In this document: one piece after another, positions 1 through 64,000 of the stretch
Numbering within the stretch: position 1 is the stretch's first letter
Layout of the letters: every line of letters begins with the position of its first letter
NCBI GenBank assembly: GCA_024279935.1
Contig: JAJRQZ010000135.1
Location: forward strand, 1-64,000
Reading direction: 5' to 3'
DNA: 64,000 nucleotides
Source of the DNA: Bacteroidota bacterium
GTDB lineage: Bacteria > Bacteroidota > Bacteroidia > Bacteroidales > F082
Made by a program: the position numbers and the translations under genes
The notes under the pieces: model-generated
What the model saw: the letters and a program-made list of their open reading frames with translations, nothing else
Told to the model about the DNA's origin: nothing
The model's database searches: none

Positions 1-42
1 CAATATATTTTTTGAGATACGAAAGTTAATTGATCTTTTGGA

Positions 43-132
43 GTGGCACGGTTAGAAACGTTATAGTGGCACTGTTAAAACCGAAACAGGTGGCACTGAT
101 AAACCGAAATGGGTGGCACTGTTAGAACCGAA
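43..132. repeat. Four ~23-bp direct repeats, probable IS21-type terminal repeats
   Basis: Four copies of a GTGGCACTGTTARAACCGAA-like unit begin at 43, 66, 90 and 113, so the period is 23-24 bp, with a few substitutions each. Multiple short direct repeats of this kind are typical of the ends of IS21-family elements, where they are transposase binding sites. No istA or istB gene is inside the window, so the element would lie to the left of position 1 or be only a remnant. The family assignment rests on resemblance to Bacteroidota IS21 ends and is an inference; the repeats themselves are directly visible. Confidence 0.6.
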
Positions 133-209
133 TTATCCACACATAATAAAATTAGTTGTAAATTGAAAATGAAGTGCTTCGAAATGCGGCACGCACCATA
201 TTCAAACTG

Positions 210-1025
210 TTATATAGCTTTCCTGATTTTAACTAGTCTTTCAAGCAGGTCTTCCAGCAAATCCAGTTTCAACATATTTGCCCCGTCCGATTTAGCCTTT
301 GAGGGCTCGGGATGAGTTTCCACGAAAATACCGTCTGCACCTGCTGCAATACCTGCTTTTGCTATCAGTTCAATAAGTTCCGGCTTGCCGCCCGAAACAC
401 CTCCGGACTGGTTTGGTTGTTGCAGCGAATGTGTTATATCAAGAATAACGGGGCAGTTGGTTTTCTGCATCCAGGCGATATTCCTATAATCAACCACCAA
501 ATCGCCATAACCGAACATGGAACCGCGCTCCGTAAGAAGAATCTTATCGTTTCCGGTTGTTCTTACCTTGTCAACAGCAAATTTCATGCTATCCCCCGAA
601 AGGAACTGTCCCTTTTTTATGTTAACGGTTTTTCCGGTTAATCCGGCTGCGAGCAATAAATCCGTTTGACGACAGAGAAAAGCCGGAATCTGTAGAACAT
701 CAGCATATCCGGCAGCTATGCAGGCCTCGTCGGCAGAATGGACGTCGGTAACAACCGGGATCCCAAATTCATCAGATACCGTTTTCAGTATCGCCAATGC
801 CTTAAGGTCGCCAATGCCGCTAAACGAATCAAGCCTGGAGCGGTTTGCCTTGCGGTAAGATGCCTTAAAAACAAATGGAATCTCTAAGCTGTCGGTTATT
901 TTCTTTATTTTTTCAGCTATCGGAAATGCCATTTCTTCGTTCTCTATAACGCAAGGGCCGGCAAGCAAAAAGAAATTATTGCGGTCGGGGAATTTTATAC
1001 CGGGTATTAAATCACTAATATTCAT
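210..1025 (-). CDS. kdsA: 3-deoxy-8-phosphooctulonate (KDO-8-P) synthase
   Basis: Cytoplasmic enzyme condensing phosphoenolpyruvate with arabinose 5-phosphate to give KDO 8-phosphate, the precursor of the inner-core sugar of lipopolysaccharide. At 271 residues it has the usual family length. The AGPCVIE motif carries Cys25, and His199, Glu236 and Asp247 line up at a constant offset of 14 with the metal ligands Cys11, His185, Glu222 and Asp233 of the Aquifex enzyme. This is therefore the metal-dependent class; the metal-free E. coli type has Asn at the Cys position. It is the last gene of a leftward run, 19 bp after the DMT transporter gene, and the other KDO genes are not in the window. Confidence 0.96.
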   Translation of the reverse strand: MNISDLIPGIKFPDRNNFFLLAGPCVIENEEMAFPIAEKIKKITDSLEIPFVFKASYRKANRSRLDSFSGIGDLKALAILKTVSDEFGIPVVTDVHSADEACIAAGYADVLQIPAFLCRQTDLLLAAGLTGKTVNIKKGQFLSGDSMKFAVDKVRTTGNDKILLTERGSMFGYGDLVVDYRNIAWMQKTNCPVILDITHSLQQPNQSGGVSGGKPELIELIAKAGIAAGADGIFVETHPEPSKAKSDGANMLKLDLLEDLLERLVKIRKAI

Positions 1026-1044
1026 AATATTATAAACGATAAAT

Positions 1045-1938
1045 TCATACTTTTATTGGTGCTTTTTTCAAGCTCGCAAAATAAACGCCCAAAAATATTA
1101 AAATTGCAGCAACTATTTTTGTCCACGTCAGTTGATCCTTGTGGACGCTCAAGGCAACTAAGGACGCCAAAACGGGTTGAAGATAGATATAGGCGCTGTT
1201 TACGGTAGGACTAACGGTCTTGAGGGAGAAATTGTTTAAAAAATATGCAAGAACCGTTGTAAATACTATAACGTAAGTTATCGATAGCCATATATTGAAA
1301 GGAATTGCAGCAAAATCGGCCTCCATCGTCAATCTTGCCGAGAACGGGATTACACATATCGTCCCGAACAAAAACACCCATTTCATTATGGTAAGTGCGC
1401 TATATTTTTTCATTAATGGCTTAACTATTACCAGAAAAGTCGCATAAGAGGCAGCATTTATCAAGATGAACAGATTCCCGACGAATGTGGAACTGCTAAA
1501 AGATATGCTTCCCTGATACAGGATAAGGTATCCTGCACCGCTTGCGCCAAAGGCGATACCTACAATTTTTTGAAACGATATCTTATCGTTTATTAGGAAG
1601 TGGGACAGAACGAGCACCAAAATCGGCGTTCCAACCATAATGATGCTTGCGTTTATAGGGGTGCTAAGGTTTAATCCCTCGAAGAACATTATCTGGTTTA
1701 TGGCAATGCCGAAGAGGGCGCAGAGCATCAAGCGCGGAATGTCTTTTTTATCAATTTTCTCTTTCCTGAGGAACGATGAAACAAGCCAAAAAATAATTGA
1801 GGCGCCCACAACCCTCAAGAGAATTATCACTCTTGGCTGTAGGAAATCGGGCATTATATCCTTGGCAATCACGTAGTTAAGTCCGTAAATGAGATTGGCT
1901 CCAAACACTGCCAGATGCGCAATTATTTTATTGCTCAT
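1045..1938 (-). CDS. EamA/DMT-family transporter
   Basis: A 297-residue inner-membrane protein with about ten hydrophobic segments arranged as two similar halves, the pattern of the drug/metabolite transporter (EamA, formerly DUF6) family. The first half has the typical N-terminal IYGLNYVIAK stretch and the second half restarts around residue 150 with FILINAASYATFLV. Members export amino acids, metabolites or drugs; the substrate cannot be told from sequence. The ATG lies directly next to the stop codon of the upstream DUF3127 gene, so the two are probably translated from one message. Confidence 0.85.
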   Translation of the reverse strand: MSNKIIAHLAVFGANLIYGLNYVIAKDIMPDFLQPRVIILLRVVGASIIFWLVSSFLRKEKIDKKDIPRLMLCALFGIAINQIMFFEGLNLSTPINASIIMVGTPILVLVLSHFLINDKISFQKIVGIAFGASGAGYLILYQGSISFSSSTFVGNLFILINAASYATFLVIVKPLMKKYSALTIMKWVFLFGTICVIPFSARLTMEADFAAIPFNIWLSITYVIVFTTVLAYFLNNFSLKTVSPTVNSAYIYLQPVLASLVALSVHKDQLTWTKIVAAILIFLGVYFASLKKAPIKV

Positions 1939-2289
1939 TTAAAAAGGTAAATCATCCTCGGCCTCGCTGACATCCGGCGGTAGTTCGTCGGCCGGGGGCA
2001 GGTTCATGCCTTCGTCGGCTTCTTTCTCTATCCGCCAGGCAGTAAGGTTAGTAAAATATTTACCGTTGTATTCCCGCGATTCGATGTTTATGCTCAGCTT
2101 TAACTTGTCGCCGACAGCAAAATTCCCGATCATAGAGACTATGTCGCCCCATAGGCCAACACAAATCTTTTTGGGATATTGATCGTAGGTTTCAATAACA
2201 AACTCCTGTTTTTGCCATTTGCCATTTCTTGATTCCCCGGTAACCAGCTGTAGCTTCTCTATTAATTTTCCAGTTAGTTCACAACTCAT
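1939..2289 (-). CDS. DUF3127 family protein with SSB-like C-terminal tip
   Basis: A 116-residue cytoplasmic protein. Residues 1-90 match the Bacteroidota DUF3127 pattern, an OB-fold-like beta domain, with the stretch GKWQKQEFVIET and a later TNLTAWRIE strand. The final 25 residues are low-complexity, acidic and proline-rich and end in DDLPF, closely resembling the acidic tip (DDDIPF) that bacterial SSB uses to recruit repair proteins. A nucleic-acid binding role is a reasonable inference; function has not been read directly from any catalytic motif. It is directly followed by the DMT transporter gene with no gap. Confidence 0.8.
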   Translation of the reverse strand: MSCELTGKLIEKLQLVTGESRNGKWQKQEFVIETYDQYPKKICVGLWGDIVSMIGNFAVGDKLKLSINIESREYNGKYFTNLTAWRIEKEADEGMNLPPADELPPDVSEAEDDLPF

Positions 2290-2356
2290 TTCTAATATTT
2301 TTTATTTTTTGCAAAAGTAATTCATTTTCTCGTTGGAGGAAAAAGTTAGGTGATTT

Positions 2357-3097
2357 CTATTCCTGCAGCTTCAACCCATCAACAATTTTTCTTATAGCGC
2401 TGCTTGCTTTCTCGTTAATGAAAACATCGGTAATACTATTCGTGAAATGTGATTGATCAGGGTTTATCTCTATAATCTTAGCTCCTCTTTCCTTGGCCAG
2501 TCGCGGTATATAGGATGCCGGCATAATTTCGCCAGTTGTGCCTATAACGATGACGCAATCGGCTTTGGATGCTTCTTCCATCGACACCTGATAAGCCAAC
2601 GGCGGAATACCTTCGCCGAAGAAAACAAAATCAGGCTTTATAAGTTGCTTGCATTCAGGGCATAATACGGGCAATACCTCAAAACTCAGTTGATGGATGG
2701 TATATTTCCTGCTGCAGCCCGTACATTCCAGGCTATGTGAGTTGCCATGAAATTCCCAGACGGTCTTGCTTCCGGCTTCCTGGTGGAGGTTGTCGATATT
2801 CTGTGTTATAACAGACTTCAATATGCCTTTTGCCTCCATTTTTGCCAGGCCGTCATGGGCAGGGTTCGGCTTGGCCTTTCCGAAAAAGTCATAAAATATC
2901 TCTTTTATCACTGCCCAGCTTTCTTTGGGGTTGCTTTTGAAATAATTGATGTCCAATACTATAGGGTCATATTTGCTCCATAACCCGATATCTCCCCTAA
3001 AGGGGGGTATCCCGCTTTCAACAGAGATGCCTGCACCGGTAAACGCGATGCAATAAGTTGAGTTCCTTATTATTTCTAAGGCAGATCTTATCGGCAT
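2357..3097 (-). CDS. Sir2-family NAD-dependent protein deacylase
   Basis: A 246-residue sirtuin that removes acyl groups from lysine using NAD. It shows the nucleotide-binding GAGISVESGIPPFRG motif (residues 21-35), the TQNIDNLH motif (98-105), the catalytic His117 in EFHGN, and a zinc site formed by Cys125, Cys128, Cys146 and Cys149. The YxxR pair that marks SIRT5/CobB-type desuccinylases is not evident in the expected segment (residues 60-72), so plain deacetylation is more likely. It sits 20 bp downstream of the guanine deaminase gene in the same leftward run. Confidence 0.92.
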   Translation of the reverse strand: MPIRSALEIIRNSTYCIAFTGAGISVESGIPPFRGDIGLWSKYDPIVLDINYFKSNPKESWAVIKEIFYDFFGKAKPNPAHDGLAKMEAKGILKSVITQNIDNLHQEAGSKTVWEFHGNSHSLECTGCSRKYTIHQLSFEVLPVLCPECKQLIKPDFVFFGEGIPPLAYQVSMEEASKADCVIVIGTTGEIMPASYIPRLAKERGAKIIEINPDQSHFTNSITDVFINEKASSAIRKIVDGLKLQE

Positions 3098-3117
3098 ATA
3101 GCTAAAGGGATTTTATG

Positions 3118-3591
3118 TTAATAAGGTATTTTGCTTTCGGACTCGATCCATTTGTCGAAGACTTTTATCGATTTATCCCGCATTAGCTGAACCGACGGGA
3201 TAGACCTTTCATCTTTTGGAAGGCAGAACTCCTTATAGATAAAGGAATCGTCGAAATCGGCTTTTGCGGCATCATCCTTTGTCGCAGCATAATAAAGTTT
3301 GGCTATCCTGCTCCAATATATGGCTCCAAGGCACATGGGGCATGGTTCGCAGCTTGCATAAATTTCGCATCCTTCCAGGTCGTATGTGCTCAGCTTATTA
3401 CAAGCATCCCTTATGGCAACGACCTCGGCATGGGCTGTAGGGTCGTTATTCGTGGTAACATGATTGCAGCCTTTGCCTACTATTTCGCCATTTTTGACGA
3501 CCACTGCCCCGAAGGGCCCTCCGTCCTGATTGTCCATGTTACTTTCGGCCAGCTCAATTGCAAGATCCATAAACTTTTTATTCTTTTCCAT
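3118..3591 (-). CDS. guaD: Guanine deaminase (cytidine-deaminase fold)
   Basis: A 157-residue zinc deaminase converting guanine to xanthine for purine salvage or nitrogen use. The HAE motif (His54, Glu56) and PCPMC (Cys84, Cys87) form the active site. The protein resembles Bacillus GuaD along its whole length, including the DPTAHAE and FDDSFIYKE segments and a C-terminal Tyr, which distinguishes it from the tRNA adenosine deaminase TadA. Its start lies 3 bp past the aat stop codon, so translation of the two is probably coupled. Confidence 0.92.
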   Translation of the reverse strand: MEKNKKFMDLAIELAESNMDNQDGGPFGAVVVKNGEIVGKGCNHVTTNNDPTAHAEVVAIRDACNKLSTYDLEGCEIYASCEPCPMCLGAIYWSRIAKLYYAATKDDAAKADFDDSFIYKEFCLPKDERSIPSVQLMRDKSIKVFDKWIESESKIPY

Positions 3592-3594
3592 TTT

Positions 3595-4272
3595 TTAATT
3601 CCATTTTTTAATTTCTTGCTCTTTAGCGATAGCAATTTTGAGTAAAGTTAAAAATTTTTCCCTCCCGATGGCGACAGCTCCCATATTTTTTAAATGATTT
3701 GTTTCCTGCTGAGCGTCAATTAAATCGAAATCCCATTCCAAGAGCCTGTCCACCAGGTGCCAAAGCGCTACCTTTGAGGCGTTGTCAAGCTTGTGGAACA
3801 TCGACTCGCCAAAAAATGCCTTACCTATTGCAAGGCCGTATAATCCCCCTACCAGCTCTCCGTTTTTATAGGTCTCCACCGAATGGGCAATTCCTAAGTC
3901 ATAAAGTTTTGTATAGGCCCTTATCATATTGCCAACTATCCAGGTGCCATCGTCATTGCCTCGACAAATTTTTGCGCATTCGCGGATAACACCCTTAAAA
4001 TCAAAGTCGAATTTTATTTCGAAGATGTTCTTGTCCACGAGCTTCCTGAGATTTTTTGTTCTTCTAAAATCCTTGGGGAAAAGAACCATCCTCGGATCCG
4101 GCGACCACCACATGATTGGATAGTTTTCGGAGTACCATGGAAAAATACCATTGCAATAGGCATTTACCAATCTAGCAGGACTTAGGTCGCCACCCACGGC
4201 AAGCAAACCATCGGCATCTGCCATGGAGGGGTCTGGAAATATATCTTCATCGGGTAAACTAAAAACCGTCAT
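3595..4272 (-). CDS. aat: Leucyl/phenylalanyl-tRNA--protein transferase
   Basis: A 225-residue cytoplasmic enzyme that adds Leu or Phe from charged tRNA to N-terminal Arg or Lys, marking proteins for the ClpS/ClpA N-end rule pathway. The hallmark WWSPDPR (near residue 55) and the FGESMFH segment (about residue 155) are present and the length is normal. It begins the leftward guaD-sirtuin-DUF3127-kdsA run. The window also carries clpC, but no clpS or clpA was seen. Confidence 0.95.
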   Translation of the reverse strand: MTVFSLPDEDIFPDPSMADADGLLAVGGDLSPARLVNAYCNGIFPWYSENYPIMWWSPDPRMVLFPKDFRRTKNLRKLVDKNIFEIKFDFDFKGVIRECAKICRGNDDGTWIVGNMIRAYTKLYDLGIAHSVETYKNGELVGGLYGLAIGKAFFGESMFHKLDNASKVALWHLVDRLLEWDFDLIDAQQETNHLKNMGAVAIGREKFLTLLKIAIAKEQEIKKWN

Positions 4273-4352
4273 TGCGGACAGACTAAGATTTAAACTGAGA
4301 AATATCTAAATTAATTTATTGATATAATATCTTATGTAGTTGGTATATTGCA

Positions 4353-5543
4353 TTATAAATCATCGAGGCATTCATTCACCATTTCAATAACAACCCTAAT
4401 CTCATCTTCTGTTATTGTAAGGGGCGGTGCAATTCTAAAACTACTTTCGTTGAATAAAAACCTATCCGCTATCAGATGATTCTTTTGTAATATTTTCACC
4501 ATTCGTGCAACTGAAAAATCACTTTTTAGTTCAATGCCCAGCATCAACCCAATCCTCCTGATAGTTCTTATTTTGGGATGTTTTTCCAACCCGGAGGCAA
4601 TCAACAGGCCTTTGTCATTGGATTTCTTGTGTAAACCCTCATCCAATATCAGTTTTAAACTGGCCAATGCAGAAGCACTGCTTACGGGGTGTCCCCCAAA
4701 TGTGGTAATATGCCCCAGGGCAGGATTGAAAGTAAGCAAGTTCATATTTTCCTTTGAGGATACAAAGGCGCCTATGGGCATTCCACCTCCAAGGCCCTTG
4801 GCGAGGCAAACTATATCAGGCTCAATGTCAAAATGCTCAAAACCAAACATTTTACCTGTTCTTCCAAAGCCCATCTGCACCTCGTCAACAATCAGCATGC
4901 ATTTGTTTTGATGGCATCTCTCGTTCAATTTACGCATAAATTCCTGCGATGGGATAATTATCCCGGCTTCGGCCTGAATGGCTTCGACTACAAGAGATGC
5001 CGTATTTGTGCTGATTTTATCTAGATCGTCTAAATTATTGTATTCCAAAAACTTGATGTTGGGAAGCAAGGGGCGGTAAGCCGATTTCATAAGCTCGTCC
5101 CCTAAAATGCTCAGAGCCCCGTGAGTACTACCGTGATACGACTTTTTAAAAGCCATGATCTCGCTCCTGCCGCTGATTCGTTTTGCTAGTTTTAGCGCGC
5201 CTTCTATGGCCTCGCTTCCGGAGTTTACCAGGAAAACGGAATTCAGCTTCTCAGGTAATACGGATGAGAGAAGTCCGGCAAGACGTACTTGTGGCGATTG
5301 TATATATTTACCGTAAACCATGAGGTGCATATACTTGTCCAATTGCTCCTTGACGGCTTTTATAACGGCGGGATGCCGGTGTCCTACATTGCTGACTGAA
5401 ACCCCCGAGACCAAATCAATATATTTTTGGCCATCGACCGAGATAAGGAAGATCCCATCGGCACTCTCAATTTCAATAGCTTCGGGAATATCGGCAGGAA
5501 CTGCCAGATATTGCTGGAACAATTGTCTATTGGTTAGTTGCAT
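4353..5543 (-). CDS. Class III PLP-dependent aminotransferase
   Basis: A 396-residue fold-type I aminotransferase of the acetylornithine/4-aminobutyrate group. The PLP-binding GSEA segment lies near residues 109-112, Asp220 in VDEVQ contacts the pyridine nitrogen and Lys249 in LAKGLGGG forms the Schiff base. The substrate is not clear: the sequence lacks arginine-pathway neighbours that would support argD, and similar proteins are labelled aspartate aminotransferase family in many Bacteroidota. An 80-bp gap separates it from aat, so it may have its own promoter in 5544-5718. Confidence 0.85.
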   Translation of the reverse strand: MQLTNRQLFQQYLAVPADIPEAIEIESADGIFLISVDGQKYIDLVSGVSVSNVGHRHPAVIKAVKEQLDKYMHLMVYGKYIQSPQVRLAGLLSSVLPEKLNSVFLVNSGSEAIEGALKLAKRISGRSEIMAFKKSYHGSTHGALSILGDELMKSAYRPLLPNIKFLEYNNLDDLDKISTNTASLVVEAIQAEAGIIIPSQEFMRKLNERCHQNKCMLIVDEVQMGFGRTGKMFGFEHFDIEPDIVCLAKGLGGGMPIGAFVSSKENMNLLTFNPALGHITTFGGHPVSSASALASLKLILDEGLHKKSNDKGLLIASGLEKHPKIRTIRRIGLMLGIELKSDFSVARMVKILQKNHLIADRFLFNESSFRIAPPLTITEDEIRVVIEMVNECLDDL

Positions 5544-5709
5544 TTCTTTTTTAATGGCAAAATAACAAAAAAAGTAAATGGTTTTCTAAAACCTGGGGGA
5601 AATCCACAAGTTCGGTCTGTAAAAATAGGGATAATGGAGTTTCCAAGTTTTCAGCTTTCCGGTGTTGATACTATTGTTAATAAATTGTATTTTTATAAGT
5701 TTTAAGCTT

Positions 5710-5717
5710 TATTTTTG
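5710..5717 (+). promoter_or_regulatory. Bacteroidota -7 box (TAnnTTTG) that fixes the next start
   Basis: TATTTTTG matches the Bacteroidota -7 consensus TAnnTTTG exactly. A TTG lies 22 bp upstream at 5685-5687. Transcription from this box would begin about 5-8 bases downstream, i.e. after an ATG at 5719. That ATG therefore cannot be the start codon and the Met at 5746 is preferred. Confidence 0.5.
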
Positions 5718-5745
5718 AATGCTGATAACAAATATATTATACCAA

Positions 5746-7173
5746 ATGACTAAAATTACCGCATTTGCAGGCCTGTCGTTATTTATAAGCGGGCTGATGC
5801 TGTTTTATAGCTCGTGCAATAAAACTACCACATCGAACAAACCGCCAAGGGTGGCCTTTGTTGTCCTGCCCAGCTCGGGAACCACATCTACGACTTTTGT
5901 TTTCGACGCATCGGAAACCGTTGATGGTTTCGGCGGCGATGCCAACATAAGAATGCGCTGGGATTTTGAAAATGACGGGACTTGGGATACCGATTGGCAA
6001 ACTGCCAAAACAGAGTCGCATCAATATAGTGTCGATGGCTATTATACTGTGGGACTGCAAGTTGAAGATTCTTACGGCTTCTTTGGATGGGCATCCAGGA
6101 ACTTGACAGTTGGCACTGGAGGCGGGGGAAGCGGCCCCGGTTACCCAACAGCAGCATTTACCGTTACGCCTCCAGAAGGAAGCATTGGAACTGATTTCGT
6201 TTTCGATGCCTCAGGGGTAAGCGACAATGAGAGTCCCGTTAGCGACTTGATGGTAAGATGGGATTATAATGGTGATAATTTGTGGGATACAGATTGGAAT
6301 GTGAACAAAATTGAGACTCATGCCTTTACCGCGGAAGGAAATTATAATCCCAAAATGGAAGTCAAGGATCCCGAGGGCAATACCAGTTCAGCCACAAAGA
6401 CTATCATCGTAAACTCAATGTTGGCGATTGAATATGTAAGCTTAAGCGGAGGAACCTTCGAAATGGGCTGTACCGGCAACCAGGGAGGGGATTGCGAGGA
6501 TGATGAAAACCCAAGCCACTTTGTTACTCTCAGCTCATTCAATATTTCCAGGTACGAAATCACGAATGATCAGTTTGCGCAATTCTTAAACAGCGTAGGT
6601 GCTGCTGCCGATGGTACTTTGAACGGTGAGAAATATATTCATATCGATAGCGATAGCTGTCAAGTGAAACATGACGGCAGCACTTTCAATGCAGTTGCCG
6701 GGACAGAACAGCGGGCAGCTATTTTTATTACATGGTATGGCGCAAACGCCTTCTGCGACTGGGCAGGAGGCAGGCTTCCAACCGAGGCGGAATGGGAGTA
6801 TGCGGCCAGGGGAGGCAATCAGAGCAACGGCTATAAATATAGCGGGGGGAACAATATCAACTCTGTCGGCTGGTTCTCCGACAACTCCCAGCAAGAAAAC
6901 CACGATGTCGGCGGCAAGAACGCCAATGAGCTTGGAATTTACGATATGAGCGGAAATGTCAGGGAATGGTGCAACGACTGGGTCGACTATAATTACTATC
7001 AAAACAGTCCGGACACTGACCCACCGGGAGCAGCCGAAGGCATCTATAGAGTTTTGCGGGGAGGCTCTTTCTTTGTTCAGGCAGCAGATTGCCGGGTTGC
7101 CGACAGGTATTGGGGACTTCCGGAAAACACATTCTATAAATATGAGGCGGGATTCAGGATTGCTAAAAATTAA
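5746..7173 (+). CDS. PKD-repeat lipoprotein with SUMF1/FGE-sulfatase-like domain
   Basis: An exported protein of 475 residues from this start. A hydrophobic leader ends in YSSC, a plausible lipobox, so it is probably outer-membrane anchored. Two PKD-like beta domains follow (about residues 35-120 and 130-220), each with a WDxxxDxxWDTDW segment, then a formylglycine-generating-enzyme-type domain to the end, shown by GGTFEMG, LPTEAEWEYAARGG, GNVREWCNDW, VLRGGSF and a terminal GFRIAKN. True FGE enzymes have a second cysteine in GFRC; here it is Ile, so catalytic sulfatase maturation is unlikely and a binding or structural role is inferred. Confidence 0.85.
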   Translation: MTKITAFAGLSLFISGLMLFYSSCNKTTTSNKPPRVAFVVLPSSGTTSTTFVFDASETVDGFGGDANIRMRWDFENDGTWDTDWQTAKTESHQYSVDGYYTVGLQVEDSYGFFGWASRNLTVGTGGGGSGPGYPTAAFTVTPPEGSIGTDFVFDASGVSDNESPVSDLMVRWDYNGDNLWDTDWNVNKIETHAFTAEGNYNPKMEVKDPEGNTSSATKTIIVNSMLAIEYVSLSGGTFEMGCTGNQGGDCEDDENPSHFVTLSSFNISRYEITNDQFAQFLNSVGAAADGTLNGEKYIHIDSDSCQVKHDGSTFNAVAGTEQRAAIFITWYGANAFCDWAGGRLPTEAEWEYAARGGNQSNGYKYSGGNNINSVGWFSDNSQQENHDVGGKNANELGIYDMSGNVREWCNDWVDYNYYQNSPDTDPPGAAEGIYRVLRGGSFFVQAADCRVADRYWGLPENTFYKYEAGFRIAKN

Positions 7174-7281
7174 TGGATTTAAATATCACAGTATCAATCG
7201 TTTTAACTGCTTGGCCTTGGAATTGACTATCAATCTTCAATAATGTTTTTTCTTTGTGGACACAAAGGGAGGATGCATGTG

Positions 7282-7310
7282 TTGACATTACGCCAAGAAT
7301 GTTAATTTTG
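7282..7310 (+). promoter_or_regulatory. Promoter for tpiA operon
   Basis: TTG at 7282-7284, an 18-bp spacer and TAATTTTG at 7303-7310, a perfect TAnnTTTG box, 20 bp before the tpiA start codon. It fits the Bacteroidota primary sigma factor consensus (-33 TTTG, -7 TAnnTTTG). Confidence 0.6.
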
Positions 7311-7329
7311 CTGAAAAATACAATAAACC

Positions 7330-8085
7330 ATGAGACAAAAAATTGTTGCCGGAAACTGGAAAATGAACAAGGTATTCCATGAGGCCGAAGATCTAATAAG
7401 TGCAGTGGCAAATGAAATTGACGATCGCGAACCTGATTGTGAAGTGATAGTTTGCGTTCCTTCCGTATTTCTTGAAATGGCCGGCGATTATGCCGAGGAA
7501 TCGCAGATACGAACCGCCGCACAAAATGTGAGCGAGCATGAAAGCGGTGCCTATACCGGTGAAATATCGGCAGCAATGCTCGCTTCAATGGAAGTTCCTT
7601 ATTGTATAATAGGTCATAGCGAAAGGCGTAAATATTTTGGCGAAACCGATGACCTCCTTCTGCAGAAGACCGAGCGATTGCTTGATAATGGCATTAAGCC
7701 GATATTCTGTATCGGCGAGGCCCTAAAGGACAGGGAATCGGGAAGCCATTTCAATGTAGTTGAATCTCAGTTGGTTAATTCGATATTTAAGCTGAATAAA
7801 GATGAGTTCTCTAATATTGTCGTTGCTTATGAGCCCGTTTGGGCCATCGGGACCGGAAAAACCGCAAGCCCTCAACAAGCACAGGAAATGCATAAGTTCA
7901 TAAGGGGACTTATAACTAAAAACTATGACGAGGAAACTGCCGGCACGACATCGGTTTTATATGGTGGAAGTTGTAACGCAAAAAATGCCGGGGACTTATT
8001 CTCGCAAGCCGATGTCGATGGTGGGCTCATAGGCGGGGCATCGCTTGTTGCCGACGATTTCATAAAGATAATTTATAGCTTCTGA
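7330..8085 (+). CDS. tpiA: Triosephosphate isomerase
   Basis: A 251-residue TIM-barrel enzyme interconverting dihydroxyacetone phosphate and glyceraldehyde 3-phosphate in glycolysis and gluconeogenesis. Catalytic residues are all visible: Lys11 in GNWKMN, His96 in IIGHSERR and Glu168 in AYEPVWAIGTGKTA, whose tail forms the mobile loop 6; the phosphate-binding YGGS motif follows near residue 216. It leads a three-gene operon: prmA begins 2 bp after its stop. Confidence 0.98.
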   Translation: MRQKIVAGNWKMNKVFHEAEDLISAVANEIDDREPDCEVIVCVPSVFLEMAGDYAEESQIRTAAQNVSEHESGAYTGEISAAMLASMEVPYCIIGHSERRKYFGETDDLLLQKTERLLDNGIKPIFCIGEALKDRESGSHFNVVESQLVNSIFKLNKDEFSNIVVAYEPVWAIGTGKTASPQQAQEMHKFIRGLITKNYDEETAGTTSVLYGGSCNAKNAGDLFSQADVDGGLIGGASLVADDFIKIIYSF

Positions 8086-8087
8086 AA

Positions 8088-8939
8088 GTGGATTACTACA
8101 AACTAAGCTTTAAAAACCTCACAGAAGATTTATCACCGGGGATTTTGATGGCATTTCTCGCGAATTACGGTTACGAAAGTTTTGAGGAACTGGATGACAG
8201 CCTGATTGCGTATATTCAGCAAAGCAAGTTCAGGGAAGACGATTTAAATGAAATAAAAATGCTGGAGCCCTATATGAGGGCCAATAAGGTTGAAAGGGAA
8301 TTCATTGCCGATAAAAACTGGAATGCAGTATGGGAAAGCAACTACAAACCTGTTCTTATTAAAAACTGCTTTATAAGAGCCCCATTCCACAAGCCGAAGC
8401 CCGATGCCGAATACAATATATTGTTGGATGTGAAGATGGCCTTTGGCACTGCCCATCATGAAACCACAAGCTTGATGATAGAGTTTGTGCTTGAAATCGA
8501 CCTTAAAGGTAAAAGGGTCCTCGATATGGGCTGCGGTACTGCGGTGCTGGCTATTCTTGCCTCCATAAGGGGTGCCGAGCAACTATATGCCATCGACAAT
8601 GACGAGTGGGCATATAACAATGCCCTTGAAAACGCAAGACTGAACGAAGCAGACAATATCGAAGTCGTTTTGGGCGACGCTGCCAGTCTTGACCGCCTGG
8701 AAAGTTTTGATGCCATATTTGCCAATATCAACAAAAACATACTCCTTCACGATATCCGTTATTACTCGAAAGTATTGTTAAACGGGGGCCGTATTTATTT
8801 TTCGGGTTTTTATACCGAAGATTTGGAAGACATCAAAGCCGAATGCAACAACAACTCGCTCGAGTATGTCAGTTATAGGACAAAAAATAATTGGGTAGCG
8901 GCCGAATTCATAAAATCCGGGAATAAAAATAACTATTAA
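8088..8939 (+). CDS. prmA: Ribosomal protein L11 methyltransferase
   Basis: A 283-residue S-adenosylmethionine-dependent enzyme that trimethylates ribosomal protein L11. It has the family's N-terminal alpha/beta recognition domain, the FGTAHHETT segment around residues 118-126 that precedes the catalytic domain, and SAM-binding motif I DMGCGTAVLA near residue 148. The start is GTG at 8088, only 2 bp beyond the tpiA stop codon, so translational coupling is likely. The tpiA-prmA pairing is recurrent in Bacteroidota. Confidence 0.95.
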   Translation: MDYYKLSFKNLTEDLSPGILMAFLANYGYESFEELDDSLIAYIQQSKFREDDLNEIKMLEPYMRANKVEREFIADKNWNAVWESNYKPVLIKNCFIRAPFHKPKPDAEYNILLDVKMAFGTAHHETTSLMIEFVLEIDLKGKRVLDMGCGTAVLAILASIRGAEQLYAIDNDEWAYNNALENARLNEADNIEVVLGDAASLDRLESFDAIFANINKNILLHDIRYYSKVLLNGGRIYFSGFYTEDLEDIKAECNNNSLEYVSYRTKNNWVAAEFIKSGNKNNY

Positions 8940-8946
8940 ATCAATC

Positions 8947-11900
8947 ATGGATATAAAAAAGGGTATAATAATTCTGCTTGTCTCATTCTTGTTTTTATCA
9001 AAACTGATTCTTGCGCAAGCACCTGACACCCTTTCCCAAAATTCCGAGGTTTTCTTCAGCCAGATTTCGCAGATCCTTTTAAACACTCCTTCAAAAACCA
9101 TTGTCGGGAAGTCGGAAACATTGTTGAAACGCTTCCACCCAACATGGAGCGCAGGACGGTTCAACAAGGTGGAAAAGGCTGCCGTAAGGGAAGTCGTAGA
9201 AAAAATGCGGACAAAGAAAATGAAATCCTACCCTCAGCTTTACAACTATATTTATTCGCTGATGCTGTTGGGTGAATCAAAGCAACTTCCCAAAAGTATT
9301 ATTTCGTGGAATGCCGAAGCCCTTTCGCTGCTGGAATCCACAAAAACAAAACCCTTCGATAAGTTTATGGAGTTCACCCGGGAACTATTCGAGGAACAAA
9401 TACTTAACAGGAAGAAATCCCTTGCATGGTATTGTCGCGAGGCTAAGTTCAGTTTTTTCAAGGATACTTCCTTCCTGCTTAAATTCAGTAAGTTAAAACT
9501 GGTTGCCGCAACTAAGAACGACAGTTCGGTGATTAAAAAAACTTCAGGGGTTTTCAATTACAACAATAAGCAATGGACAGGCCGCAAGGCAAGAATAGAA
9601 TGGACAAGGTTCGGTGAAGGTTTTAAAGATTCTTTATTTGTGAAGATAAATAAATACGATATTGATATGACAGGGTCGAGCTACAGCATCGACTCGGCGG
9701 TTATCAGCGACAAACGATTTGTTAAAAGGTCCATGCTCGGTTTGTTTTCCGATAAGATCACATCGAGCCGCAGCTCGAAGAAAGCATCCTATCCGCGCTT
9801 TAGAACTTATTTGTCGGATTATAAAATATATAAACTTTATAAAAACATAAATTTTGAGGGAGGCTTTAATTACAAAGGGCTTAAGTTATACGGTACAGGA
9901 GGCAAGCACCAACAGGCAAAGCTGGAACTATTGCATGCCGATACCCTGTTCGCCCGCATTTATTCCGATTCCTTCAGGATCAGTAATGACGTCATGGATG
10001 CCGCCAATACTGAAATAATCTTCTATTTCGACAAGGACTCTCTTTATCACCCTAACCTGCACCTGAAATATAGAACAAAGAATCAGCAGATTATACTTTA
10101 TAACGAGGACGAGGGAAGCAGGATGATACCATTCTTCGATTCGTATCACCAATTGGATATTTATGTACAGGCGCTGTTTTGGAATATGGACGAGGGTGAA
10201 ATATACTTTAAGAAAATAAGGGCAGTGAACAATAAGAATACTGCATCTTTTGTATCCTCGAACTTCTATTCAGCAAAAGATTTTTACAGGCTTCAAGGCA
10301 TTGACGAAGTAAATCCAATGTATGTCATCGAGAATTATATGAAATCGTACGATGTTCATGAGATACAGTTGAATGCCCTGGCAGAATTCATGAAAAAACC
10401 TGTCGAACAGGTTTCCGCAATGCTCATCAGGCTCTCTAAACGAGGATATTTGGTTTACGACCCGAACACTGAAACAGCTGTGGTAAAGGACCGGTTGTTG
10501 TACTTTTTGGAAGCCAAGGCCAAAGAAACGGATTATGACGTTATCAGGTTGAAATCGAACGTTACCGCAAAACCCAATGCTGCATTGAACTTGAGCAACC
10601 TCGACCTAAATGTTTATGGCGTTCCTTTTGTGCAGATAAGTGATTCACAGGAGGTTTATATTTATCCTTACAACAAGTCAATATCGTTTAAGAAAAACAG
10701 GGATTTTAATTTCGACGGTTATGTACACATGGGCTTGCTTGATTTTTATTCGCGGAAGAGCACTTTTGTTTACGATAGCTTCATGCTCAACATGAATTTC
10801 GTTGACTCACTGGCTTTTTGGGTAAATGCCCGCGATTCGATACGAAACCGCGATTCGCTGATCCGTGTAAAAAACGTGATTACCGACCTGAACGGAAAAC
10901 TCTATATCGACGACCCATTGAATAAATCGGGGCTCAAGCACTTTGACGAATACCCGAAGTTCAAGAGCGAGGAAGAGAGTTACGTGTTTTATAACAAAAG
11001 AAGCATTCAGGACAGCACGCTCGTTCCTGAAAGATTCTACTATACCGTTGACCCCTTTATGTTCGACAGCATATCCACATTCTCCACCGACGGGCTTGCC
11101 TTCGACGGAACCCTTACGTCGGCCGGCATATTCGATCCGCTGAGCGAACCCTTGATAGTTATGCCTGATTACTCCCTTGGTTTCGTGCACACTTCCCCTG
11201 GGCAGGGTTACCCGATATACGGCAATAAAGGCGTGTTCATAAACAAAATAAAACTCGGCAATAAGGGGTTTAGGGGCTCCGGCGAATTAGGCTACCTAAC
11301 ATCAGAAATGATCTCCGACAACTTTGTGTTTTACCCTGACTCTCTTGTTACGATAGGCAGGCAGTTTATTGCAAAAGCAGATAAAGACCAATATGATTTC
11401 CCTGATGCCCAGGTAGATACCGTTGATGTTTATTGGGCTATCGATACAAATTTAATGACCTTGAACACCATAGAGAAACCGTTTATACTTTACAACAACT
11501 CAAATTTCAAGGGAACCTTGAGCCTGAGCCCTGAAAAAATGCAAGGCAAGGGGTCTTTCTATTTCGACCAGTCGGAAGTTATCTCAAGCGACATAAACTT
11601 TATGTATAGCAAATTAACCGCCGATTCCGCGATCTTCAACCTGAGGGACCAGCAAGGCAAGAACTTGATATTCAAGTCGAGCGGCTATTTTGCCACCATA
11701 GATTTCGAGAACCAAAAAGGATTGTTCAAGAATTTATACAGTAATTCGTTCATCGAGTTCCCGTTCAATAAATTCATATCCACACTTGATGAGATGGAGT
11801 GGGACATGTATAACGATAAATTGAACCTGAGTGGTAATTTAAGTGAAAATTACCTGGCCCTCGACACCTTGGACGACCTTCGTCTAATTGATTACAGGCT

Positions 11901-13434
11901 ATCTGGCCCGGAGTTTATTTCAATCAACCCGGAACAGGATTCTTTACGGTTCTTCGCCGGCAAGGCAGATTATAATTTACAGGATTACAAGCTGAACATT
12001 GAGAACGTAAGGCTTCTAAAGGTTGCCGATGCCGCAATTTTCCCTGATGGTAATTCACTGCAGATAATCAGGGACGGAAATATCCCGACTCTTAAAAATG
12101 CCAGGATAATCGCCGACACGGCCAATAAATTCCATACTTATTACGATGCCGAGGTAAATATCTTCTCCAAGCATAAATATTCCGCCATCGGATATATCGA
12201 TTATGTTGACAGGAACAATGTTCGCCAGGCAATACATTTGAACAATATTGGTGTTAAGTATGGGATGACAACTGCATTCGGCAGCCTTCCCCCAGGTGAT
12301 GTTTTCTTCCTGAGCCCCGAATATTATTTTACCGGCGACATTTCCATTAAAGCCGACGAAAAACTGTTCCGTTTCACTGGAGGTTATCAAATTAACCAGG
12401 AATGCCTTGACCTTGAGGGCAACTGGATAGCGTTCGACAACAATATAGATCCTGATCACATTGTTTTTAAGCTAAACAAAAACTCCATGGCGATGGATAG
12501 CGCCCGTTCTGTTTTCGGCCTTGCATATTCATCACAGCCCGGTGGGTTTTACCCGCGTGTCTTCCAGCCGCTCAAGAGTTCTGCCGACTTCATAATGGCT
12601 GATGCCACGGGGGAGATGGTTTACGATAGTGCTGACGCCTCTTTTAAAGTTGCCGCGCCCGAGAGGCTTAACGATAATTTGCTTGATGATGATTTGGTGG
12701 AACTGCAAACAAAACGCTGCATAATCAATGCCGATGGTATAATAAACCTGGGTCTGAACTCCAATGTCTTTAAGTCAGTGGCTGCCGGAAAAATACAGTA
12801 TAAGATCATTCCCGACTCAACTTACCTGAGCACTTCACTCTTATTGGATTTCTTTTTCGACAAAAAGGCACTTCAGATGATGACCGACAGCTTGCGGATG
12901 ACAAGCAATACGCCTTCCAGCCCCGCAGAAGGCAAATTTCCTGTATTTCTCAAAAAAGTTGTTGGCACAGAGCGAAGTGCATTGATGATAACTGAACTTG
13001 CACTCTACGGCAAAATCAAAAAGCTTCCTGATGAATTAAAGCATACTTTGTTATTCACAGACTTGAGCTTTAGGTGGCACAACAAAACAAAATCATTTAT
13101 TTCGACGGGTAAAATCGGACTTGGTTTTATTGACGAAAAGGCAGTAAACAAATATTTCGACGGTTATGTACAAATTGAAATGGGGCGTACAGGCAGCGGA
13201 TTGAACATATTATTGAAAGCTTCCGGAGGGAAATGGTATTTCTTTTCGTATAAATATGGTATTATGCAAGTTATGTCGTCAGACGACAATTTCAATATGT
13301 ATATCGAAAATTTAAAAGCGGAAAAGCGTATGCTCAATCCGGAGAGCGATACGGATTATTATGAGTTCGTTATCTCGACCAGAAGGAAAATGATAGATTT
13401 TGAGAGGAAAATGAAAGAAATCGAAAAACTTTGA
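8947..13434 (+). CDS. Very large exported protein of unknown function (1495 aa)
   Basis: I do not recognise a named family. Residues 1-23 form a clear signal peptide ending LILAQA. The rest is rich in alternating hydrophobic/polar strands with many short repeated ideas such as KLYIDD, FDGYVHMG, GKADYNLQDYKL and SGYFATIDF, suggesting stacked beta-solenoid or jelly-roll units like those of lipid-transport bridge proteins (inference from pattern only). A helical insert near residues 455-520 looks like a winged-helix-sized domain (IENYMKSYDVHEIQLNALAE region). The C-terminus is charged and helical and has no T9SS sorting domain. It is 7 bp downstream of prmA and presumably in the same operon. Confidence 0.7.
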   Translation: MDIKKGIIILLVSFLFLSKLILAQAPDTLSQNSEVFFSQISQILLNTPSKTIVGKSETLLKRFHPTWSAGRFNKVEKAAVREVVEKMRTKKMKSYPQLYNYIYSLMLLGESKQLPKSIISWNAEALSLLESTKTKPFDKFMEFTRELFEEQILNRKKSLAWYCREAKFSFFKDTSFLLKFSKLKLVAATKNDSSVIKKTSGVFNYNNKQWTGRKARIEWTRFGEGFKDSLFVKINKYDIDMTGSSYSIDSAVISDKRFVKRSMLGLFSDKITSSRSSKKASYPRFRTYLSDYKIYKLYKNINFEGGFNYKGLKLYGTGGKHQQAKLELLHADTLFARIYSDSFRISNDVMDAANTEIIFYFDKDSLYHPNLHLKYRTKNQQIILYNEDEGSRMIPFFDSYHQLDIYVQALFWNMDEGEIYFKKIRAVNNKNTASFVSSNFYSAKDFYRLQGIDEVNPMYVIENYMKSYDVHEIQLNALAEFMKKPVEQVSAMLIRLSKRGYLVYDPNTETAVVKDRLLYFLEAKAKETDYDVIRLKSNVTAKPNAALNLSNLDLNVYGVPFVQISDSQEVYIYPYNKSISFKKNRDFNFDGYVHMGLLDFYSRKSTFVYDSFMLNMNFVDSLAFWVNARDSIRNRDSLIRVKNVITDLNGKLYIDDPLNKSGLKHFDEYPKFKSEEESYVFYNKRSIQDSTLVPERFYYTVDPFMFDSISTFSTDGLAFDGTLTSAGIFDPLSEPLIVMPDYSLGFVHTSPGQGYPIYGNKGVFINKIKLGNKGFRGSGELGYLTSEMISDNFVFYPDSLVTIGRQFIAKADKDQYDFPDAQVDTVDVYWAIDTNLMTLNTIEKPFILYNNSNFKGTLSLSPEKMQGKGSFYFDQSEVISSDINFMYSKLTADSAIFNLRDQQGKNLIFKSSGYFATIDFENQKGLFKNLYSNSFIEFPFNKFISTLDEMEWDMYNDKLNLSGNLSENYLALDTLDDLRLIDYRLSGPEFISINPEQDSLRFFAGKADYNLQDYKLNIENVRLLKVADAAIFPDGNSLQIIRDGNIPTLKNARIIADTANKFHTYYDAEVNIFSKHKYSAIGYIDYVDRNNVRQAIHLNNIGVKYGMTTAFGSLPPGDVFFLSPEYYFTGDISIKADEKLFRFTGGYQINQECLDLEGNWIAFDNNIDPDHIVFKLNKNSMAMDSARSVFGLAYSSQPGGFYPRVFQPLKSSADFIMADATGEMVYDSADASFKVAAPERLNDNLLDDDLVELQTKRCIINADGIINLGLNSNVFKSVAAGKIQYKIIPDSTYLSTSLLLDFFFDKKALQMMTDSLRMTSNTPSSPAEGKFPVFLKKVVGTERSALMITELALYGKIKKLPDELKHTLLFTDLSFRWHNKTKSFISTGKIGLGFIDEKAVNKYFDGYVQIEMGRTGSGLNILLKASGGKWYFFSYKYGIMQVMSSDDNFNMYIENLKAEKRMLNPESDTDYYEFVISTRRKMIDFERKMKEIEKL

Positions 13435-13679
13435 CACCGGGTTTCCTGGATTTAATAATTCGAGTAATTTTGAATTAGGTGCATACCGAATTCCGTGAGT
13501 ATAATTAATTGTCGTAATTTTGAAAGCGATAGCTAGTGTTGTTCTTGCTTTGCGAAAAGCCGCTGGGTGCTGATCGTAAGAATGGTAATTATTTATAATG
13601 CGTTTTGCATGTATATGATAATGTGTATGTTATAAAGTTTTAACAAGCTATTGCGAAAGAATATCAATAAAAGATTGTA

Positions 13680-14486
13680 ATGAAAGATAAAGTAGTTATA
13701 ATAACAGGGGGTAGTTCCGGCATCGGCAAAGCCCTTGCCCGCAAGTTTGCTTCCGAAGGCTCGAAGGTGATAATAGGCGCCCGAAATGTCGAATCGCTCC
13801 GAAAGGTAACAAGGAATATTAGGGACAATGGGGGGGAAGCTGATTTCTTGCGATGCGACGTGAGCAATGAGACCGATTGCCGCAACTTAATACTTAAGAC
13901 CGTTGAAACTTATGGCGGAATAGACATACTTATAAACAATGCCGGTATATCGATGCGTGCCGTTTTTGCCGACCTCGACCTTAAAGTGATCAAACACTTG
14001 ATGGACACTAACTTCTGGGGAACCGTTTATTGCACCAAGCATGCTTTACCATATATCTTAAAAAACAATGGCAGCATAGTAGGGGTGTCTTCCATAGCAG
14101 GCCTAAAAGGTCTTCCGGGCAGAACCGGCTATTCGGCGTCTAAGTTTGCCATAAACGGCTTTATGGAAACACTAAGGACCGAAAACATCAAAAAAGGCTT
14201 GCATGTTCTAATGGCCTTCCCCGGCTTCACTAGCTCGAACATCAGGAATTCGGCCCTCTCCGCCGACGGGAGCCAACAAGGCGAGTCGCCGCGGGAGGAA
14301 AGTAAAATGATGTCGGCCGAAAATGTCGCCGTCCATATTTATAAAGCAATTGCCAAAAGAAAGAACCGGATTGTGCTAACGGCTGAAGGGAAGTTGATTT
14401 TTTGGATAAATAAATTCTTCCCGGCCTGCCTCGATGCGTTGATATACAAAAGCATGGCCAAGGAACCTGATTCCCCTTTTAAATAA
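13680..14486 (+). CDS. Short-chain dehydrogenase/reductase (SDR)
   Basis: A 268-residue classical SDR. The NAD(P)-binding TGGSSGIGKA motif occupies residues 9-18, NNAG is at 86-89 and the catalytic set is Ser138/139, Tyr151 and Lys155 in the YSASK motif. A basic residue after the glycine motif (Arg35 in GARN) suggests NADPH preference. The C-terminus has a hydrophobic helix near residues 235-250, as in membrane-associated SDRs (DHRS7-like). The substrate is unknown. It is preceded by 245 bp of non-coding DNA with two TAATTTTG boxes at 13465 and 13515. Confidence 0.88.
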   Translation: MKDKVVIITGGSSGIGKALARKFASEGSKVIIGARNVESLRKVTRNIRDNGGEADFLRCDVSNETDCRNLILKTVETYGGIDILINNAGISMRAVFADLDLKVIKHLMDTNFWGTVYCTKHALPYILKNNGSIVGVSSIAGLKGLPGRTGYSASKFAINGFMETLRTENIKKGLHVLMAFPGFTSSNIRNSALSADGSQQGESPREESKMMSAENVAVHIYKAIAKRKNRIVLTAEGKLIFWINKFFPACLDALIYKSMAKEPDSPFK

Positions 14487-14581
14487 ATGATTTCTCAGCC
14501 AAGCTTTTACTTAGAAACCATTTAAAGAGAATTAATTTCGCAATAAAAATTAATTTTTATTTCTTAGTTCGCGAAAAATCT

Positions 14582-14589
14582 TACTTTTG
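14582..14589 (+). promoter_or_regulatory. -7 box for the 150-aa gene
   Basis: TACTTTTG is an exact TAnnTTTG match 30 bp before the ATG at 14620. No good TTTG is seen at the usual spacing upstream. Confidence 0.4.
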
Positions 14590-14619
14590 AACACTTAAAA
14601 AATCGAAATCGAATAAAAA

Positions 14620-15072
14620 ATGTTATCAGATAATACAATTACACCCAACGAAGGCTACGGCAAGATAAAATTCGGGATGGATATGGACCGCCTGGCCGAA
14701 CTGGTTGGCGAACCGGAAGAAATTATTAGCTTCGACGATGACGAGGAGCTGAGCATAGTAGTGCTCCACTATTGGGAACAAGGCTTTTCCGTTTTTATGG
14801 ACGGCATAACAAGGCAAGTGGTCGCCGGTATTGAGACCGATAACCCCAACGCTATTCTTTACGGCACTAAGATTATCGGGTTGACCGAAAAGCAGATTAT
14901 CGATTTTATGAAGAAAAACGGCCATGAAAACTATGAGATCGACCTGGATGACGCCGACAAGCGTTATTCGTTCGACGAGGGAATGATGGATTTCTTTTTT
15001 GTAAATGGGAAACTGGAATATATGAATTTCGGTGTTCTGGTGGATGAAGAAGGAAATATCGAAACTGTTTGA
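14620..15072 (+). CDS. Small acidic protein of unknown function (150 aa)
   Basis: Not recognised. A soluble, strongly acidic protein with no signal peptide or membrane segment. It begins with a pattern GYGKIKFGMDMDRLAELVGEP, typical of SmpA/BLIP-like small alpha/beta folds in which a glycine-rich strand is followed by a helix and a GEP turn, and a second similar half starts around residue 90 (GTKIIGLTEKQIIDFMKKNG). This suggests two tandem copies of the same small fold. It has its own TACTTTTG promoter box and lies 258 bp before the nor operon; no functional link to that operon is shown. Confidence 0.7.
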   Translation: MLSDNTITPNEGYGKIKFGMDMDRLAELVGEPEEIISFDDDEELSIVVLHYWEQGFSVFMDGITRQVVAGIETDNPNAILYGTKIIGLTEKQIIDFMKKNGHENYEIDLDDADKRYSFDEGMMDFFFVNGKLEYMNFGVLVDEEGNIETV

Positions 15073-15270
15073 CCGTCATTATTTTTATTTATGCTGAAGA
15101 CCCTGACGTTTTTTGTAAGGGATTCTCTAAGGCTTTTTTTTGTTTAAAACAAAATTAAGCAGCATTGGCAAAACGAATGCTCAATAATTAATTAATTCAC
15201 AGTAATTTCAGAAAACAAGTACTTAAACTTACTTTTTTGTTAAATTATATTAAATAATCAATAAAATAAT

Positions 15271-15278
15271 TACTTTTG
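15271..15278 (+). promoter_or_regulatory. -7 box upstream of norC
   Basis: TACTTTTG, an exact TAnnTTTG match, lies 51 bp before the norC ATG within a very AT-rich 257-bp leader. The nearest TTTG is 31 bp upstream, too far for the usual spacing, so an activator may be needed. I found no clean TTGA-N6-TCAA (FNR/Dnr-type) site in 15073-15329. Confidence 0.35.
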
Positions 15279-15329
15279 ATGGACATGAAATTTACAATAT
15301 TAAATGTTTATTAATTAAAATTTTACATT

Positions 15330-15758
15330 ATGTTATCTAAAAATCAGGCCAGGTTGTTCTTCCTCGGGGGGACGGTGCTTTTCTTTTTGATTTTTCTGTT
15401 TTTGTCGGCTAATACGCTTTCAAGCGGTATTCCCGAAAAAACGCACTCGGAAAATATTACGGAGGAAGTTGCCAATGGCAAACAATTATTTGATGAGAAC
15501 AACTGTATGGGATGCCATACGATTCTCGGCGAAGGGGCATATTATGCACCTGAGCTCACAAAAGTGATCGACCGTAGGGGAGAGGGCTTCGTGAAGGCAG
15601 TGCTTACCTCAAAAACACCATGGACACTGAGCGGCAGAAAAATGGTTGCTTATGGTTTCTCCGACAAGGAGGCAAATGATTTAATTGCTTTTTTTAAATG
15701 GATCGGCTATATGGACTTAAACGGTTTTCCGCCAAAACCTGATTTGAAAAAAGAATAA
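15330..15758 (+). CDS. norC: Nitric oxide reductase cytochrome c subunit
   Basis: A 142-residue membrane-anchored cytochrome c that passes electrons to NorB. One N-terminal transmembrane helix (about residues 9-28) is followed by a single heme c site, Cys59-Cys62-His63 in NCMGCH, with Met105 in SGRKMVAYG as the probable sixth ligand. Length and the GEGAYYAPELT segment are as in known NorC. It is the first gene of norCBQDEF and is 29 bp upstream of norB. Confidence 0.95.
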   Translation: MLSKNQARLFFLGGTVLFFLIFLFLSANTLSSGIPEKTHSENITEEVANGKQLFDENNCMGCHTILGEGAYYAPELTKVIDRRGEGFVKAVLTSKTPWTLSGRKMVAYGFSDKEANDLIAFFKWIGYMDLNGFPPKPDLKKE

Positions 15759-15787
15759 TTTGATTTTTAACTAAAGAAATTACACAG

Positions 15788-17125
15788 ATGAAATATAAAT
15801 CACAAAAAGTAGCCTATATGTTCTTTGCACTGAGCATGGTATTGTTGGTGCTACAAATAGTTTATGGTTTTATAATGGGCTTTGCTCATGCGGGCTTTGA
15901 TGGTTTGCACGAGTTTATCCCGTTCAACACTGCCACTGCGACCCACAAAAACCTTCTGGTTGTGTGGCTATTAAGCGGTTTTATGGGTGCTGCTTACTAC
16001 ATTATCCCTGAAGAATCGCAAAACGAGCTGGTTTCCGTGAAACTAGCGTTGCTCCAGTTCTGGAGCCTGGCCGTTGTTGCCGTTGTTGCCGTTATAGGCT
16101 TTCACTTCAACTGGTGGGAAGGCAGGAAATTTTTGGAAATACCGCGCCCTCTCGACTATCTTGTCGTTGTAAACGTTTTATTGTTCCTGGGCATAATATT
16201 GCTTACTTTGTTTAAAGGGAAACAACAAACCACTACGGCCCTTGTTTTGTCGATGGGGTTGTTTTTCGCAGCCTTGCTTTATCTACCGGGCATGATCGAC
16301 TTCAACAATCAATCGGTTGACTCGTTTTTCCGCTGGTGGGTCGTTCACCTTTGGGTAGAAGGCGTTTGGGAACTTATAATGGGAGGCATCCTTGCTTATT
16401 TGCTTATCAAGCTTACCGGCGTTGACCGGGAGCTTATCGAAAAATGGCTTTACGTCATCGTAGGACTGACTTTCCTTTCGGGAATTCTTGGTACGGGACA
16501 CCATTATTATTATATGGGCGCACCGGAATACTGGCTGATGATTGGAGGTATTTTCTCGGCATTGGAGCCCCTCGCATTTTTGGGAATGGCATTGTTTGCC
16601 CTCGCCATGTACCGCAAAGGCGAGAAAAACCATCCGAATAAAATTGCTCTTTACTGGACTTTGGGAACTGCTATCATGTCGTTTGCCGGTGCCGGATTGC
16701 TTGGTATTGCCCACACTATCCCATCGGTGAACCTTTATACACATGGTACGTTGGTAACAGCCATGCACGGCCATCTGGCCTTTTGGGGCGCTTACGGGAT
16801 GATGGTACTTGCAATAATCGTATACGCGATGCCTAACTTAACCGGGAGGAAATTATATGACCGCCCGGGAGCCCATTACGCATTTTGGTTGTCGAATATC
16901 GGAATGGTCGGGATGACCACCGCATTTGCGGCTGCCGGTGTTGCACAGGTTTATCTTGAAAGAAAAGTAGGAATGAGCTTTATGGATGCCCAAAAGGCCA
17001 TAGAGGTCCACTTCTGGGTCCTTATCGGTGCAGCGACCTTGTTCACTATTGGTGTCCTGTTTTTTGTCTCGAACTTCTTCAAACATGGAATGCCATCGGA
17101 TGAAGCAATTGAAGCCGATAGCTGA
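15788..17125 (+). CDS. norB: Nitric oxide reductase catalytic subunit (cNor type)
   Basis: A 445-residue, roughly 12-helix heme-copper-superfamily enzyme that reduces two NO to N2O at a heme b3/FeB centre. His53 and His329 fit the low-spin and active-site heme ligands, and the FeB set is His187 with His238-His239. Glu191 and Glu195 in HLWVEGVWE are the glutamates specific to NO reductases rather than oxidases. All of these lie at a steady offset of about 20 from Pseudomonas NorB numbering. The N-terminal quinol-oxidising extension of qNor is absent and NorC is encoded next door, so this is the cytochrome c-dependent form. Confidence 0.97.
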   Translation: MKYKSQKVAYMFFALSMVLLVLQIVYGFIMGFAHAGFDGLHEFIPFNTATATHKNLLVVWLLSGFMGAAYYIIPEESQNELVSVKLALLQFWSLAVVAVVAVIGFHFNWWEGRKFLEIPRPLDYLVVVNVLLFLGIILLTLFKGKQQTTTALVLSMGLFFAALLYLPGMIDFNNQSVDSFFRWWVVHLWVEGVWELIMGGILAYLLIKLTGVDRELIEKWLYVIVGLTFLSGILGTGHHYYYMGAPEYWLMIGGIFSALEPLAFLGMALFALAMYRKGEKNHPNKIALYWTLGTAIMSFAGAGLLGIAHTIPSVNLYTHGTLVTAMHGHLAFWGAYGMMVLAIIVYAMPNLTGRKLYDRPGAHYAFWLSNIGMVGMTTAFAAAGVAQVYLERKVGMSFMDAQKAIEVHFWVLIGAATLFTIGVLFFVSNFFKHGMPSDEAIEADS

Positions 17126-17199
17126 TTCCGGGAAAAATAATTATTTATGTTTCAGGCTGGTTACCGTTTAAGGTAACCGGCCTTTAATCTTATAATGCG

Positions 17200-17982
17200 A
17201 TGATTAATATCAAAGAACCCTATTATAAACCTGTTTACAAAGAGATTGAAGTCTTCAATCATTGTTATGACAACAAACTCCCGGTCTTGCTCAAGGGGCC
17301 GACAGGAACTGGCAAGACCAGATTCCTGGAATTTATGGCCTATAAACTTGATACCAGGATGATTACAGTGGCCTGTCATGAGGAGACATCTGCAACCGAC
17401 CTGCTTGGCAGGTTTATCCTCAAAGGCACTGAGACAGTTTGGATGGACGGGCCGCTTACCCTGGCAGTAAAAAATGGCAATATTATTTATCTGGACGAGA
17501 TTGCGGAAGCCCGGCCTGACGTGATAGTTGCTATACATTCGCTTACCGATCACAGACGTAAACTTTATTTGGACAAACTGGCCGAAGAAATTGATGCACA
17601 TAAGGACTTTATGCTCGTCGCATCATTTAATCCGGGCTACCAGAAAGGGTTTAAGGAGCTTAAGCCATCCACAAGACAAAGGTTCGTCTCCCTGTCATTT
17701 GATTATCCCGATGAAGCCCTCGAAACAGAGATAATCGTAAACGAGACCTCGCTTAACGAAAAAGATGCAAAGCGGATTGTTAAAATCGCAAATAAAATAC
17801 GCAACCTCAAGGAGCTGGGCTTGGTAGAGACAGTTTCGACACGCCTGGTGGTTGATTCTGCCAAGCTGATAAAGTCGGGCTTGGCAAAGCGGTTGTCGGT
17901 TGAAGTTGGTATGCTGCAGCCCCTTTCCGACGAGCCCGAAATATTGGAGTCGATGAAAGACCTGGCTGACCTGATGATTTAA
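17200..17982 (+). CDS. norQ: NorQ, MoxR-type AAA+ ATPase for NO reductase maturation
   Basis: A 260-residue AAA+ protein. Walker A is GPTGTGKT at residues 33-40 and Walker B is IIYLDEIAEA near residue 93. The CbbQ/NorQ subgroup works as a hexamer with a VWA-domain partner, here NorD, to insert the non-heme iron into NorB and activate it. It follows norB by 74 bp and precedes norD by 14 bp. Confidence 0.94.
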   Translation: MINIKEPYYKPVYKEIEVFNHCYDNKLPVLLKGPTGTGKTRFLEFMAYKLDTRMITVACHEETSATDLLGRFILKGTETVWMDGPLTLAVKNGNIIYLDEIAEARPDVIVAIHSLTDHRRKLYLDKLAEEIDAHKDFMLVASFNPGYQKGFKELKPSTRQRFVSLSFDYPDEALETEIIVNETSLNEKDAKRIVKIANKIRNLKELGLVETVSTRLVVDSAKLIKSGLAKRLSVEVGMLQPLSDEPEILESMKDLADLMI

Positions 17983-17996
17983 TTTTTGATGTAATA

Positions 17997-19751
17997 ATGA
18001 TTGAGCCGGATCAGCTTTTATTTAAGAAAATAATGAACCTCGTGAAGAGGTTCAACAAACAAGACCCTCTTGTTTTAAAGAGAACGGTGAAACTTGAGGC
18101 TATCTCGGGCCGTTTGGCTTTGGTGGCCGGCGCTTTGTGCGGAAATAGGATAGAAGTGCTGGAAGCAGAGCAGGAGGGAGGCATGAAAGGGAATTTGTTT
18201 TACCTTCCAGCGCAATTCAACAAGTTGGACAGCCTCGAAGCCAATCTTAAGTTTTATTTCTTTCGCACAGTTTTCCTTTCAGTTCAATATCTAAGCAAAT
18301 TAAACCTTGAAAGTGCCAATAATGATTTGGGCAAATCGAGAAAAGAGGCGAAAGACATGGCGGTTCAAATTATCGAAGAAATAAAAAGGGATTATCCTAC
18401 CATCTTTGAATTCTATCAAAAGAAAAAGCACTTGTTCGACCGGGAATCCGAAAAGAACGAAAAAATACCTGACTATTGGCTTTATGGCAAACTTATGTTC
18501 GCCAATGCGATAGATGCAACAAAAAAAGATACTAATGCAAATGATTCCGCAAAATCGGATCAACGATCCGCCACGGAGGTGAAATCCAAGGCCGTTGAGG
18601 ATGCACAGGTCATAAACGTTGATAAGAAAACCCAGGAAGACTACGTGCTTACACATAATTTCGAGAAAGTAGATACTGCCGAGGAATTCAACGGGGTTTG
18701 GCGCAGTTTTGATGGCGACGACAGCCTCGAAAAAGATGCTGAGGCACTCAATGAATTGAACCTGAGATATATGGTAAGAACCGACGACGAAGTTCATTCG
18801 GTATATCAGGCAGATTTCAGGGATGTTAACGGGATTGCCGAAAGCAAGGACAAAGATGAGACCGGGCAGTGCGTTTTATATGACGAATGGAACTTCAAAA
18901 AGAAAAGCTATAAAACTGATTATTGCAAAGTCTTCTTGAAAAGCTTTGTCGGCAACGATATTAGCTATGCAACCAAGACCCTCAAAGAAAACGCTGCCGT
19001 TTTAAACGGTTTGAGGAAGAAATTCTCCCAAATCCATCAAAAACGCCAGGCAAGCAAACGACTTCCCGATGGAGAAGAAATTGATTTTGACGCAGTTATC
19101 AACTTGCTGACGGATATAAAATCGGGGCATACCCCGAACGAAAACATCTATATCTCCAAACGGAAAAAGGAATCGGACATTTCGATAATGTTCCTACTCG
19201 ATTTTAGCCTGTCAACAGACAGCTATGCGGCGGGCAACAGAATACTTGATATTGAAAAACAAGCAGTTATACTCTTTGGGCAAGTGTTGCACGAGTATGG
19301 AATCGATTTCTCCATCGGTGGTTTTTACTCGAAAACCCGTAACAACTGCACTTTTATTTCTGTTAAAGATTTTAATGATCACTGGATAAAAGCCAAACGG
19401 AATATTGGCGCCATCGAGCCGAAAGGCTATACAAGAATCGGACCTGGCCTTCGGCATTCCAATACACTTTTAAAAAAACAAAACAATAAAAATAAATGGT
19501 TGATACTTTTGTCTGACGGAAAACCCAACGATTATGATGTATATGAGGGAAAATACGGCATTTCAGATATCAAGCAGGCATTGCGCGAATTGCACGAAGC
19601 ACAGGTTAACACCTATGCCATCGCCATCGAATCGACGGCAAAATATTATCTGCCGCAGATGTTCGGACAGAACCATTATAATATACTAAGCAACCCTAAT
19701 ATGTTATTGCACTCATTGACAACATTATACAAACGCATTCAGAACCATTGA
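17997..19751 (+). CDS. norD: NorD, VWA-domain partner of NorQ
   Basis: A 584-residue cytoplasmic protein. Residues 395-580 form a von Willebrand factor A domain with a complete metal site: Asp402-x-Ser404-x-Ser406, a Thr in YTRIGPG and the Asp in LSDGKPND. The preceding 390 residues are mostly helical and include a charged, poorly conserved linker near residues 175-215. The CbbO/NorD family couples NorQ ATP hydrolysis to remodelling of NorB. It ends one base before the norE ATG codon. Confidence 0.92.
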   Translation: MIEPDQLLFKKIMNLVKRFNKQDPLVLKRTVKLEAISGRLALVAGALCGNRIEVLEAEQEGGMKGNLFYLPAQFNKLDSLEANLKFYFFRTVFLSVQYLSKLNLESANNDLGKSRKEAKDMAVQIIEEIKRDYPTIFEFYQKKKHLFDRESEKNEKIPDYWLYGKLMFANAIDATKKDTNANDSAKSDQRSATEVKSKAVEDAQVINVDKKTQEDYVLTHNFEKVDTAEEFNGVWRSFDGDDSLEKDAEALNELNLRYMVRTDDEVHSVYQADFRDVNGIAESKDKDETGQCVLYDEWNFKKKSYKTDYCKVFLKSFVGNDISYATKTLKENAAVLNGLRKKFSQIHQKRQASKRLPDGEEIDFDAVINLLTDIKSGHTPNENIYISKRKKESDISIMFLLDFSLSTDSYAAGNRILDIEKQAVILFGQVLHEYGIDFSIGGFYSKTRNNCTFISVKDFNDHWIKAKRNIGAIEPKGYTRIGPGLRHSNTLLKKQNNKNKWLILLSDGKPNDYDVYEGKYGISDIKQALRELHEAQVNTYAIAIESTAKYYLPQMFGQNHYNILSNPNMLLHSLTTLYKRIQNH

Positions 19752-19752
19752 A

Positions 19753-20328
19753 ATGACAAATACAAAAAAAGATCAAAATTCATTTTTATACCCCCCGGGA
19801 GGGATTCTGATTTGGATAATTGTTATGGTTGAGGTCGTAACCTTTGGTATCGCACTCATCACTTTCAGGCTAAATTTCGAAAATAATCATGTCGATTTTT
19901 TCAGTCAGCAAGAATATCTTCATAAAACCATAGGCCTCATAAATACCATTATTCTTATTAGCAGTGGTTTTTTTATGGCTAAAACGCTTCATGAGATAAA
20001 AGAATCGAGGATAAGCGATGCTAAAAAATGGTTGCTCCCTACAATTGTTAGTGGTATGCTGTTCCTGATCTTGAAAAGTTGGGAATATAGTCTTGCCATA
20101 GGCGATGGGCATGTTTTCGGGACGACTACTTTTTTAAATTACTACTGGATGCTTACATTCTTTCATTTTCTGCATGTAACTGTCGGTATTATAATACTTT
20201 CAGCATTATTTATCAGTCTCCACAAAGGCAAATACTCAGTAATGGATTTTGAGGCCGGCGGTGTTTTCTGGCACATGTGCGACCTTATTTGGATACTCTT
20301 GTTTCCTGTTTTATACTTAATTCACTAG
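19753..20328 (+). CDS. norE: NorE-like cytochrome c oxidase subunit III family protein
   Basis: A 191-residue membrane protein with five predicted helices and the heme-copper oxidase subunit III pattern (LINTIILISSGFFMA, FHFLHVTVGIIIL and a terminal FWHMCDLIWILLFP). In nor clusters such a protein is NorE, a non-essential accessory subunit that raises NO reductase activity. Assignment rests on family plus position. The stop codon TAG immediately precedes the norF ATG. Confidence 0.88.
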   Translation: MTNTKKDQNSFLYPPGGILIWIIVMVEVVTFGIALITFRLNFENNHVDFFSQQEYLHKTIGLINTIILISSGFFMAKTLHEIKESRISDAKKWLLPTIVSGMLFLILKSWEYSLAIGDGHVFGTTTFLNYYWMLTFFHFLHVTVGIIILSALFISLHKGKYSVMDFEAGGVFWHMCDLIWILLFPVLYLIH

Positions 20329-20577
20329 ATGATGAAGAAATATCTGAACGAAATAACCTGGGTTTTATTGGTCAGCCTCATTTTTGTAAGCTATACTTTA
20401 GCAGATATTAGCAACGAATCCGCAAAATGGACCCTGCCCTTGATATTGGTATTGAGCATGATAAAATTTATTGGAGTGAGCTTTGTGTTCATGGAGATCA
20501 AGAACGCCAATATTGCGTGGAAGATAATCCTGTCTGTTTTTATTTCGGCTTTTGTATCGATAATAGCTTTTATATAG
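20329..20577 (+). CDS. norF: NorF-like small membrane protein (COX4-like)
   Basis: An 82-residue protein with three hydrophobic segments, of the prokaryotic cytochrome c oxidase subunit IV type (FMEIKNANIAWKI after a helix). It starts directly after the norE stop; a second ATG codon follows at 20332. In denitrifiers NorE and NorF are encoded together and support NorCB activity. This is the last gene of the operon. Confidence 0.82.
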   Translation: MMKKYLNEITWVLLVSLIFVSYTLADISNESAKWTLPLILVLSMIKFIGVSFVFMEIKNANIAWKIILSVFISAFVSIIAFI

Positions 20578-20661
20578 ATTAACAAAATAGTGGTAAATAA
20601 TAGAGCAACACTATTAGCAAATTAAAACCTTCTTAAATCTCATTTCGGCTTGTAAAAATAT

Positions 20662-20839
20662 CGTCACTACTCAGCAGGTTCATCAAGTTGATTATCAATA
20701 GCCCCATGCTTCAGCGTGGGGCTATATATTTGAAATCTCAGTAGTTTTGGCGGAAATTTTGTGTTTTTCAAACAAAAATTGTGACAAAACGGATAGGTAA
20801 CCAATGAGTTAATGTTTTTCTCTACGGCTGAGTAGTAAC
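20662..20839. repeat. MITE-like element with 13-bp inverted ends
   Basis: GTCACTACTCAGC at 20663-20675 is matched by GCTGAGTAGTAAC at 20827-20839, a 13-bp inverted repeat with one mismatch. AAAATAT occurs immediately outside both ends (20655-20661 and 20840-20846), consistent with a 7-8 bp target duplication. The ~178-bp interior has no ORF but carries a strong hairpin, GCCCCATGC-TTCA-GCGTGGGGC at 20701-20722, which may also stop transcription from norF and from the convergent gene. The element fills the gap between convergent genes. Mobility is inferred from structure. Confidence 0.55.
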
Positions 20840-20845
20840 AAAATA

Positions 20846-21718
20846 TTAGAAAATCCCACCTATGGCAATTTTTATCTCAATTATGCTTCCAGGGCCGCCC
20901 ACGAACCACCAGGCAGCATTATGGGAATATTCCCTGCCGTGTTCATCGACTATCTTTTCCGAGAACGGAGGTTTAAATATCTGCCACCCCGCATTAATAT
21001 CAATTATCACTTTTGAGTAATTCCCCAGGATGTCCATCATACCGACTGCCGCCTCCAAGCCCCCGGCCCAGAAATATGCAGAAATTGATTTCGATAAAAC
21101 ATCGGAATAGTTGTAGTTAAGCTTGCTAAAATCGAAATAACCAACTATAAGCCCACCCTGTACATAAAAACCATAACTTTTGTTCCTCTTGAAATAGAAT
21201 CTTGCGTTGGGTGTAAGCTTGAGGCCTGTAAACTCCTCTCTGCCAAAATATTGCCTCCCCCTAAAATAATAATTTGAATATATGCCTGTGGAGAGCCTTG
21301 TTTTTATGAAACGTTCATAATTAAGGCATAAGCCACCTGTGATTAATTTTAAGGGCAAAAAAGATAAGGTGTTCTTTAATTTCGGCAGATCGTTCGAATT
21401 CGGCCGCAAACGACTAAGAGGAGCATCGATAGTCCTTATTGATTTTTTTAAATAAAGTTTTAGCGGCTGATAATCAGGATGCTGAAACAATATGCTGTCG
21501 TCTTCCTTCCTTGCCCTTATAACATAGGCACCTGATCTTTTGCTCACTTTGCCATAAGAGCTATCGCCAATGCTTATTTTAACATTTGCAATTCCCAGCC
21601 CGCTGGCCTTATTATAAATTTTTCCGTGCAGGTATTTAAAAGATGTTGATTGTGCCTGTGTTGTTGCAAATAGCAATAGCAGGATATAAGCCAGGAGGAT
21701 CCGCATGATATTTTCCAT
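20846..21718 (-). CDS. Exported protein with carboxypeptidase-regulatory-like domain and probable barrel
   Basis: A 290-residue exported protein. The signal peptide ends near TTQAQS; the Met at residue 5 is an equally good start. Residues 28-90 form a CarboxypepD_reg-like (transthyretin-fold) domain, seen in GKIYNKASGLGIANVKI, GAYVIRA and FQHPDYQPL. From about residue 110 alternating aromatic strands (IYSNYYFRGRQYFG, FYVQGGLIVGYFDF) and the final IEIKIAIGGIF suggest an outer-membrane beta barrel. No specific function is recognised. Its stop codon touches the right flank of the MITE-like element. Confidence 0.75.
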   Translation of the reverse strand: MENIMRILLAYILLLLFATTQAQSTSFKYLHGKIYNKASGLGIANVKISIGDSSYGKVSKRSGAYVIRARKEDDSILFQHPDYQPLKLYLKKSIRTIDAPLSRLRPNSNDLPKLKNTLSFLPLKLITGGLCLNYERFIKTRLSTGIYSNYYFRGRQYFGREEFTGLKLTPNARFYFKRNKSYGFYVQGGLIVGYFDFSKLNYNYSDVLSKSISAYFWAGGLEAAVGMMDILGNYSKVIIDINAGWQIFKPPFSEKIVDEHGREYSHNAAWWFVGGPGSIIEIKIAIGGIF

Positions 21719-21777
21719 TTATGATTTACGATTTAAAAATACAAAATAATTTCCTATTTTCGTTTCAAATAAAAGCG

Positions 21778-22467
21778 ATGCTCGGAACTATTATAAACAC
21801 CTTGACAGTAATTGCCGGAAGTGCCTTGGGCCTGGCATTGAACAAAACGCTTCCCGAAAGGTTTGTAAAGATATTTTTTCAGGTTATTGGTCTGTTCACA
21901 TTTTATCTTGGAATAAGCATGGCACTTAAAACAACACATCAGCTACATCTCGTTATTGCACTTATTGGCGGTGCGCTTCTTGGGGAGATGATGAACCTGG
22001 AAAAACAGGCCGAAAAGATGAGCGAAACCCTTAAAAAACGTTTACGACTAGGTAATGAGAAGTTTACCGACGGCTTGCTCACCGCTTTCCTGCTCTATTG
22101 CATGGGCTCGCTCACTATCCTGGGCGCAATTGAAGAAGGCATGGGCGGCAGTTCCCGTTTGCTGATAATAAAATCGTTGATGGACGGGGTTTCTTCCATC
22201 GCCCTTGCCTCGGGACTTGGGATAGGTGTCATGTTCTCAGCAATTCCGTTATTGATTTACCAAGGAGGCATAAGCCTGGTGGCATCTGCCTTCGGCGAAT
22301 TTGTACCGGGGATTTATATAACTGAACTTTCTGCTGTCGGAGGTGTTCTGCTAATCGGGTTGGCCATTAACATACTGGAGATAAAGAAGTTAAAAGTCAT
22401 GAATATGCTTCCTGCATTAATTCTGATAATTTTCCTTCTTTGGGTGATGCCTGATTTAAACTTCTAA
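21778..22467 (+). CDS. DUF554 family membrane protein
   Basis: A 229-residue inner-membrane protein with about seven hydrophobic helices, matching the YdfK/DUF554 family (GTIINTLTVIAGSALGL at the start, LLGEMMNLEKQ, and GSLTILGAIEEG in the middle). Function is unknown; transport has been suggested for the family. The Met at 21778 is chosen because family members begin with M-x-GT-x-x-N; a 19-residue upstream extension from 21721 is non-conserved and would overlap the promoter region shared with the divergent gene. Confidence 0.88.
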   Translation: MLGTIINTLTVIAGSALGLALNKTLPERFVKIFFQVIGLFTFYLGISMALKTTHQLHLVIALIGGALLGEMMNLEKQAEKMSETLKKRLRLGNEKFTDGLLTAFLLYCMGSLTILGAIEEGMGGSSRLLIIKSLMDGVSSIALASGLGIGVMFSAIPLLIYQGGISLVASAFGEFVPGIYITELSAVGGVLLIGLAINILEIKKLKVMNMLPALILIIFLLWVMPDLNF

Positions 22468-22635
22468 AATATTTATGGGCGGAAGAACGAGTTTTTTAAG
22501 CCCTTTTATAATGTATTTACTGCTAAGGCAATCCCGGCATCTATGATGTTCTATTTCTCATTCTCATATTTCCTGATATTGGGCCTGGCTTTCTCGGTTT
22601 TAGGGTATATCTCGCTCAGGCTTATGTATGATATA
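22468..22635 (+). other. Possible remnant of a membrane-protein gene
   Basis: Reading in frame beyond the DUF554 stop codon gives an uninterrupted 77-codon stretch with protein-like composition, such as RKNEFFKPFYNVFTAKAIPA followed by a hydrophobic helix (FSYFLILGLAFSVLGYISL). The first ATG codon of this frame is at 22543, in the middle of that helix region. It could be the end of a decayed gene, a read-through extension or chance. No homology is recognised. Confidence 0.25.
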
Positions 22636-22983
22636 TTACAACAAACTATTTACCAGGTACTTAATGCCATATATCAGTGCTGCTGCCAACTCAAAATATA
22701 AAATCTTCCTGAATATCTTTTTTTCGAAATTCCAAAAGAATGTCCACTTACGGAATACGAAACCCCAAAACAACAAAAGCAAAAGATAGGAAGGGTTGAC
22801 GACTAAAATATAGATCAGGATGAAATCGAAGACAGGGGTGAGGTGCTTTTGGATGTCGAGCAAAACAAATATTGGCTGTTTAATATATAGTGATGTACTT
22901 CCTGCCAAGGCAAATACCAGGAATATAACAAGGACTTCCCGGTTTGACGAAACATTCCAACGGTTCTTTATCTTCGAGAGCAT
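22636..22983 (-). CDS. Small membrane protein, DUF6787-like
   Basis: A 115-residue protein with three hydrophobic segments. The opening MLSKIKNRWNVSSNREVLVI, then FALAGSTSLY, and the late RKWTFFWNFEKKIFRKI follow the pattern of the Bacteroidota DUF6787 family (KLKKRW, GGSLTGY, FGQFRFF). Function unknown. It is a single leftward gene between the DUF554 gene and the serine hydrolase gene. Confidence 0.65.
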   Translation of the reverse strand: MLSKIKNRWNVSSNREVLVIFLVFALAGSTSLYIKQPIFVLLDIQKHLTPVFDFILIYILVVNPSYLLLLLFWGFVFRKWTFFWNFEKKIFRKILYFELAAALIYGIKYLVNSLL

Positions 22984-23098
22984 AGATTTATTTTTTTGGA
23001 GAGGCGAAAATAGGGTTTTAAATACTCATGCTACATCTCAAGATAAATTTATCTCTAAAAATATGTTAAATTAGCCTCGTATAAAAAATCTTAATCGA

Positions 23099-24442
23099 AT
23101 GAAAACAAAAAAGTTAATAGTTTGGTTCGTTATTATCGGATTTATAATGGCATTAATTTACGGAATCAGTCTTTTTGCTACAATATTCGATGGTTATGCC
23201 GCCAAGGATATTTGCTCATGTGTTTATCTCTCAGGGAGAAGCCAACAAAGCATTGAGGAGAATGATTTGAATTCATTTTTTGTTGGGTTGCCGACGAATG
23301 TTTGGGACAAGGAAAAAAGAACTGTAACATCAACATTTCTGGGTTTGGCAAAGCAAACAGCGGTTTACCGCGATGGATTGGGATGTGCATTGATAAACGA
23401 TTCTGATTATGAGACCCTTAAAAAACAAAGATACTCCCCGGGGCTCCCGGATTCCGATCCCGACACTATCTTCTGGCCTTCGGGCGATAAAATGATGGAT
23501 ACCGTTCCATCGGTCATTAATATCGATAAATTGGATGCGGCAATGCAAGCGGCTCTAAAAGAAGGACATACAAGGGCAATTGTTGTTGCCTACGACACAT
23601 TGTTCATGAAGGAGGCTTATAATCACGGATTCGACGAGGATACAAGGATACTGGGCTGGTCGATGACAAAAAGTATTATGAACGCACTTGTCGGGATAAA
23701 AGTCAGGCAAAAGGATTTGATCCTGGAAGGCCCAACGCCGATAAAAGAGTGGTATGGGGACGAAAGAAGCAAGATAAGCCTGAAGAACCTCATGCAGATG
23801 AGCTCGGGACTGGAATGGGAAGAGGATTACGGAAAAATCTCCGATGCTACCATTATGCTTTTCGACAAAGCCGATGCGGCAAAATATGCGATATCGCGCC
23901 CGGCAGCATTTCCGCCCGATTCGGTATGGTATTATTCGTCGGGAACCTCCAATATCATCTCTGAGATAATAAAAAGAGCATCCATGAATGAAGAAGCTTA
24001 TATTTCATTTCCAAGAAATGCCTTATTTAACAAAATAGGTATGCGGTCTATGGTATTGGAAACTGACGCTTCCGGTAATTTCGTCGGCTCATCGTATTCA
24101 TTCGGCACTCCCCGCGACTGGGCCCGCTTCGGCTTGCTTTACCTGCAAGACGGATATTGGGGAAAAGAGCAAATCCTGCCCGATGGCTGGGTGGATTTCA
24201 CAAAAACGCCCGCAAGAAAATCAATGGGGGGATATGGCGCCCAGTTTTGGCTGAACTCTGCCGAATCGCCGGAACTGCCTGATTGTCCGGCAAATATTTA
24301 TTATGCTGATGGTTATAACGGGCAAAGGGTCTATATTATTCCTGATTATAAATTGGTTGTCGTTAGGATGGGCTTGTCGAAAAAAGGTGAATTCGACTAT
24401 AATAAATTCGTTAGATCCATTTTGGATTCATTTGAGAAGTAA
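23099..24442 (+). CDS. Serine hydrolase, class C beta-lactamase/penicillin-binding-protein family
   Basis: A 447-residue protein. An N-terminal hydrophobic helix (about residues 6-28) exports or anchors it. The SxxK active site is Ser188-Met-Thr-Lys191, followed by the second-motif tyrosine region YYSSGTSN (278-285); HxG/KTG-like residues lie in the YADGYNGQRVYIIP segment near the C-terminus. Such proteins are esterases, D-amino-acid peptidases or carboxypeptidases more often than true beta-lactamases. Its substrate is unknown. It stands alone, with a 66-bp gap to the next gene. Confidence 0.88.
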   Translation: MKTKKLIVWFVIIGFIMALIYGISLFATIFDGYAAKDICSCVYLSGRSQQSIEENDLNSFFVGLPTNVWDKEKRTVTSTFLGLAKQTAVYRDGLGCALINDSDYETLKKQRYSPGLPDSDPDTIFWPSGDKMMDTVPSVINIDKLDAAMQAALKEGHTRAIVVAYDTLFMKEAYNHGFDEDTRILGWSMTKSIMNALVGIKVRQKDLILEGPTPIKEWYGDERSKISLKNLMQMSSGLEWEEDYGKISDATIMLFDKADAAKYAISRPAAFPPDSVWYYSSGTSNIISEIIKRASMNEEAYISFPRNALFNKIGMRSMVLETDASGNFVGSSYSFGTPRDWARFGLLYLQDGYWGKEQILPDGWVDFTKTPARKSMGGYGAQFWLNSAESPELPDCPANIYYADGYNGQRVYIIPDYKLVVVRMGLSKKGEFDYNKFVRSILDSFEK

Positions 24443-24508
24443 TAATCGTTGCCCCGGCAATTAAAGACCGGCTTATATGGTTTTGAACAACTCCAGTAAA
24501 CAAAAGTA

Positions 24509-25132
24509 ATGAATTGGCATTTGAGGATTTTGGTTTTTATGCTGTTTTTCGGGTTTATGGCTTGTTCGCCGATAATTCAAGGACTTTACGGAATTAAAAA
24601 TCCAAAAAAGATAGATGATCAGACAATAGTTGTTTTTGCAAAAAAATATAATATTCCTTTAACAGACAATTATAAAATAGACTCTACATATATGGGTTTT
24701 TTATCATCGCTGGATACTATAAGATACAAGAATCAGGTAAAAAACCACTATCAACCGCTGCAAGCCATGTATTATAACAGGAACGGACAACTGGAATCCT
24801 TTCAAATCAATTGTTATTCGGGAGGTTTTCCTAACTTAAATTGGGACAGGGACAGTATAATGATGGTTTTTCCGCCACAGGAGCAGGCACCAACAGACAG
24901 TATTTTACCGCTTTACCGGCAACTCGAATATATTAATCCTCTTTCGCATACGAGCAATTTCCTGATTGAAGATTACGATTACATCATTATCGTGTTTTGG
25001 AATCGGTTTATGGGAAGGCAGAGCAAGCGTTTAATTCGTGTTATTCAGGAAAACAGCAAATTAGCAGGGGATAGCAGGGTAAAAATAATTTATGTGAACA
25101 ACGACGATATCTTTGTCGGCAATACCGATTAA
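24509..25132 (+). CDS. Predicted lipoprotein of unknown function
   Basis: A 207-residue protein. A signal peptide ends in the lipobox GFMAC (Cys19), so it is probably an anchored lipoprotein. The mature part is an alpha/beta domain with YNRNGQLESFQINCYSGGFPNLNW in the middle and a final strand-turn region (RVKIIYVNNDDIF) that resembles a thioredoxin-like end, but the CxxC motif is absent. No family is recognised. It follows the serine hydrolase in the same direction and may be co-transcribed. Confidence 0.65.
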   Translation: MNWHLRILVFMLFFGFMACSPIIQGLYGIKNPKKIDDQTIVVFAKKYNIPLTDNYKIDSTYMGFLSSLDTIRYKNQVKNHYQPLQAMYYNRNGQLESFQINCYSGGFPNLNWDRDSIMMVFPPQEQAPTDSILPLYRQLEYINPLSHTSNFLIEDYDYIIIVFWNRFMGRQSKRLIRVIQENSKLAGDSRVKIIYVNNDDIFVGNTD

Positions 25133-25191
25133 ACAATCAGCAAAGCTCAATGCCTTTAAACCTCCATATTCATTATTATAGAAATATTTTT

Positions 25192-26976
25192 TTAGAACTT
25201 ATAAACGCCGTCGTCAATAAGCTTGTCGGCTATATTTCTTCTTAGCTCCTTAACGTTTGTCGGTTCAATGTAAGTTAGTTTTCGGACTACGTTTAGAAGC
25301 TCTGATTTTTTATAGCCTTCAGCAAAAGAACCTATGGTGTCGAATGCAGATTTATAGACATTTCCGTTAGTATCGTGTGCCAAGACATCAAGTATGTTAT
25401 TATATTGGGAAATATTTGGTTTGATTGATTTCTTGTCAAGTTTCTCAACCCTTAAAAGCGTTGATTCCAGTGAATAAACATTCATCATCATATCGGATAA
25501 ATTCATAAGGATTTCTTCCTCGAACATTAGTTTACGCTTAAAAGCATCCTGGATTTCAGGCAATAAGAGTAAAACAACGTTTTTAAGATTACGAACCAAT
25601 TTATGATGGTTCTCGTAATAATCCCCTTCATTGAAATTAACGCTTTTCAGTTTCCCACTATTATCCAGCAGTTTTTTGGCAGTCTCGAAAAGGTTTATTT
25701 TATGTTTCATCCCCTTTTTTAGGATAGAGTCAACAGTAATGAGTCGGTTGATTTCATTGGTTCCTTCAAAAATACGGTTGATGCGCGAATCCCTATAGGA
25801 TCTGTCGGCAGGGGCCTCAGCGGAAAACCCCATTCCCCCATATATTTGAACCATTTCATCTACTATATAATCAAGTGATTCAGAGCCATATACCTTGAGC
25901 AATGCACATTCGGGTTCAAATTCGGCAACACCTTCGATATTCGATGACCCATAAGATTTCCCGTCTTTGATCATTTGGTTAATAGTGTTGTCCATGTCCA
26001 TGCTGGCACGATAAACAGCCGATTCGGTAGCAAACATCCTTATTACCTGCTCACCCATTTTATGCTTTATGGCGCCAAAAGCAGAAAGCGGCGAGCCAAA
26101 TTGCTTGCGCTCGTTGGCGTAGGACACCGAATGGTTTATAGATCTTCGCATTCCACCGATTACCGTCGCACCGAGCTTAATCCGCCCAATATGCAGGATG
26201 TTAAGCGCTATGCGGAATCCTTCGCCTCTTCTGCCGAGCAGGTTATCTACAGGAACCTTGACATCGTTAAAAAAAATCTGACGGGTGGAAGAACCCTTGA
26301 TGCCCATCTTGTTTTCTTCTGGGTTCATGGTAATTCCTTCCCAATCGGCCTCAACGAGGAACGCGCTCAGAACCCTGTCGTTATCGATTTTTGCGAATAC
26401 GGTCAGCAGATCGGCGAATCCACCATTTGTAATCCACATTTTTTGACCATTAAGCAGGTAATGTGTACCATCATCGTTGAGAACTGCTTTTGAGGAACCT
26501 GCGTTCGCATCCGAACCGGCACCGGGCTCGGTAAGGCAATAAGCCGCAAGTTTATCACCAGTGGCCAAATCAGTCAAATACTTATCTTTCTGTTCATCGT
26601 TTCCATAATAAGCCAGTGGTAGTGAGCCGATGCCTGTATGAGCCATAAAAGCAACCGAGAACGAATAGGCGGAGCCCATGGCTTCGTTCGCACGCATATT
26701 CGTTATAAACGATTGTCCGAAACCAGCATAATCCTCGGGGATGGAAATTCCTAGCAACCCTAGTTCGCCGGCCTTTTTAAGTAGTGAGGGCATTAATCCC
26801 TCTTCATGCTTATCAAGTGCCTCAAACTGCGGAGCAATCTCTGTCTCAATAAAATCCTTACATGTTTCAGCAATCATATTTTGTTCCTCATCGAACTCTT
26901 CCGGTATAAAAACATCATTGAAGTCAACGTCTTTGACCAGAAACTCACCTCCTCTAATTAGTGGTTTTTCTTTCAT
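25192..26976 (-). CDS. Acyl-CoA dehydrogenase, long (594-aa) form
   Basis: FAD enzyme introducing the alpha,beta double bond in acyl-CoA, the first step of beta-oxidation. The N-terminal helical, middle beta (LTEPGAGSDA near residue 150) and C-terminal helical domains span residues 30-430, with catalytic Glu404 in RIFEGTNEI. About 165 extra C-terminal residues form a further helical domain, as in very-long-chain acyl-CoA dehydrogenases. No electron-transfer flavoprotein or thiolase gene lies nearby. A TAnnTTTG box is not obvious in the 235-bp gap on its upstream side. Confidence 0.93.
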   Translation of the reverse strand: MKEKPLIRGGEFLVKDVDFNDVFIPEEFDEEQNMIAETCKDFIETEIAPQFEALDKHEEGLMPSLLKKAGELGLLGISIPEDYAGFGQSFITNMRANEAMGSAYSFSVAFMAHTGIGSLPLAYYGNDEQKDKYLTDLATGDKLAAYCLTEPGAGSDANAGSSKAVLNDDGTHYLLNGQKMWITNGGFADLLTVFAKIDNDRVLSAFLVEADWEGITMNPEENKMGIKGSSTRQIFFNDVKVPVDNLLGRRGEGFRIALNILHIGRIKLGATVIGGMRRSINHSVSYANERKQFGSPLSAFGAIKHKMGEQVIRMFATESAVYRASMDMDNTINQMIKDGKSYGSSNIEGVAEFEPECALLKVYGSESLDYIVDEMVQIYGGMGFSAEAPADRSYRDSRINRIFEGTNEINRLITVDSILKKGMKHKINLFETAKKLLDNSGKLKSVNFNEGDYYENHHKLVRNLKNVVLLLLPEIQDAFKRKLMFEEEILMNLSDMMMNVYSLESTLLRVEKLDKKSIKPNISQYNNILDVLAHDTNGNVYKSAFDTIGSFAEGYKKSELLNVVRKLTYIEPTNVKELRRNIADKLIDDGVYKF

Positions 26977-27211
26977 AGTATTAATTGATATAAAAAAATA
27001 AATCTTGGCAAATATATTATATTCCGGCGGCGAAAGTAATCAATCGAACTCAAAATAAAAAAGACAGCCGGCTTATTTAGCAGCCTTTTAAAAAGTTTAG
27101 AGGCTTCAATAATATTTTTCTTTCAAGAAACCTGTCAGGGAACAATGATTAAAAGGATAATACAACATATCGGTATTTATGTTCCTGAAATATTGCCACT
27201 ATCGCCCGTGC

Positions 27212-29743
27212 TTATTTTTTTCTGGTGATTTTTATCGAGATATCATCTTTTTTTGAATCATAGCCTATAGTTATGGAATCGCCTTTTTTCAATGAGGTTT
27301 TAATAATCTCTTCAGCCAGTGGGTCTTCGATATACTTTTGTATAGCCCGTTTCAAAGGACGCGCCCCGAATTGTTCGTCCCATCCGTTTTCGATCAAATA
27401 ATCCTTTGCTTTTGTATTAGCCCTTATTTTATAGCCCATCAGCTCCACACGTTTATAAAGATAAGAGAGCTCTATGTCAATAATCTTGTAAATAGCCTCT
27501 TTATCAAGGGATTCGAATATTACCACATCATCTATCCTGTTCAGGAATTCAGGGGCAAAGGCACGTTTTAATGCGTTTTCTATAACTCCTTTGGCATGGT
27601 TGGACTTGCTTTCTTTCTTGGCCTGGGTGGAAAACCCTACTCCTTGGCCAAAGTCTTTAAGCTGGCGCGACCCAATGTTGGATGTCATAATGATTATGGT
27701 ATTCTTAAAATCAACCTTTCTGCCGTAGCTATCGGTTAAAACACCATCGTCGAGAACCTGGAGCAGGAGGTGGAAAACGTCAGGATGTGCTTTTTCTATC
27801 TCGTCGAGAAGTACTATCGAATAGGGTTTTCGCCTGACTTTCTCGGTAAGTTGCCCACCTTCTTCATAGCCAACATAACCGGGAGGGGCCCCGACCAAAC
27901 GGGATACCGCGAACTTTTCCATATATTCGCTCATATCAACTCTAATCAAGGCATCCTCCGTATCGAACAAAAACCTGGCGAGGAGCTTGGCAAGATATGT
28001 TTTGCCAACGCCGGTGGCGCCTAAAAAAATAAAAGAGCCTATTGGTTTATTGGGGTCTTTGAGCCCGGCACGATTACGCTTTATGGCTTTAACAACTTTC
28101 ATGACAGCATCATCCTGGCCTATAATCTCAGTTTGGAGGACTTTTTCCATATTGATGAGCTTATTGCTTTCCGACTGTGCTATGTTCGTCAGTGGAATGC
28201 CCGTCATCATGGCGACAACTTCCGCAACATTCTGGTCACTCACCATCTCGCGATGGATCTTGGCTTCCGCCTCCCATTTTTTCTTTGCTTTCTCCAATTC
28301 GTCGCCATAACGCCTTTCAAGATCCCTGAACTGGGCCGCCTCTTCAAATTTCTGGCTTTTTATGGCCGAGGTTTTCTTTAATTTCAGCTCCTCGATGGCA
28401 CCTTCAAGGTTTATTACTTCTGCCGGCACGTGGATATTGCTTATATGGACCCTGGATCCTGCTTCGTCTAGTGCATCTATCGCCTTATCCGGCAGATAAC
28501 GGTCGCTAATATACCTGTTTGTTAGGCTAACGCAAGCATTTATGGCGTCAGGACTATATTTTACTAGATGGTGGTCCTCATATTTTTCCTTGATATTGTT
28601 CAAGATCTCGATGGTTTCCTCTGTATCTGTCGGTTCCACCAGGACTTTTTGAAACCGCCTTTCCAAGGCACCGTCTTTTTCGATATACTGGCGGTATTCG
28701 TCTAAGGTTGTCGCACCTATACATTGTAGTTCCCCGCGAGCCAGGGCAGGTTTGAACATATTGCTTGCGTCCAGCGAACCTGAAGCATTTCCTGCCCCTA
28801 CAATTGTATGTATCTCGTCGATGAACAATATTATGTCGGGATTCTTGGTGAGCTCGTTCAGGACAGCCTTCATCCTCTCCTCGAACTGACCTCTATATTT
28901 GGTCCCGGCGACAAGCGATGCCAGGTCGAGGGTTATCAACCTCTTGTTGAACAAGGCCCTGGAGACTTTCCTCTCGGTTATCCTCAATGCCAGGCCTTCT
29001 GCAATGGCCGACTTCCCAACTCCGGGCTCACCTATCAATATGGGGTTGTTTTTTTTCCGCCTGCTCAAAACCTGAGCAACCCTCTCCAGTTCTTTTTCCC
29101 TTCCGACTATCGGGTCAAGCCTGCCTTCCTCGGCAAATTTTGTGAGGTCCCTTCCAAAATTATCGAGGACCGGGGTTTTCGATTTCGGAGCAGTTGTGGG
29201 TTTCGGGCTTCTGCCAAAACCGCTGCCACCGGTCTCGCCCGGTTCGTCCTCGGTAGGCCCTTGAATCGACGATGTCGGCTCAATTAGGTCGGGGTATTCG
29301 TCCTTTTCTTTTTTTATCGATGACAGCTCTTGTTTTAAACTAGCGTAATCAACACCCATATTATTTAGCTTCAGAGTTGCGATATTATTGTCGTCTTTTA
29401 GTATTGCCAACAGAAGATGCTCTGTGCCAATTAGTTCGCTATTAAAAACCCTGGCCTCCAAATAAGTTAGCTTTAATGCTTTTTCGGCTTGCTTCACAAG
29501 AGGTATGTTTTCAAGGCTAACGCTGTTGCCCTTGGGGTTTTTAACACTATCCTCTATGTCCTTCTTGCATTTTTCAACCTCCACACCAAAAAACTTAAGC
29601 AATTGAACGGCCATCCCGTTACCTTCCCTTAAAATCCCGAGTAATAAATGTTCAAGTCCGATATAATTATTTCCCAGCCTAACCGCTTCTTCCCTGCTAT
29701 AAGAAAGAACATCCTTAACGCGCTTAGAAAATTTAGCTTCCAT
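27212..29743 (-). CDS. clpC: ClpC-type AAA+ chaperone/protease ATPase subunit
   Basis: An 843-residue HSP100 unfoldase that feeds substrates to ClpP. In order: two Clp N-terminal repeats (about 1-75 and 78-145), a charged linker, AAA1 with Walker A GEPGVGKS at 238-245, a middle UVR-like coiled segment ([18 protein letters not shown]), and AAA2 with GATGVGKT. The ClpP-docking VGF loop is visible in GQGVGFSTQ. The UVR-like middle domain separates ClpC from ClpA and ClpB. It is transcribed divergently from gyrA. No mcsB or ctsR adaptor genes are adjacent. Confidence 0.95.
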
Positions 29744-29769
29744 ATTATTATTTATAATTATTTTAAATG

Positions 29770-29777
29770 CAAAACTA
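29770..29777 (-). promoter_or_regulatory. -7 box for clpC
   Basis: On the minus strand the sequence reads TAGTTTTG, an exact TAnnTTTG match, 26 bp upstream of the clpC start codon. No heat-shock CIRCE element is seen in the 257-bp divergent region. Confidence 0.5.
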
Positions 29778-29955
29778 CATAATACTAAAACACCATATAG
29801 TTTTTTTTATAAAAATCAAGAAATTTCTTGTTTAACAAAAATATGAATAGCAAAAAGCACGCAACTAATTTCATCTTTGAATTGTTAACATCCAACTGTT
29901 AAAATAAATAGCTTTCAGGAAACTTAAAAAACGATGATTATTGGTCTAATTTTCG

Positions 29956-29963
29956 TATTTTTG
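29956..29963 (+). promoter_or_regulatory. -7 box for gyrA
   Basis: TATTTTTG matches TAnnTTTG, 37 bp before the gyrA ATG. The -33 element at the normal spacing is weak (CGATGA). Confidence 0.45.
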
Positions 29964-30000
29964 CCACCTATTTATTTAAAGGACAAATCATATAGTTTTT

Positions 30001-32586
30001 ATGGAAAATGTTTTTGAAGGTGAAAGGATTGTAAAGGTTAATATCGAAAATCAGATGAAGTCTGCTTATATCGACTATTCCATGTCGGTAATTGTATCAA
30101 GGGCGCTTCCTGATGTAAGGGATGGATTAAAACCTGTTCACCGCAGAGTATTATTCGGAATGCACGAACTAGGAGTGTTTTCCAACCGACCATATAAAAA
30201 ATCAGCAAGGATAGTAGGGGAGGTGCTGGGTAAGTATCATCCCCACGGAGACACATCGGTTTACGACTCAATGGTGCGGATGGCACAAGAGTGGTCGCTT
30301 AGATACCCCTTGGTGGAAGGGCAGGGCAACTTTGGTTCCATCGACGGCGATAATCCTGCCGCCATGCGTTATACTGAGGCCAGGCTCAGGAAAATTGCCG
30401 AGGAAATGCTTGTTGACATCGACAAAGACACTGTTGAACACCAACTCAACTTCGACGACAGCCTGAAGGAGCCTACGGTACTGCCGACACAAATCCCAAA
30501 CTTGCTGATAAACGGGGCCTCCGGTATTGCCGTTGGTATGGCCACCAATATGCCGCCCCACAACCTATCGCAAGTTATTGATGCAACTATTGCATATATC
30601 GACAACAACGACATTGATGTAATGGACCTTGGCAGGATAGTCCAGGCCCCGGATTTTCCGACAGGCGGTATTATTTATGGTTACGAAGGTGTTATAAATG
30701 CCTTTACCACCGGCAGGGGACGTGTGATGATGCGAGGTGAGCTTACGGTTGAAGAGACTAAGTCGGGCAGGGAGAGAATTATTGCCACGTCTATTCCTTA
30801 CCAGGTCAACAAAGCCGAGATGATCAGGAAAACAGCCGATTTGGTGAACGAAAAAAAACTGGTCGGCATTTCCGATATCAACGATGAATCGGACAGGAAC
30901 GGCATGAGGATAGTTTATGACCTCAAAAGGGATGCAATTACAAGCATCGTCATGAACAAGCTATATCAAATGACTGCCCTGCAAAGCTCATTCAGCGTTA
31001 ATAATGTCGCCCTTGTCCATGGTCGGCCTAAAATGCTGAACCTGAAGGATATGATCTTGCATTTCGTTAATCACCGACATGAGGTTGTAGTTCGCAGGAC
31101 GGAATATGATTTAAAAGAGGCCAGGAAAAAAGCCCATATTCTGGAAGGTTTGCTAATCGCACTGGATAAGTTGGACGAGGTAATTAAATTGATCAGGGCA
31201 TCTAAAACCCCCGAAGAAGCAAGAAACAGCCTTATAGGAAGATTCGAACTTAGTGAACCGCAGGCAAGGGCAATCCTGGATATGCGCCTTCAGAAACTAA
31301 CAGGCCTCGAGCGCGATAAAATCAAAGCTGATTACGAAGCTCTCCTTAAACTAATTGATTGGCTGAACGAAATTCTTGGTAGCGAGGAACTTAGGATGAA
31401 CATAATTAAGGAAGAACTGCTGGCAATAAAGGAAAAATATGGCGATGCACGTCGCAGCAAAATAGTTTATACTGCCGAAGACATTAGTTTAGAAGATGTT
31501 ATCCCGGACGAAAAAGTGGTGATTACGATCTCCAGCATGGGATATATCAAGAGAACTCCCCTAACGGAATACAGGATACAGAATAGGGGAGGGCGCGGTT
31601 CGAGAGGGAGCACAACGAGAAATGAGGATTTCCTCGAGCATCTTTTCGTGGCAACCAACCATAATTATCTATTACTGTTTACTGAAAAAGGCAAAGTGTT
31701 CTGGCTCAGGGTATTCGAGGTTCCGGAAGGAGCAAAGACCTCCAAGGGTCGTGCCATACAGAACCTTATTAATATTGGCCAGGATGATGTGGTTAAAGCA
31801 TTTATCAACACCAAAAGCCTCAAGGACGAAGACTATATCAACAATAATTTTATCATTCTTGCAACTAAAAAGGGTGTTATCAAGAAAACTTCGCTCGAAG
31901 CTTATTCGCGACCGCGTCAAAATGGTATAAACGCCATCACCATAAGGGAAGGCGATGAATTACTACAAGCCAAATTAACAAGTGGCAGCAGCGAAGTCAT
32001 ACTTGCCAAAAAATCGGGCAGGGCCATTCGTTTCAACGAATCAACCGTAAGGCCAATGGGAAGGAATGCTGCCGGTGTTAAAGGTGTAACGCTTGAAAAC
32101 GAAAATGACGAGGTAATAGGCATGATTTGTCTTGAAGGTGAAGGACATAATGTGCTTGTCGTATCCCAAAAAGGTTATGGCAAACGGTCAGATCTCGACG
32201 ATTACCGTGTTACAAATAGGGGGGGCAAAGGAGTGAAAACCCTGAATATCACCGACAAAACCGGTTACTTGATCGCTATAAAAGATGTAACTGAATTTGA
32301 TAACCTTATGATCATCAATGCTTCGGGCATAACTATCCGTATGGCTGTGGAGGATATGAGGGTTATGGGAAGGGCAACCCAGGGCGTCAGGCTTATTAAG
32401 CTTGGCGAAAACGACGAGATCGCCGCCGTGGCAAAAGTTGAGATTACCGAAGAAGACTCCAAGGACTTGATTGATGAAAAGGATTCGGACGAGCCTGATG
32501 CTGCAGAGGAAAATACTGAGACTACAAATACTGATCATGAGAAAGGGGATGGTGAAAATGGCAAGCCGGAAGTTCCTGCCGAATAA
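30001..32586 (+). CDS. gyrA: DNA gyrase subunit A
   Basis: An 861-residue breakage-reunion subunit of the supercoiling type II topoisomerase. Catalytic Tyr124 is in [10 protein letters not shown]. In the quinolone-determining region [10 protein letters not shown], the residues equivalent to E. coli Ser83, Ala84 and Asp87 are Thr85, Ser86 and Asp89. The C-terminal propeller carries a degenerate GyrA box (TNRGGKG, where QRRGGKG is canonical) near residue 740, which still marks it as gyrase rather than ParC, since repeated propeller blades follow it. The last 45 residues are an acidic tail typical of Bacteroidota. No gyrB lies in the window. Confidence 0.96.
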
Positions 32587-32624
32587 TTCCGGTAATTGTA
32601 ATATTTCTAAATTAGGGTATAATA

Positions 32625-32654
32625 TTTGAAGTAATACGAATATAAATATATTTG
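32625..32654 (+). promoter_or_regulatory. Complete Bacteroidota promoter before the TPR gene
   Basis: TTTG at 32625-32628, an 18-bp spacer and TATATTTG at 32647-32654, both elements exact. The ATG follows 25 bp later. This implies that the TPR gene can be transcribed apart from gyrA. Confidence 0.65.
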
Positions 32655-32679
32655 CAACCTTTTTAAAAATACAAATACG

Positions 32680-33810
32680 ATGAAAAGAGTAACATTATTG
32701 TTAGGGCTAAGTATGATGTTGAGTATATCATTTACTCAAAACTTCGAAAGAACCTCAGCCTACAACTACAACAGGGACGGAAAGCTTGACAAAGCAAAAG
32801 AGTCGATCGATAAAGCCGCGGCACACGAGAAAACCATGAACGACGCAAAAACCTGGCTTTATAAGGGCTTGATTTACTATAATATAGCTCAAAGTCCGCT
32901 TCCTGCATACAGCAAACTGGATTCAAATGCCGCAAAAGTCTCCTACGAGGCCTTTTTGAAAGCAAAAGAGCTTGATGTTAAAGGTAAGTTGAAAAAAGAC
33001 ATTGAATCAAACCTCAAGAACTTAGTTAATGTTTTTTACATTGAAGGCGGGAAAAAATTCCAGGAGAAAGAATATAAGGCTGCCATAGATGATTTTGAGA
33101 ATGCTTTTAATATAGCCCAGTCGGCTGGTAGGTTTGATACGATTGCCGCATTTAATATCGGTATGGCAGGTGTGATGTCGAAAAATCCTGAAATTGCTGC
33201 CGAATACCTTCAAAAGTGTATTGATGTCGATTTTGCCGACCCCAGGGTTTATATGTTTTATAACCGCTCTGCCAAACAGTTGGGCGACACGGCAAAAGCT
33301 ATTGAGATCCTAAATATGGGACGTGAAAAATTCCCAAACGAATTAAGCTTGCTATTGGAGCAGGCACAGCTTTATCTTGAGAAAGGCGAAACCGAGCTTC
33401 TGCAGAAAAGCTTGTTGGCAGCTATTGAGAAAGATCCTACAAACTCTAATTTGTTTTTCCTCTTGGGTAAAACATACGACGATACCAAGGATTTTGAGAA
33501 TGCCGAACTATATTATAAAAAAGCATCGGAAGTAAATCCTGACTTTTTTGAAGCATATTATAATATAGGAGCAATTTATGTAAACAAAGCTGCTGAGCTT
33601 CAAAGCGAAGCTAGTGAGTTACCTTTGGATAAAATGAAGGAATACGATGCATTGAACGCCGAAGCAGACATAAACCTTGAAAATGCCTTACCATATCTGG
33701 AGAAATCATTTGAGTTAAACCCAGATGATATTTATACCAGAAACGCTCTTAAAGAAGCTTATATCCGTTTAAAAATGAATGATAAACTCGAAGAGTTGAA
33801 TAATAAATAG
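32680..33810 (+). CDS. Exported tetratricopeptide-repeat protein
   Basis: A 376-residue protein with a short signal peptide (cleavage near SFTQN) followed by six to eight tetratricopeptide helix pairs, seen as ANFYNRGKxDKA-like and GKTYDDTKDFENAELYYKKASEVNPDFFEAYYNIGAIY-type patterns. TPR scaffolds mediate protein-protein contact in the periplasm; the partner is unknown. The gene has its own complete promoter and ends at a hairpin shared with the convergent YwbE gene. Confidence 0.85.
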   Translation: MKRVTLLLGLSMMLSISFTQNFERTSAYNYNRDGKLDKAKESIDKAAAHEKTMNDAKTWLYKGLIYYNIAQSPLPAYSKLDSNAAKVSYEAFLKAKELDVKGKLKKDIESNLKNLVNVFYIEGGKKFQEKEYKAAIDDFENAFNIAQSAGRFDTIAAFNIGMAGVMSKNPEIAAEYLQKCIDVDFADPRVYMFYNRSAKQLGDTAKAIEILNMGREKFPNELSLLLEQAQLYLEKGETELLQKSLLAAIEKDPTNSNLFFLLGKTYDDTKDFENAELYYKKASEVNPDFFEAYYNIGAIYVNKAAELQSEASELPLDKMKEYDALNAEADINLENALPYLEKSFELNPDDIYTRNALKEAYIRLKMNDKLEELNNK

Positions 33811-33834
33811 GCAGATATTTTTTAAATTGCTTAT

Positions 33835-33869
33835 GAAAAGAGGGGCCTCCAATTTATGTCCCTCTTTTC
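33835..33869. terminator. Hairpin terminator between convergent genes
   Basis: GAAAAGAGGG at 33835-33844 pairs perfectly with CCCTCTTTTC at 33860-33869 across a 15-base loop, followed on the plus strand by TTATTTATTT. Stem A/T runs on both sides allow it to stop the rightward TPR transcript and possibly the leftward YwbE transcript. Confidence 0.65.
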
Positions 33870-34007
33870 TTATTTATTTACTATTTAACATAATATTAAT
33901 TATAGGACATTTATTCCCGTCTGTATTTTAAATCAATAAACTGATAATCTGTCAACTATGGAATTAATTCTAGAACTTAAGTCCTAAAATATTTAATTTC
34001 GATAGGA

Positions 34008-34211
34008 TTATTCATTTTTATCTCTTACTTCCCTGACCCTACCGACACGTCCATCCTCGAGCATTACTTTTATTCCATGTGGATGTTCGGTTGGTTTGGT
34101 GAGTATTCTCTTCACAACCCCAACGGTAAGTATGCCGCTCGTCTGCTTGCTTTTTAATACTATGGCCACATACTGGCCTACTTTAATCTCGTTCCTTTTA
34201 ATTGTATCCAT
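34008..34211 (-). CDS. ywbE: YwbE family protein
   Basis: A 67-residue cytoplasmic protein of the YwbE (DUF2196) family, recognised by VGQYVAIVLKSKQTSG, VKRILTKPTEHPHGIKVMLEDG and GRVREV. The fold is a small basic beta barrel of KOW/SH3 type; function is unknown. It is the last gene of a leftward run, one base after the stop of the 103-residue unknown gene. Confidence 0.9.
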   Translation of the reverse strand: MDTIKRNEIKVGQYVAIVLKSKQTSGILTVGVVKRILTKPTEHPHGIKVMLEDGRVGRVREVRDKNE

Positions 34212-34212
34212 T

Positions 34213-34524
34213 TTAAGTCAAATGTTTATCGGTGTTTACAGCAACAATATCTATATCGTTTTCTGTAAGATATTTAACTGTTTTGCTGCATATTGGCCCG
34301 CTTATTATCAAACTTACTTTAAGTTTGTCTTCTTTCGACCTCAATGCATTGGCCATATCCAGTATTTGTTTCCCGTCTTTCATTATCAACCTGGATTTCC
34401 TCATTTTCACTATCCCTAAATTACCGGATGAGAGCCTTACTAACTTCTGCCTTTTGCTCAGTCCGAATTCCACTGAGTCAGCTTCAACATATTTATCCAT
34501 TGTTTTATTAATGTTTATTGCCAA
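34213..34524 (-). CDS. Small protein of unknown function (103 aa)
   Basis: Not recognised. A soluble, basic protein without signal peptide. The N-terminal half is strand-rich (DSVEFGLSKRQKLVRLSSG), the C-terminal half looks like a Rossmann-type strand-helix-strand unit (KVSLIISGPICSKTVKYLTENDIDIVAV) with one Cys. Its first 17 bases overlap the end of the M19-like gene and its stop lies one base before ywbE, so the three are very likely translated together. Confidence 0.65.
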   Translation of the reverse strand: MAININKTMDKYVEADSVEFGLSKRQKLVRLSSGNLGIVKMRKSRLIMKDGKQILDMANALRSKEDKLKVSLIISGPICSKTVKYLTENDIDIVAVNTDKHLT

Positions 34525-36166
34525 ATCTTAAAAAATCGTCGTGGTAATACTTTTTAAGGAAATCCATACTGTTGGAGTGAAATATTTTATTTATTATCAC
34601 ATCGTTCGAATACCCGAATTTAAGATGCGATAACCTTCCGGCATCAATGCTTATGCCTTCAAGATTAGTCGTTAGCCCAATAAATGACATTAATTGGGCT
34701 TTCAGTTTACTGAATCCGCTCGCAAGCACATAATCGTCGAGGGCATCTATCATCCCGTCGAAATCGGAGCCTATGCAAATCATGTCCCAGGCCTTCTTCT
34801 CGTTAATGACATCGACGATATGAAAAAATGCAGAGATTATGCTTAATAAGTATTCGTTACGGTTTTTTGCTTCAAGTTTCTGTATTTCTGTGCTTTGCGG
34901 ATCGTGTTTTTTTAACTTCCGTATTTTTTTCTTGTTCTTGTTTATCTTAAGCCTTGATTTAAAACCAATTAGCCGGGCTTCGTTAAGAATAATCCCGATA
35001 ATCCCATCCGATTTATAAATCATCCTTATGTCTTCGTCAAAAAGATTTATATCGCCAGCATTGAAATAGAGTTCCTCCATTTCTTCCCTAGGCACAGGCA
35101 AATAGGAATTACGCCCGTTAACTGCCGAATGGCTAGATATTATAGGAAATACATCATTGTTCCTATAATATTTTTCTTTAAATATCTTATAGAAAACCCT
35201 TCTGGATTTTATGCTTAAATGCTTAATATCTATTAATATACGACGTTTATTAGGAGATTTTTCGAGTAATTTGTATAAAACCTCCTTCCCGAGTTTCGTG
35301 AACTTCCTGTTTTTGCCCCTGTTTTGGTTCAACACCAGGTCGCCTCCAAGACTTAAGCTATCGGCATGGCCACATAGCAAATTCCAGAAATGATGAGCAA
35401 AGGTGATGTAAAACGGGCAATGCTCGAAGATTACTTCCGTGTCTGTCCCATCAATATCTATAATTACGGGTTTAGTTCCTTTTAAGATATCTATATTGTT
35501 GAATATTATACTTTTATACTTCAGGTACTCAGGAAATTTCTTTTTATTGAGTTTTCTGAAAGGGGTTTTTTTAAGATCTGTATAATTATCGAACCCGATT
35601 AATGAATGGCAGCCTTCAATATTGATGACCAATGCAATGGAAGTATTATCATCGCTAAAGCCAATCCCAGCCAGATCGTCGTAACTGCTAGCGATAAAAA
35701 ACACATTCCCATTATGTCCTGATTCAGCCGAAGCAGATTTCAAATAGTAATATTCGGAGGCAAGATCAGTAAAATAGTTCACCGCCTTGTTGTTTTCGAT
35801 ATCATCTATCATACTTACAACAACTTCTGCGTTTAGTCCGCTACTGCATACTGCCGAACTGGCAAAAATCTCCTTGCTGATAATAATTTGGGTTATGTTG
35901 TTTTCGTCGAACCATCCCCTTTCTATGGGATAAAGGCTTGCGAACAAAAGCCCTACCCTACCCTTTTTACATGCGTCCAGATTCATCTGGGAATGCTTGA
36001 CCATCTCGCGGATCTGTTTCCCAAGGATTTTCGGAAGTTCTTTGCACTCTGAATTTTCAGGGATAAACTCCCAGAGGTTTTTTTTATCGGTAAAACGTAT
36101 ATTCGAATAAAAGGCCTTCATGCTTGGATGGCAATGCAAATCGGTAAAATAGTCTATATCAGTCAT
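34508..36166 (-). CDS. Peptidase M19 (membrane dipeptidase)-like metallohydrolase
   Basis: A 552-residue amidohydrolase-fold protein, longer than typical M19 dipeptidases (about 350-400). Metal-binding landmarks are present in order: HxH in DLHCHPS (His11, His13), the bridging Glu in INIEGCHSL, DIKHLS and ISSHSAVNG with their histidines, and the late Asp in IGSDFDGM. An extra helical, lysine-rich insert lies around residues 395-425. Renal dipeptidase relatives cleave dipeptides, but the substrate here is unknown. No signal peptide is present, so it is likely cytoplasmic. The gene is 25 bp downstream of an MFS transporter gene. Confidence 0.82.
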   Translation of the reverse strand: MTDIDYFTDLHCHPSMKAFYSNIRFTDKKNLWEFIPENSECKELPKILGKQIREMVKHSQMNLDACKKGRVGLLFASLYPIERGWFDENNITQIIISKEIFASSAVCSSGLNAEVVVSMIDDIENNKAVNYFTDLASEYYYLKSASAESGHNGNVFFIASSYDDLAGIGFSDDNTSIALVINIEGCHSLIGFDNYTDLKKTPFRKLNKKKFPEYLKYKSIIFNNIDILKGTKPVIIDIDGTDTEVIFEHCPFYITFAHHFWNLLCGHADSLSLGGDLVLNQNRGKNRKFTKLGKEVLYKLLEKSPNKRRILIDIKHLSIKSRRVFYKIFKEKYYRNNDVFPIISSHSAVNGRNSYLPVPREEMEELYFNAGDINLFDEDIRMIYKSDGIIGIILNEARLIGFKSRLKINKNKKKIRKLKKHDPQSTEIQKLEAKNRNEYLLSIISAFFHIVDVINEKKAWDMICIGSDFDGMIDALDDYVLASGFSKLKAQLMSFIGLTTNLEGISIDAGRLSHLKFGYSNDVIINKIFHSNSMDFLKKYYHDDFLRFGNKH

Positions 36167-36191
36167 AACATATTGGATATCAGCAATAAAG

Positions 36192-37373
36192 TTAAACAGA
36201 AGATTTTCTTTTCTTTAATAACAGCACAAATGGTATTGCTCCAACAGCAAGAAAAGAAGAAATTAGATATGTTCGTTCAAGTCCGATCCAATCGCCCAGT
36301 GCGCCGGCAAAAAAAACTGCCATTGCTGAAGAAACAAAACTAATTGTCATATAAATACTATTCATAATAACAGGCAGTTTCTCGGATACGTCTTGAACCA
36401 GTGCCATTAAAACAGGTCCGGGCGCAAACACGAAAACTCCCAGTAGCAATAGGAAAACAAAACTGACATATCCGGTCGAGTTTATGAAAAAGAACATCAA
36501 TATTGGCGATAAAATACTAATGATCAACAAAGTAGATTTTCTTCCCAAGCGATCAGAAATACTACCGGCTATGATGGTCCCACCTGCCCCAGCCAGTTGA
36601 AAAACTGCCAGGGCTGAATTTGCAAACCATAGGCTCTCCCCTTTCTCGGTATAAAAATAAGTTGGCAAAAAGGCGGTAAGGCTCGATTTCATAATTGCCC
36701 TGAAGAGAGTGATCCCTACCAATATCATGAAAAAAGGGAAATACTTCTTAATTGCCGAGAAATAAGCAGGTTTCGAATTAGATGTCTGCCTGAAGTCAGA
36801 GGATATCTTTACATCTCTTAATTTCAGGAATAATACGAAAGATGCAACCAGCCCAAAAGGTATCAATTTCCATGTCCCTTCCAGCCCCCATAGACTAACG
36901 GCAGCGGTGATGATAATTGGTCCGAGCGTACGAGCCATCTCACCACCGAACATAAAAAAGCTCATGCCTTTCCCTATGTGCTTGCCCGATAAATGCTTGA
37001 TCATCACCGGCGATGGCACATGAAACAGGGCAGCGCTTATCCCCATTATAAATAGCAATACAGAAACTATGGTGAACGAAGGTGCAACGCCCAACAGGCT
37101 CATTGACACAGCAGTAATTGCAGGTGTAAGAATGACGAAATACCTAGCGGCCGTGCGCTCGGCAATAATACCAATCAATGGGTTCAGGAACCATGGGACA
37201 CGCATGATGATGTCCCAAACGGAGGCAAGCGCAAGACTGATCCCGAATTTTTCGATCAATAATGGCCTGAGGGGAGCAAGAAAAGAGGAATAAATATCGT
37301 GGAGCATGTGGGTTGTCGAAACCAGTATGACTTTTGATGTCTCAAAACTACCCCCAAGCTTGCTTTTCTCCAT
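36192..37373 (-). CDS. MFS transporter
   Basis: A 393-residue major facilitator protein with about 12 hydrophobic helices. The loop 2-3 signature is loose, but SDRLGRKS in the middle loop region (about residue 250) is typical. FHVPSPVMIKHLSGKHIGKGMS resembles the fosmidomycin-resistance (Fsr) type of transporter. The substrate is unknown. Its ATG shares one base with the stop codon of the upstream secreted protein (TAATG), which suggests coupling. Confidence 0.85.
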   Translation of the reverse strand: MEKSKLGGSFETSKVILVSTTHMLHDIYSSFLAPLRPLLIEKFGISLALASVWDIIMRVPWFLNPLIGIIAERTAARYFVILTPAITAVSMSLLGVAPSFTIVSVLLFIMGISAALFHVPSPVMIKHLSGKHIGKGMSFFMFGGEMARTLGPIIITAAVSLWGLEGTWKLIPFGLVASFVLFLKLRDVKISSDFRQTSNSKPAYFSAIKKYFPFFMILVGITLFRAIMKSSLTAFLPTYFYTEKGESLWFANSALAVFQLAGAGGTIIAGSISDRLGRKSTLLIISILSPILMFFFINSTGYVSFVFLLLLGVFVFAPGPVLMALVQDVSEKLPVIMNSIYMTISFVSSAMAVFFAGALGDWIGLERTYLISSFLAVGAIPFVLLLKKRKSSV

Positions 37374-38776
37374 TATTCGACTATTAGTTTTTCTGTAAAA
37401 CTATTATTTTTTGTCTTGATAAACAAAACATAATGACCGGCTCTTAAAAAGTCCACGTCAATATTTATTGGCTCGGACGGATCCAATCTAGCCTTGATTT
37501 TTCTATGGAACACCTCCGACGAGTAATTGTCATATACTGTAACAACAGGACAATCAAGGCCTAAACTTGCGCTAATCTGAAATGTTCCTTTGTTGGGGTT
37601 AGGTTGGATGGAGATTATATTTGTTTTATCCGAATTATTTTCCGCTTTTCCTACTCCAAGAAATATGGAAGAAATAAAATCTGGAAGTCCCCAACGGCAT
37701 GTTCTTCCACCCAGACTAACAATAGCATATTCAAAATCACAATCAACCCCTATCTTGTTCGGTTGGTTTATCCTTGACAAGGAACCTGAATTGTTCATGG
37801 CCACATATATCCTGTTGTCGGGAGCTATCTGCAAGGCACCTTCCGTTCCTGTGGCCACAATGTATTGCGATGCTATGATATCGTCTATGTTACCGGCCTC
37901 CAGATCGTATTGCAGAAGATATTTTCCTACATGGTCTTTCCATGAGCTTACATACAGAAGTTTGTTGTCGGGGGAGAACTCGATTCCGTAAGGCTCACCA
38001 AGAATACCTGTGATTAACCTTGCATTTGAAACAATTCCCGTTGCATTGTTGAAATCGAATATCTCAACGTTTTTCATCCCCGCATTGGCTTTTGCCAAGA
38101 CCTCTCCATTGGGCGACACTTTCATATAGCCCTTGGCATTATCAATGTTGCCATTTATTACCAGGCCAAGTTCGCTTATTATTGGTGTTTCGTTAATTCC
38201 CTCATTAGTGATAAGATATGAATAAATATGGTTGGTTCCCCATTTTTGTGCTATAAGCCAGATGTTGAGGCCGTTGGCATGACCCACGGCTGCAAGCTTT
38301 TCGCACATAGGTTTAGTCAGGTTGACATTTTTTACAGTATCAACTACATCGCCTTTCCAGTTCAATAACCTCATATCCACAAGGCTATAATTAATTCCGT
38401 AGGAGCCGCCCGGTCCCTGGGCCACATCATCGATAGTGAACATATAATAAAGATTATCGCTCGCTGGGCGAGCTACGATAATACCGGATTGAGAACTCGA
38501 CGGGTTGCCAAGCAGGTTATTGCCATGGGGCATCTGCTGGTGATCCTTGTTCCACACCGTAATGCCGTCGGTATAAAACAACAAATGGCCCTCCTGATCT
38601 GAAATTGAGCTACAACCTTCCATCGTAGAAAGAGAACCATCCGTAATAGCTTCCGGAAGATAGTTTTTAAACGTCAAGCCTGCGTTTTCACCAAAAAACC
38701 AGTTTGCCGATTCCATTTGGGCATTTGCAATACTTACTGCAAACACAAGAAGTATGCTCAAGATTTTATTTTTCAT
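37373..38776 (-). CDS. T9SS-exported beta-propeller protein (short paralogue)
   Basis: A 467-residue protein with signal peptide (cleavage after SIANAQ). Residues 22-380 form a beta-propeller-like region opening with WFFGENAGL and including SPNGEVLAKA and EFSPDNKLLYVSSW blades. The last 75 residues are a type A T9SS sorting domain, starting at IISIQPNPNKGTFQIS and ending in KLIVE. It is a tandem paralogue of the neighbouring 880-residue protein. Their propellers are nearly the same, but this copy has no PKD or Ig-like modules. Likely surface-attached; binding partner unknown. Confidence 0.85.
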   Translation of the reverse strand: MKNKILSILLVFAVSIANAQMESANWFFGENAGLTFKNYLPEAITDGSLSTMEGCSSISDQEGHLLFYTDGITVWNKDHQQMPHGNNLLGNPSSSQSGIIVARPASDNLYYMFTIDDVAQGPGGSYGINYSLVDMRLLNWKGDVVDTVKNVNLTKPMCEKLAAVGHANGLNIWLIAQKWGTNHIYSYLITNEGINETPIISELGLVINGNIDNAKGYMKVSPNGEVLAKANAGMKNVEIFDFNNATGIVSNARLITGILGEPYGIEFSPDNKLLYVSSWKDHVGKYLLQYDLEAGNIDDIIASQYIVATGTEGALQIAPDNRIYVAMNNSGSLSRINQPNKIGVDCDFEYAIVSLGGRTCRWGLPDFISSIFLGVGKAENNSDKTNIISIQPNPNKGTFQISASLGLDCPVVTVYDNYSSEVFHRKIKARLDPSEPINIDVDFLRAGHYVLFIKTKNNSFTEKLIVE

Positions 38777-38793
38777 GATTGCTTAGGTTTTTG

Positions 38794-41436
38794 TTATCGC
38801 ACCATAAGTTTGGAGATAAATTGTTTTTTATTTGATTTGAAGACAACAAAATAAATACCCTTATCAGGAAAGTCAATATTCAAAAGGATACTCTCCCCTT
38901 TCAAGAGCAATCTGTTAAACTGCTTATAATAAATCTGTTGCCCTCTGATATTGCGAACAGACAATTCGGCATTATCCATATTTTCGCTCAGCTCAAGGCT
39001 GAAAACCCCTGAATTAGGGTTTGGCCTAATAGCAATTACAGCTTGTTCGTCCGGCTTTTCTTCCACCCCGATCGCACATTCATTGAAATCAAAAATTGTT
39101 GTTATGTTCCCGGAATTATAGCAGCCGGTTTCCCCATTGGTTACTTCGGCCGTATATGTTTGAAAGTCAATCCAGCTACCGTTCGTTTGTATCGTATTAA
39201 ACCTTGAATAAATATTTCCCGGGCTCCATTTATATACTGTTTCCATCGGGTCGGTATCAAAACCGGCGTCTAATAGCACGGAATCCCTGACACAAACGAC
39301 TATGGTATCGGGCGCATAAACTTTAGCCCCTTCCGGTATAAGGTCAATTACCGGCAACTGATTTACGACGACCGTAACTTCCTCATTGATGAAAGTTGTT
39401 TCAGAATCGCTAAGAACAAGTTTATAAGTTGTTGTTTGCTGTGGTGTGTCATTAAACTCGGCATCTGAGGAAGTAAAGCCTGGTGGTTCCGAAGTCCAGG
39501 AGTATTCATAAATACCACTGCCCCCTGTGGCATTGGCAGTAATGTTTGTTTGTTCGCCCCTGCATATTGTATCGGGGTTTGCAAAAGGATATGCGGCCAA
39601 GGCGTCGCCGGGCTCGTAAACATTTACAAGCACGTCTGAAGGAAGGGCAAGACACCCATTGGCATCATTAACGAACAGGGTATAGTTTTGAGGAGCGAAC
39701 AATGGTACTGTCACTGGGTCGGGGATGTCATTTTGAACCAGTTCCGAGGCCGGAATCCAAAAATATTCGTAGGGAGGCGTGCCGTTAGCTGCCACTCCTT
39801 CCAGGTTTGTGGTTGTTCCCGACTCGATTAGCTGGTTATCGCCGGCATAGGCGGTCGGATTTGGAGTAAAAGTAATATTTACGGTATCGGCATTGGTACA
39901 GTTTTCGTCCAATGTAACCTGAACCCAGTAAGTGCCTGAAGTATCTACATTTATCCATCTTGTAGTATCGCCGGTTACCCAATAATATTCATCAAAGCCC
40001 TCACCAGCATCAAGTTGCCAAAACTCGCCATCGCAAAAAGTTGTGTCGTTGCCCAAATCCACAGGAGGTTTCTCGGCAACTACCACCAGATGGTTGACAC
40101 TTATTTTAATACCTTCTATCCAAACGGTCAACTGCACGTTGAACAAGGCAGCTTTCGAGAAAAGGTGCAAGGGGTCATTCAAGGTGGAGGTACTGTCATC
40201 TCCTGAGCCTGAATCCCCAAAATTCCATAATACGGAATCAGGTTCCTGCGATGAGTTCTCATAAAACTGTGTTGGAACACCAAGGCATGGTTTATCATTG
40301 TAAAACCCGGCGTTAAAACTAAAAAACGACTGTATGAACGGCGGTAATCCCCAACGGCATGTCCTTCCGGCCAGACCAACTGTTGCATATTCAAAGTTAC
40401 AATCGGCCCCTATCTTGTTCGGTTGGTTTATCCTTGACAAGGAACCTGAATTGTTCATGGCCACATATATCCTGTTGTCAGGAGCTATCTGCAAGGCGCC
40501 TTCCGTTCCTGTGGCCACAATGTATTGCGATGCGATTATATCGCCTATGCTTCCTGCTTCCAGGTCATATTGCAGAAGATACTTGCCTCCATGGTTTTTC
40601 CATGAATTCACGTACAACAGCTTATTGTCGGGAGAGAACTCAATTCCATAGGGCTCGCCGAGAATACCTGTGATTATCCTTGCGTTCGAGGCACGTCCCG
40701 TTGCATTGTTGAAATCGAATATCTCAACGTTTTTCATCCCCGCATTGGCTTTTGCCAAGACCTCTCCATTGGGCGACACTTTCATATAGCCCTTGGCATT
40801 ATCAATGTCACCGCTTATTACCAGACCAAGTTCGCTTATTATTGGCGTTTCGTTAATTCCCTCGTTGGTAATAAGGTATGAATAAATATTGTTGGTGCCC
40901 CATTTTTGAGTTATCACCCAGGTGTCGAAACCGTTCGCATGGCCAACAGCAGTAACCTTTTCGCACATTGGTGTTGTAAGGTTGACATTCTTCACCGTAT
41001 CCACAACATCGCCTTTCCAGTTCATTAGCTTCATATCAACAAGGCTATAATTGATACCGTAGGAGCCGCCATTTCCATGGGCCACATCATCGATAGTGAA
41101 TATATAATAAAGATTATCACTTGCCGGCCGCGGGACTATGATCCCGGATTGCGAGCTCGAAGGGTTTCCGAGCAAACCATTGCCATGGGGCATCTGGAGG
41201 TGATCCTTGTTCCACACTTTAATGCCATCGGTATAAAACCTTAATGTACCATTGGACGTTGATATCGAAGAGCATCCCTCCATGGTGCTCAAGGCCCCGT
41301 TTGTTTGCGCAACCGGGGTTCCGGAGCCAAAGTTCAGGCCTGCATTTTCACCAAAATACCAATAATTTGCCTGTTTCTGTGCATAAATAGTCAATGAGGC
41401 AAGCGTAAGGACAATAAGGAAATAAAAAGTTTTCAT
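38794..41436 (-). CDS. T9SS-exported propeller/PKD multidomain protein (long paralogue)
   Basis: An 880-residue protein with signal peptide (TIYAQK). Residues 24-380 are a propeller closely matching the 467-residue neighbour. A PKD domain follows (about 385-455, with VLWNFGDSGSGDDS), then several Ig/PKD-like modules built on DLGNDTTFCDG, PTAYAGDNQLIESG and a second SWTSEPPGF strand, and a C-terminal type A sorting domain (RPNPNSGVFSLELS to the end). The organisation is typical of Bacteroidota cell-surface adhesins or polymer-binding proteins. The gene is 17 bp upstream of the shorter paralogue. Confidence 0.85.
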   Translation of the reverse strand: MKTFYFLIVLTLASLTIYAQKQANYWYFGENAGLNFGSGTPVAQTNGALSTMEGCSSISTSNGTLRFYTDGIKVWNKDHLQMPHGNGLLGNPSSSQSGIIVPRPASDNLYYIFTIDDVAHGNGGSYGINYSLVDMKLMNWKGDVVDTVKNVNLTTPMCEKVTAVGHANGFDTWVITQKWGTNNIYSYLITNEGINETPIISELGLVISGDIDNAKGYMKVSPNGEVLAKANAGMKNVEIFDFNNATGRASNARIITGILGEPYGIEFSPDNKLLYVNSWKNHGGKYLLQYDLEAGSIGDIIASQYIVATGTEGALQIAPDNRIYVAMNNSGSLSRINQPNKIGADCNFEYATVGLAGRTCRWGLPPFIQSFFSFNAGFYNDKPCLGVPTQFYENSSQEPDSVLWNFGDSGSGDDSTSTLNDPLHLFSKAALFNVQLTVWIEGIKISVNHLVVVAEKPPVDLGNDTTFCDGEFWQLDAGEGFDEYYWVTGDTTRWINVDTSGTYWVQVTLDENCTNADTVNITFTPNPTAYAGDNQLIESGTTTNLEGVAANGTPPYEYFWIPASELVQNDIPDPVTVPLFAPQNYTLFVNDANGCLALPSDVLVNVYEPGDALAAYPFANPDTICRGEQTNITANATGGSGIYEYSWTSEPPGFTSSDAEFNDTPQQTTTYKLVLSDSETTFINEEVTVVVNQLPVIDLIPEGAKVYAPDTIVVCVRDSVLLDAGFDTDPMETVYKWSPGNIYSRFNTIQTNGSWIDFQTYTAEVTNGETGCYNSGNITTIFDFNECAIGVEEKPDEQAVIAIRPNPNSGVFSLELSENMDNAELSVRNIRGQQIYYKQFNRLLLKGESILLNIDFPDKGIYFVVFKSNKKQFISKLMVR

Positions 41437-41617
41437 TTTATAATAATTTTCAATATCAACAAAAATAACGAAAAATATGCTTATAATCCGTCAAGTTTTG
41501 TATTATCGGCGATTTATTTTTATAAGCTTCGATGTATCAAACCTATAAGATTTATAATGCCTTAAATTTAATGACAATAAAGTTAAGCAAATAGTTGGAG
41601 GCTTGTTTATATTTCAT

Positions 41618-41650
41618 AAAAAAAAGCCGTTCCACCTTAGGTGGGACGAC
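41618..41650 (-). terminator. Rho-independent terminator after the 380-aa acyl-CoA dehydrogenase
   Basis: On the minus strand an 11-bp stem (GTCGTCCCACC / GGTGGAACGGC, wobbles allowed, 3-base loop) is followed by eight T residues. It lies 37 bp beyond the stop codon of the leftward acyl-CoA dehydrogenase gene and separates it from the T9SS paralogue cluster. Confidence 0.85.
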
Positions 41651-41687
41651 TTTACTGCAATTAACCCTAATTTTGTAGTTTGTCTTC

Positions 41688-42830
41688 CTATTTCAATATT
41701 CCTTTTCCGATAACAACCCTTTGTACCTGATTGGTGCCTTCATAAATCTGGCAAAGTTTTGCGTCGCGCATCATTTTTTCGACAAGGTAGTCTTCGGAAT
41801 ACCCGTCCCCTGCCATAACCTGAACAGCATCGGTAGTAACTTTCATGCCTATATCAGAGGCATATAGCTTAGCCATGGCCGACAATAGGTTTGCGGTTCT
41901 TTGTTTGTTATCATAAGCCCAGGCTGCGTTCCACGTCAACAATCTGGCCGCTTCGATTTCAACGGCCATATCGGCCAGCATAAAGCTAACGCCCTGGTTC
42001 ACCGTAACAGGTTTCCCGAACTGGATACGGTTCTTGGCCCAGACTTTTGCCGTTTCGTATGCTTCGCGGGCATTTCCCAGGCTCAGGGCCGCAACGCCTG
42101 TGCGCGTACGCTCGAACGTCTTCATAGCCAACAAGAAACCCTGGCCTTCCGAACCGATGCGGTTCTCAACAGGGACCTCTACGTCGTGGAATTTAAACTC
42201 TGTTTGTATAGATGCTTTTTGCCCCATTTTATTCAGGTTTGAAACTATTTCAACTCCTGGTGCGTTTGTCGGAACCACAAAAGCCGTCAGGCTCCTTGCT
42301 CCTTTTTCAGGGTTGGTCAATGCGAAAACCGTGATAAAACTAGAAACGGCACCGTTCGTGATAAACCTTTTATGGCCGTTCATAATATATTTATCGCCAT
42401 GAAGCATCGCCTGGGTCTTAATACCAGCGACATCAGAGCCTGCATTCGGCTCTGTCAGGGCGTAAGCAGCAACACTCTGTTCTTCAACTATCTGGCCGAA
42501 AAAACGTTTCTTTTGTTCCTCGCTAGCACCCAAATACAGAGGTGTTAACGCAAGTGTGTTTGCATCCAGGCAAATTCCGATCCCAACACATCCGGCTCCC
42601 AATTCCTCGGAGGCAATAGCACTTTCCAATATACTGTGGCCATGACCACCGAATTCTGTTGACATTGGTCCGTTCATCATACCTTCTTTATATGCTGCCT
42701 TAACAACATCCCACGGAAATTCTGCTAATCCATCATACTTGCGCGCATTAGGCTTCATATGCCTGTTCGCAAAGTCTCTTACTTTCTCCCTAATCTCTAT
42801 CTGACGGGGCTCTAATGTGAAATCTACCAT
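41688..42830 (-). CDS. Acyl-CoA dehydrogenase (butyryl-CoA dehydrogenase type)
   Basis: A 380-residue FAD enzyme of normal short/medium-chain length. Typical features are YALTEPNAGSDV (residues 122-133), KRFITNG, FGKPV and catalytic Glu364 in QIYEGTNQVQR. It oxidises acyl-CoA to enoyl-CoA; the chain length cannot be decided. It has a dedicated terminator downstream and is transcribed divergently from xerD, with a TATTTTTG box on the minus strand at 42882-42889. Confidence 0.94.
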   Translation of the reverse strand: MVDFTLEPRQIEIREKVRDFANRHMKPNARKYDGLAEFPWDVVKAAYKEGMMNGPMSTEFGGHGHSILESAIASEELGAGCVGIGICLDANTLALTPLYLGASEEQKKRFFGQIVEEQSVAAYALTEPNAGSDVAGIKTQAMLHGDKYIMNGHKRFITNGAVSSFITVFALTNPEKGARSLTAFVVPTNAPGVEIVSNLNKMGQKASIQTEFKFHDVEVPVENRIGSEGQGFLLAMKTFERTRTGVAALSLGNAREAYETAKVWAKNRIQFGKPVTVNQGVSFMLADMAVEIEAARLLTWNAAWAYDNKQRTANLLSAMAKLYASDIGMKVTTDAVQVMAGDGYSEDYLVEKMMRDAKLCQIYEGTNQVQRVVIGKGILK

Positions 42831-42924
42831 TTTTTAAAATTTATGAATATCAATTTGATTTATTTCTTTTTTGGAAGGAAACAAAAATACGTTTTAATAT
42901 TGAATTACGAAAACCAAAATGATA

Positions 42925-42932
42925 TATATTTG
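42925..42932 (+). promoter_or_regulatory. -7 box for xerD-type recombinase
   Basis: TATATTTG, an exact TAnnTTTG match, with a TTG 22 bp upstream at 42900-42902. A transcript from here would start near 42938, upstream of the TTG initiation codon at 42956. Confidence 0.45.
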
Positions 42933-42955
42933 TAATTATTGGAAAAAATCGAGAT

Positions 42956-43861
42956 TTGTCATACAAAACTTATAGAAAAGGCTTTAAAACATACCTCCAG
43001 TTGGAGAGGAACTTATCTGCCAATACCATTGAAGCATATTTGCACGACCTGGACCTGCTACAAGGTTTCATCGATCAAAATGATATCGGGAAATCTCTTA
43101 AGAACATAAATCAGCGAGACCTGGAGGATTTTGTTTCTTTTATAAACGAAATGCAATTGGGCGCATATTCACAGGCAAGGGTGATTTCTGGCGTAAAAGC
43201 GTTTTATAAATACCTCGAGCTGGAGAGGGAAATTTCAGTTAACCCGACACAATTCCTTGAATCGCCGAGCTTGGGACGTAAGCTGCCCGATATATTGAGC
43301 GTTGCTGAAATCACTAATATCATAGAGTCCATCGACTTATCGAAACCCGAAGGGCAGAGAAACCGGGCAATGCTCGAACTGCTTTACGGTAGCGGATTAA
43401 GGGTTAGCGAGCTGATAAACATAAAAATCTCTGAAATAGACTTCAGGAACAATATTATCCTTGTTACGGGCAAAGGCAATAAGCAGCGACTGGTCCCGCT
43501 TGGCGAGATATCGAAAAAGCATATCATGCTATATCTTGATTTTCACCGTATTCATAAGAACATAAAAAAGGCTAACGAAGACTTTTTGTTTATAAATAGA
43601 AGGGGTAGCAAACTAAGCAGGCAGATGGTTTTTCTGATAATTAAAAAACAAAGGGAATTGCTTGGAATACAGAAACTTATAAGCCCACATACCTTTAGGC
43701 ACTCCTTTGCCACACATTTGGTTCAAAACGGCGCCGACCTTAGGGTGGTTCAGCAATTGCTAGGCCATTCCTCCATAACCACCACAGAGATATACACTCA
43801 CCTAAACACGGACGACCTAAGGAAAACCATATTAAGCTTTCATCCCAGGAATATGAAATAG
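42956..43861 (+). CDS. xerD: XerC/XerD-type tyrosine recombinase
   Basis: A 301-residue recombinase resolving chromosome dimers at dif. The N-terminal SAM-like core-binding domain covers residues 1-90. The catalytic set is complete: Arg149, Lys173, His245, Arg248, His271 and nucleophile Tyr280, within the motifs YGSGLR, TGKGNK, HTFRHSFATH and LGHSS. The start is a TTG codon, preceded by no nearby in-frame ATG, and the length matches chromosomal Xer proteins rather than phage integrases. Assignment to XerD over XerC is from overall similarity and is not certain. Confidence 0.9.
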   Translation: MSYKTYRKGFKTYLQLERNLSANTIEAYLHDLDLLQGFIDQNDIGKSLKNINQRDLEDFVSFINEMQLGAYSQARVISGVKAFYKYLELEREISVNPTQFLESPSLGRKLPDILSVAEITNIIESIDLSKPEGQRNRAMLELLYGSGLRVSELINIKISEIDFRNNIILVTGKGNKQRLVPLGEISKKHIMLYLDFHRIHKNIKKANEDFLFINRRGSKLSRQMVFLIIKKQRELLGIQKLISPHTFRHSFATHLVQNGADLRVVQQLLGHSSITTTEIYTHLNTDDLRKTILSFHPRNMK

Positions 43862-43965
43862 AAGAAAGCTTAAACCGGCAACATATCAAAAAGACATTTT
43901 GTCACCCCCTGTCCAATGGCATGTGCTTTGATTGCCTCGTGCTAAAACATTAAAATTTTTTAATA

Positions 43966-45882
43966 ATGACTAAGCAAAAAGGAAATATCGACATTAAAAC
44001 GGAAAATATTTTTCCGATCATAAAAAAGTTTCTTTATTCAGACCATGAGATATTCTTGAGAGAGATTATCTCAAACGCGGTTGATGCCACACAAAAGCTC
44101 AAAACAATAGCATCAATGGGTAAGGTAAAAGACGATCTGGGCGACCTTACGATCCATGTCGAGGTGGATAAAAAGAAAAAAACCATTACTGTCCGCGACC
44201 GGGGAATCGGCATGACCAAGGATGAGGTCGAGAAATATATCAACCAGATAGCCTTTTCGAGCGCCGAGGAGTTTGTGAAGAAGTTCAAGAACAAATCAGA
44301 AGCCGAGAGCAATGCCATTATCGGCCATTTCGGCTTAGGTTTCTATTCTTCATTCATGGTTGCCGAAAATGTGGAGATAAAAACAAAAACATATAAGAAG
44401 GGCGGATCGACAAGAGCAGTTCATTGGGAGTGCGACGGCAGTCCCGAATATACTATTCAGGAACTGGACAAGGAAGACCGGGGCACAGAGATAATTCTTC
44501 ATATCGACAACGAAAACAAGGATTTTCTCGAAAATTACAAAATCAACGAGCTTCTTTCAAAATATTGCAAATTCCTTCCTGTCCCTATTCAGTTCGGGAC
44601 CGAAAAGATACAGGAACCTATTGAAGGAGAGAAGGATAAAGACGGTAATCAAAAAACCAAGGAAGTTGAGCGCCCAAAAATAATCAACAACCCCAACCCC
44701 CTTTGGAAAACTAAGCCGAGCGAGGTCAAGGAAGAAGATTATAAAACTTTCTATCGCGAGCTCTATCCAATGAATTTCGACGAACCGTTGTTCCAGATCC
44801 ATTTAAATGTTGATTATCCCTTTAACCTGACGGGCATTCTCTACTTCCCAAAGGTGAAAAAAGACTACGAGCTCCAAAGAAACAAGATTCAACTTTACAG
44901 CAATCAGGTATTTGTAACTGATTCAGTAGAAGGTATCGTCCCCGACTTCCTGACTCTCCTGCATGGCGTTATCGATTCTCCGGATATTCCGCTAAACGTT
45001 AGTCGCTCGTATTTGCAAAGCGACAACAACGTTAAAAAAATATCAAACTATATCAATAAAAAAGTAGCCGATAAGCTTGCGGAAATTTTCAAGAACGACA
45101 GGGAAGGCTTCGAGAAGAAGTGGGACGACATCAAGATATTCATTGAATACGGGATGATCTCGGAACCAAAATTCTACGAGAAAGCGGAAAAATTCGCCCT
45201 TCTAAAAAACACAGAAGACAAATACTTTACTTTTGATGAGTATAAAAAACATATAGAGCCAACACAGAAGGACAAGGACAAAAAACTGATTTATTTATAT
45301 GCCACCAATGTTGACGAACAATATTCGTACATAGAAACCGCAAAGGACAGGGGGTATGACGTGCTTGTTATGGACGGCGCCCTCGACAGCCACTTTATCA
45401 ATAACCTGGAGCAAAAGCTCGAGAACTCCGGTTTTGCCCGAGTTGACTCAAACACCATCGACAAATTGATAAACAAGGATGACGAAGCCCCTTCTAAACT
45501 TGATGACAAACAAAAAGAGACAGTTAAGACGGTAATCGAGAGAAATATTGATTCGCGGAAATTCAACATAGTCTTCGAGAACCTGAGCGAGACCGACATG
45601 CCCGTGATCATTATGCAAAATGAGTTCATGCGCCGGATGAAAGATATGGAAGCCATAGGCGGCGGCAGCGGAATGATGGGGCTTGGCGGCCTGCCAGAAA
45701 CTTACGAAATGGTGGTTAATGTGAATAATCCCTTGATATCCAAAATATTAAATAACAAAGACGAAGAGTCGCAGAATAAACTGGTCAAACAAGTTTACGA
45801 CTTGGCCCGTCTGTCGAAAAATCTTCTTAAGGGAAAAGAACTTACTGATTTCGTTAAAAGAAGCATCGACATCATAGAATAG
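43966..45882 (+). CDS. htpG: Molecular chaperone HtpG (Hsp90)
   Basis: A 638-residue ATP-dependent dimeric chaperone. The GHKL ATP site is visible as LREIISNAVDA (catalytic Glu33, Asn37), DRGIGMT and the lid segment IGHFGLGFYSSF. The middle domain has YPMNFDEPLFQIH and the catalytic-loop Arg in NVSRSYLQSD. The C-terminal dimerisation domain ends without an MEEVD tail, as expected for bacteria. A charged linker (EGEKDKDGNQKTKEVERP) between the first two domains is longer than in E. coli. Confidence 0.96.
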   Translation: MTKQKGNIDIKTENIFPIIKKFLYSDHEIFLREIISNAVDATQKLKTIASMGKVKDDLGDLTIHVEVDKKKKTITVRDRGIGMTKDEVEKYINQIAFSSAEEFVKKFKNKSEAESNAIIGHFGLGFYSSFMVAENVEIKTKTYKKGGSTRAVHWECDGSPEYTIQELDKEDRGTEIILHIDNENKDFLENYKINELLSKYCKFLPVPIQFGTEKIQEPIEGEKDKDGNQKTKEVERPKIINNPNPLWKTKPSEVKEEDYKTFYRELYPMNFDEPLFQIHLNVDYPFNLTGILYFPKVKKDYELQRNKIQLYSNQVFVTDSVEGIVPDFLTLLHGVIDSPDIPLNVSRSYLQSDNNVKKISNYINKKVADKLAEIFKNDREGFEKKWDDIKIFIEYGMISEPKFYEKAEKFALLKNTEDKYFTFDEYKKHIEPTQKDKDKKLIYLYATNVDEQYSYIETAKDRGYDVLVMDGALDSHFINNLEQKLENSGFARVDSNTIDKLINKDDEAPSKLDDKQKETVKTVIERNIDSRKFNIVFENLSETDMPVIIMQNEFMRRMKDMEAIGGGSGMMGLGGLPETYEMVVNVNNPLISKILNNKDEESQNKLVKQVYDLARLSKNLLKGKELTDFVKRSIDIIE

Positions 45883-45916
45883 TTTATTTCTCCTAGAGAA
45901 TAAATATTAAGCTGTA

Positions 45917-45947
45917 AACAGGAGTGCCTATTAAAGGTATTCCTGTT
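45917..45947. terminator. Bidirectional terminator htpG / MFS transporter
   Basis: AACAGGAGTGCC at 45917-45928 pairs with GGTATTCCTGTT at 45936-45947 (12 bp with two wobbles, 7-base loop), followed by TTCTCTCTC. The TAA stop codon of the convergent MFS gene (45931-45933) sits in the loop, so the hairpin is compact and shared. Confidence 0.65.
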
Positions 45948-47229
45948 TTCTCTCTCGTTTATACGACCACCTCATCAGCAGCATAGCCGAAAGCAAACAG
46001 AAAATGGCAATGGCAAAAGTAACTGTGAACCCGAACAACTCGTAAAACAGAACGCCCAGCAATGGCGAGAATATCGCCCGAAACCCTGTTAGCGACAAAT
46101 GCAGCGACTGATATGTCCCGGCTTGCTCAGGCCTGCAGAAATAAGCCGAACCTATATTCCACAACAACACCATGGTAGAAGCAAAAAGCCCATGAAAAAC
46201 AACATATAAAATAAGTGTATAGTAAATAGTTACACCATATAATTGAAAGTGATACGGGAAATAATCGGTTATCATCACGAAAAATATATAAAGTGCAATA
46301 GTCGAGAACGTTAATGCAGCAAACCTGCGAGGGTCGATATTGCCAAGCAATTTGCCGAAATAAGGCAATAGAACGATTGCCAATATGTTATAGGCGTTCC
46401 GGTAAAAAGCCACTGAACTATAATTCAGGTTCAAACCGTCGTAGAAATAAATTGTTATCACTGTAACGGAAATCATAAACGAAAAGCCGTACATCAGGAA
46501 GCCTGTTTCAAAATGACGATAGGGGACATTGCTTACGAGTATGTCCCTCATCTCCTTTATTGAGGAAGAAAGGGAGGAAAAAACACCTGCCGAACCTGCA
46601 GGCCGCCCCTCCTTAGGCTGCGGGATCAAGGACAGCACAAATACCGAAACTATTGCCATAATGCCCATTGCCGGAATTACCCAGGTAAATATGTAGTTAT
46701 CTATATCGAGAACATAACCATATAAAAAGGTAACAACAAGCATCACGATTTTGTTCGATGATGTTGCATAACTATACAGCTTCCCGAAGTTTGAGTGGGA
46801 GTAATTGCTTTTCAGCAAATAGTTGATATTTGGATAGATAAATATATTACCGGCAAAATAAATCAAAAATAGCCCCAAAAACACAATATGAAAAATCGAG
46901 TTCTGATATGCTTGTTCGTTACTTGGGAAGAAAAATATCGTCAGGAGTGGCAGGCGGCTCAAGATACCGGCAATACGTATAAGCCTCCTCCTGTTTTTTA
47001 TCCTCTTCAGGAACTCGTTAATTAGAATTAAAAATAAAAAAACTATCATGGAGAACTGAAACAGCAGCCCCAACTGATAATTAGAGCCCTTAATACTTTT
47101 TAAAAACACAAACTCGTTAAGAGCCAGCACTCCCAGCACAAAGCCTTCTATGAGCATATATGCCAGATGCAAGCTGAAAGTACTGCGTTCACCGGAATTT
47201 AGTTTTAGTCGGAAGCTTAACACGGCCAT
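45931..47229 (-). CDS. MFS transporter
   Basis: A 432-residue membrane protein with about 12 helices and a basic central loop (RPAGSAGVFSSLSSS region). The first ~25 residues are amphipathic and basic. There is no strong substrate clue. The pattern FGKLYSYATSSNKIVMLVVT fits the general MFS fold but not one of the well-defined drug-efflux groups. It converges on htpG and shares its terminator. Confidence 0.78.
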   Translation of the reverse strand: MAVLSFRLKLNSGERSTFSLHLAYMLIEGFVLGVLALNEFVFLKSIKGSNYQLGLLFQFSMIVFLFLILINEFLKRIKNRRRLIRIAGILSRLPLLTIFFFPSNEQAYQNSIFHIVFLGLFLIYFAGNIFIYPNINYLLKSNYSHSNFGKLYSYATSSNKIVMLVVTFLYGYVLDIDNYIFTWVIPAMGIMAIVSVFVLSLIPQPKEGRPAGSAGVFSSLSSSIKEMRDILVSNVPYRHFETGFLMYGFSFMISVTVITIYFYDGLNLNYSSVAFYRNAYNILAIVLLPYFGKLLGNIDPRRFAALTFSTIALYIFFVMITDYFPYHFQLYGVTIYYTLILYVVFHGLFASTMVLLWNIGSAYFCRPEQAGTYQSLHLSLTGFRAIFSPLLGVLFYELFGFTVTFAIAIFCLLSAMLLMRWSYKRERKQEYL

Positions 47230-47328
47230 GTTTTTTTTAATTGTGGCAAAAGTAAAAAATACGGGATGATAATTATGGATTTTGTCTTTTTATAAAAATT
47301 ACGATTAAAAACATTTTAACTTTGCCTC

Positions 47329-48207
47329 ATGAATCTAGTTATATCTTTTATCGTCAGGTTTTTCATAAAGCTTTTTGCTATCGTACCATTCTGGCTGCTT
47401 TATGCTTTTAGCGACTTATTATATCTAATCTTATATAAACTGCTGAAATACAGGCTGTCTGTTGTACGTAACAATCTCAGCCAATCTTTTCCCGAAAAAT
47501 CAAGAGAGGAGCTGAGACGCATTGAGCGGCTGTCGTACAGAAACCTTGCTGACATAACCGTTGAGAGCCTGAAAGCGTTTACCATGAGCAAGGAGCAGAT
47601 TTTTTCCCGCCACAAAGTAGTAAATGAGGGAATTTTATCGCATCTTTACGACAAATGCGGTGGGATAATCGCGCTGCCGAACCATTATGGCAATTGGGGA
47701 TGGGGCGCCATGTCGTGTATGCAGCTGCCATGGCCGGGAGTGGCTCTTTATAAACCTCTATCAAACAAACAGCTCGACTCCTACATCAGGAAAAACCGGT
47801 CGAGACTGGGTACTTTGCTGAAATCTATTTACCAAACAGCAAGGGTGTTTGTTGAGACCAAAGACAGGAAATTCAATTTTGTGATGGCTGCCGACCAAAG
47901 CCCTTCAAACCCTAAGAAAGCACATTGGGTGGATTTTTTAGGAAGGAAGACGGCTTTTTTGCACGGACCGGAATTATACGCCAAAAAATATGACTACCCA
48001 GTAGTATTTGTTGATATTCAAAGAGTTAAGAGGGGATGTTATGAATTAAGCTTGAGTATTCTTTCTGAGGACCACGGAGGGCTGAAAGAAGGTGAGCTTA
48101 CCCAAAGGCTGGCAAGCAAACTGGAGGAAGTAATACGCCATAAACCTGAGGATTGGTTATGGTCGCATAAAAGGTGGAAGTTGAAATACGAAGGAAAAAC
48201 TCGGTAA
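47329..48207 (+). CDS. LpxL/HtrB-like lipid A acyltransferase family protein, altered active site
   Basis: A 292-residue inner-membrane-associated protein with an N-terminal hydrophobic anchor and a Bacteroidota LpxL-type sequence throughout (VVRNNLSQSFPEKS, SLKAFTMSKEQI, AADQSPSNPKKAHW, PEDWLWSHKRWK). The family transfers acyl chains from acyl-ACP to KDO-lipid A and depends on an HX4(D/E) motif. Here His119 is followed by YGNW and then Gly124 (codon GGA) in place of Glu (GAA), so the usual acid is missing. It may be inactive, use another residue, or have a changed role. Other motifs are intact. Confidence 0.85.
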   Translation: MNLVISFIVRFFIKLFAIVPFWLLYAFSDLLYLILYKLLKYRLSVVRNNLSQSFPEKSREELRRIERLSYRNLADITVESLKAFTMSKEQIFSRHKVVNEGILSHLYDKCGGIIALPNHYGNWGWGAMSCMQLPWPGVALYKPLSNKQLDSYIRKNRSRLGTLLKSIYQTARVFVETKDRKFNFVMAADQSPSNPKKAHWVDFLGRKTAFLHGPELYAKKYDYPVVFVDIQRVKRGCYELSLSILSEDHGGLKEGELTQRLASKLEEVIRHKPEDWLWSHKRWKLKYEGKTR

Positions 48208-48218
48208 ACCGTATCAAA

Positions 48219-48249
48219 CGCAAGCTTGTCCACGGAGGGGACAAATGCG
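48219..48249. terminator. Probable hairpin terminator
   Basis: CGCA and TTGTCC (48219-48231) pair with GGACAA and TGCG (48239-48249) around a 7-base loop, with small unpaired bulges. It lies in the 58-bp gap between two convergent genes and is followed by TTTATGTCATTTTATTTATTT. Confidence 0.45.
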
Positions 48250-48265
48250 ATTTATGTCATTTTAT

Positions 48266-50947
48266 TTATTTCAGCCTATAATTATATAAGGTGTTCCCGG
48301 AGGCTGTGATCAAATTCAGCTCCTTATTATTGTTCAAACTGCCAACCGCAAAGGGCGTTTCGCTGACAAGCCCACGGCTGATAATTATATTGCCCTTATT
48401 ATCAAATAGATATATGGTTTTTTCCTGATCCGAGACAATTCCTAATACCGATCGCCGGCGGTTGATATTAAAAAATATAGGTTTAATATTTATCTCATGA
48501 TCAAAATCGTATGAGAACAATAGTTTCTTGAACCTGTCGAAAACCTTTAACTTGCGCCCGTCAACGAAAATAAAGTCAACCGAACGATCCCCGTTAAAAT
48601 CCTCGTAAAGGAAAAAATGGTCTTTTGAGAAAGAACCAAAATCCGTTTGCGCCAACCTGCCATTTGCCTTAACATATATAAGTTTTCCCTGCTCGTTGGT
48701 GGTCAGTATAATTCCCTTGCTATTAGTACGGTTGACAAAAAAACCAGAGTTTCGCGCCTTTTTTAATTCACCCCTGATTTTTATCCTTTCGTTTCCCTTC
48801 CTATTCACGATTAGCGTGTTATTGTCGATATCGGTAATCAAGAAATAATCTTTATTGTTGGCAACAACCCTCTTAACAGTTTCATTTACTATATTTTGCG
48901 AGTGGGGCTCTTCCCAGCCCCTGACTTTGTCCCCATTTAGGTAATAGTTATAAGTTTTTTTATCGGCCTGCGAGATCATAAGCCTATAGTCCTTTTTTCG
49001 GTTATAATCGAAAAGGTTAAGCGAGTTGGTGGCGGCAGGGTTTAATTTGTGGGGATAGTTTTTTACGAACTTTCCGTTTTTATCTATCAAATAAATATAT
49101 TCGCGGGTATTGAACAAATACTGGATCTTGCCGTTTTTGTAATAGTCAACCTGCTTAATATCGCCCTCTGGCAATCCTTTGATTTTTTTCTTCCATAGCA
49201 ATTGCCCGTCATTGTTTATCAAATAAAGATTGGAGCCCCTATCGTAGCACATAACCATAAACCTGTTTGTAATATGGTCTTTAACCAAATCAGGCTTACC
49301 GACGATATCGTCATCAAGCCTGATTTTCCAAAGGGCCAGGTTTTCCTCGCTGACACGGGCGCCCAATTTAAAATAGAAATTAGTAAAACTAAGCGGGCCA
49401 TCGTTGCTAAACTGGAACGAGGCACCATGGATCGCAGATATGAGCCCGCTTTCATTTAGCAGGGCAAGAGCAGTTTCTTTGTTTACAAATGATGAGGCCA
49501 TGTTCAATACCTCATCGGGCTTAATATAGAGCGATGCGTTCTCCTTGGACGACATATTATCAGAGAAATTCTTGAAGTTGTCATTCAAATCAAGTGTCTT
49601 GCCCGTATCGTACATCTGCATTATGTTCACGAGCATTTCTTTGCTGTTGGCGAAAACGGCATAATTGCCAAGAAAAAAATAATAGTTGTTCTTTATGGGT
49701 TTAAAGGCATCGCCGAATAAGGAAGACAACAGGTTTTCATTCTTTATATGCCTGATTAGGTAACCGTTATACCGGGTGCTGTGAGTTGACCCTGCAATTT
49801 TGCATATTTTCCGAAGTTCGTCCTCCCCTCTTTTCCTGTCATTGAAGTCCACTATGGCAAAGGATTGCTTCCCGAACGCCGACAATTGTGTGGCCGTACA
49901 TCCGAATGCTACGCTATTGCCGATAAACTTCATCAAACGTGCGGGATTATAACTCAACCCCTCTATTGAATTTGCGTCAATCGCCTCAGAATCATACTTA
50001 TATGAGAGAAGGATATTAGTGTTGAAAGGTGAGATGTTATAGAGTTTGTTCTCGGAGGCGGCTTGACCGTTGATCCTGCCCAGGAACTGAGCACTATCGT
50101 TATAGGATGTAAAACCGGAAAAAAGCAATTCGTCGTGTTTTACGATAAGGTCGAGCTCCGTCCAGGCAGCAAAGCTTGAAAGCTTGGAGACTGCCGTCAA
50201 ATTTTCCGGATTGGCATACAAGCCTAATAAGCTCCCCAACTGCTGGTAGTTTATAAAAAGTTTCGCATCGACTTTTTTGCCGGCAGTTTTTCTTACTGCC
50301 ATAAACGACTTATCCTTATCCAGATAGGTATTTGCCGACCTATAATTGTTTACTGCATCGGTTAGCATATCTATATTACGGGAAACCAGCATAACCCCGT
50401 CAAGAAAACTCAGGTAATAGGTTTTGTTCTTTTCAGCATCCACGATTTTAATGCCGCCGAAATCACGCTCGTTTAAATATATAACAGCATATTTTGCACC
50501 TAACTGCTTAGTTAGATATGATTTAACATTGCCCAGTCCGGGATTGTAATTTATTTTTGAAAGAAATAATTTGTTGACGGACTTGCTTGCTTCATCAACT
50601 TTAAAACATATAGTCAGAGGGCCGCCATTCAGAAGATCATTATATGTATTGTCGTTTTTTAGCAGCTTGTCGAGGCCGGCGAGCCCAAGGTCCATTTTTT
50701 TGAAAGCTGCTGAGTTCATCAATGTTTGCCATAGTTCCTTTTCCGATCTAATTTTCTTCACAAAAGTATCCGGATTGTCTATCTGCAATATAAATGTCGA
50801 ATTAGCAGGTATCATCGTCCATGGGTTGGCATCTGTTTTCGCTAATTTAGGATAAACGAAATATGCTAAAACAGCCATGGCAACGACGATAAGAAATATA
50901 ATGGAACCTGTATCTTTTTTCAGCATAGCCACATCTATTTTCTTCAA
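48266..50947 (-). CDS. Membrane-anchored protein with C-terminal propeller-like repeats, unknown function (893 aa)
   Basis: A single N-terminal transmembrane helix (about residues 15-33) leaves the rest outside the cytoplasm. Residues 40-560 resemble DUF3352-type proteins (MIPANSTFILQIDNPDTF, then a long alpha/beta region with LINYQQLGSLL). From about residue 560 six or more strand-rich units (RGSNLYLINNDGQLLWKK, EYIYLIDKNGKFVKNYP, DNNTLIVNRKGNERI, KTIYLFDNKGNIII) look like blades of a PQQ/WD-type beta propeller. Function unknown. No partner gene is evident: the next leftward gene is convergent. Confidence 0.72.
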   Translation of the reverse strand: MKKIDVAMLKKDTGSIIFLIVVAMAVLAYFVYPKLAKTDANPWTMIPANSTFILQIDNPDTFVKKIRSEKELWQTLMNSAAFKKMDLGLAGLDKLLKNDNTYNDLLNGGPLTICFKVDEASKSVNKLFLSKINYNPGLGNVKSYLTKQLGAKYAVIYLNERDFGGIKIVDAEKNKTYYLSFLDGVMLVSRNIDMLTDAVNNYRSANTYLDKDKSFMAVRKTAGKKVDAKLFINYQQLGSLLGLYANPENLTAVSKLSSFAAWTELDLIVKHDELLFSGFTSYNDSAQFLGRINGQAASENKLYNISPFNTNILLSYKYDSEAIDANSIEGLSYNPARLMKFIGNSVAFGCTATQLSAFGKQSFAIVDFNDRKRGEDELRKICKIAGSTHSTRYNGYLIRHIKNENLLSSLFGDAFKPIKNNYYFFLGNYAVFANSKEMLVNIMQMYDTGKTLDLNDNFKNFSDNMSSKENASLYIKPDEVLNMASSFVNKETALALLNESGLISAIHGASFQFSNDGPLSFTNFYFKLGARVSEENLALWKIRLDDDIVGKPDLVKDHITNRFMVMCYDRGSNLYLINNDGQLLWKKKIKGLPEGDIKQVDYYKNGKIQYLFNTREYIYLIDKNGKFVKNYPHKLNPAATNSLNLFDYNRKKDYRLMISQADKKTYNYYLNGDKVRGWEEPHSQNIVNETVKRVVANNKDYFLITDIDNNTLIVNRKGNERIKIRGELKKARNSGFFVNRTNSKGIILTTNEQGKLIYVKANGRLAQTDFGSFSKDHFFLYEDFNGDRSVDFIFVDGRKLKVFDRFKKLLFSYDFDHEINIKPIFFNINRRRSVLGIVSDQEKTIYLFDNKGNIIISRGLVSETPFAVGSLNNNKELNLITASGNTLYNYRLK

Positions 50948-51029
50948 AAATACTTAAATTATATCCTTGGAAACAATTCTTGCTCCACAGGAATTCAACA
51001 TAATATTGTTAATAGCATATTGGCTTGTT

Positions 51030-51611
51030 TTAAGGTTTCATGCTAATATAGCCCGGATATTTTTTTTTGTTGGCGCCACTTTTATAATAGGGTTTGATCC
51101 TAAGCTCCACTCCAAGTTTTTTAAGCTCCCGGGCATCGTTGATGTTGGTAACAACTTTAATTATTTGCGGGAGCGACTCTGAGCTAAGCACTTTCAACAG
51201 ATCCACATCTGCCCTTAATTTAAAAGTTCTGGACGAGCTCGGCTTCACCTCCACCCTATCGTCAACCTGGCCCGTGGCATAAACTTGGTCTTTTAGGAGA
51301 AGTTCCCATTCTATGCCGGAAATTGCCGCTATTTTATCCTTATTGTTCCTGACCTCTATCTCGACCATCAGCTTAGCAGGCATATTCCCGCTGAACAACC
51401 TGCCGGTGAGGGTCATGATATCACCGGCATTGAAGGATGATTTATCATTGATCCCACTCATGTCCACTCCTCCCAGCTCAAGGACCTTCACACTTTTAAG
51501 CGTAAAAATGCTGTTCATAAACCTCTCATACTCACCGGCTTGGTTCAATATACCACAACTGTTTATGAAAAAAGTGATTACGAGCAGAAAAGTTAATATC
51601 GGATGCTTCAT
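51030..51611 (-). CDS. Predicted lipoprotein, LEA/WHy-like
   Basis: A 193-residue protein with signal peptide ending in the lipobox INSC (Cys19). The mature part is beta-rich with strands such as VKVLELGGVDMSG and KLMVEIEVRNNKDKIAAISGIEWELLLKD, a pattern seen in LEA14/WHy-fold lipoproteins. Function unknown. It is 82 bp upstream of the 893-residue gene in the same direction and may be co-transcribed with it. Confidence 0.65.
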   Translation of the reverse strand: MKHPILTFLLVITFFINSCGILNQAGEYERFMNSIFTLKSVKVLELGGVDMSGINDKSSFNAGDIMTLTGRLFSGNMPAKLMVEIEVRNNKDKIAAISGIEWELLLKDQVYATGQVDDRVEVKPSSSRTFKLRADVDLLKVLSSESLPQIIKVVTNINDARELKKLGVELRIKPYYKSGANKKKYPGYISMKP

Positions 51612-51762
51612 ATAAAATATATATTTTTACCCGGCTAAAATACTATATTCCTTCATTCAGCTTAGCATACATAATCCGGATTAAGGTTGTCAGTAATTAT
51701 AATTCTGTTACAACGGATCTTGAATATAGGATTTCAACAAAAAAAACAATAAATCGTTAAGA

Positions 51763-54700
51763 ATGAAAAGATTTCCACTACTGTTGTTAACTGTATTTTT
51801 AAGCAGTTTGATTTTTGCCGATAATGGCGATACCATTGTAGTACAAACAATAGATTTTCAGACGGATGTAAATCCCGGGTGGAACGCACCGCGCGAGGGC
51901 AAATACCTGTTTCCAAGCGATACGATAAGTTTTTCGAAAATATTGATGTATTATACGCTAAAATGCGACCCTGATCAAAGCCCTGCCTGCGGCGAATGGG
52001 ATTATACGACCCATACAAAAATATGGGAGCATACGGGAATCTTGGATTCCACCGAATATTCGCATCCGCGCTTCAAGGTGAACAATATCGCTCCCGATAC
52101 ATTGTTGTCGATGAGCTCACCATCGTATTATTATGTCCCCTGGCTTGAATATTCAAACCAGACGGAGGCAACCGACGAAGTTGATGTTGGCGATTCCGGC
52201 CAAATGATAAGTCTCCCGTTTGGGACAGCAGACGACGGGCGGGCGCAATTCATCTATACAAAAGAGGAATTGCAGTCGGCAGGCCTGACAAGCGGGGATC
52301 TGACGGCTTTGGTATTTACCCTGAGCTCCGGCATTAGCTTCAGGCATTTTTCAATCAAGCTCAGGTCGTGGAACGATACACTTGAGGCGGATACCCTCAT
52401 CAACTACGGGTTTACTACAGTGTTCGAGAAAAATATCGCCCTTGTCGAGGGCGAGAATCAAATTGATTTCGCATTTCCATATTATTGGGCCTCGAATGAG
52501 GATTTGTTGCTCGACATAAGTTATGACAAAGCTGTGGGCAGCTCACAGATGATGGCTTTTCAGGCAAATGCTGGCGAAACATTAAACTCTTCTGATACAG
52601 ATAATTACCTTTGTTTTAGTGGTTGGGACGAGATTAAAATACCCTCGGAGGTCTTCGATGGCATCGATTCCACTATAACCATCAGCCTCTGGCAATATGG
52701 CGACCCTATTAAACAGCCCATGAACAATTCTGTTTTCTTTGGCAGGGATAGCCTGAACAGAAAAGTTCTGAACTCACACTTGCCTTGGAGCAACGGTCAA
52801 ATATATTGGGATGCCGGGCAGGACGGAGGATACGACCGCATCAACCGCACAGCGCCTAAAGTATCGAATTATGAAGGCCGATGGAATTTCTGGACTTTTA
52901 CTAAAAATGTTTCCAACGGGACTATGCGCATGTTCCTGAACGGCCAGCTTTTTTATCCCGGTTCGGGAAAAAAGAGGTTGATGGACGGCATAGTCGATTT
53001 CTTTATAGGAGGCGCCGCTTCGAACAACTTTTACGAAGGTTATATAGATGATTTCTGTGTTTGGGACCAAGAGATTGATTTTCAAACTATAATGACCACT
53101 GTTGGAATGAAGATAGATTCCACTCACCCGTATTGGGCGAACCTGAGGGCATATTATAAGTTTGACGAGGGAAGTGGCACGCTTATCCACGACAGCAGCC
53201 CTAACGGTTTCGATGCAATCGACTTTTTCGGTCAGGCCGAATGGTCTTCTTATAAAGGGCAAAATAGGTTTAAGTTCGGGCAAAGACTTGCTAATAAACC
53301 ATTTATAAAAATCCAACAAGGCGTTTACGATATGGCGCTCCTGGATTCGGTGGTTAAGATAGACACTTTTCAGATGGCTGCCGAGAACATTGTTTTCTAC
53401 GACTCGTTAAATCCTACACAAGCTATAGATACGATATTAAAATGGCCATCCTATTATGCCGGTTATGTTTATGATGCCTCAGGAAATGCCATTGATTCCA
53501 CTTTAGTGGCTGCCGACACCATACTTTATAATATGGAATATATTTATTATGGTGAGCCCTACGAGATTTTAAACCCGTGGGAAATAGCAAGGTTTATAAC
53601 ACCTTACGGAAATAATCTAAGTCTGGGCGATGGTTTTACATGGGTTTATGACGTAACTGATTACGAGCCGTTGCTTCATGACTCAGTGCATATTACTGCC
53701 GGCAACTTTCAGGAATTGCTCGATTTGAAATTTTATATGATAGAAGGTACACCGCCAAGAGACGTGTTAAACATAGAAAAAATTTATTCCGGCTACTGGA
53801 ACTTAAAGGACCTGGAAGACAAAGTCCCGCCTAAAAAGATTGCCGTCGATCCCCTTGCCGAGCAGTGGAAGGTAAAAACGAGGACAACAGGGCATAAATT
53901 CGACAATCCTACCAACTGTGCGGAATTCTGTGCTAAAACACATACGTTTTCAGTAGATGACCAAGTTGTTTCAACTTGGGAGATCTTGCAGGAATGCGCC
54001 GAAAACCCATTATACCCACAAGGGGGAACATGGATATACGATCGTGCCGGATGGTGCCCCGGAATGCAGGTTACCGAACAGGACATTGAGTTAAGCGATT
54101 ATATATCAGGCGATTCGACAACGCTGGACTATAATGCCGAATATGATCAATATGGTACTTATTCGCTTGAGACCCATTTGTTCTCGTATGCTGCTTTCAA
54201 CTTTGTGAATGATGCTTCCATAGTAGGGATTATTGCTCCCAATAGTTTAAAGAGATATTCCAGGTACAATCCGTCAATGACGGCCCCTATTGTCGAACTA
54301 CGGAACTTAGGCAGCAGCAAGCTGAGTTCCGCCGATATAGTTTACGGACCTGCGGGCACAACAAAAACTTATCATTGGACAGGCGATTTAGAACCTATGT
54401 CAGGCACTCGTATAAGCCTGGATGCATTTGACTACGAGGAATGGCAGACGGGTTATGGCCATTTTTCAGCAACGGTCTCAAATCCCAACGGCAGCCAGGA
54501 CGAAAATACTATTAACGATACCTATAATTCAACATATGACGACATCGACATTTATCCGGGGACTATCGTCATAGAGTTCAAGACCAATAAGGCTGCCTAC
54601 CAAAACAGATATGAGATACTGAATTCCGACGGTCTAAAGATATTTGAAAGAAAGAATTTTGATAGTGAAACAACTTACCTCGATACTGTTACTTTGGTGA

Positions 54701-55152
54701 ACGGTATCTACGATTTCTATCTGTACGACAGCGGCGACAACGGAATTTCCTTCTGGGCCGAACCCGGCCAGGGCAGTGGGTCGTTGAAATTCTACGACCT
54801 CGGGGGCAATAAGATAAAACAGTTCAACGGTGATTTCGGCGACCGGATCTACGATTGCTTTTATGCTGATATGTACATGGGCAACAGTACGTTAGATAAT
54901 GATAATTTTAGTTATACGATTATACCGAACCCGAATAACGGCAATTTTGTAATATCCTATGCCTTTTATAGGCCGTCAAATATCAACTTGATAATTTACA
55001 GCTCAGAAGGCAAACAGGTTTACCGCAATGATTATAAGCTTGACAAGATGGGGCAGGTTTCCATTGACCTGGAGGGCATCGCGGCAGGGATTTATAGCTT
55101 GATGCTCGATGTGGGCGGGCTGCAGACTAATAGGATGTTTATTGTCAGGTAA
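51763..55152 (+). CDS. T9SS-exported PNGase F-like protein with inserted LamG domain
   Basis: A 1129-residue exported protein (signal peptide ends near IFADNG). Residues 25-110 resemble the first PNGase F domain, with LMYYTLKCDPDQSPACGEWDY. A LamG/concanavalin-like domain (about 290-500) is inserted. Residues 600-800 resemble the PNGase F C-terminal domain, with CAEFCAKTH and WIYDRAGWCPG. The last ~80 residues are a T9SS type A sorting domain (TIIPNPNNGNFVIS to the end). PNGase F removes N-glycans from glycoproteins; whether this relative keeps the acidic catalytic residues cannot be settled here. Cysteines are numerous, as in an extracellular protein. Confidence 0.8.
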   Translation: MKRFPLLLLTVFLSSLIFADNGDTIVVQTIDFQTDVNPGWNAPREGKYLFPSDTISFSKILMYYTLKCDPDQSPACGEWDYTTHTKIWEHTGILDSTEYSHPRFKVNNIAPDTLLSMSSPSYYYVPWLEYSNQTEATDEVDVGDSGQMISLPFGTADDGRAQFIYTKEELQSAGLTSGDLTALVFTLSSGISFRHFSIKLRSWNDTLEADTLINYGFTTVFEKNIALVEGENQIDFAFPYYWASNEDLLLDISYDKAVGSSQMMAFQANAGETLNSSDTDNYLCFSGWDEIKIPSEVFDGIDSTITISLWQYGDPIKQPMNNSVFFGRDSLNRKVLNSHLPWSNGQIYWDAGQDGGYDRINRTAPKVSNYEGRWNFWTFTKNVSNGTMRMFLNGQLFYPGSGKKRLMDGIVDFFIGGAASNNFYEGYIDDFCVWDQEIDFQTIMTTVGMKIDSTHPYWANLRAYYKFDEGSGTLIHDSSPNGFDAIDFFGQAEWSSYKGQNRFKFGQRLANKPFIKIQQGVYDMALLDSVVKIDTFQMAAENIVFYDSLNPTQAIDTILKWPSYYAGYVYDASGNAIDSTLVAADTILYNMEYIYYGEPYEILNPWEIARFITPYGNNLSLGDGFTWVYDVTDYEPLLHDSVHITAGNFQELLDLKFYMIEGTPPRDVLNIEKIYSGYWNLKDLEDKVPPKKIAVDPLAEQWKVKTRTTGHKFDNPTNCAEFCAKTHTFSVDDQVVSTWEILQECAENPLYPQGGTWIYDRAGWCPGMQVTEQDIELSDYISGDSTTLDYNAEYDQYGTYSLETHLFSYAAFNFVNDASIVGIIAPNSLKRYSRYNPSMTAPIVELRNLGSSKLSSADIVYGPAGTTKTYHWTGDLEPMSGTRISLDAFDYEEWQTGYGHFSATVSNPNGSQDENTINDTYNSTYDDIDIYPGTIVIEFKTNKAAYQNRYEILNSDGLKIFERKNFDSETTYLDTVTLVNGIYDFYLYDSGDNGISFWAEPGQGSGSLKFYDLGGNKIKQFNGDFGDRIYDCFYADMYMGNSTLDNDNFSYTIIPNPNNGNFVISYAFYRPSNINLIIYSSEGKQVYRNDYKLDKMGQVSIDLEGIAAGIYSLMLDVGGLQTNRMFIVR

Positions 55153-55303
55153 AGCGGGAAAAAGTTGCAAAAGCCTAGTCCATTCCTCTGGCTAAATCTT
55201 TTTTGTTAGTTATACTGTATATGTTAAGACCGTTACAAAAGACAAGAATACTTGTTCATTTTCCTGTTTAAGCAGTTAATGCAATTTCTCAGCAGCTACC
55301 AGT

Positions 55304-56274
55304 TTAGTTTTTTATCAAATATTCTTCAATAATTCTATTAAAAGTGTTCTCATTTATAGGTTTAGGAATAAAATCATTGCAGCCTGCCAAAAACGCCAGT
55401 TCTCTTTTATCATCTGTTGTATAAGCCGTTTGTGCGATAACCGGCAATTCAGGGAAAAGTTTCTTTATTTCCTTTGTCGCTTCAAAGCCATCCATCACGG
55501 GCATTTTCAAGTCCATAAGCACAAGCTCGATTTCTATGTTTTGCTTACAAAGCTCAATGGCATCCAATCCATGTTTTGCATGTAGCAAATGTAAATCCTT
55601 ATCAATTCTTTTCAGTATTGTTTCTATTAATAAATAGTTCAATTCCTCATCTTCTACGATAAGAATCGTATAAACATGATTCTTGATTGTATCCGGTAAG
55701 GCATTATTGATTTTATCATTACTGTTATCGACCAGATTGACAGGCTTATACGGTATTGAGATAATAAATGTCGAACCTTTGTCCTTTTCGGACAAGAGTG
55801 TAATATCCCCCCCCCAGCAGTTTTGTGTTTTCTTTGGCGATCGACAAGCCCAAACCAAGACCTCCGACATTTTTTGTCAGTTGTTTTTTCTCCTGGGAGA
55901 AGCGCTTAAATATAACTTCCTGATTTTTCGGTTCTATTCCAATTCCAGTATCTTTTATATACAAATCAAGCTTGTCGTTTTTTAGGTGATAACCGAATTC
56001 AATAAAGCCCTCAAAAGTAAATTTCAAGGCATTTTCCAGAAGGTTGCTGACTATTTTGTTCATCTTGGTCTTGTCGGCATGTATAGGATGTCCTTTTTGC
56101 CATGCCGGTGGTTATATCAACCCGGGACAGTTCTTCAAGCGATAAGCTGTAAACGGATTCTGTAGTATCGATTTTTTGTGCACATATAAAACATGGGTAT
56201 AGTATGCATGATAAAACAATCGTTTTCAGGAACGAAATATTCTTTCTGATTATGATATTTTGCTTACTATACAT
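55304..56274 (-). pseudogene. Broken hybrid sensor histidine kinase/response regulator
   Basis: Three reading frames are needed. The 5' part (from 56274) encodes a signal peptide and a short SLSLEELSRVDITTG stretch that looks like the start of a TonB-receptor-like protein. Near 56083-56094 it switches frame into a kinase ATPase domain without its HisKA part: ADKTKMNKIVSNLLENALKFT, IKDTGIGI and GGLGLGLSIA. At a run of nine G (minus strand, 55807-55815) the frame shifts again into GDITLLSEKDKGSTF and an intact receiver domain (VLMDLKMPVMDG). Eight G would restore the ATPase/receiver frame. The PAS/HisKA region is missing, so the gene is probably dead. Confidence 0.8.
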
Positions 56275-56679
56275 TTTAAAGGTAGTATGAAGAAAGAGTT
56301 CAATATTTATACGGTTTTTATACTTTGGGCGAGCATTGACTAATATACTTCCTATCAGCATTTTTCTTTAACAACCAAGAACCCATTTCTGTATCTTACT
56401 GATAATCCGACAACTTATCAGCCTCTTTTATCTCCTACATATTCAGTTTTATTTAAAGCCCATCAAATCTACAAAATTTTCCGTACAATAACCAATATCC
56501 TCAAAAAATTCAAGATGCACAGGCCTCGGTTTCTTAAACAAGGAGTTTTTTTGGTTTTTTTTATGGTATCAAACGGGCATATTAAACCCAGGCTATACAG
56601 CATTCCGCGATTAGGGATACTAAGAAAGACAATGTGGGATCCTTCCGAAAAAAAAGCCCTGCGGAAGCGAGGCAAACTG

Positions 56680-56955
56680 TGATCCCGGAAGGACTTCCCG
56701 ATGTCAAAAACCGGGATAGACTTCTCGTCCTCCCATAAAAAAGCCCCGCGGAAGCGAGGCAAACTGTGATCCCGGAAGGACTTCCCGATGTCAAAAATCG
56801 GGATAGACTTCTCGTCCTTCCATAAAAAAGCCCCGAGGAAGCGAGGCAAACTGTGATCCCGGAAGGACTTCCCGATGTCAAAAACCGGGATAGACTTCTC
56901 GTCCTCCCATAAAAAAGCCCCGCGGAAGCGAGGCAAACTGTGATCCCGGAAGGAC
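56680..56955 (-). repeat. Three tandem 87-bp repeats built from the tRNA-Arg 3' end plus terminator
   Basis: Copies of TGATCCCGGAAGGACT, the reverse complement of the last 16 nucleotides of the neighbouring tRNA-Arg, start at 56680, 56767, 56854 and 56941, exactly 87 bp apart; the last is the tRNA itself. Units 1 and 3 are identical and unit 2 differs by three substitutions. Read in the tRNA direction each unit is CAGTTT, a terminator (stem GCCTCGC/GCGGGGC then six T), a spacer with a small TCCCG/CGGGA hairpin, and the tRNA 3' end. A decayed fourth terminator lies at 56650-56673. 87 is a multiple of 3, so ORFs run through the array, but they are by-products. Confidence 0.85.
56911..56934 (-). 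terminator. Terminator of tRNA-Arg
   Basis: Minus-strand stem GCCTCGC/GCGGGGC with a TTCC loop (one wobble) and six T, 6 bp after the tRNA end. Near-identical copies recur at 56824-56847 and 56737-56760. Confidence 0.75.
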
Positions 56956-57014
56956 TCGAACCTTCGACCCGCAGCTTAGAAGGCTGCTGCTCTATCCAGC
57001 TGAGCTACGAGACC
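56941..57014 (-). tRNA. tRNA-Arg (anticodon TCT)
   Basis: A 74-nt cloverleaf on the minus strand. The acceptor stem GGTCTCG pairs with CGGGATC (two wobbles) and leaves discriminator A. D arm AGCTCAGCTGGATAGAGC, anticodon loop CTTCTAA giving anticodon TCT, and T arm GAAGG-TTCGAGT-CCTTC are all regular. CCA is not encoded. A TACTTTTG box lies upstream at 57034-57041 on the same strand. The 267 bp to its right (57015-57281) hold no other feature. Confidence 0.93.
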
Positions 57015-57281
57015 AGAGCGGTGTTTCGGGCGGCAAAAGTAATTATTTTTTTGATTTATATTGCTTTTTAAATACAAATCAGAACTATTTTATTTAATTG
57101 TTGCAGATGAGCGATATTTGCATTTGCGACTGCCAAGAACATTTGTGTTCAACAAAAAAGCAGAGGGCGATAAATCGCTGAAGGAATTACCCTTTAGCGC
57201 GGCGGCAGGGATATGTCCTGCATCCACCGAGCCTACAACATGCCCGCAAGGCTTCTCCTTTGTCATCTTTATAAAAACACA

Positions 57282-57839
57282 TTAATTCAAGGTATTCCCC
57301 ACAAATATCTTTGAGTCGGCATGGCTACGTATTTCACCTTGCATCATCGAGACATTGCTATCGATACCCAAGCTTGCTGAACCGAAGGAATAGGCCGACA
57401 GGTTGAAATTTATCGGCCCTCGCACTCCTTGTCCCAGGTTTGGCCTGATGGTGATAACTACATTACTAGCTTTCCCCGGCTTTTTCGCAGAGACCCTGTA
57501 CTTGTCGATGACACCCTTAACCGTAATTCCTCCAATTCCGTTCAGCCCGCCGCCAAACCCGTTGGCAAACTGAATAACCGCATCGTTATCAGAAATATAC
57601 AGGAAGTTTATTTTTGGGTCGAGCGATTGCCCATTAATGGTTTTACCGGTAAAAACGAAATCCTTATCCTCTATTTTCTTTTTCAATAACTGCCATTCGG
57701 CTTCCTCATTTTTTTTCTTAAGCGCCTTTGTGTTTTCTCTTTCCTTTTTTCTCTGCGCCTTGATTACGGTAGTCTGTGCCTCAATGGTGTTCCATGCAAA
57801 AGCAATCAACAATCCGAATATCAATACTTTGATTTTCAT
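57282..57839 (-). CDS. DUF4251 family exported protein
   Basis: A 185-residue protein with a signal peptide (cleavage after TIEAQ). After a lysine-rich helix (residues 25-55) a beta-rich domain follows with FVFTGKTINGQSLDPKINFLYISDNDAVIQFANGFG, the pattern of DUF4251, a Bacteroidota periplasmic family without known function. It lies next to the decayed pepE and is transcribed in the same direction; the stop of pepE is 10 bp upstream. Confidence 0.78.
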   Translation of the reverse strand: MKIKVLIFGLLIAFAWNTIEAQTTVIKAQRKKERENTKALKKKNEEAEWQLLKKKIEDKDFVFTGKTINGQSLDPKINFLYISDNDAVIQFANGFGGGLNGIGGITVKGVIDKYRVSAKKPGKASNVVITIRPNLGQGVRGPINFNLSAYSFGSASLGIDSNVSMMQGEIRSHADSKIFVGNTLN

Positions 57840-57849
57840 AAGTTTATAA

Positions 57850-58589
57850 TTATTTATTAAAAAGGAAGCTCATATCGCTGCCCGAAGCGTATTCTACGGC
57901 TTCCTTGCCAAACTCGAACAAGCGAAGTTTGCGGCTACCCAGCAGCTTTATGGTTTTTCCCTCTACAAGCAACATGCTAGCCTCGCGCAAGCCTACAACT
58001 TTCGTTCCGCGATTTACGGCAAGAAACTCCTCAATTCTCTGCTGGCGTGTCTCTCCACCATGGCCTTCCGGATTTGCGTCGAGGTAATGAGGGTTATTTG
58101 AAACGGAACAAGACCCAGTGCGTCGAATGACGGCGGTTCGTAAACAGGCATGTCATTTGTTGTTTTTAATGAAGGGCAAGCAACATTTGCACCTGCGCTC
58201 CAACCCATAAATGGCATTCCGGCCCCTGCCCTATCCCTGATTACTTCCATAATTCCAGTTTCGTGCATCTTGCCTACCAAATGGAAGGTATTTCCACCGC
58301 CAACTGCCACGGCTTCGGCACCCCTTATCAATTCAACAGGATTTCCCGATCTGTGCACCGACTTTAATCTAAAGCCCAGCTCAGCATAGACGGCGGCAAC
58401 CCTTTGCTCATAAACATTATAGCTGTCTTCCAGGCTTTCATCCGAGAGGTTAAGCCCGGCATAAGGGACAAAAACAACTTCCTTTACCTTATGCTTGTTC
58501 AAAAAATCGGCGATAAATTGCTTTGGCCATTCCAGATACGGCTCTCCCGCCATGGTTGAATTGCTTATCAACAATAGTTTCTTACTCAT
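57850..58589 (-). pseudogene. pepE: Dipeptidase E (peptidase S51), single-base frameshift
   Basis: Aspartyl dipeptidase cleaving N-terminal Asp-X bonds. From the ATG at 58589 the sequence reads normally through GGGNTFHLVG and the nucleophile motif GWSAGAN up to LGLVPFQI. The frame then breaks at 58092-58098 (minus strand CAAATAACCC): one extra A would give CAAATAAACCC and the conserved continuation NPHYLDANPEGHGGETR, which is present in the other frame and runs to a stop at 57850. All domains of the family are thus encoded, but one base is missing. A sequencing error is possible. The Met at 58589 is preferred over an upstream ATG at 58622 because family members begin MxKKLLLISN. Confidence 0.85.
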
Positions 58590-58602
58590 ACACTTTTTTT
58601 TA

Positions 58603-61215
58603 TTATTTAAATTTGAAATCAAAATTAAGACTTTTTCTATTAACTTCCCTCGAAAAGTATTTATACCATTTTTGCCTTATCCCCTGATCGCTTATCATCT
58701 CATTTACGGAGTCGATATCGAAACCTGCCGAAGATTTCATGGCCCTTGCCAGTTTTATTTGGATATCCTTGCTCTCGGAGGCCGTTTCCCCATGCGAATT
58801 CAATATTTGCAAATACTCGTAAGCCAGGAGAAATTGATCTTTTGCGATAAAATATTCAATGCTGCTTATGGTTAGTGATTTCATTTTCTGCTGTTTAACA
58901 AACTCGCGAAGCGATGGTAGGCTAAAATTATACATTCCGATATTCCTTGAAACATATTCGCTTCGCAAAAGCAGATAAGTATCGATAGCATCAAAATAAT
59001 CACCGCTGAACAATTGGTTTTTCACAGATAAATAATCTTGATAAAAATCGAGAACATATCCGTATTTATCAACAAGGCTATCAGTTTGACGGCTATCTAG
59101 ATGACAATCGCCATTATCCTCCATCAACATATATGAAGATTTTATACGCTTGCCGGCAACATCGAACTGTCCGGATTTGATTTTCAATATTATATCCTTA
59201 TTGTATTCGTTAAGCTTGAATTCGGCATCAAGGCAATGCCGGCCCTGCATCTTACCGATCAGCTTGCGCATGGCCCTTTTGATCACTGGATTGTCCTGTT
59301 GTTGATATTTTGCTTGGAGCTCCTCGGCATCCTTGAGAAGGGCCGTTGCCCTGTCACCGTGCTTTGCCCAGGTTTCAAGCCGTGCTTCCTCCAAAATGCT
59401 TAATATTTTCGGCTCCGAGTAAGCCCTCAATAGGCTATTTAGCTTTTCCACCTCATAAGTTAATATTTCACTTTGGATATGTTTGGCTTTCAACAAATTA
59501 TCAAAGGCTTGCTCATTATTTCCCTTGTCCAATAAAATTTCACCATTTTGCAAAAATTCAAGGAAAACGGAATATGAAATTTCATCAAGCTCCTTTTTGT
59601 CGTAAATAATTTCAGGCTTGTCGGCAATATATTTCTTAAGATCGAACAATTGATAATAGGAATCATCAAGATTTGAAGTTTTCATCTTTGAGTTTATATC
59701 CTCAATCTTGAGCCGGTAGATTCCGTTGCGGACCTGTGCCTTAAACTGATCAAGCTCATCATCCTTTTCAAGATTTTTTTCATTGGATATATCTATTGCA
59801 CTGTTTATCATTAAATCAGCCTCGTAAAAAGACTTCTGTTCAAGCAATACTCTTATTCTGCGTTTTTGCGCTTCCACATAAATCGAGTAAGGGCTCACGG
59901 CTATACCTGTTTCAACAAACATCTCTTTGTTCTCGCGATAAACCTCCTCTGCCTCACGGTAATAGTTTTGCGCAAATTTCAACTTCCCGCTCTGAACGGC
60001 TTTGTCCGATACTTTGAGAAACGATTCAATCATTCCGTTCAGCGTGGAATATGCCGTATGAGCATATAATTCCGATTCCTGCAGATCGAATCGGGTTTGC
60101 AGGAGCTTAGCATTCTTCAAAAGTGACAAGGCCATTATGTTCTTTGACTTTAGAGAATATGCATTTGCAAGCTCGACAAAACCCGAATAAAGCATTTGCG
60201 GGACACTGACGTTCTCTCCATAGGCGTATGAGTCGTAATAGTCTGATATAAAATTTATTATCCTCAAATCAGACATATTGTTCAAGACAATCATCTGCCT
60301 GTAGGCAGAAACCATATACGGCTGCAATTTAAGTGACTCCCGGTAATAGTCTTCCGAAACACCTATTAGCTTTTTGACGTACGATGATTTATCTTCGAGA
60401 AAACCTCTTTTCAATTCTCTTTCCAATGTTTGCCGCGACAAGGTGTTCCAACGTTTTTCCAGTCTTTTGAAAGCAGAATATTTCTGTTTGAAACCTTCGG
60501 GGTCCAGTTTTGAGAGCTGTAAATTAGTATCAAAATCCAGTTTGCCCAATATCACGCTCAATCTTGAGGCTTCCTGCCAGCTAAGGAAAACCCCGGAAGC
60601 GCCCTGCCTGGAAATCCTGCCCTGCTTCACGAATTTTTTGCTCAAACTGCCGAGAAGCCGGGAATAACCATAATAATTGTTGACCAACTTAACAAACTCG
60701 TTGAATTTATTATAATCGTTTTGTGAATATTCCATACTTGTCATTTCGGCATTTACCACAAGCCCGGCATCGGAAAAAATACGTTGGTCGGTTTCTATAA
60801 GCGTCGGCAAACGATTTTTCCCCATAGATATTTTCCCTGAATAAATTATTTCCCCTGCTTTTGCGATTTTAAGTTCAAACTCGTAATCAGATGCTTGCAA
60901 AAGGCTGTCAACATTAAAACCCCGATAGTCATCATCTCCTTTTATTGATATTATTATCGGTTTGGCCTCAAGTTGGATTTTACCGTTTCCAAGCAGATTG
61001 ACGCTCGTATATATCTCATACTCAACTGATACATTAATTCCGGAGAGGTCCTTGTTATTTCCCAGTGCCAAAAGTGAAAGGATTTTCCTGCCTGGCGAGT
61101 CCTCATGCAAGCCGGATGTGTTCAAGACGAAAATCCGGGCTTGATCTTGTTGGGCAGCGGCCGTGCCCCACAGAAAAAACAAAACAACAAATAATTCGGA
61201 ATAAATAAACCTCAC
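58603..61215 (-). CDS. Large exported helical-repeat protein of unknown function (870 aa)
   Basis: Signal peptide (residues 1-21, ending TAAAQQ). Residues 22-135 are beta-rich; from about residue 170 on, the protein is almost wholly helical with TPR-like pairs, for example NIMALSLLKNAKLLQTRFDL, KLKFAQNYYREAEEVYRENK and LAYEYLQILNSHGETASES. Such scaffolds mediate complexes in the periplasm. No family name is recognised. The stop lies 14 bp before the preferred pepE start, so the two genes may have formed one operon. Confidence 0.7.
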   Translation of the reverse strand: MRFIYSELFVVLFFLWGTAAAQQDQARIFVLNTSGLHEDSPGRKILSLLALGNNKDLSGINVSVEYEIYTSVNLLGNGKIQLEAKPIIISIKGDDDYRGFNVDSLLQASDYEFELKIAKAGEIIYSGKISMGKNRLPTLIETDQRIFSDAGLVVNAEMTSMEYSQNDYNKFNEFVKLVNNYYGYSRLLGSLSKKFVKQGRISRQGASGVFLSWQEASRLSVILGKLDFDTNLQLSKLDPEGFKQKYSAFKRLEKRWNTLSRQTLERELKRGFLEDKSSYVKKLIGVSEDYYRESLKLQPYMVSAYRQMIVLNNMSDLRIINFISDYYDSYAYGENVSVPQMLYSGFVELANAYSLKSKNIMALSLLKNAKLLQTRFDLQESELYAHTAYSTLNGMIESFLKVSDKAVQSGKLKFAQNYYREAEEVYRENKEMFVETGIAVSPYSIYVEAQKRRIRVLLEQKSFYEADLMINSAIDISNEKNLEKDDELDQFKAQVRNGIYRLKIEDINSKMKTSNLDDSYYQLFDLKKYIADKPEIIYDKKELDEISYSVFLEFLQNGEILLDKGNNEQAFDNLLKAKHIQSEILTYEVEKLNSLLRAYSEPKILSILEEARLETWAKHGDRATALLKDAEELQAKYQQQDNPVIKRAMRKLIGKMQGRHCLDAEFKLNEYNKDIILKIKSGQFDVAGKRIKSSYMLMEDNGDCHLDSRQTDSLVDKYGYVLDFYQDYLSVKNQLFSGDYFDAIDTYLLLRSEYVSRNIGMYNFSLPSLREFVKQQKMKSLTISSIEYFIAKDQFLLAYEYLQILNSHGETASESKDIQIKLARAMKSSAGFDIDSVNEMISDQGIRQKWYKYFSREVNRKSLNFDFKFK

Positions 61216-61303
61216 ATCAATTAATTGAATGGCAAATTTATCAAATTTGAGCTTTGAACGAAAAATTTCGGAATGTTGCCTGCTTTAATATTAAGTATGA
61301 AAG

Positions 61304-61387
61304 TACCCAAGATAAGACTCGAACTTACACGACCTTGCGGTCACTGGTCCCTGAAACCAGCGCGTCTACCAATTTCGCCACTTGGGC
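61304..61387 (-). tRNA. tRNA-Leu (anticodon CAG)
   Basis: An 84-nt class II tRNA on the minus strand. Acceptor GCCCAAG pairs with CTTGGGT, the anticodon arm is CTGGT-TTCAGGG-ACCAG giving anticodon CAG, and a long variable arm (TGACCGCAAGGTCGT) is present as expected for Leu. T loop TTCGAGT. CCA is not encoded. It is the second gene of a pair, 17 bp after the other tRNA-Leu. Confidence 0.93.
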
Positions 61388-61404
61388 ATTTTCAATCTCT
61401 TTTG

Positions 61405-61488
61405 TGCCCAGAACAAGAATCGAACTTGCACTCCCTAACGGGAACATGGCCCTCAACCATGCGCGTCTACCATTTCCGCCATCTGGGC
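61405..61488 (-). tRNA. tRNA-Leu (anticodon GAG)
   Basis: An 84-nt class II tRNA on the minus strand. Acceptor GCCCAGA pairs with TCTGGGC, anticodon arm CATGG-TTGAGGG-CCATG gives anticodon GAG, and the variable arm is TTCCCGTTAGGGAGT. CCA is not encoded. First gene of the tRNA-Leu pair, with its promoter 41 bp upstream. Confidence 0.93.
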
Positions 61489-61528
61489 TTTTGCCTTTTC
61501 AAGAAAATATTTCCGGCAAAAGCGGCTG

Positions 61529-61557
61529 CAAAAATAACACATATTTCTAATTTGCAA
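61529..61557 (-). promoter_or_regulatory. Promoter of the tRNA-Leu pair
   Basis: On the minus strand TTG (61555-61557), an 18-bp spacer and TATTTTTG (61529-61536) form a complete Bacteroidota promoter, with the same spacing as those of tpiA and the TPR gene. Confidence 0.6.
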
Positions 61558-61663
61558 GTAAAAATTATAATAAAAATCCCAATGTTGCCTCATTTAATAA
61601 AAAACAGCATTGTTTATCGGCATTTGCAATAAATTTTTAATTTTACGTGAAAAAAACAAAAAT

Positions 61664-63217
61664 ATGTTCTCTGAAAAAGATATTGCCCAAATAAGACAAA
61701 AGGGACTTGGAATTAAAGATGTTGAACATCAGATAGGAAACTTCAAAAAAGGTTTCCCTTTTATCAAACTTGTTGCTGCTGCAACTCCCGGGAATGGCAT
61801 AGAGTGTTTCGATGATGCCGAGATTGACGAATTAGTCAAGTTTTTCGACGATAATTGTTCTGATTACGAATTATTGAAATTCGTTCCCGCCTCTGGTGCC
61901 GCAAGCCGTATGTTCAAACATCTATTTGAGTTTATGATTTCTTTCGGGGGTAGACAGGGTGAAATTGCAAGTATGGAAAAGGACAAAAGCTTCAGCTCGG
62001 TCTATAATTTTTTCGCAAGCATCAAAAACTTTGCCTTTTATCAAGATCTTAAAAACATCATCTCCGCAAACGGATTATCACTTGACGGTTTATTGAACAA
62101 GAAAGACTATAAAACGATATTGGAGTATTTTCTTACCGACAAAGGTTTAGATTATGCAGCAATGCCAAAAGGGCTTTTGCAATTCCATACTTACGATGAC
62201 GGCCCCCGCTTATCGGTGGAGGAACACCTTGTTGAAGCCGCAGTTTATGCGACCAATTCGAAAAAAATATCGAGACTGCACTTAACGGTTTCCCCTGCTC
62301 ACGAAAGCAGGTTTAAGGCCACAATAGAAAAAAAATCAGATATTTATGAACAAAGGTTTGATGTAAGCTATGATATCGGGTTCTCACGTCAAATGCCTGA
62401 GACCGACATAGTTGCCGTTGACATGAATAACCAGCCCTTCCGCAGCGGGGACGGAACGCTCTTGTTCAGGCCGGGAGGCCATGGCGCCCTTATCGAGAAC
62501 CTGAACCGGGTTGACGCCGAGATCGTATTTGTGAAAAACATCGACAATATCGTCCCTGACCGCCTGCGCGGCACAACTTACAGATATAAAAAAGCAATCG
62601 GCGGCCTCTTGCTCAAGCTTCAGGAAAAGAGTTTTGAATACCTGGACATGCTGGAAGACGCCAACCTCGGCGGCGACCTGATAGAAGAAATAAGGAAATT
62701 CGCCCGGGATGAACTTTTTATAAACATCCCTGATGCCTATCATGGTTTTGATAAAATGGAGCGCATCGACTTTCTTTTCAATAAGCTTAACCGGCCTATG
62801 CGTATTTGCGGGATGGTAAAAAACGAGGGGGAGCCTGGCGGAGGCCCGTTCTGGGTGGAGAACCCCCAGGGCGTGCGTTCCTTGCAAATCGTTGAATCGT
62901 CACAAATGGACTTGACAAACAGTAAACAAAGCGAAATCGTTGCCAACGCCACCCACTTCAACCCCGTTGACCTGGTGTGCAGCATGAACGACTTCAAAGG
63001 CAATAAATTCGATTTGAGAAGATATGTTGACCCCGAAACCGGTTTTATCTCCATAAAGTCGTTGGGAGGCAAAGACCTGAAGGCACAGGAATTACCGGGC
63101 CTTTGGAACGGCGCCATGGCCGACTGGATCACGGTCTTCGTGGAAACGCCCATCATCACCTTCAATCCGGTTAAAACCGTAAATGATTTGTTAAGGCCCC
63201 AGCACCAGGCTAAATAG
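61664..63217 (+). CDS. DUF4301 family protein
   Basis: A 517-residue cytoplasmic protein of the Bacteroidota DUF4301 family, recognised by the opening FSEKDIAQIRQKGL, LVAAATPGNGI, FVPASGAASRMFKHL, LFRPGGHGALIENLN and KNIDNIVPDRLR. The GAASRM and RPGGHGAL segments recall sugar nucleotidyltransferase folds, so a nucleotide-sugar role is possible but unproven. The Met at 61664 is chosen because family members begin near FSEKD; upstream in-frame codons (to 61610) overlap AT-rich leader DNA. Confidence 0.85.
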   Translation: MFSEKDIAQIRQKGLGIKDVEHQIGNFKKGFPFIKLVAAATPGNGIECFDDAEIDELVKFFDDNCSDYELLKFVPASGAASRMFKHLFEFMISFGGRQGEIASMEKDKSFSSVYNFFASIKNFAFYQDLKNIISANGLSLDGLLNKKDYKTILEYFLTDKGLDYAAMPKGLLQFHTYDDGPRLSVEEHLVEAAVYATNSKKISRLHLTVSPAHESRFKATIEKKSDIYEQRFDVSYDIGFSRQMPETDIVAVDMNNQPFRSGDGTLLFRPGGHGALIENLNRVDAEIVFVKNIDNIVPDRLRGTTYRYKKAIGGLLLKLQEKSFEYLDMLEDANLGGDLIEEIRKFARDELFINIPDAYHGFDKMERIDFLFNKLNRPMRICGMVKNEGEPGGGPFWVENPQGVRSLQIVESSQMDLTNSKQSEIVANATHFNPVDLVCSMNDFKGNKFDLRRYVDPETGFISIKSLGGKDLKAQELPGLWNGAMADWITVFVETPIITFNPVKTVNDLLRPQHQAK

Positions 63218-63266
63218 AGCCTGTAATCAACATGGGTTACTTTTAATAATTATATAACTTAAAGAA

Positions 63267-63935
63267 ATGACAATGAAGAAGATAATTATCGCGGCAATGC
63301 TGATTTCCACATTAACGGTTTTCGGGCAAAATCATTTTGTTGGTGTAATAAGCGGAATAAATGGCACATCCGTTAATTCCGATTATTCTTTTAACAACAG
63401 CGCTAAGAGGTTTGCTTTCAAGGGCGGGTTGACATATCAATATATGATTAATGACAAGTTCAATCTTGATATCGAGCTGCTTTATGAACAAAGAGGGTTC
63501 AAGAACGATATAAGTTTTATCAATCCATCAGGTAACCCCATCGGCCCGAAGGAAAATAGTGAGTTCAATTACGATTATTTATCGTTTCCTATAAAGGCCG
63601 GATATTCCATCGGTAATACTTTTTCAGGTTTTCTTAAGCTAGGCATCGTCCCGGCATTCATCGTCAAGGCAGAAATAATTGTCCCGACTTTCAGTGGCAG
63701 CGAGACCTTTGATGATATTGACCGGGCCACATCATTCGATTTCGGGGGGCTGATTGAAGCTGGCGCTGCTTATGCCATTATGGACAGGCTTATGATAACT
63801 GCTTCATTTGCTTATCAGCACAGCATTACAACTTTTTCAAACCCGGATTATTTTTCCGACAACAATATAAGGCATTACGGCATGTCCTTGTCGGTCGGGA
63901 TAAAATATGCCTTGAGGAAAAAGGGGGATCTATAA
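63267..63935 (+). CDS. Outer-membrane beta-barrel protein, PorT family
   Basis: A 222-residue protein with signal peptide ending TVFGQ. The remainder alternates amphipathic strands with tight turns (FKGGLTYQYMINDKFNLDIELLYEQRGFKND, LSFPIKAGYSIG, GYLKLG-like FLKLGIVPAFIVK, and a closing SVGIKYALRKK), the pattern of an eight-strand PorT/OMP_b-brl_2 barrel. Function unknown. A second Met at residue 3 could be the start. The 65 bp after it show no further gene. Confidence 0.8.
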   Translation: MTMKKIIIAAMLISTLTVFGQNHFVGVISGINGTSVNSDYSFNNSAKRFAFKGGLTYQYMINDKFNLDIELLYEQRGFKNDISFINPSGNPIGPKENSEFNYDYLSFPIKAGYSIGNTFSGFLKLGIVPAFIVKAEIIVPTFSGSETFDDIDRATSFDFGGLIEAGAAYAIMDRLMITASFAYQHSITTFSNPDYFSDNNIRHYGMSLSVGIKYALRKKGDL

Positions 63936-64000
63936 AAATTGATTTCGCTCAAGGATAAACTTATTGATCAAGACAAGTTGAAGCCAAGCTGTCGTTTGAA

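Follow-up and report, generated by a model that had tools for sequence, protein, structure and literature searches.

Arrangements that resemble parts of the one described here are known separately, from the repeats at tyrT, gene-end-replacing mitochondrial elements, integron cassettes and SegB at phage tRNAs. The distal repeats of the E. coli tyrT gene (rtT RNA) are 178-bp units that repeat the last 19 nt of tRNA-Tyr. Like the array reported here they are tandem units downstream of a tRNA gene that repeat its 3' end, but they represent one locus, and we know neither of a GAGAAG site in them nor of a report that they form a mobile family. In the mitochondrial atp6 gene of Allomyces, a GIY-YIG element reportedly described by Paquin et al. 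in 1994 supplies the gene with a new 3' end, the old one being displaced; it shares the new gene end with our elements but is a single insertion in a mitochondrial protein gene. Integron cassettes are bounded by a folded site (attC) whose outer right arm lies in the next unit, and they build mosaic arrays of units with and without genes, as do the cassettes studied here, which however come without IntI, have an outer stem that follows the host tRNA and not a fixed consensus, and have the tRNA T-loop as their point of entry. Integrative elements targeting tRNA genes, i.e. islands and satellites, make the tRNA whole again with a 3' end that the element brings, the displaced copy being left behind, but they encode an integrase, whereas the units described below measure 56-145 bp and usually carry no gene. 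The intervening sequences of 23S rRNA, with their IVP gene, likewise place a hairpin in a structured RNA gene, and an IVP gene occurs in one of our cassettes; the target is a different one, and our elements leave a displaced copy instead of an interrupted functional gene. Finally, SegB of T-even phages is a small, free-standing GIY-YIG homing endonuclease encoded beside tRNA genes that cuts inside them at the motif RAWTSGAAC, and its nuclease activity is required for the tandem amplification of a tRNA-containing segment (PMC13096335). By our own reading, the reverse complement of this motif, GTTCSAWTY, would fit the T-loop. SegB differs in residing in a phage genome, in that the whole tRNA is repeated together with segB, and in having neither a palindrome-bearing displaced tRNA end nor gene-less cassettes. 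We found no description of a tRNA T-loop cassette family in the literature, considering open-access texts only, which is weak evidence of absence; the family is widespread and apparently undescribed.

The window, which is the whole stretch of 64,000 nt analysed here, belongs to a Bacteroidota genome (G000; G, C and L numbers denote genomes, contigs and loci). On its minus strand, an intact tRNA-Arg(TCT) gene is located at 56940-57014 (ARAGORN; 66.4 bits with the Rfam tRNA model), in whose T-loop the junction point described below reads TTCGA|GTCC (58|59). Tandem Repeats Finder (TRF) reports one array at 56650-56956 with a period of 87 bp, 3.5 copies, 96% matches, no indels and a score of 586. 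The two programs thereby confirm the preliminary description of this locus as a tRNA-Arg with three 87-bp tandem repeats of tRNA 3' end, terminator and hairpin, the copy number being the one assembled in a draft genome of 181 contigs. Read on the minus strand, the units start at 56955, 56868 and 56781 (unit 1, 56869-56955; unit 2, 56782-56868; unit 3, 56695-56781) and are followed by a partial terminal copy from 56694 (56640-56694). Each unit contains, in this order, the final 16 nt of the annotated tRNA (GTCCTTCCGGGATCAC), a terminator and a hairpin; in unit 1, these are tRNA positions 59-73, a terminator at about 56934-56911 and the site hairpin. Units 1 and 3 are identical, and unit 2, which has the perfectly complementary left arm GGAAGGAC, departs from them at 3 of the 87 positions. 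The terminal copy comprises tRNA positions 59-73, the terminator and GGAAGGA, and then joins the native flank as in the single-copy locus of the same-genus genome G003. Since it ends soon after the terminator (GGAAGGA, about 56640), it contains no hairpin, and the proposed composition of the unit from a 16-nt tRNA end, terminator and hairpin is therefore correct for the three units but not for the terminal copy.

The hairpins belong to three sites on the minus strand at 56861-56908, 56774-56821 and 56687-56734, each composed of a left arm, the segment GAGAAGTCTA, TCCCG..CGGGA, a single A and tRNA positions 59-66 of the following copy. Our covariance model R1 matched sites 1 and 3 with 68.8 bits (E 1.2e-14 each) and site 2, its best match, with 72.7 bits (E 1.0e-15). 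No nuclease is encoded in the window units, the ORF through the array having no Pfam match. Two frames of 155 and 99 aa stay open across the array (56469-56936, minus strand), because 87 is a multiple of 3; the 155-aa frame has no family match and we judge both to be fortuitous. Another short tandem repeat, with a period of 23 bp and 2.8 copies, is found at positions 66-132 of the window.

The preliminary description had suggested examining the array in relatives, and we did so with G003. The homologous locus (L004), which is 89.7% identical to the window over 7.1 kb on the upstream side of the tRNA and 85% identical downstream, contains one tRNA and one terminator and lacks the array. Among the relatives, presence and absence at one site was thus observed between the window genome with three units and G003 with none, in a strain-level comparison that is limited to one genome per species. 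As the G003 locus is without the repeat, the three units represent extra DNA in the window lineage; judged from the two sequences, they were either gained there or lost in G003, and are not a fixed feature of the tRNA. A separate difference between the two genomes is a deletion of about 7.6 kb in the window (55247-56559, compared with G003 C38), which fused two genes with an overlap of about 10 bp at the joint: the beginning of one for a TonB-dependent receptor-like protein, whose frame is open over 783 codons in G003, and the end of one for a hybrid sensor kinase. The decayed genes that had been noticed beside the array are explained by this deletion, which has no demonstrated link to the array.

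Comparison of the array with other arrays reveals a constant and a variable part. Among 61 genomes, exact copies of the inner 17-mer occur in arrays only, namely in the window, behind tRNA-Leu(TAG) of the window genome (66-bp period) and behind a tRNA-Leu of G003, and a near copy is located at tRNA-Arg(CCT) of the window genome. In each case the tRNA part corresponds to the tRNA at which the unit lies, whereas the inner part is common. A dispersed repeat was rejected, since with 2 mismatches allowed the 17-mer had real copies at tRNAs only in the 61 genomes, the others lying in coding genes at background level. The finding that the same kind of unit contains a different tRNA end at Leu(TAG) and Arg(CCT) of the window genome indicates a general but tRNA-bound family. 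Occurrence of the unit at unrelated tRNAs or dispersed through the genome had been named as evidence against a tRNA-derived repeat; the former was observed at these two tRNAs, and the family is nevertheless strictly bound to tRNAs.

The anatomy of the site was drawn from eight examples (alignment A2). A left arm of about 8 nt, which is the reverse complement of tRNA positions 59-66, is followed by GAGAAGTYTA, TCCCG-loop-CGGGA, a single A and the tRNA from position 59 onwards. In A2, 95% of the cells pair, and 15 cells are changed on both sides compared with 4.3 in shuffles. The outer stem follows positions 59-66 of the tRNA, as in GGAAGGAC/GTCCTTCC and GCAGGGC/GCCCTGC. Pairing of the left arm with the tRNA of its own locus, scored on another 95 sites, reaches 4.66 of 7 positions compared with 3.22 (sd 0.12) for swapped tRNAs and a maximum of 3.65 in 2000 shuffles, i.e. 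the match to the host tRNA is 12 SD above shuffles. We rejected the possibility that the left arm had been copied from the 5' strand of the T-stem, because the arm also pairs with loop positions 59-60. The duplicated tRNA piece begins at 58|59 at tRNA-Arg, Leu, Lys, Gln, His, Asn, Pro, Met, Gly, Asp, Thr, Ser, Trp and Ile, and at tmRNA. In a search of Rfam 15, the element matched no curated model, the only match being the tRNA itself.

The family was searched for with R1 and with a separate pattern that contains no tRNA letters. R1 sites were found in 26 of 119 relatives and, applying strict filters, in 17 of 395 genomes that sample the phylum. The tRNA-free pattern matched at least 120 stretches of GTDB genomes; the matches listed are nearly all from Bacteroidota, with Neomarinimicrobiota and Patescibacteria in addition. 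For the first 80 loci, a tRNA lies at most 700 nt upstream on the same strand in 76 of 96 matches, many of the others being situated at the ends of the sequence stretches examined. Altogether, we found 177 distinct sites with an upstream copy of the tRNA end that follows them; their units span 56-145 bp in 168 of the 177 cases, too short for genes. Over three phyla, the site with its tRNA-matched arm is present at some 25 kinds of tRNA and also at tmRNA. The match in Magasanikbacteria is probably not a stray Bacteroidota contig, since its tRNA has an encoded CCA, unlike the Bacteroidota tRNAs examined. Patescibacteria-type genomes of roughly 1 Mb (G513, G514; L336-L341 and L342) contain up to six elements each. 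At the tmRNA genes L095 (G007 C62), L100 (G102 C13) and L112 (G163 C2), the same element is positioned at the T-arm of the 3' end. At tRNA-Lys(CTT), it is the 5' part of the tRNA that is tandemly copied upstream of the gene (L295 in G018, L087 in G084, L086 in G020), with a D-loop palindrome TCCCGATA..TATCGGGA, a mirror-image version. A phage origin was rejected, as 2.9 million viral contigs yielded a single match, a chance one in a coding gene. No common passenger gene was found either, the neighbours of 193 loci being ordinary chromosomal genes.

Several observations bear on movement of the units. Related loops occur at different tRNAs of one genome, i.e. Leu(taa), Lys(ttt) and Ile(tat) in G514, Thr(tgt) and Leu(tag) in G540, and Arg(ccg) and Leu(tag) in G528. 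Mosaic arrays exist in G538, with units of 80, 197 and 87 bp that have the tRNA end and the site in common and differ in their bodies, and in G439, where units of 109 and 168 bp alternate. Other arrays, including that of the window, are near-uniform, many with identical neighbours, from which we conclude that local copying occurs too. Gene-carrying versions were also observed. The 576-bp cassette L163 contains a 23S-IVP gene, L356 two tandem units with a complete GIY-YIG gene in each, and L111 a GIY-YIG fragment. A cassette of about 1.95 kb behind tRNA-Leu(TAG) (L421 14474-16510, G147) encodes an ImmA/IrrE-type peptidase and a DUF4411 PIN protein. In L247 (230-7270), tRNA-Met is followed by two successive units of 1967 and 5008 bp that are bounded by GAGAAG sites and carry Fic-type defence genes on the opposite strand, SoFic (PADLOC E 2.8e-102) and PDC-S24 (E 2.2e-186).

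Small GIY-YIG proteins were surveyed with the profile A3, which matched in 45 of 61 relatives and, in a sample of the whole phylum, in 86 of 148 genomes; because it was seeded by locus G137 C16, this locus counts in both evidence sets. Of the best 60 GIY-YIG loci, 46 have a tRNA immediately upstream of the gene on the same strand, usually at a distance of 35-65 nt, and in 33 the gene is followed by a displaced tRNA 3' end. None of 16 control loci, 10 for Y1 transposase and 6 for integrase, had a tRNA in that place. Often a palindrome, commonly TCCCGA..TCGGGA, stands in place of the T-loop, the anticodon arm or both in the displaced end. At GIY-YIG loci of G122, G261, G124 and G207, hairpin and tRNA end meet at CGGGAA|59, the same junction as in the window. 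Behind tRNA-Met, L409 (G006 C1:2733657-2735942) contains seven tandem 356-bp units; every one of them has a GIY-YIG gene together with a tRNA end whose anticodon arm holds a palindrome. G060 has three tandem gene-carrying GIY-YIG units. The window genome itself possesses a GIY-YIG locus of this kind at tRNA-Asp (G000 C33). Most GIY-YIG elements are without the left arm and GAGAAGTTTA. The constant 58|59 junction would be consistent with the T-loop-like motif of SegB.

On balance, we lean towards reading the window array as a miniature mobile cassette without genes, present in three tandem copies and belonging to an integrase-less T-loop family that would spread in a homing-like manner, probably by GIY-YIG cleavage in trans. 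Of the components of this reading, we infer with good confidence that the T-loop cassette is mobile; that a small GIY-YIG nuclease is the mobiliser is a plausible assignment about which considerable doubt persists. The cassette would insert at 58|59 in the T-loop of a tRNA or tmRNA gene and supply its own copy of tRNA positions 59-73, often together with a terminator, so that the upstream tRNA would stay whole. It would end in the conserved hairpin site, which parts it from the displaced old tRNA end, and fuller relatives carry genes between tRNA end and hairpin. With the T-loop of the upstream tRNA intact, more cassettes could enter at the same point, and recombination between the direct repeats could copy or lose units, by which arrays would form; the three window units could stem from one insertion with subsequent tandem duplication, units 1 and 3 being identical. 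The small GIY-YIG nuclease may cut the T-loop, repair copying the cassette in, and may act in trans on gene-less copies. It would be the most economical mobiliser, since it accounts for the T-loop as target, for the replacement end, for the disabling of the displaced T-loop and for the stacking. A point against it is that few GAGAAG-type units carry GIY-YIG and most of the cargo found consists of other genes. Moreover, the simple homing model has no need of a conserved left arm, and a tRNA-matched left arm is easier to account for with a folded recombination site of the integron type.

The main rival to GIY-YIG homing is accordingly a system of integron-like cassettes, in which a recombinase acting in trans, e.g. 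a Xer-like tyrosine recombinase, exchanges strands at 58|59 of a folded single-stranded site and inserts circular cassettes. We consider it rather unlikely but substantial. Its folded site would comprise the stem of left arm and tRNA 59-66, a conserved bulge, the inner hairpin and a variable loop, an architecture of two stems, unpaired spacer and variable loop that parallels attC, with the outer right arm in the next unit. The tracking of the tRNA by the left arm is what such a site needs; mosaic arrays, site-bounded cargo units of 2-5 kb and tyrosine recombinases in 8 of 8 genomes tested fit as well, and unit 2 folds as single strand with z = -3.8, yet unit 1 folds weakly (z -1.0). Furthermore, the attC consensus (RYYYAAC/GTTRRRY boxes) is absent, the outer stem following tRNA 59-66 instead, and the units carry no integrase, none adjoining them except at the ends of unrelated islands. 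Integrases also enter the reading first suggested for this locus, scars of repeated integration and excision of tyrosine-integrase islands at a tRNA att site. Repeated insertion at the 3' part of the tRNA indeed fits, att sites are classically found at tRNA 3' ends and integrase islands exist at some of these tRNAs, but the att cores of the islands differ and often begin in the anticodon arm, only a handful of about 190 loci have an integrase, and the viral contigs gave no real element. The search for integrative elements at these tRNAs in relatives, also proposed at the outset, did reveal tyrosine-recombinase islands, which proved to be separate insertions that displaced pre-existing arrays (G018, G031, L164, L190). 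In G018 and G031, islands part tRNA-Lys from its array, which is now at the far end; since the islands leave the array at their distal end, the array predates them. An att origin of the arrays was rejected on examination of the islands at G003 C95/C96, G018, G031, L164, L179 and L190, which are later, separate insertions, and no integrase and att core common to element and islands was encountered. At tRNA-Arg(CCT) of G003, an island with a type I restriction-like gene apparently lies between element copies (L071 12463-14560, C95; L072 15400-16313, C96). We regard integrase scars as disfavoured and improbable; reviving them would need an integrase gene whose attP contains GAGAAGTTTATCCCG.

Local copying alone, i.e. 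a chance duplication of a tRNA end with slippage or unequal recombination and no mobile family, draws on the identity of units 1 and 3 and on the identical neighbours of many arrays. The slipped replication considered earlier is a fitting contributor and may set the copy number in the window, but it is contradicted for the family, since the same site, its arm matched to the tRNA, recurs in three phyla at tmRNA and some 25 kinds of tRNA, which makes it very unlikely as the whole explanation. Equally poor chances are given to a structured RNA or tRNA 3'-end decoy with a function in tRNA processing or in tRNA-targeting defence: paired arms covary, and some loci have no terminator between tRNA and array, but in most loci, that of the window among them, the site comes after a terminator, bodies and loops show free variation, G003 lacks the array and Rfam offers no match. 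Least credible, and mostly refuted, are REP-like hairpins moved by a Y1 (RAYT/IS200-type) transposase and inserted 3' of TTCGA. The hairpin with its conserved 5' segment and Y1 genes in 25 of 31 relatives would suit them; however, G513, G514 and G517 carry 3, 6 and 8 sites without a Y1 gene, ten Y1 loci have no such hairpin, and REPs are dispersed, whereas the sites are bound to tRNA and tmRNA genes.

Returning to the mobile T-loop cassette, we tentatively suggest, at slightly less than even confidence, a phylum-wide cassette system in tRNA T-loops with a tRNA-matched folded site, in which a recombinase or nuclease in trans would insert, stack and shuffle cassettes that are mostly empty and sometimes carry anti-phage or toxin-like genes. 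If true, this would constitute a second class of mobile DNA at tRNA genes besides integrase islands in Bacteroidota and their neighbours, in which tiny cassettes land in the universal T-loop and mend the tRNA on entry. Orphan 3' ends of tRNAs and tandem repeats of tRNA ends would then have an explanation, free-standing GIY-YIG genes would be linked to chromosomal tRNAs in the way that SegB is linked to those of phages, and defence genes such as SoFic would have a route of movement.
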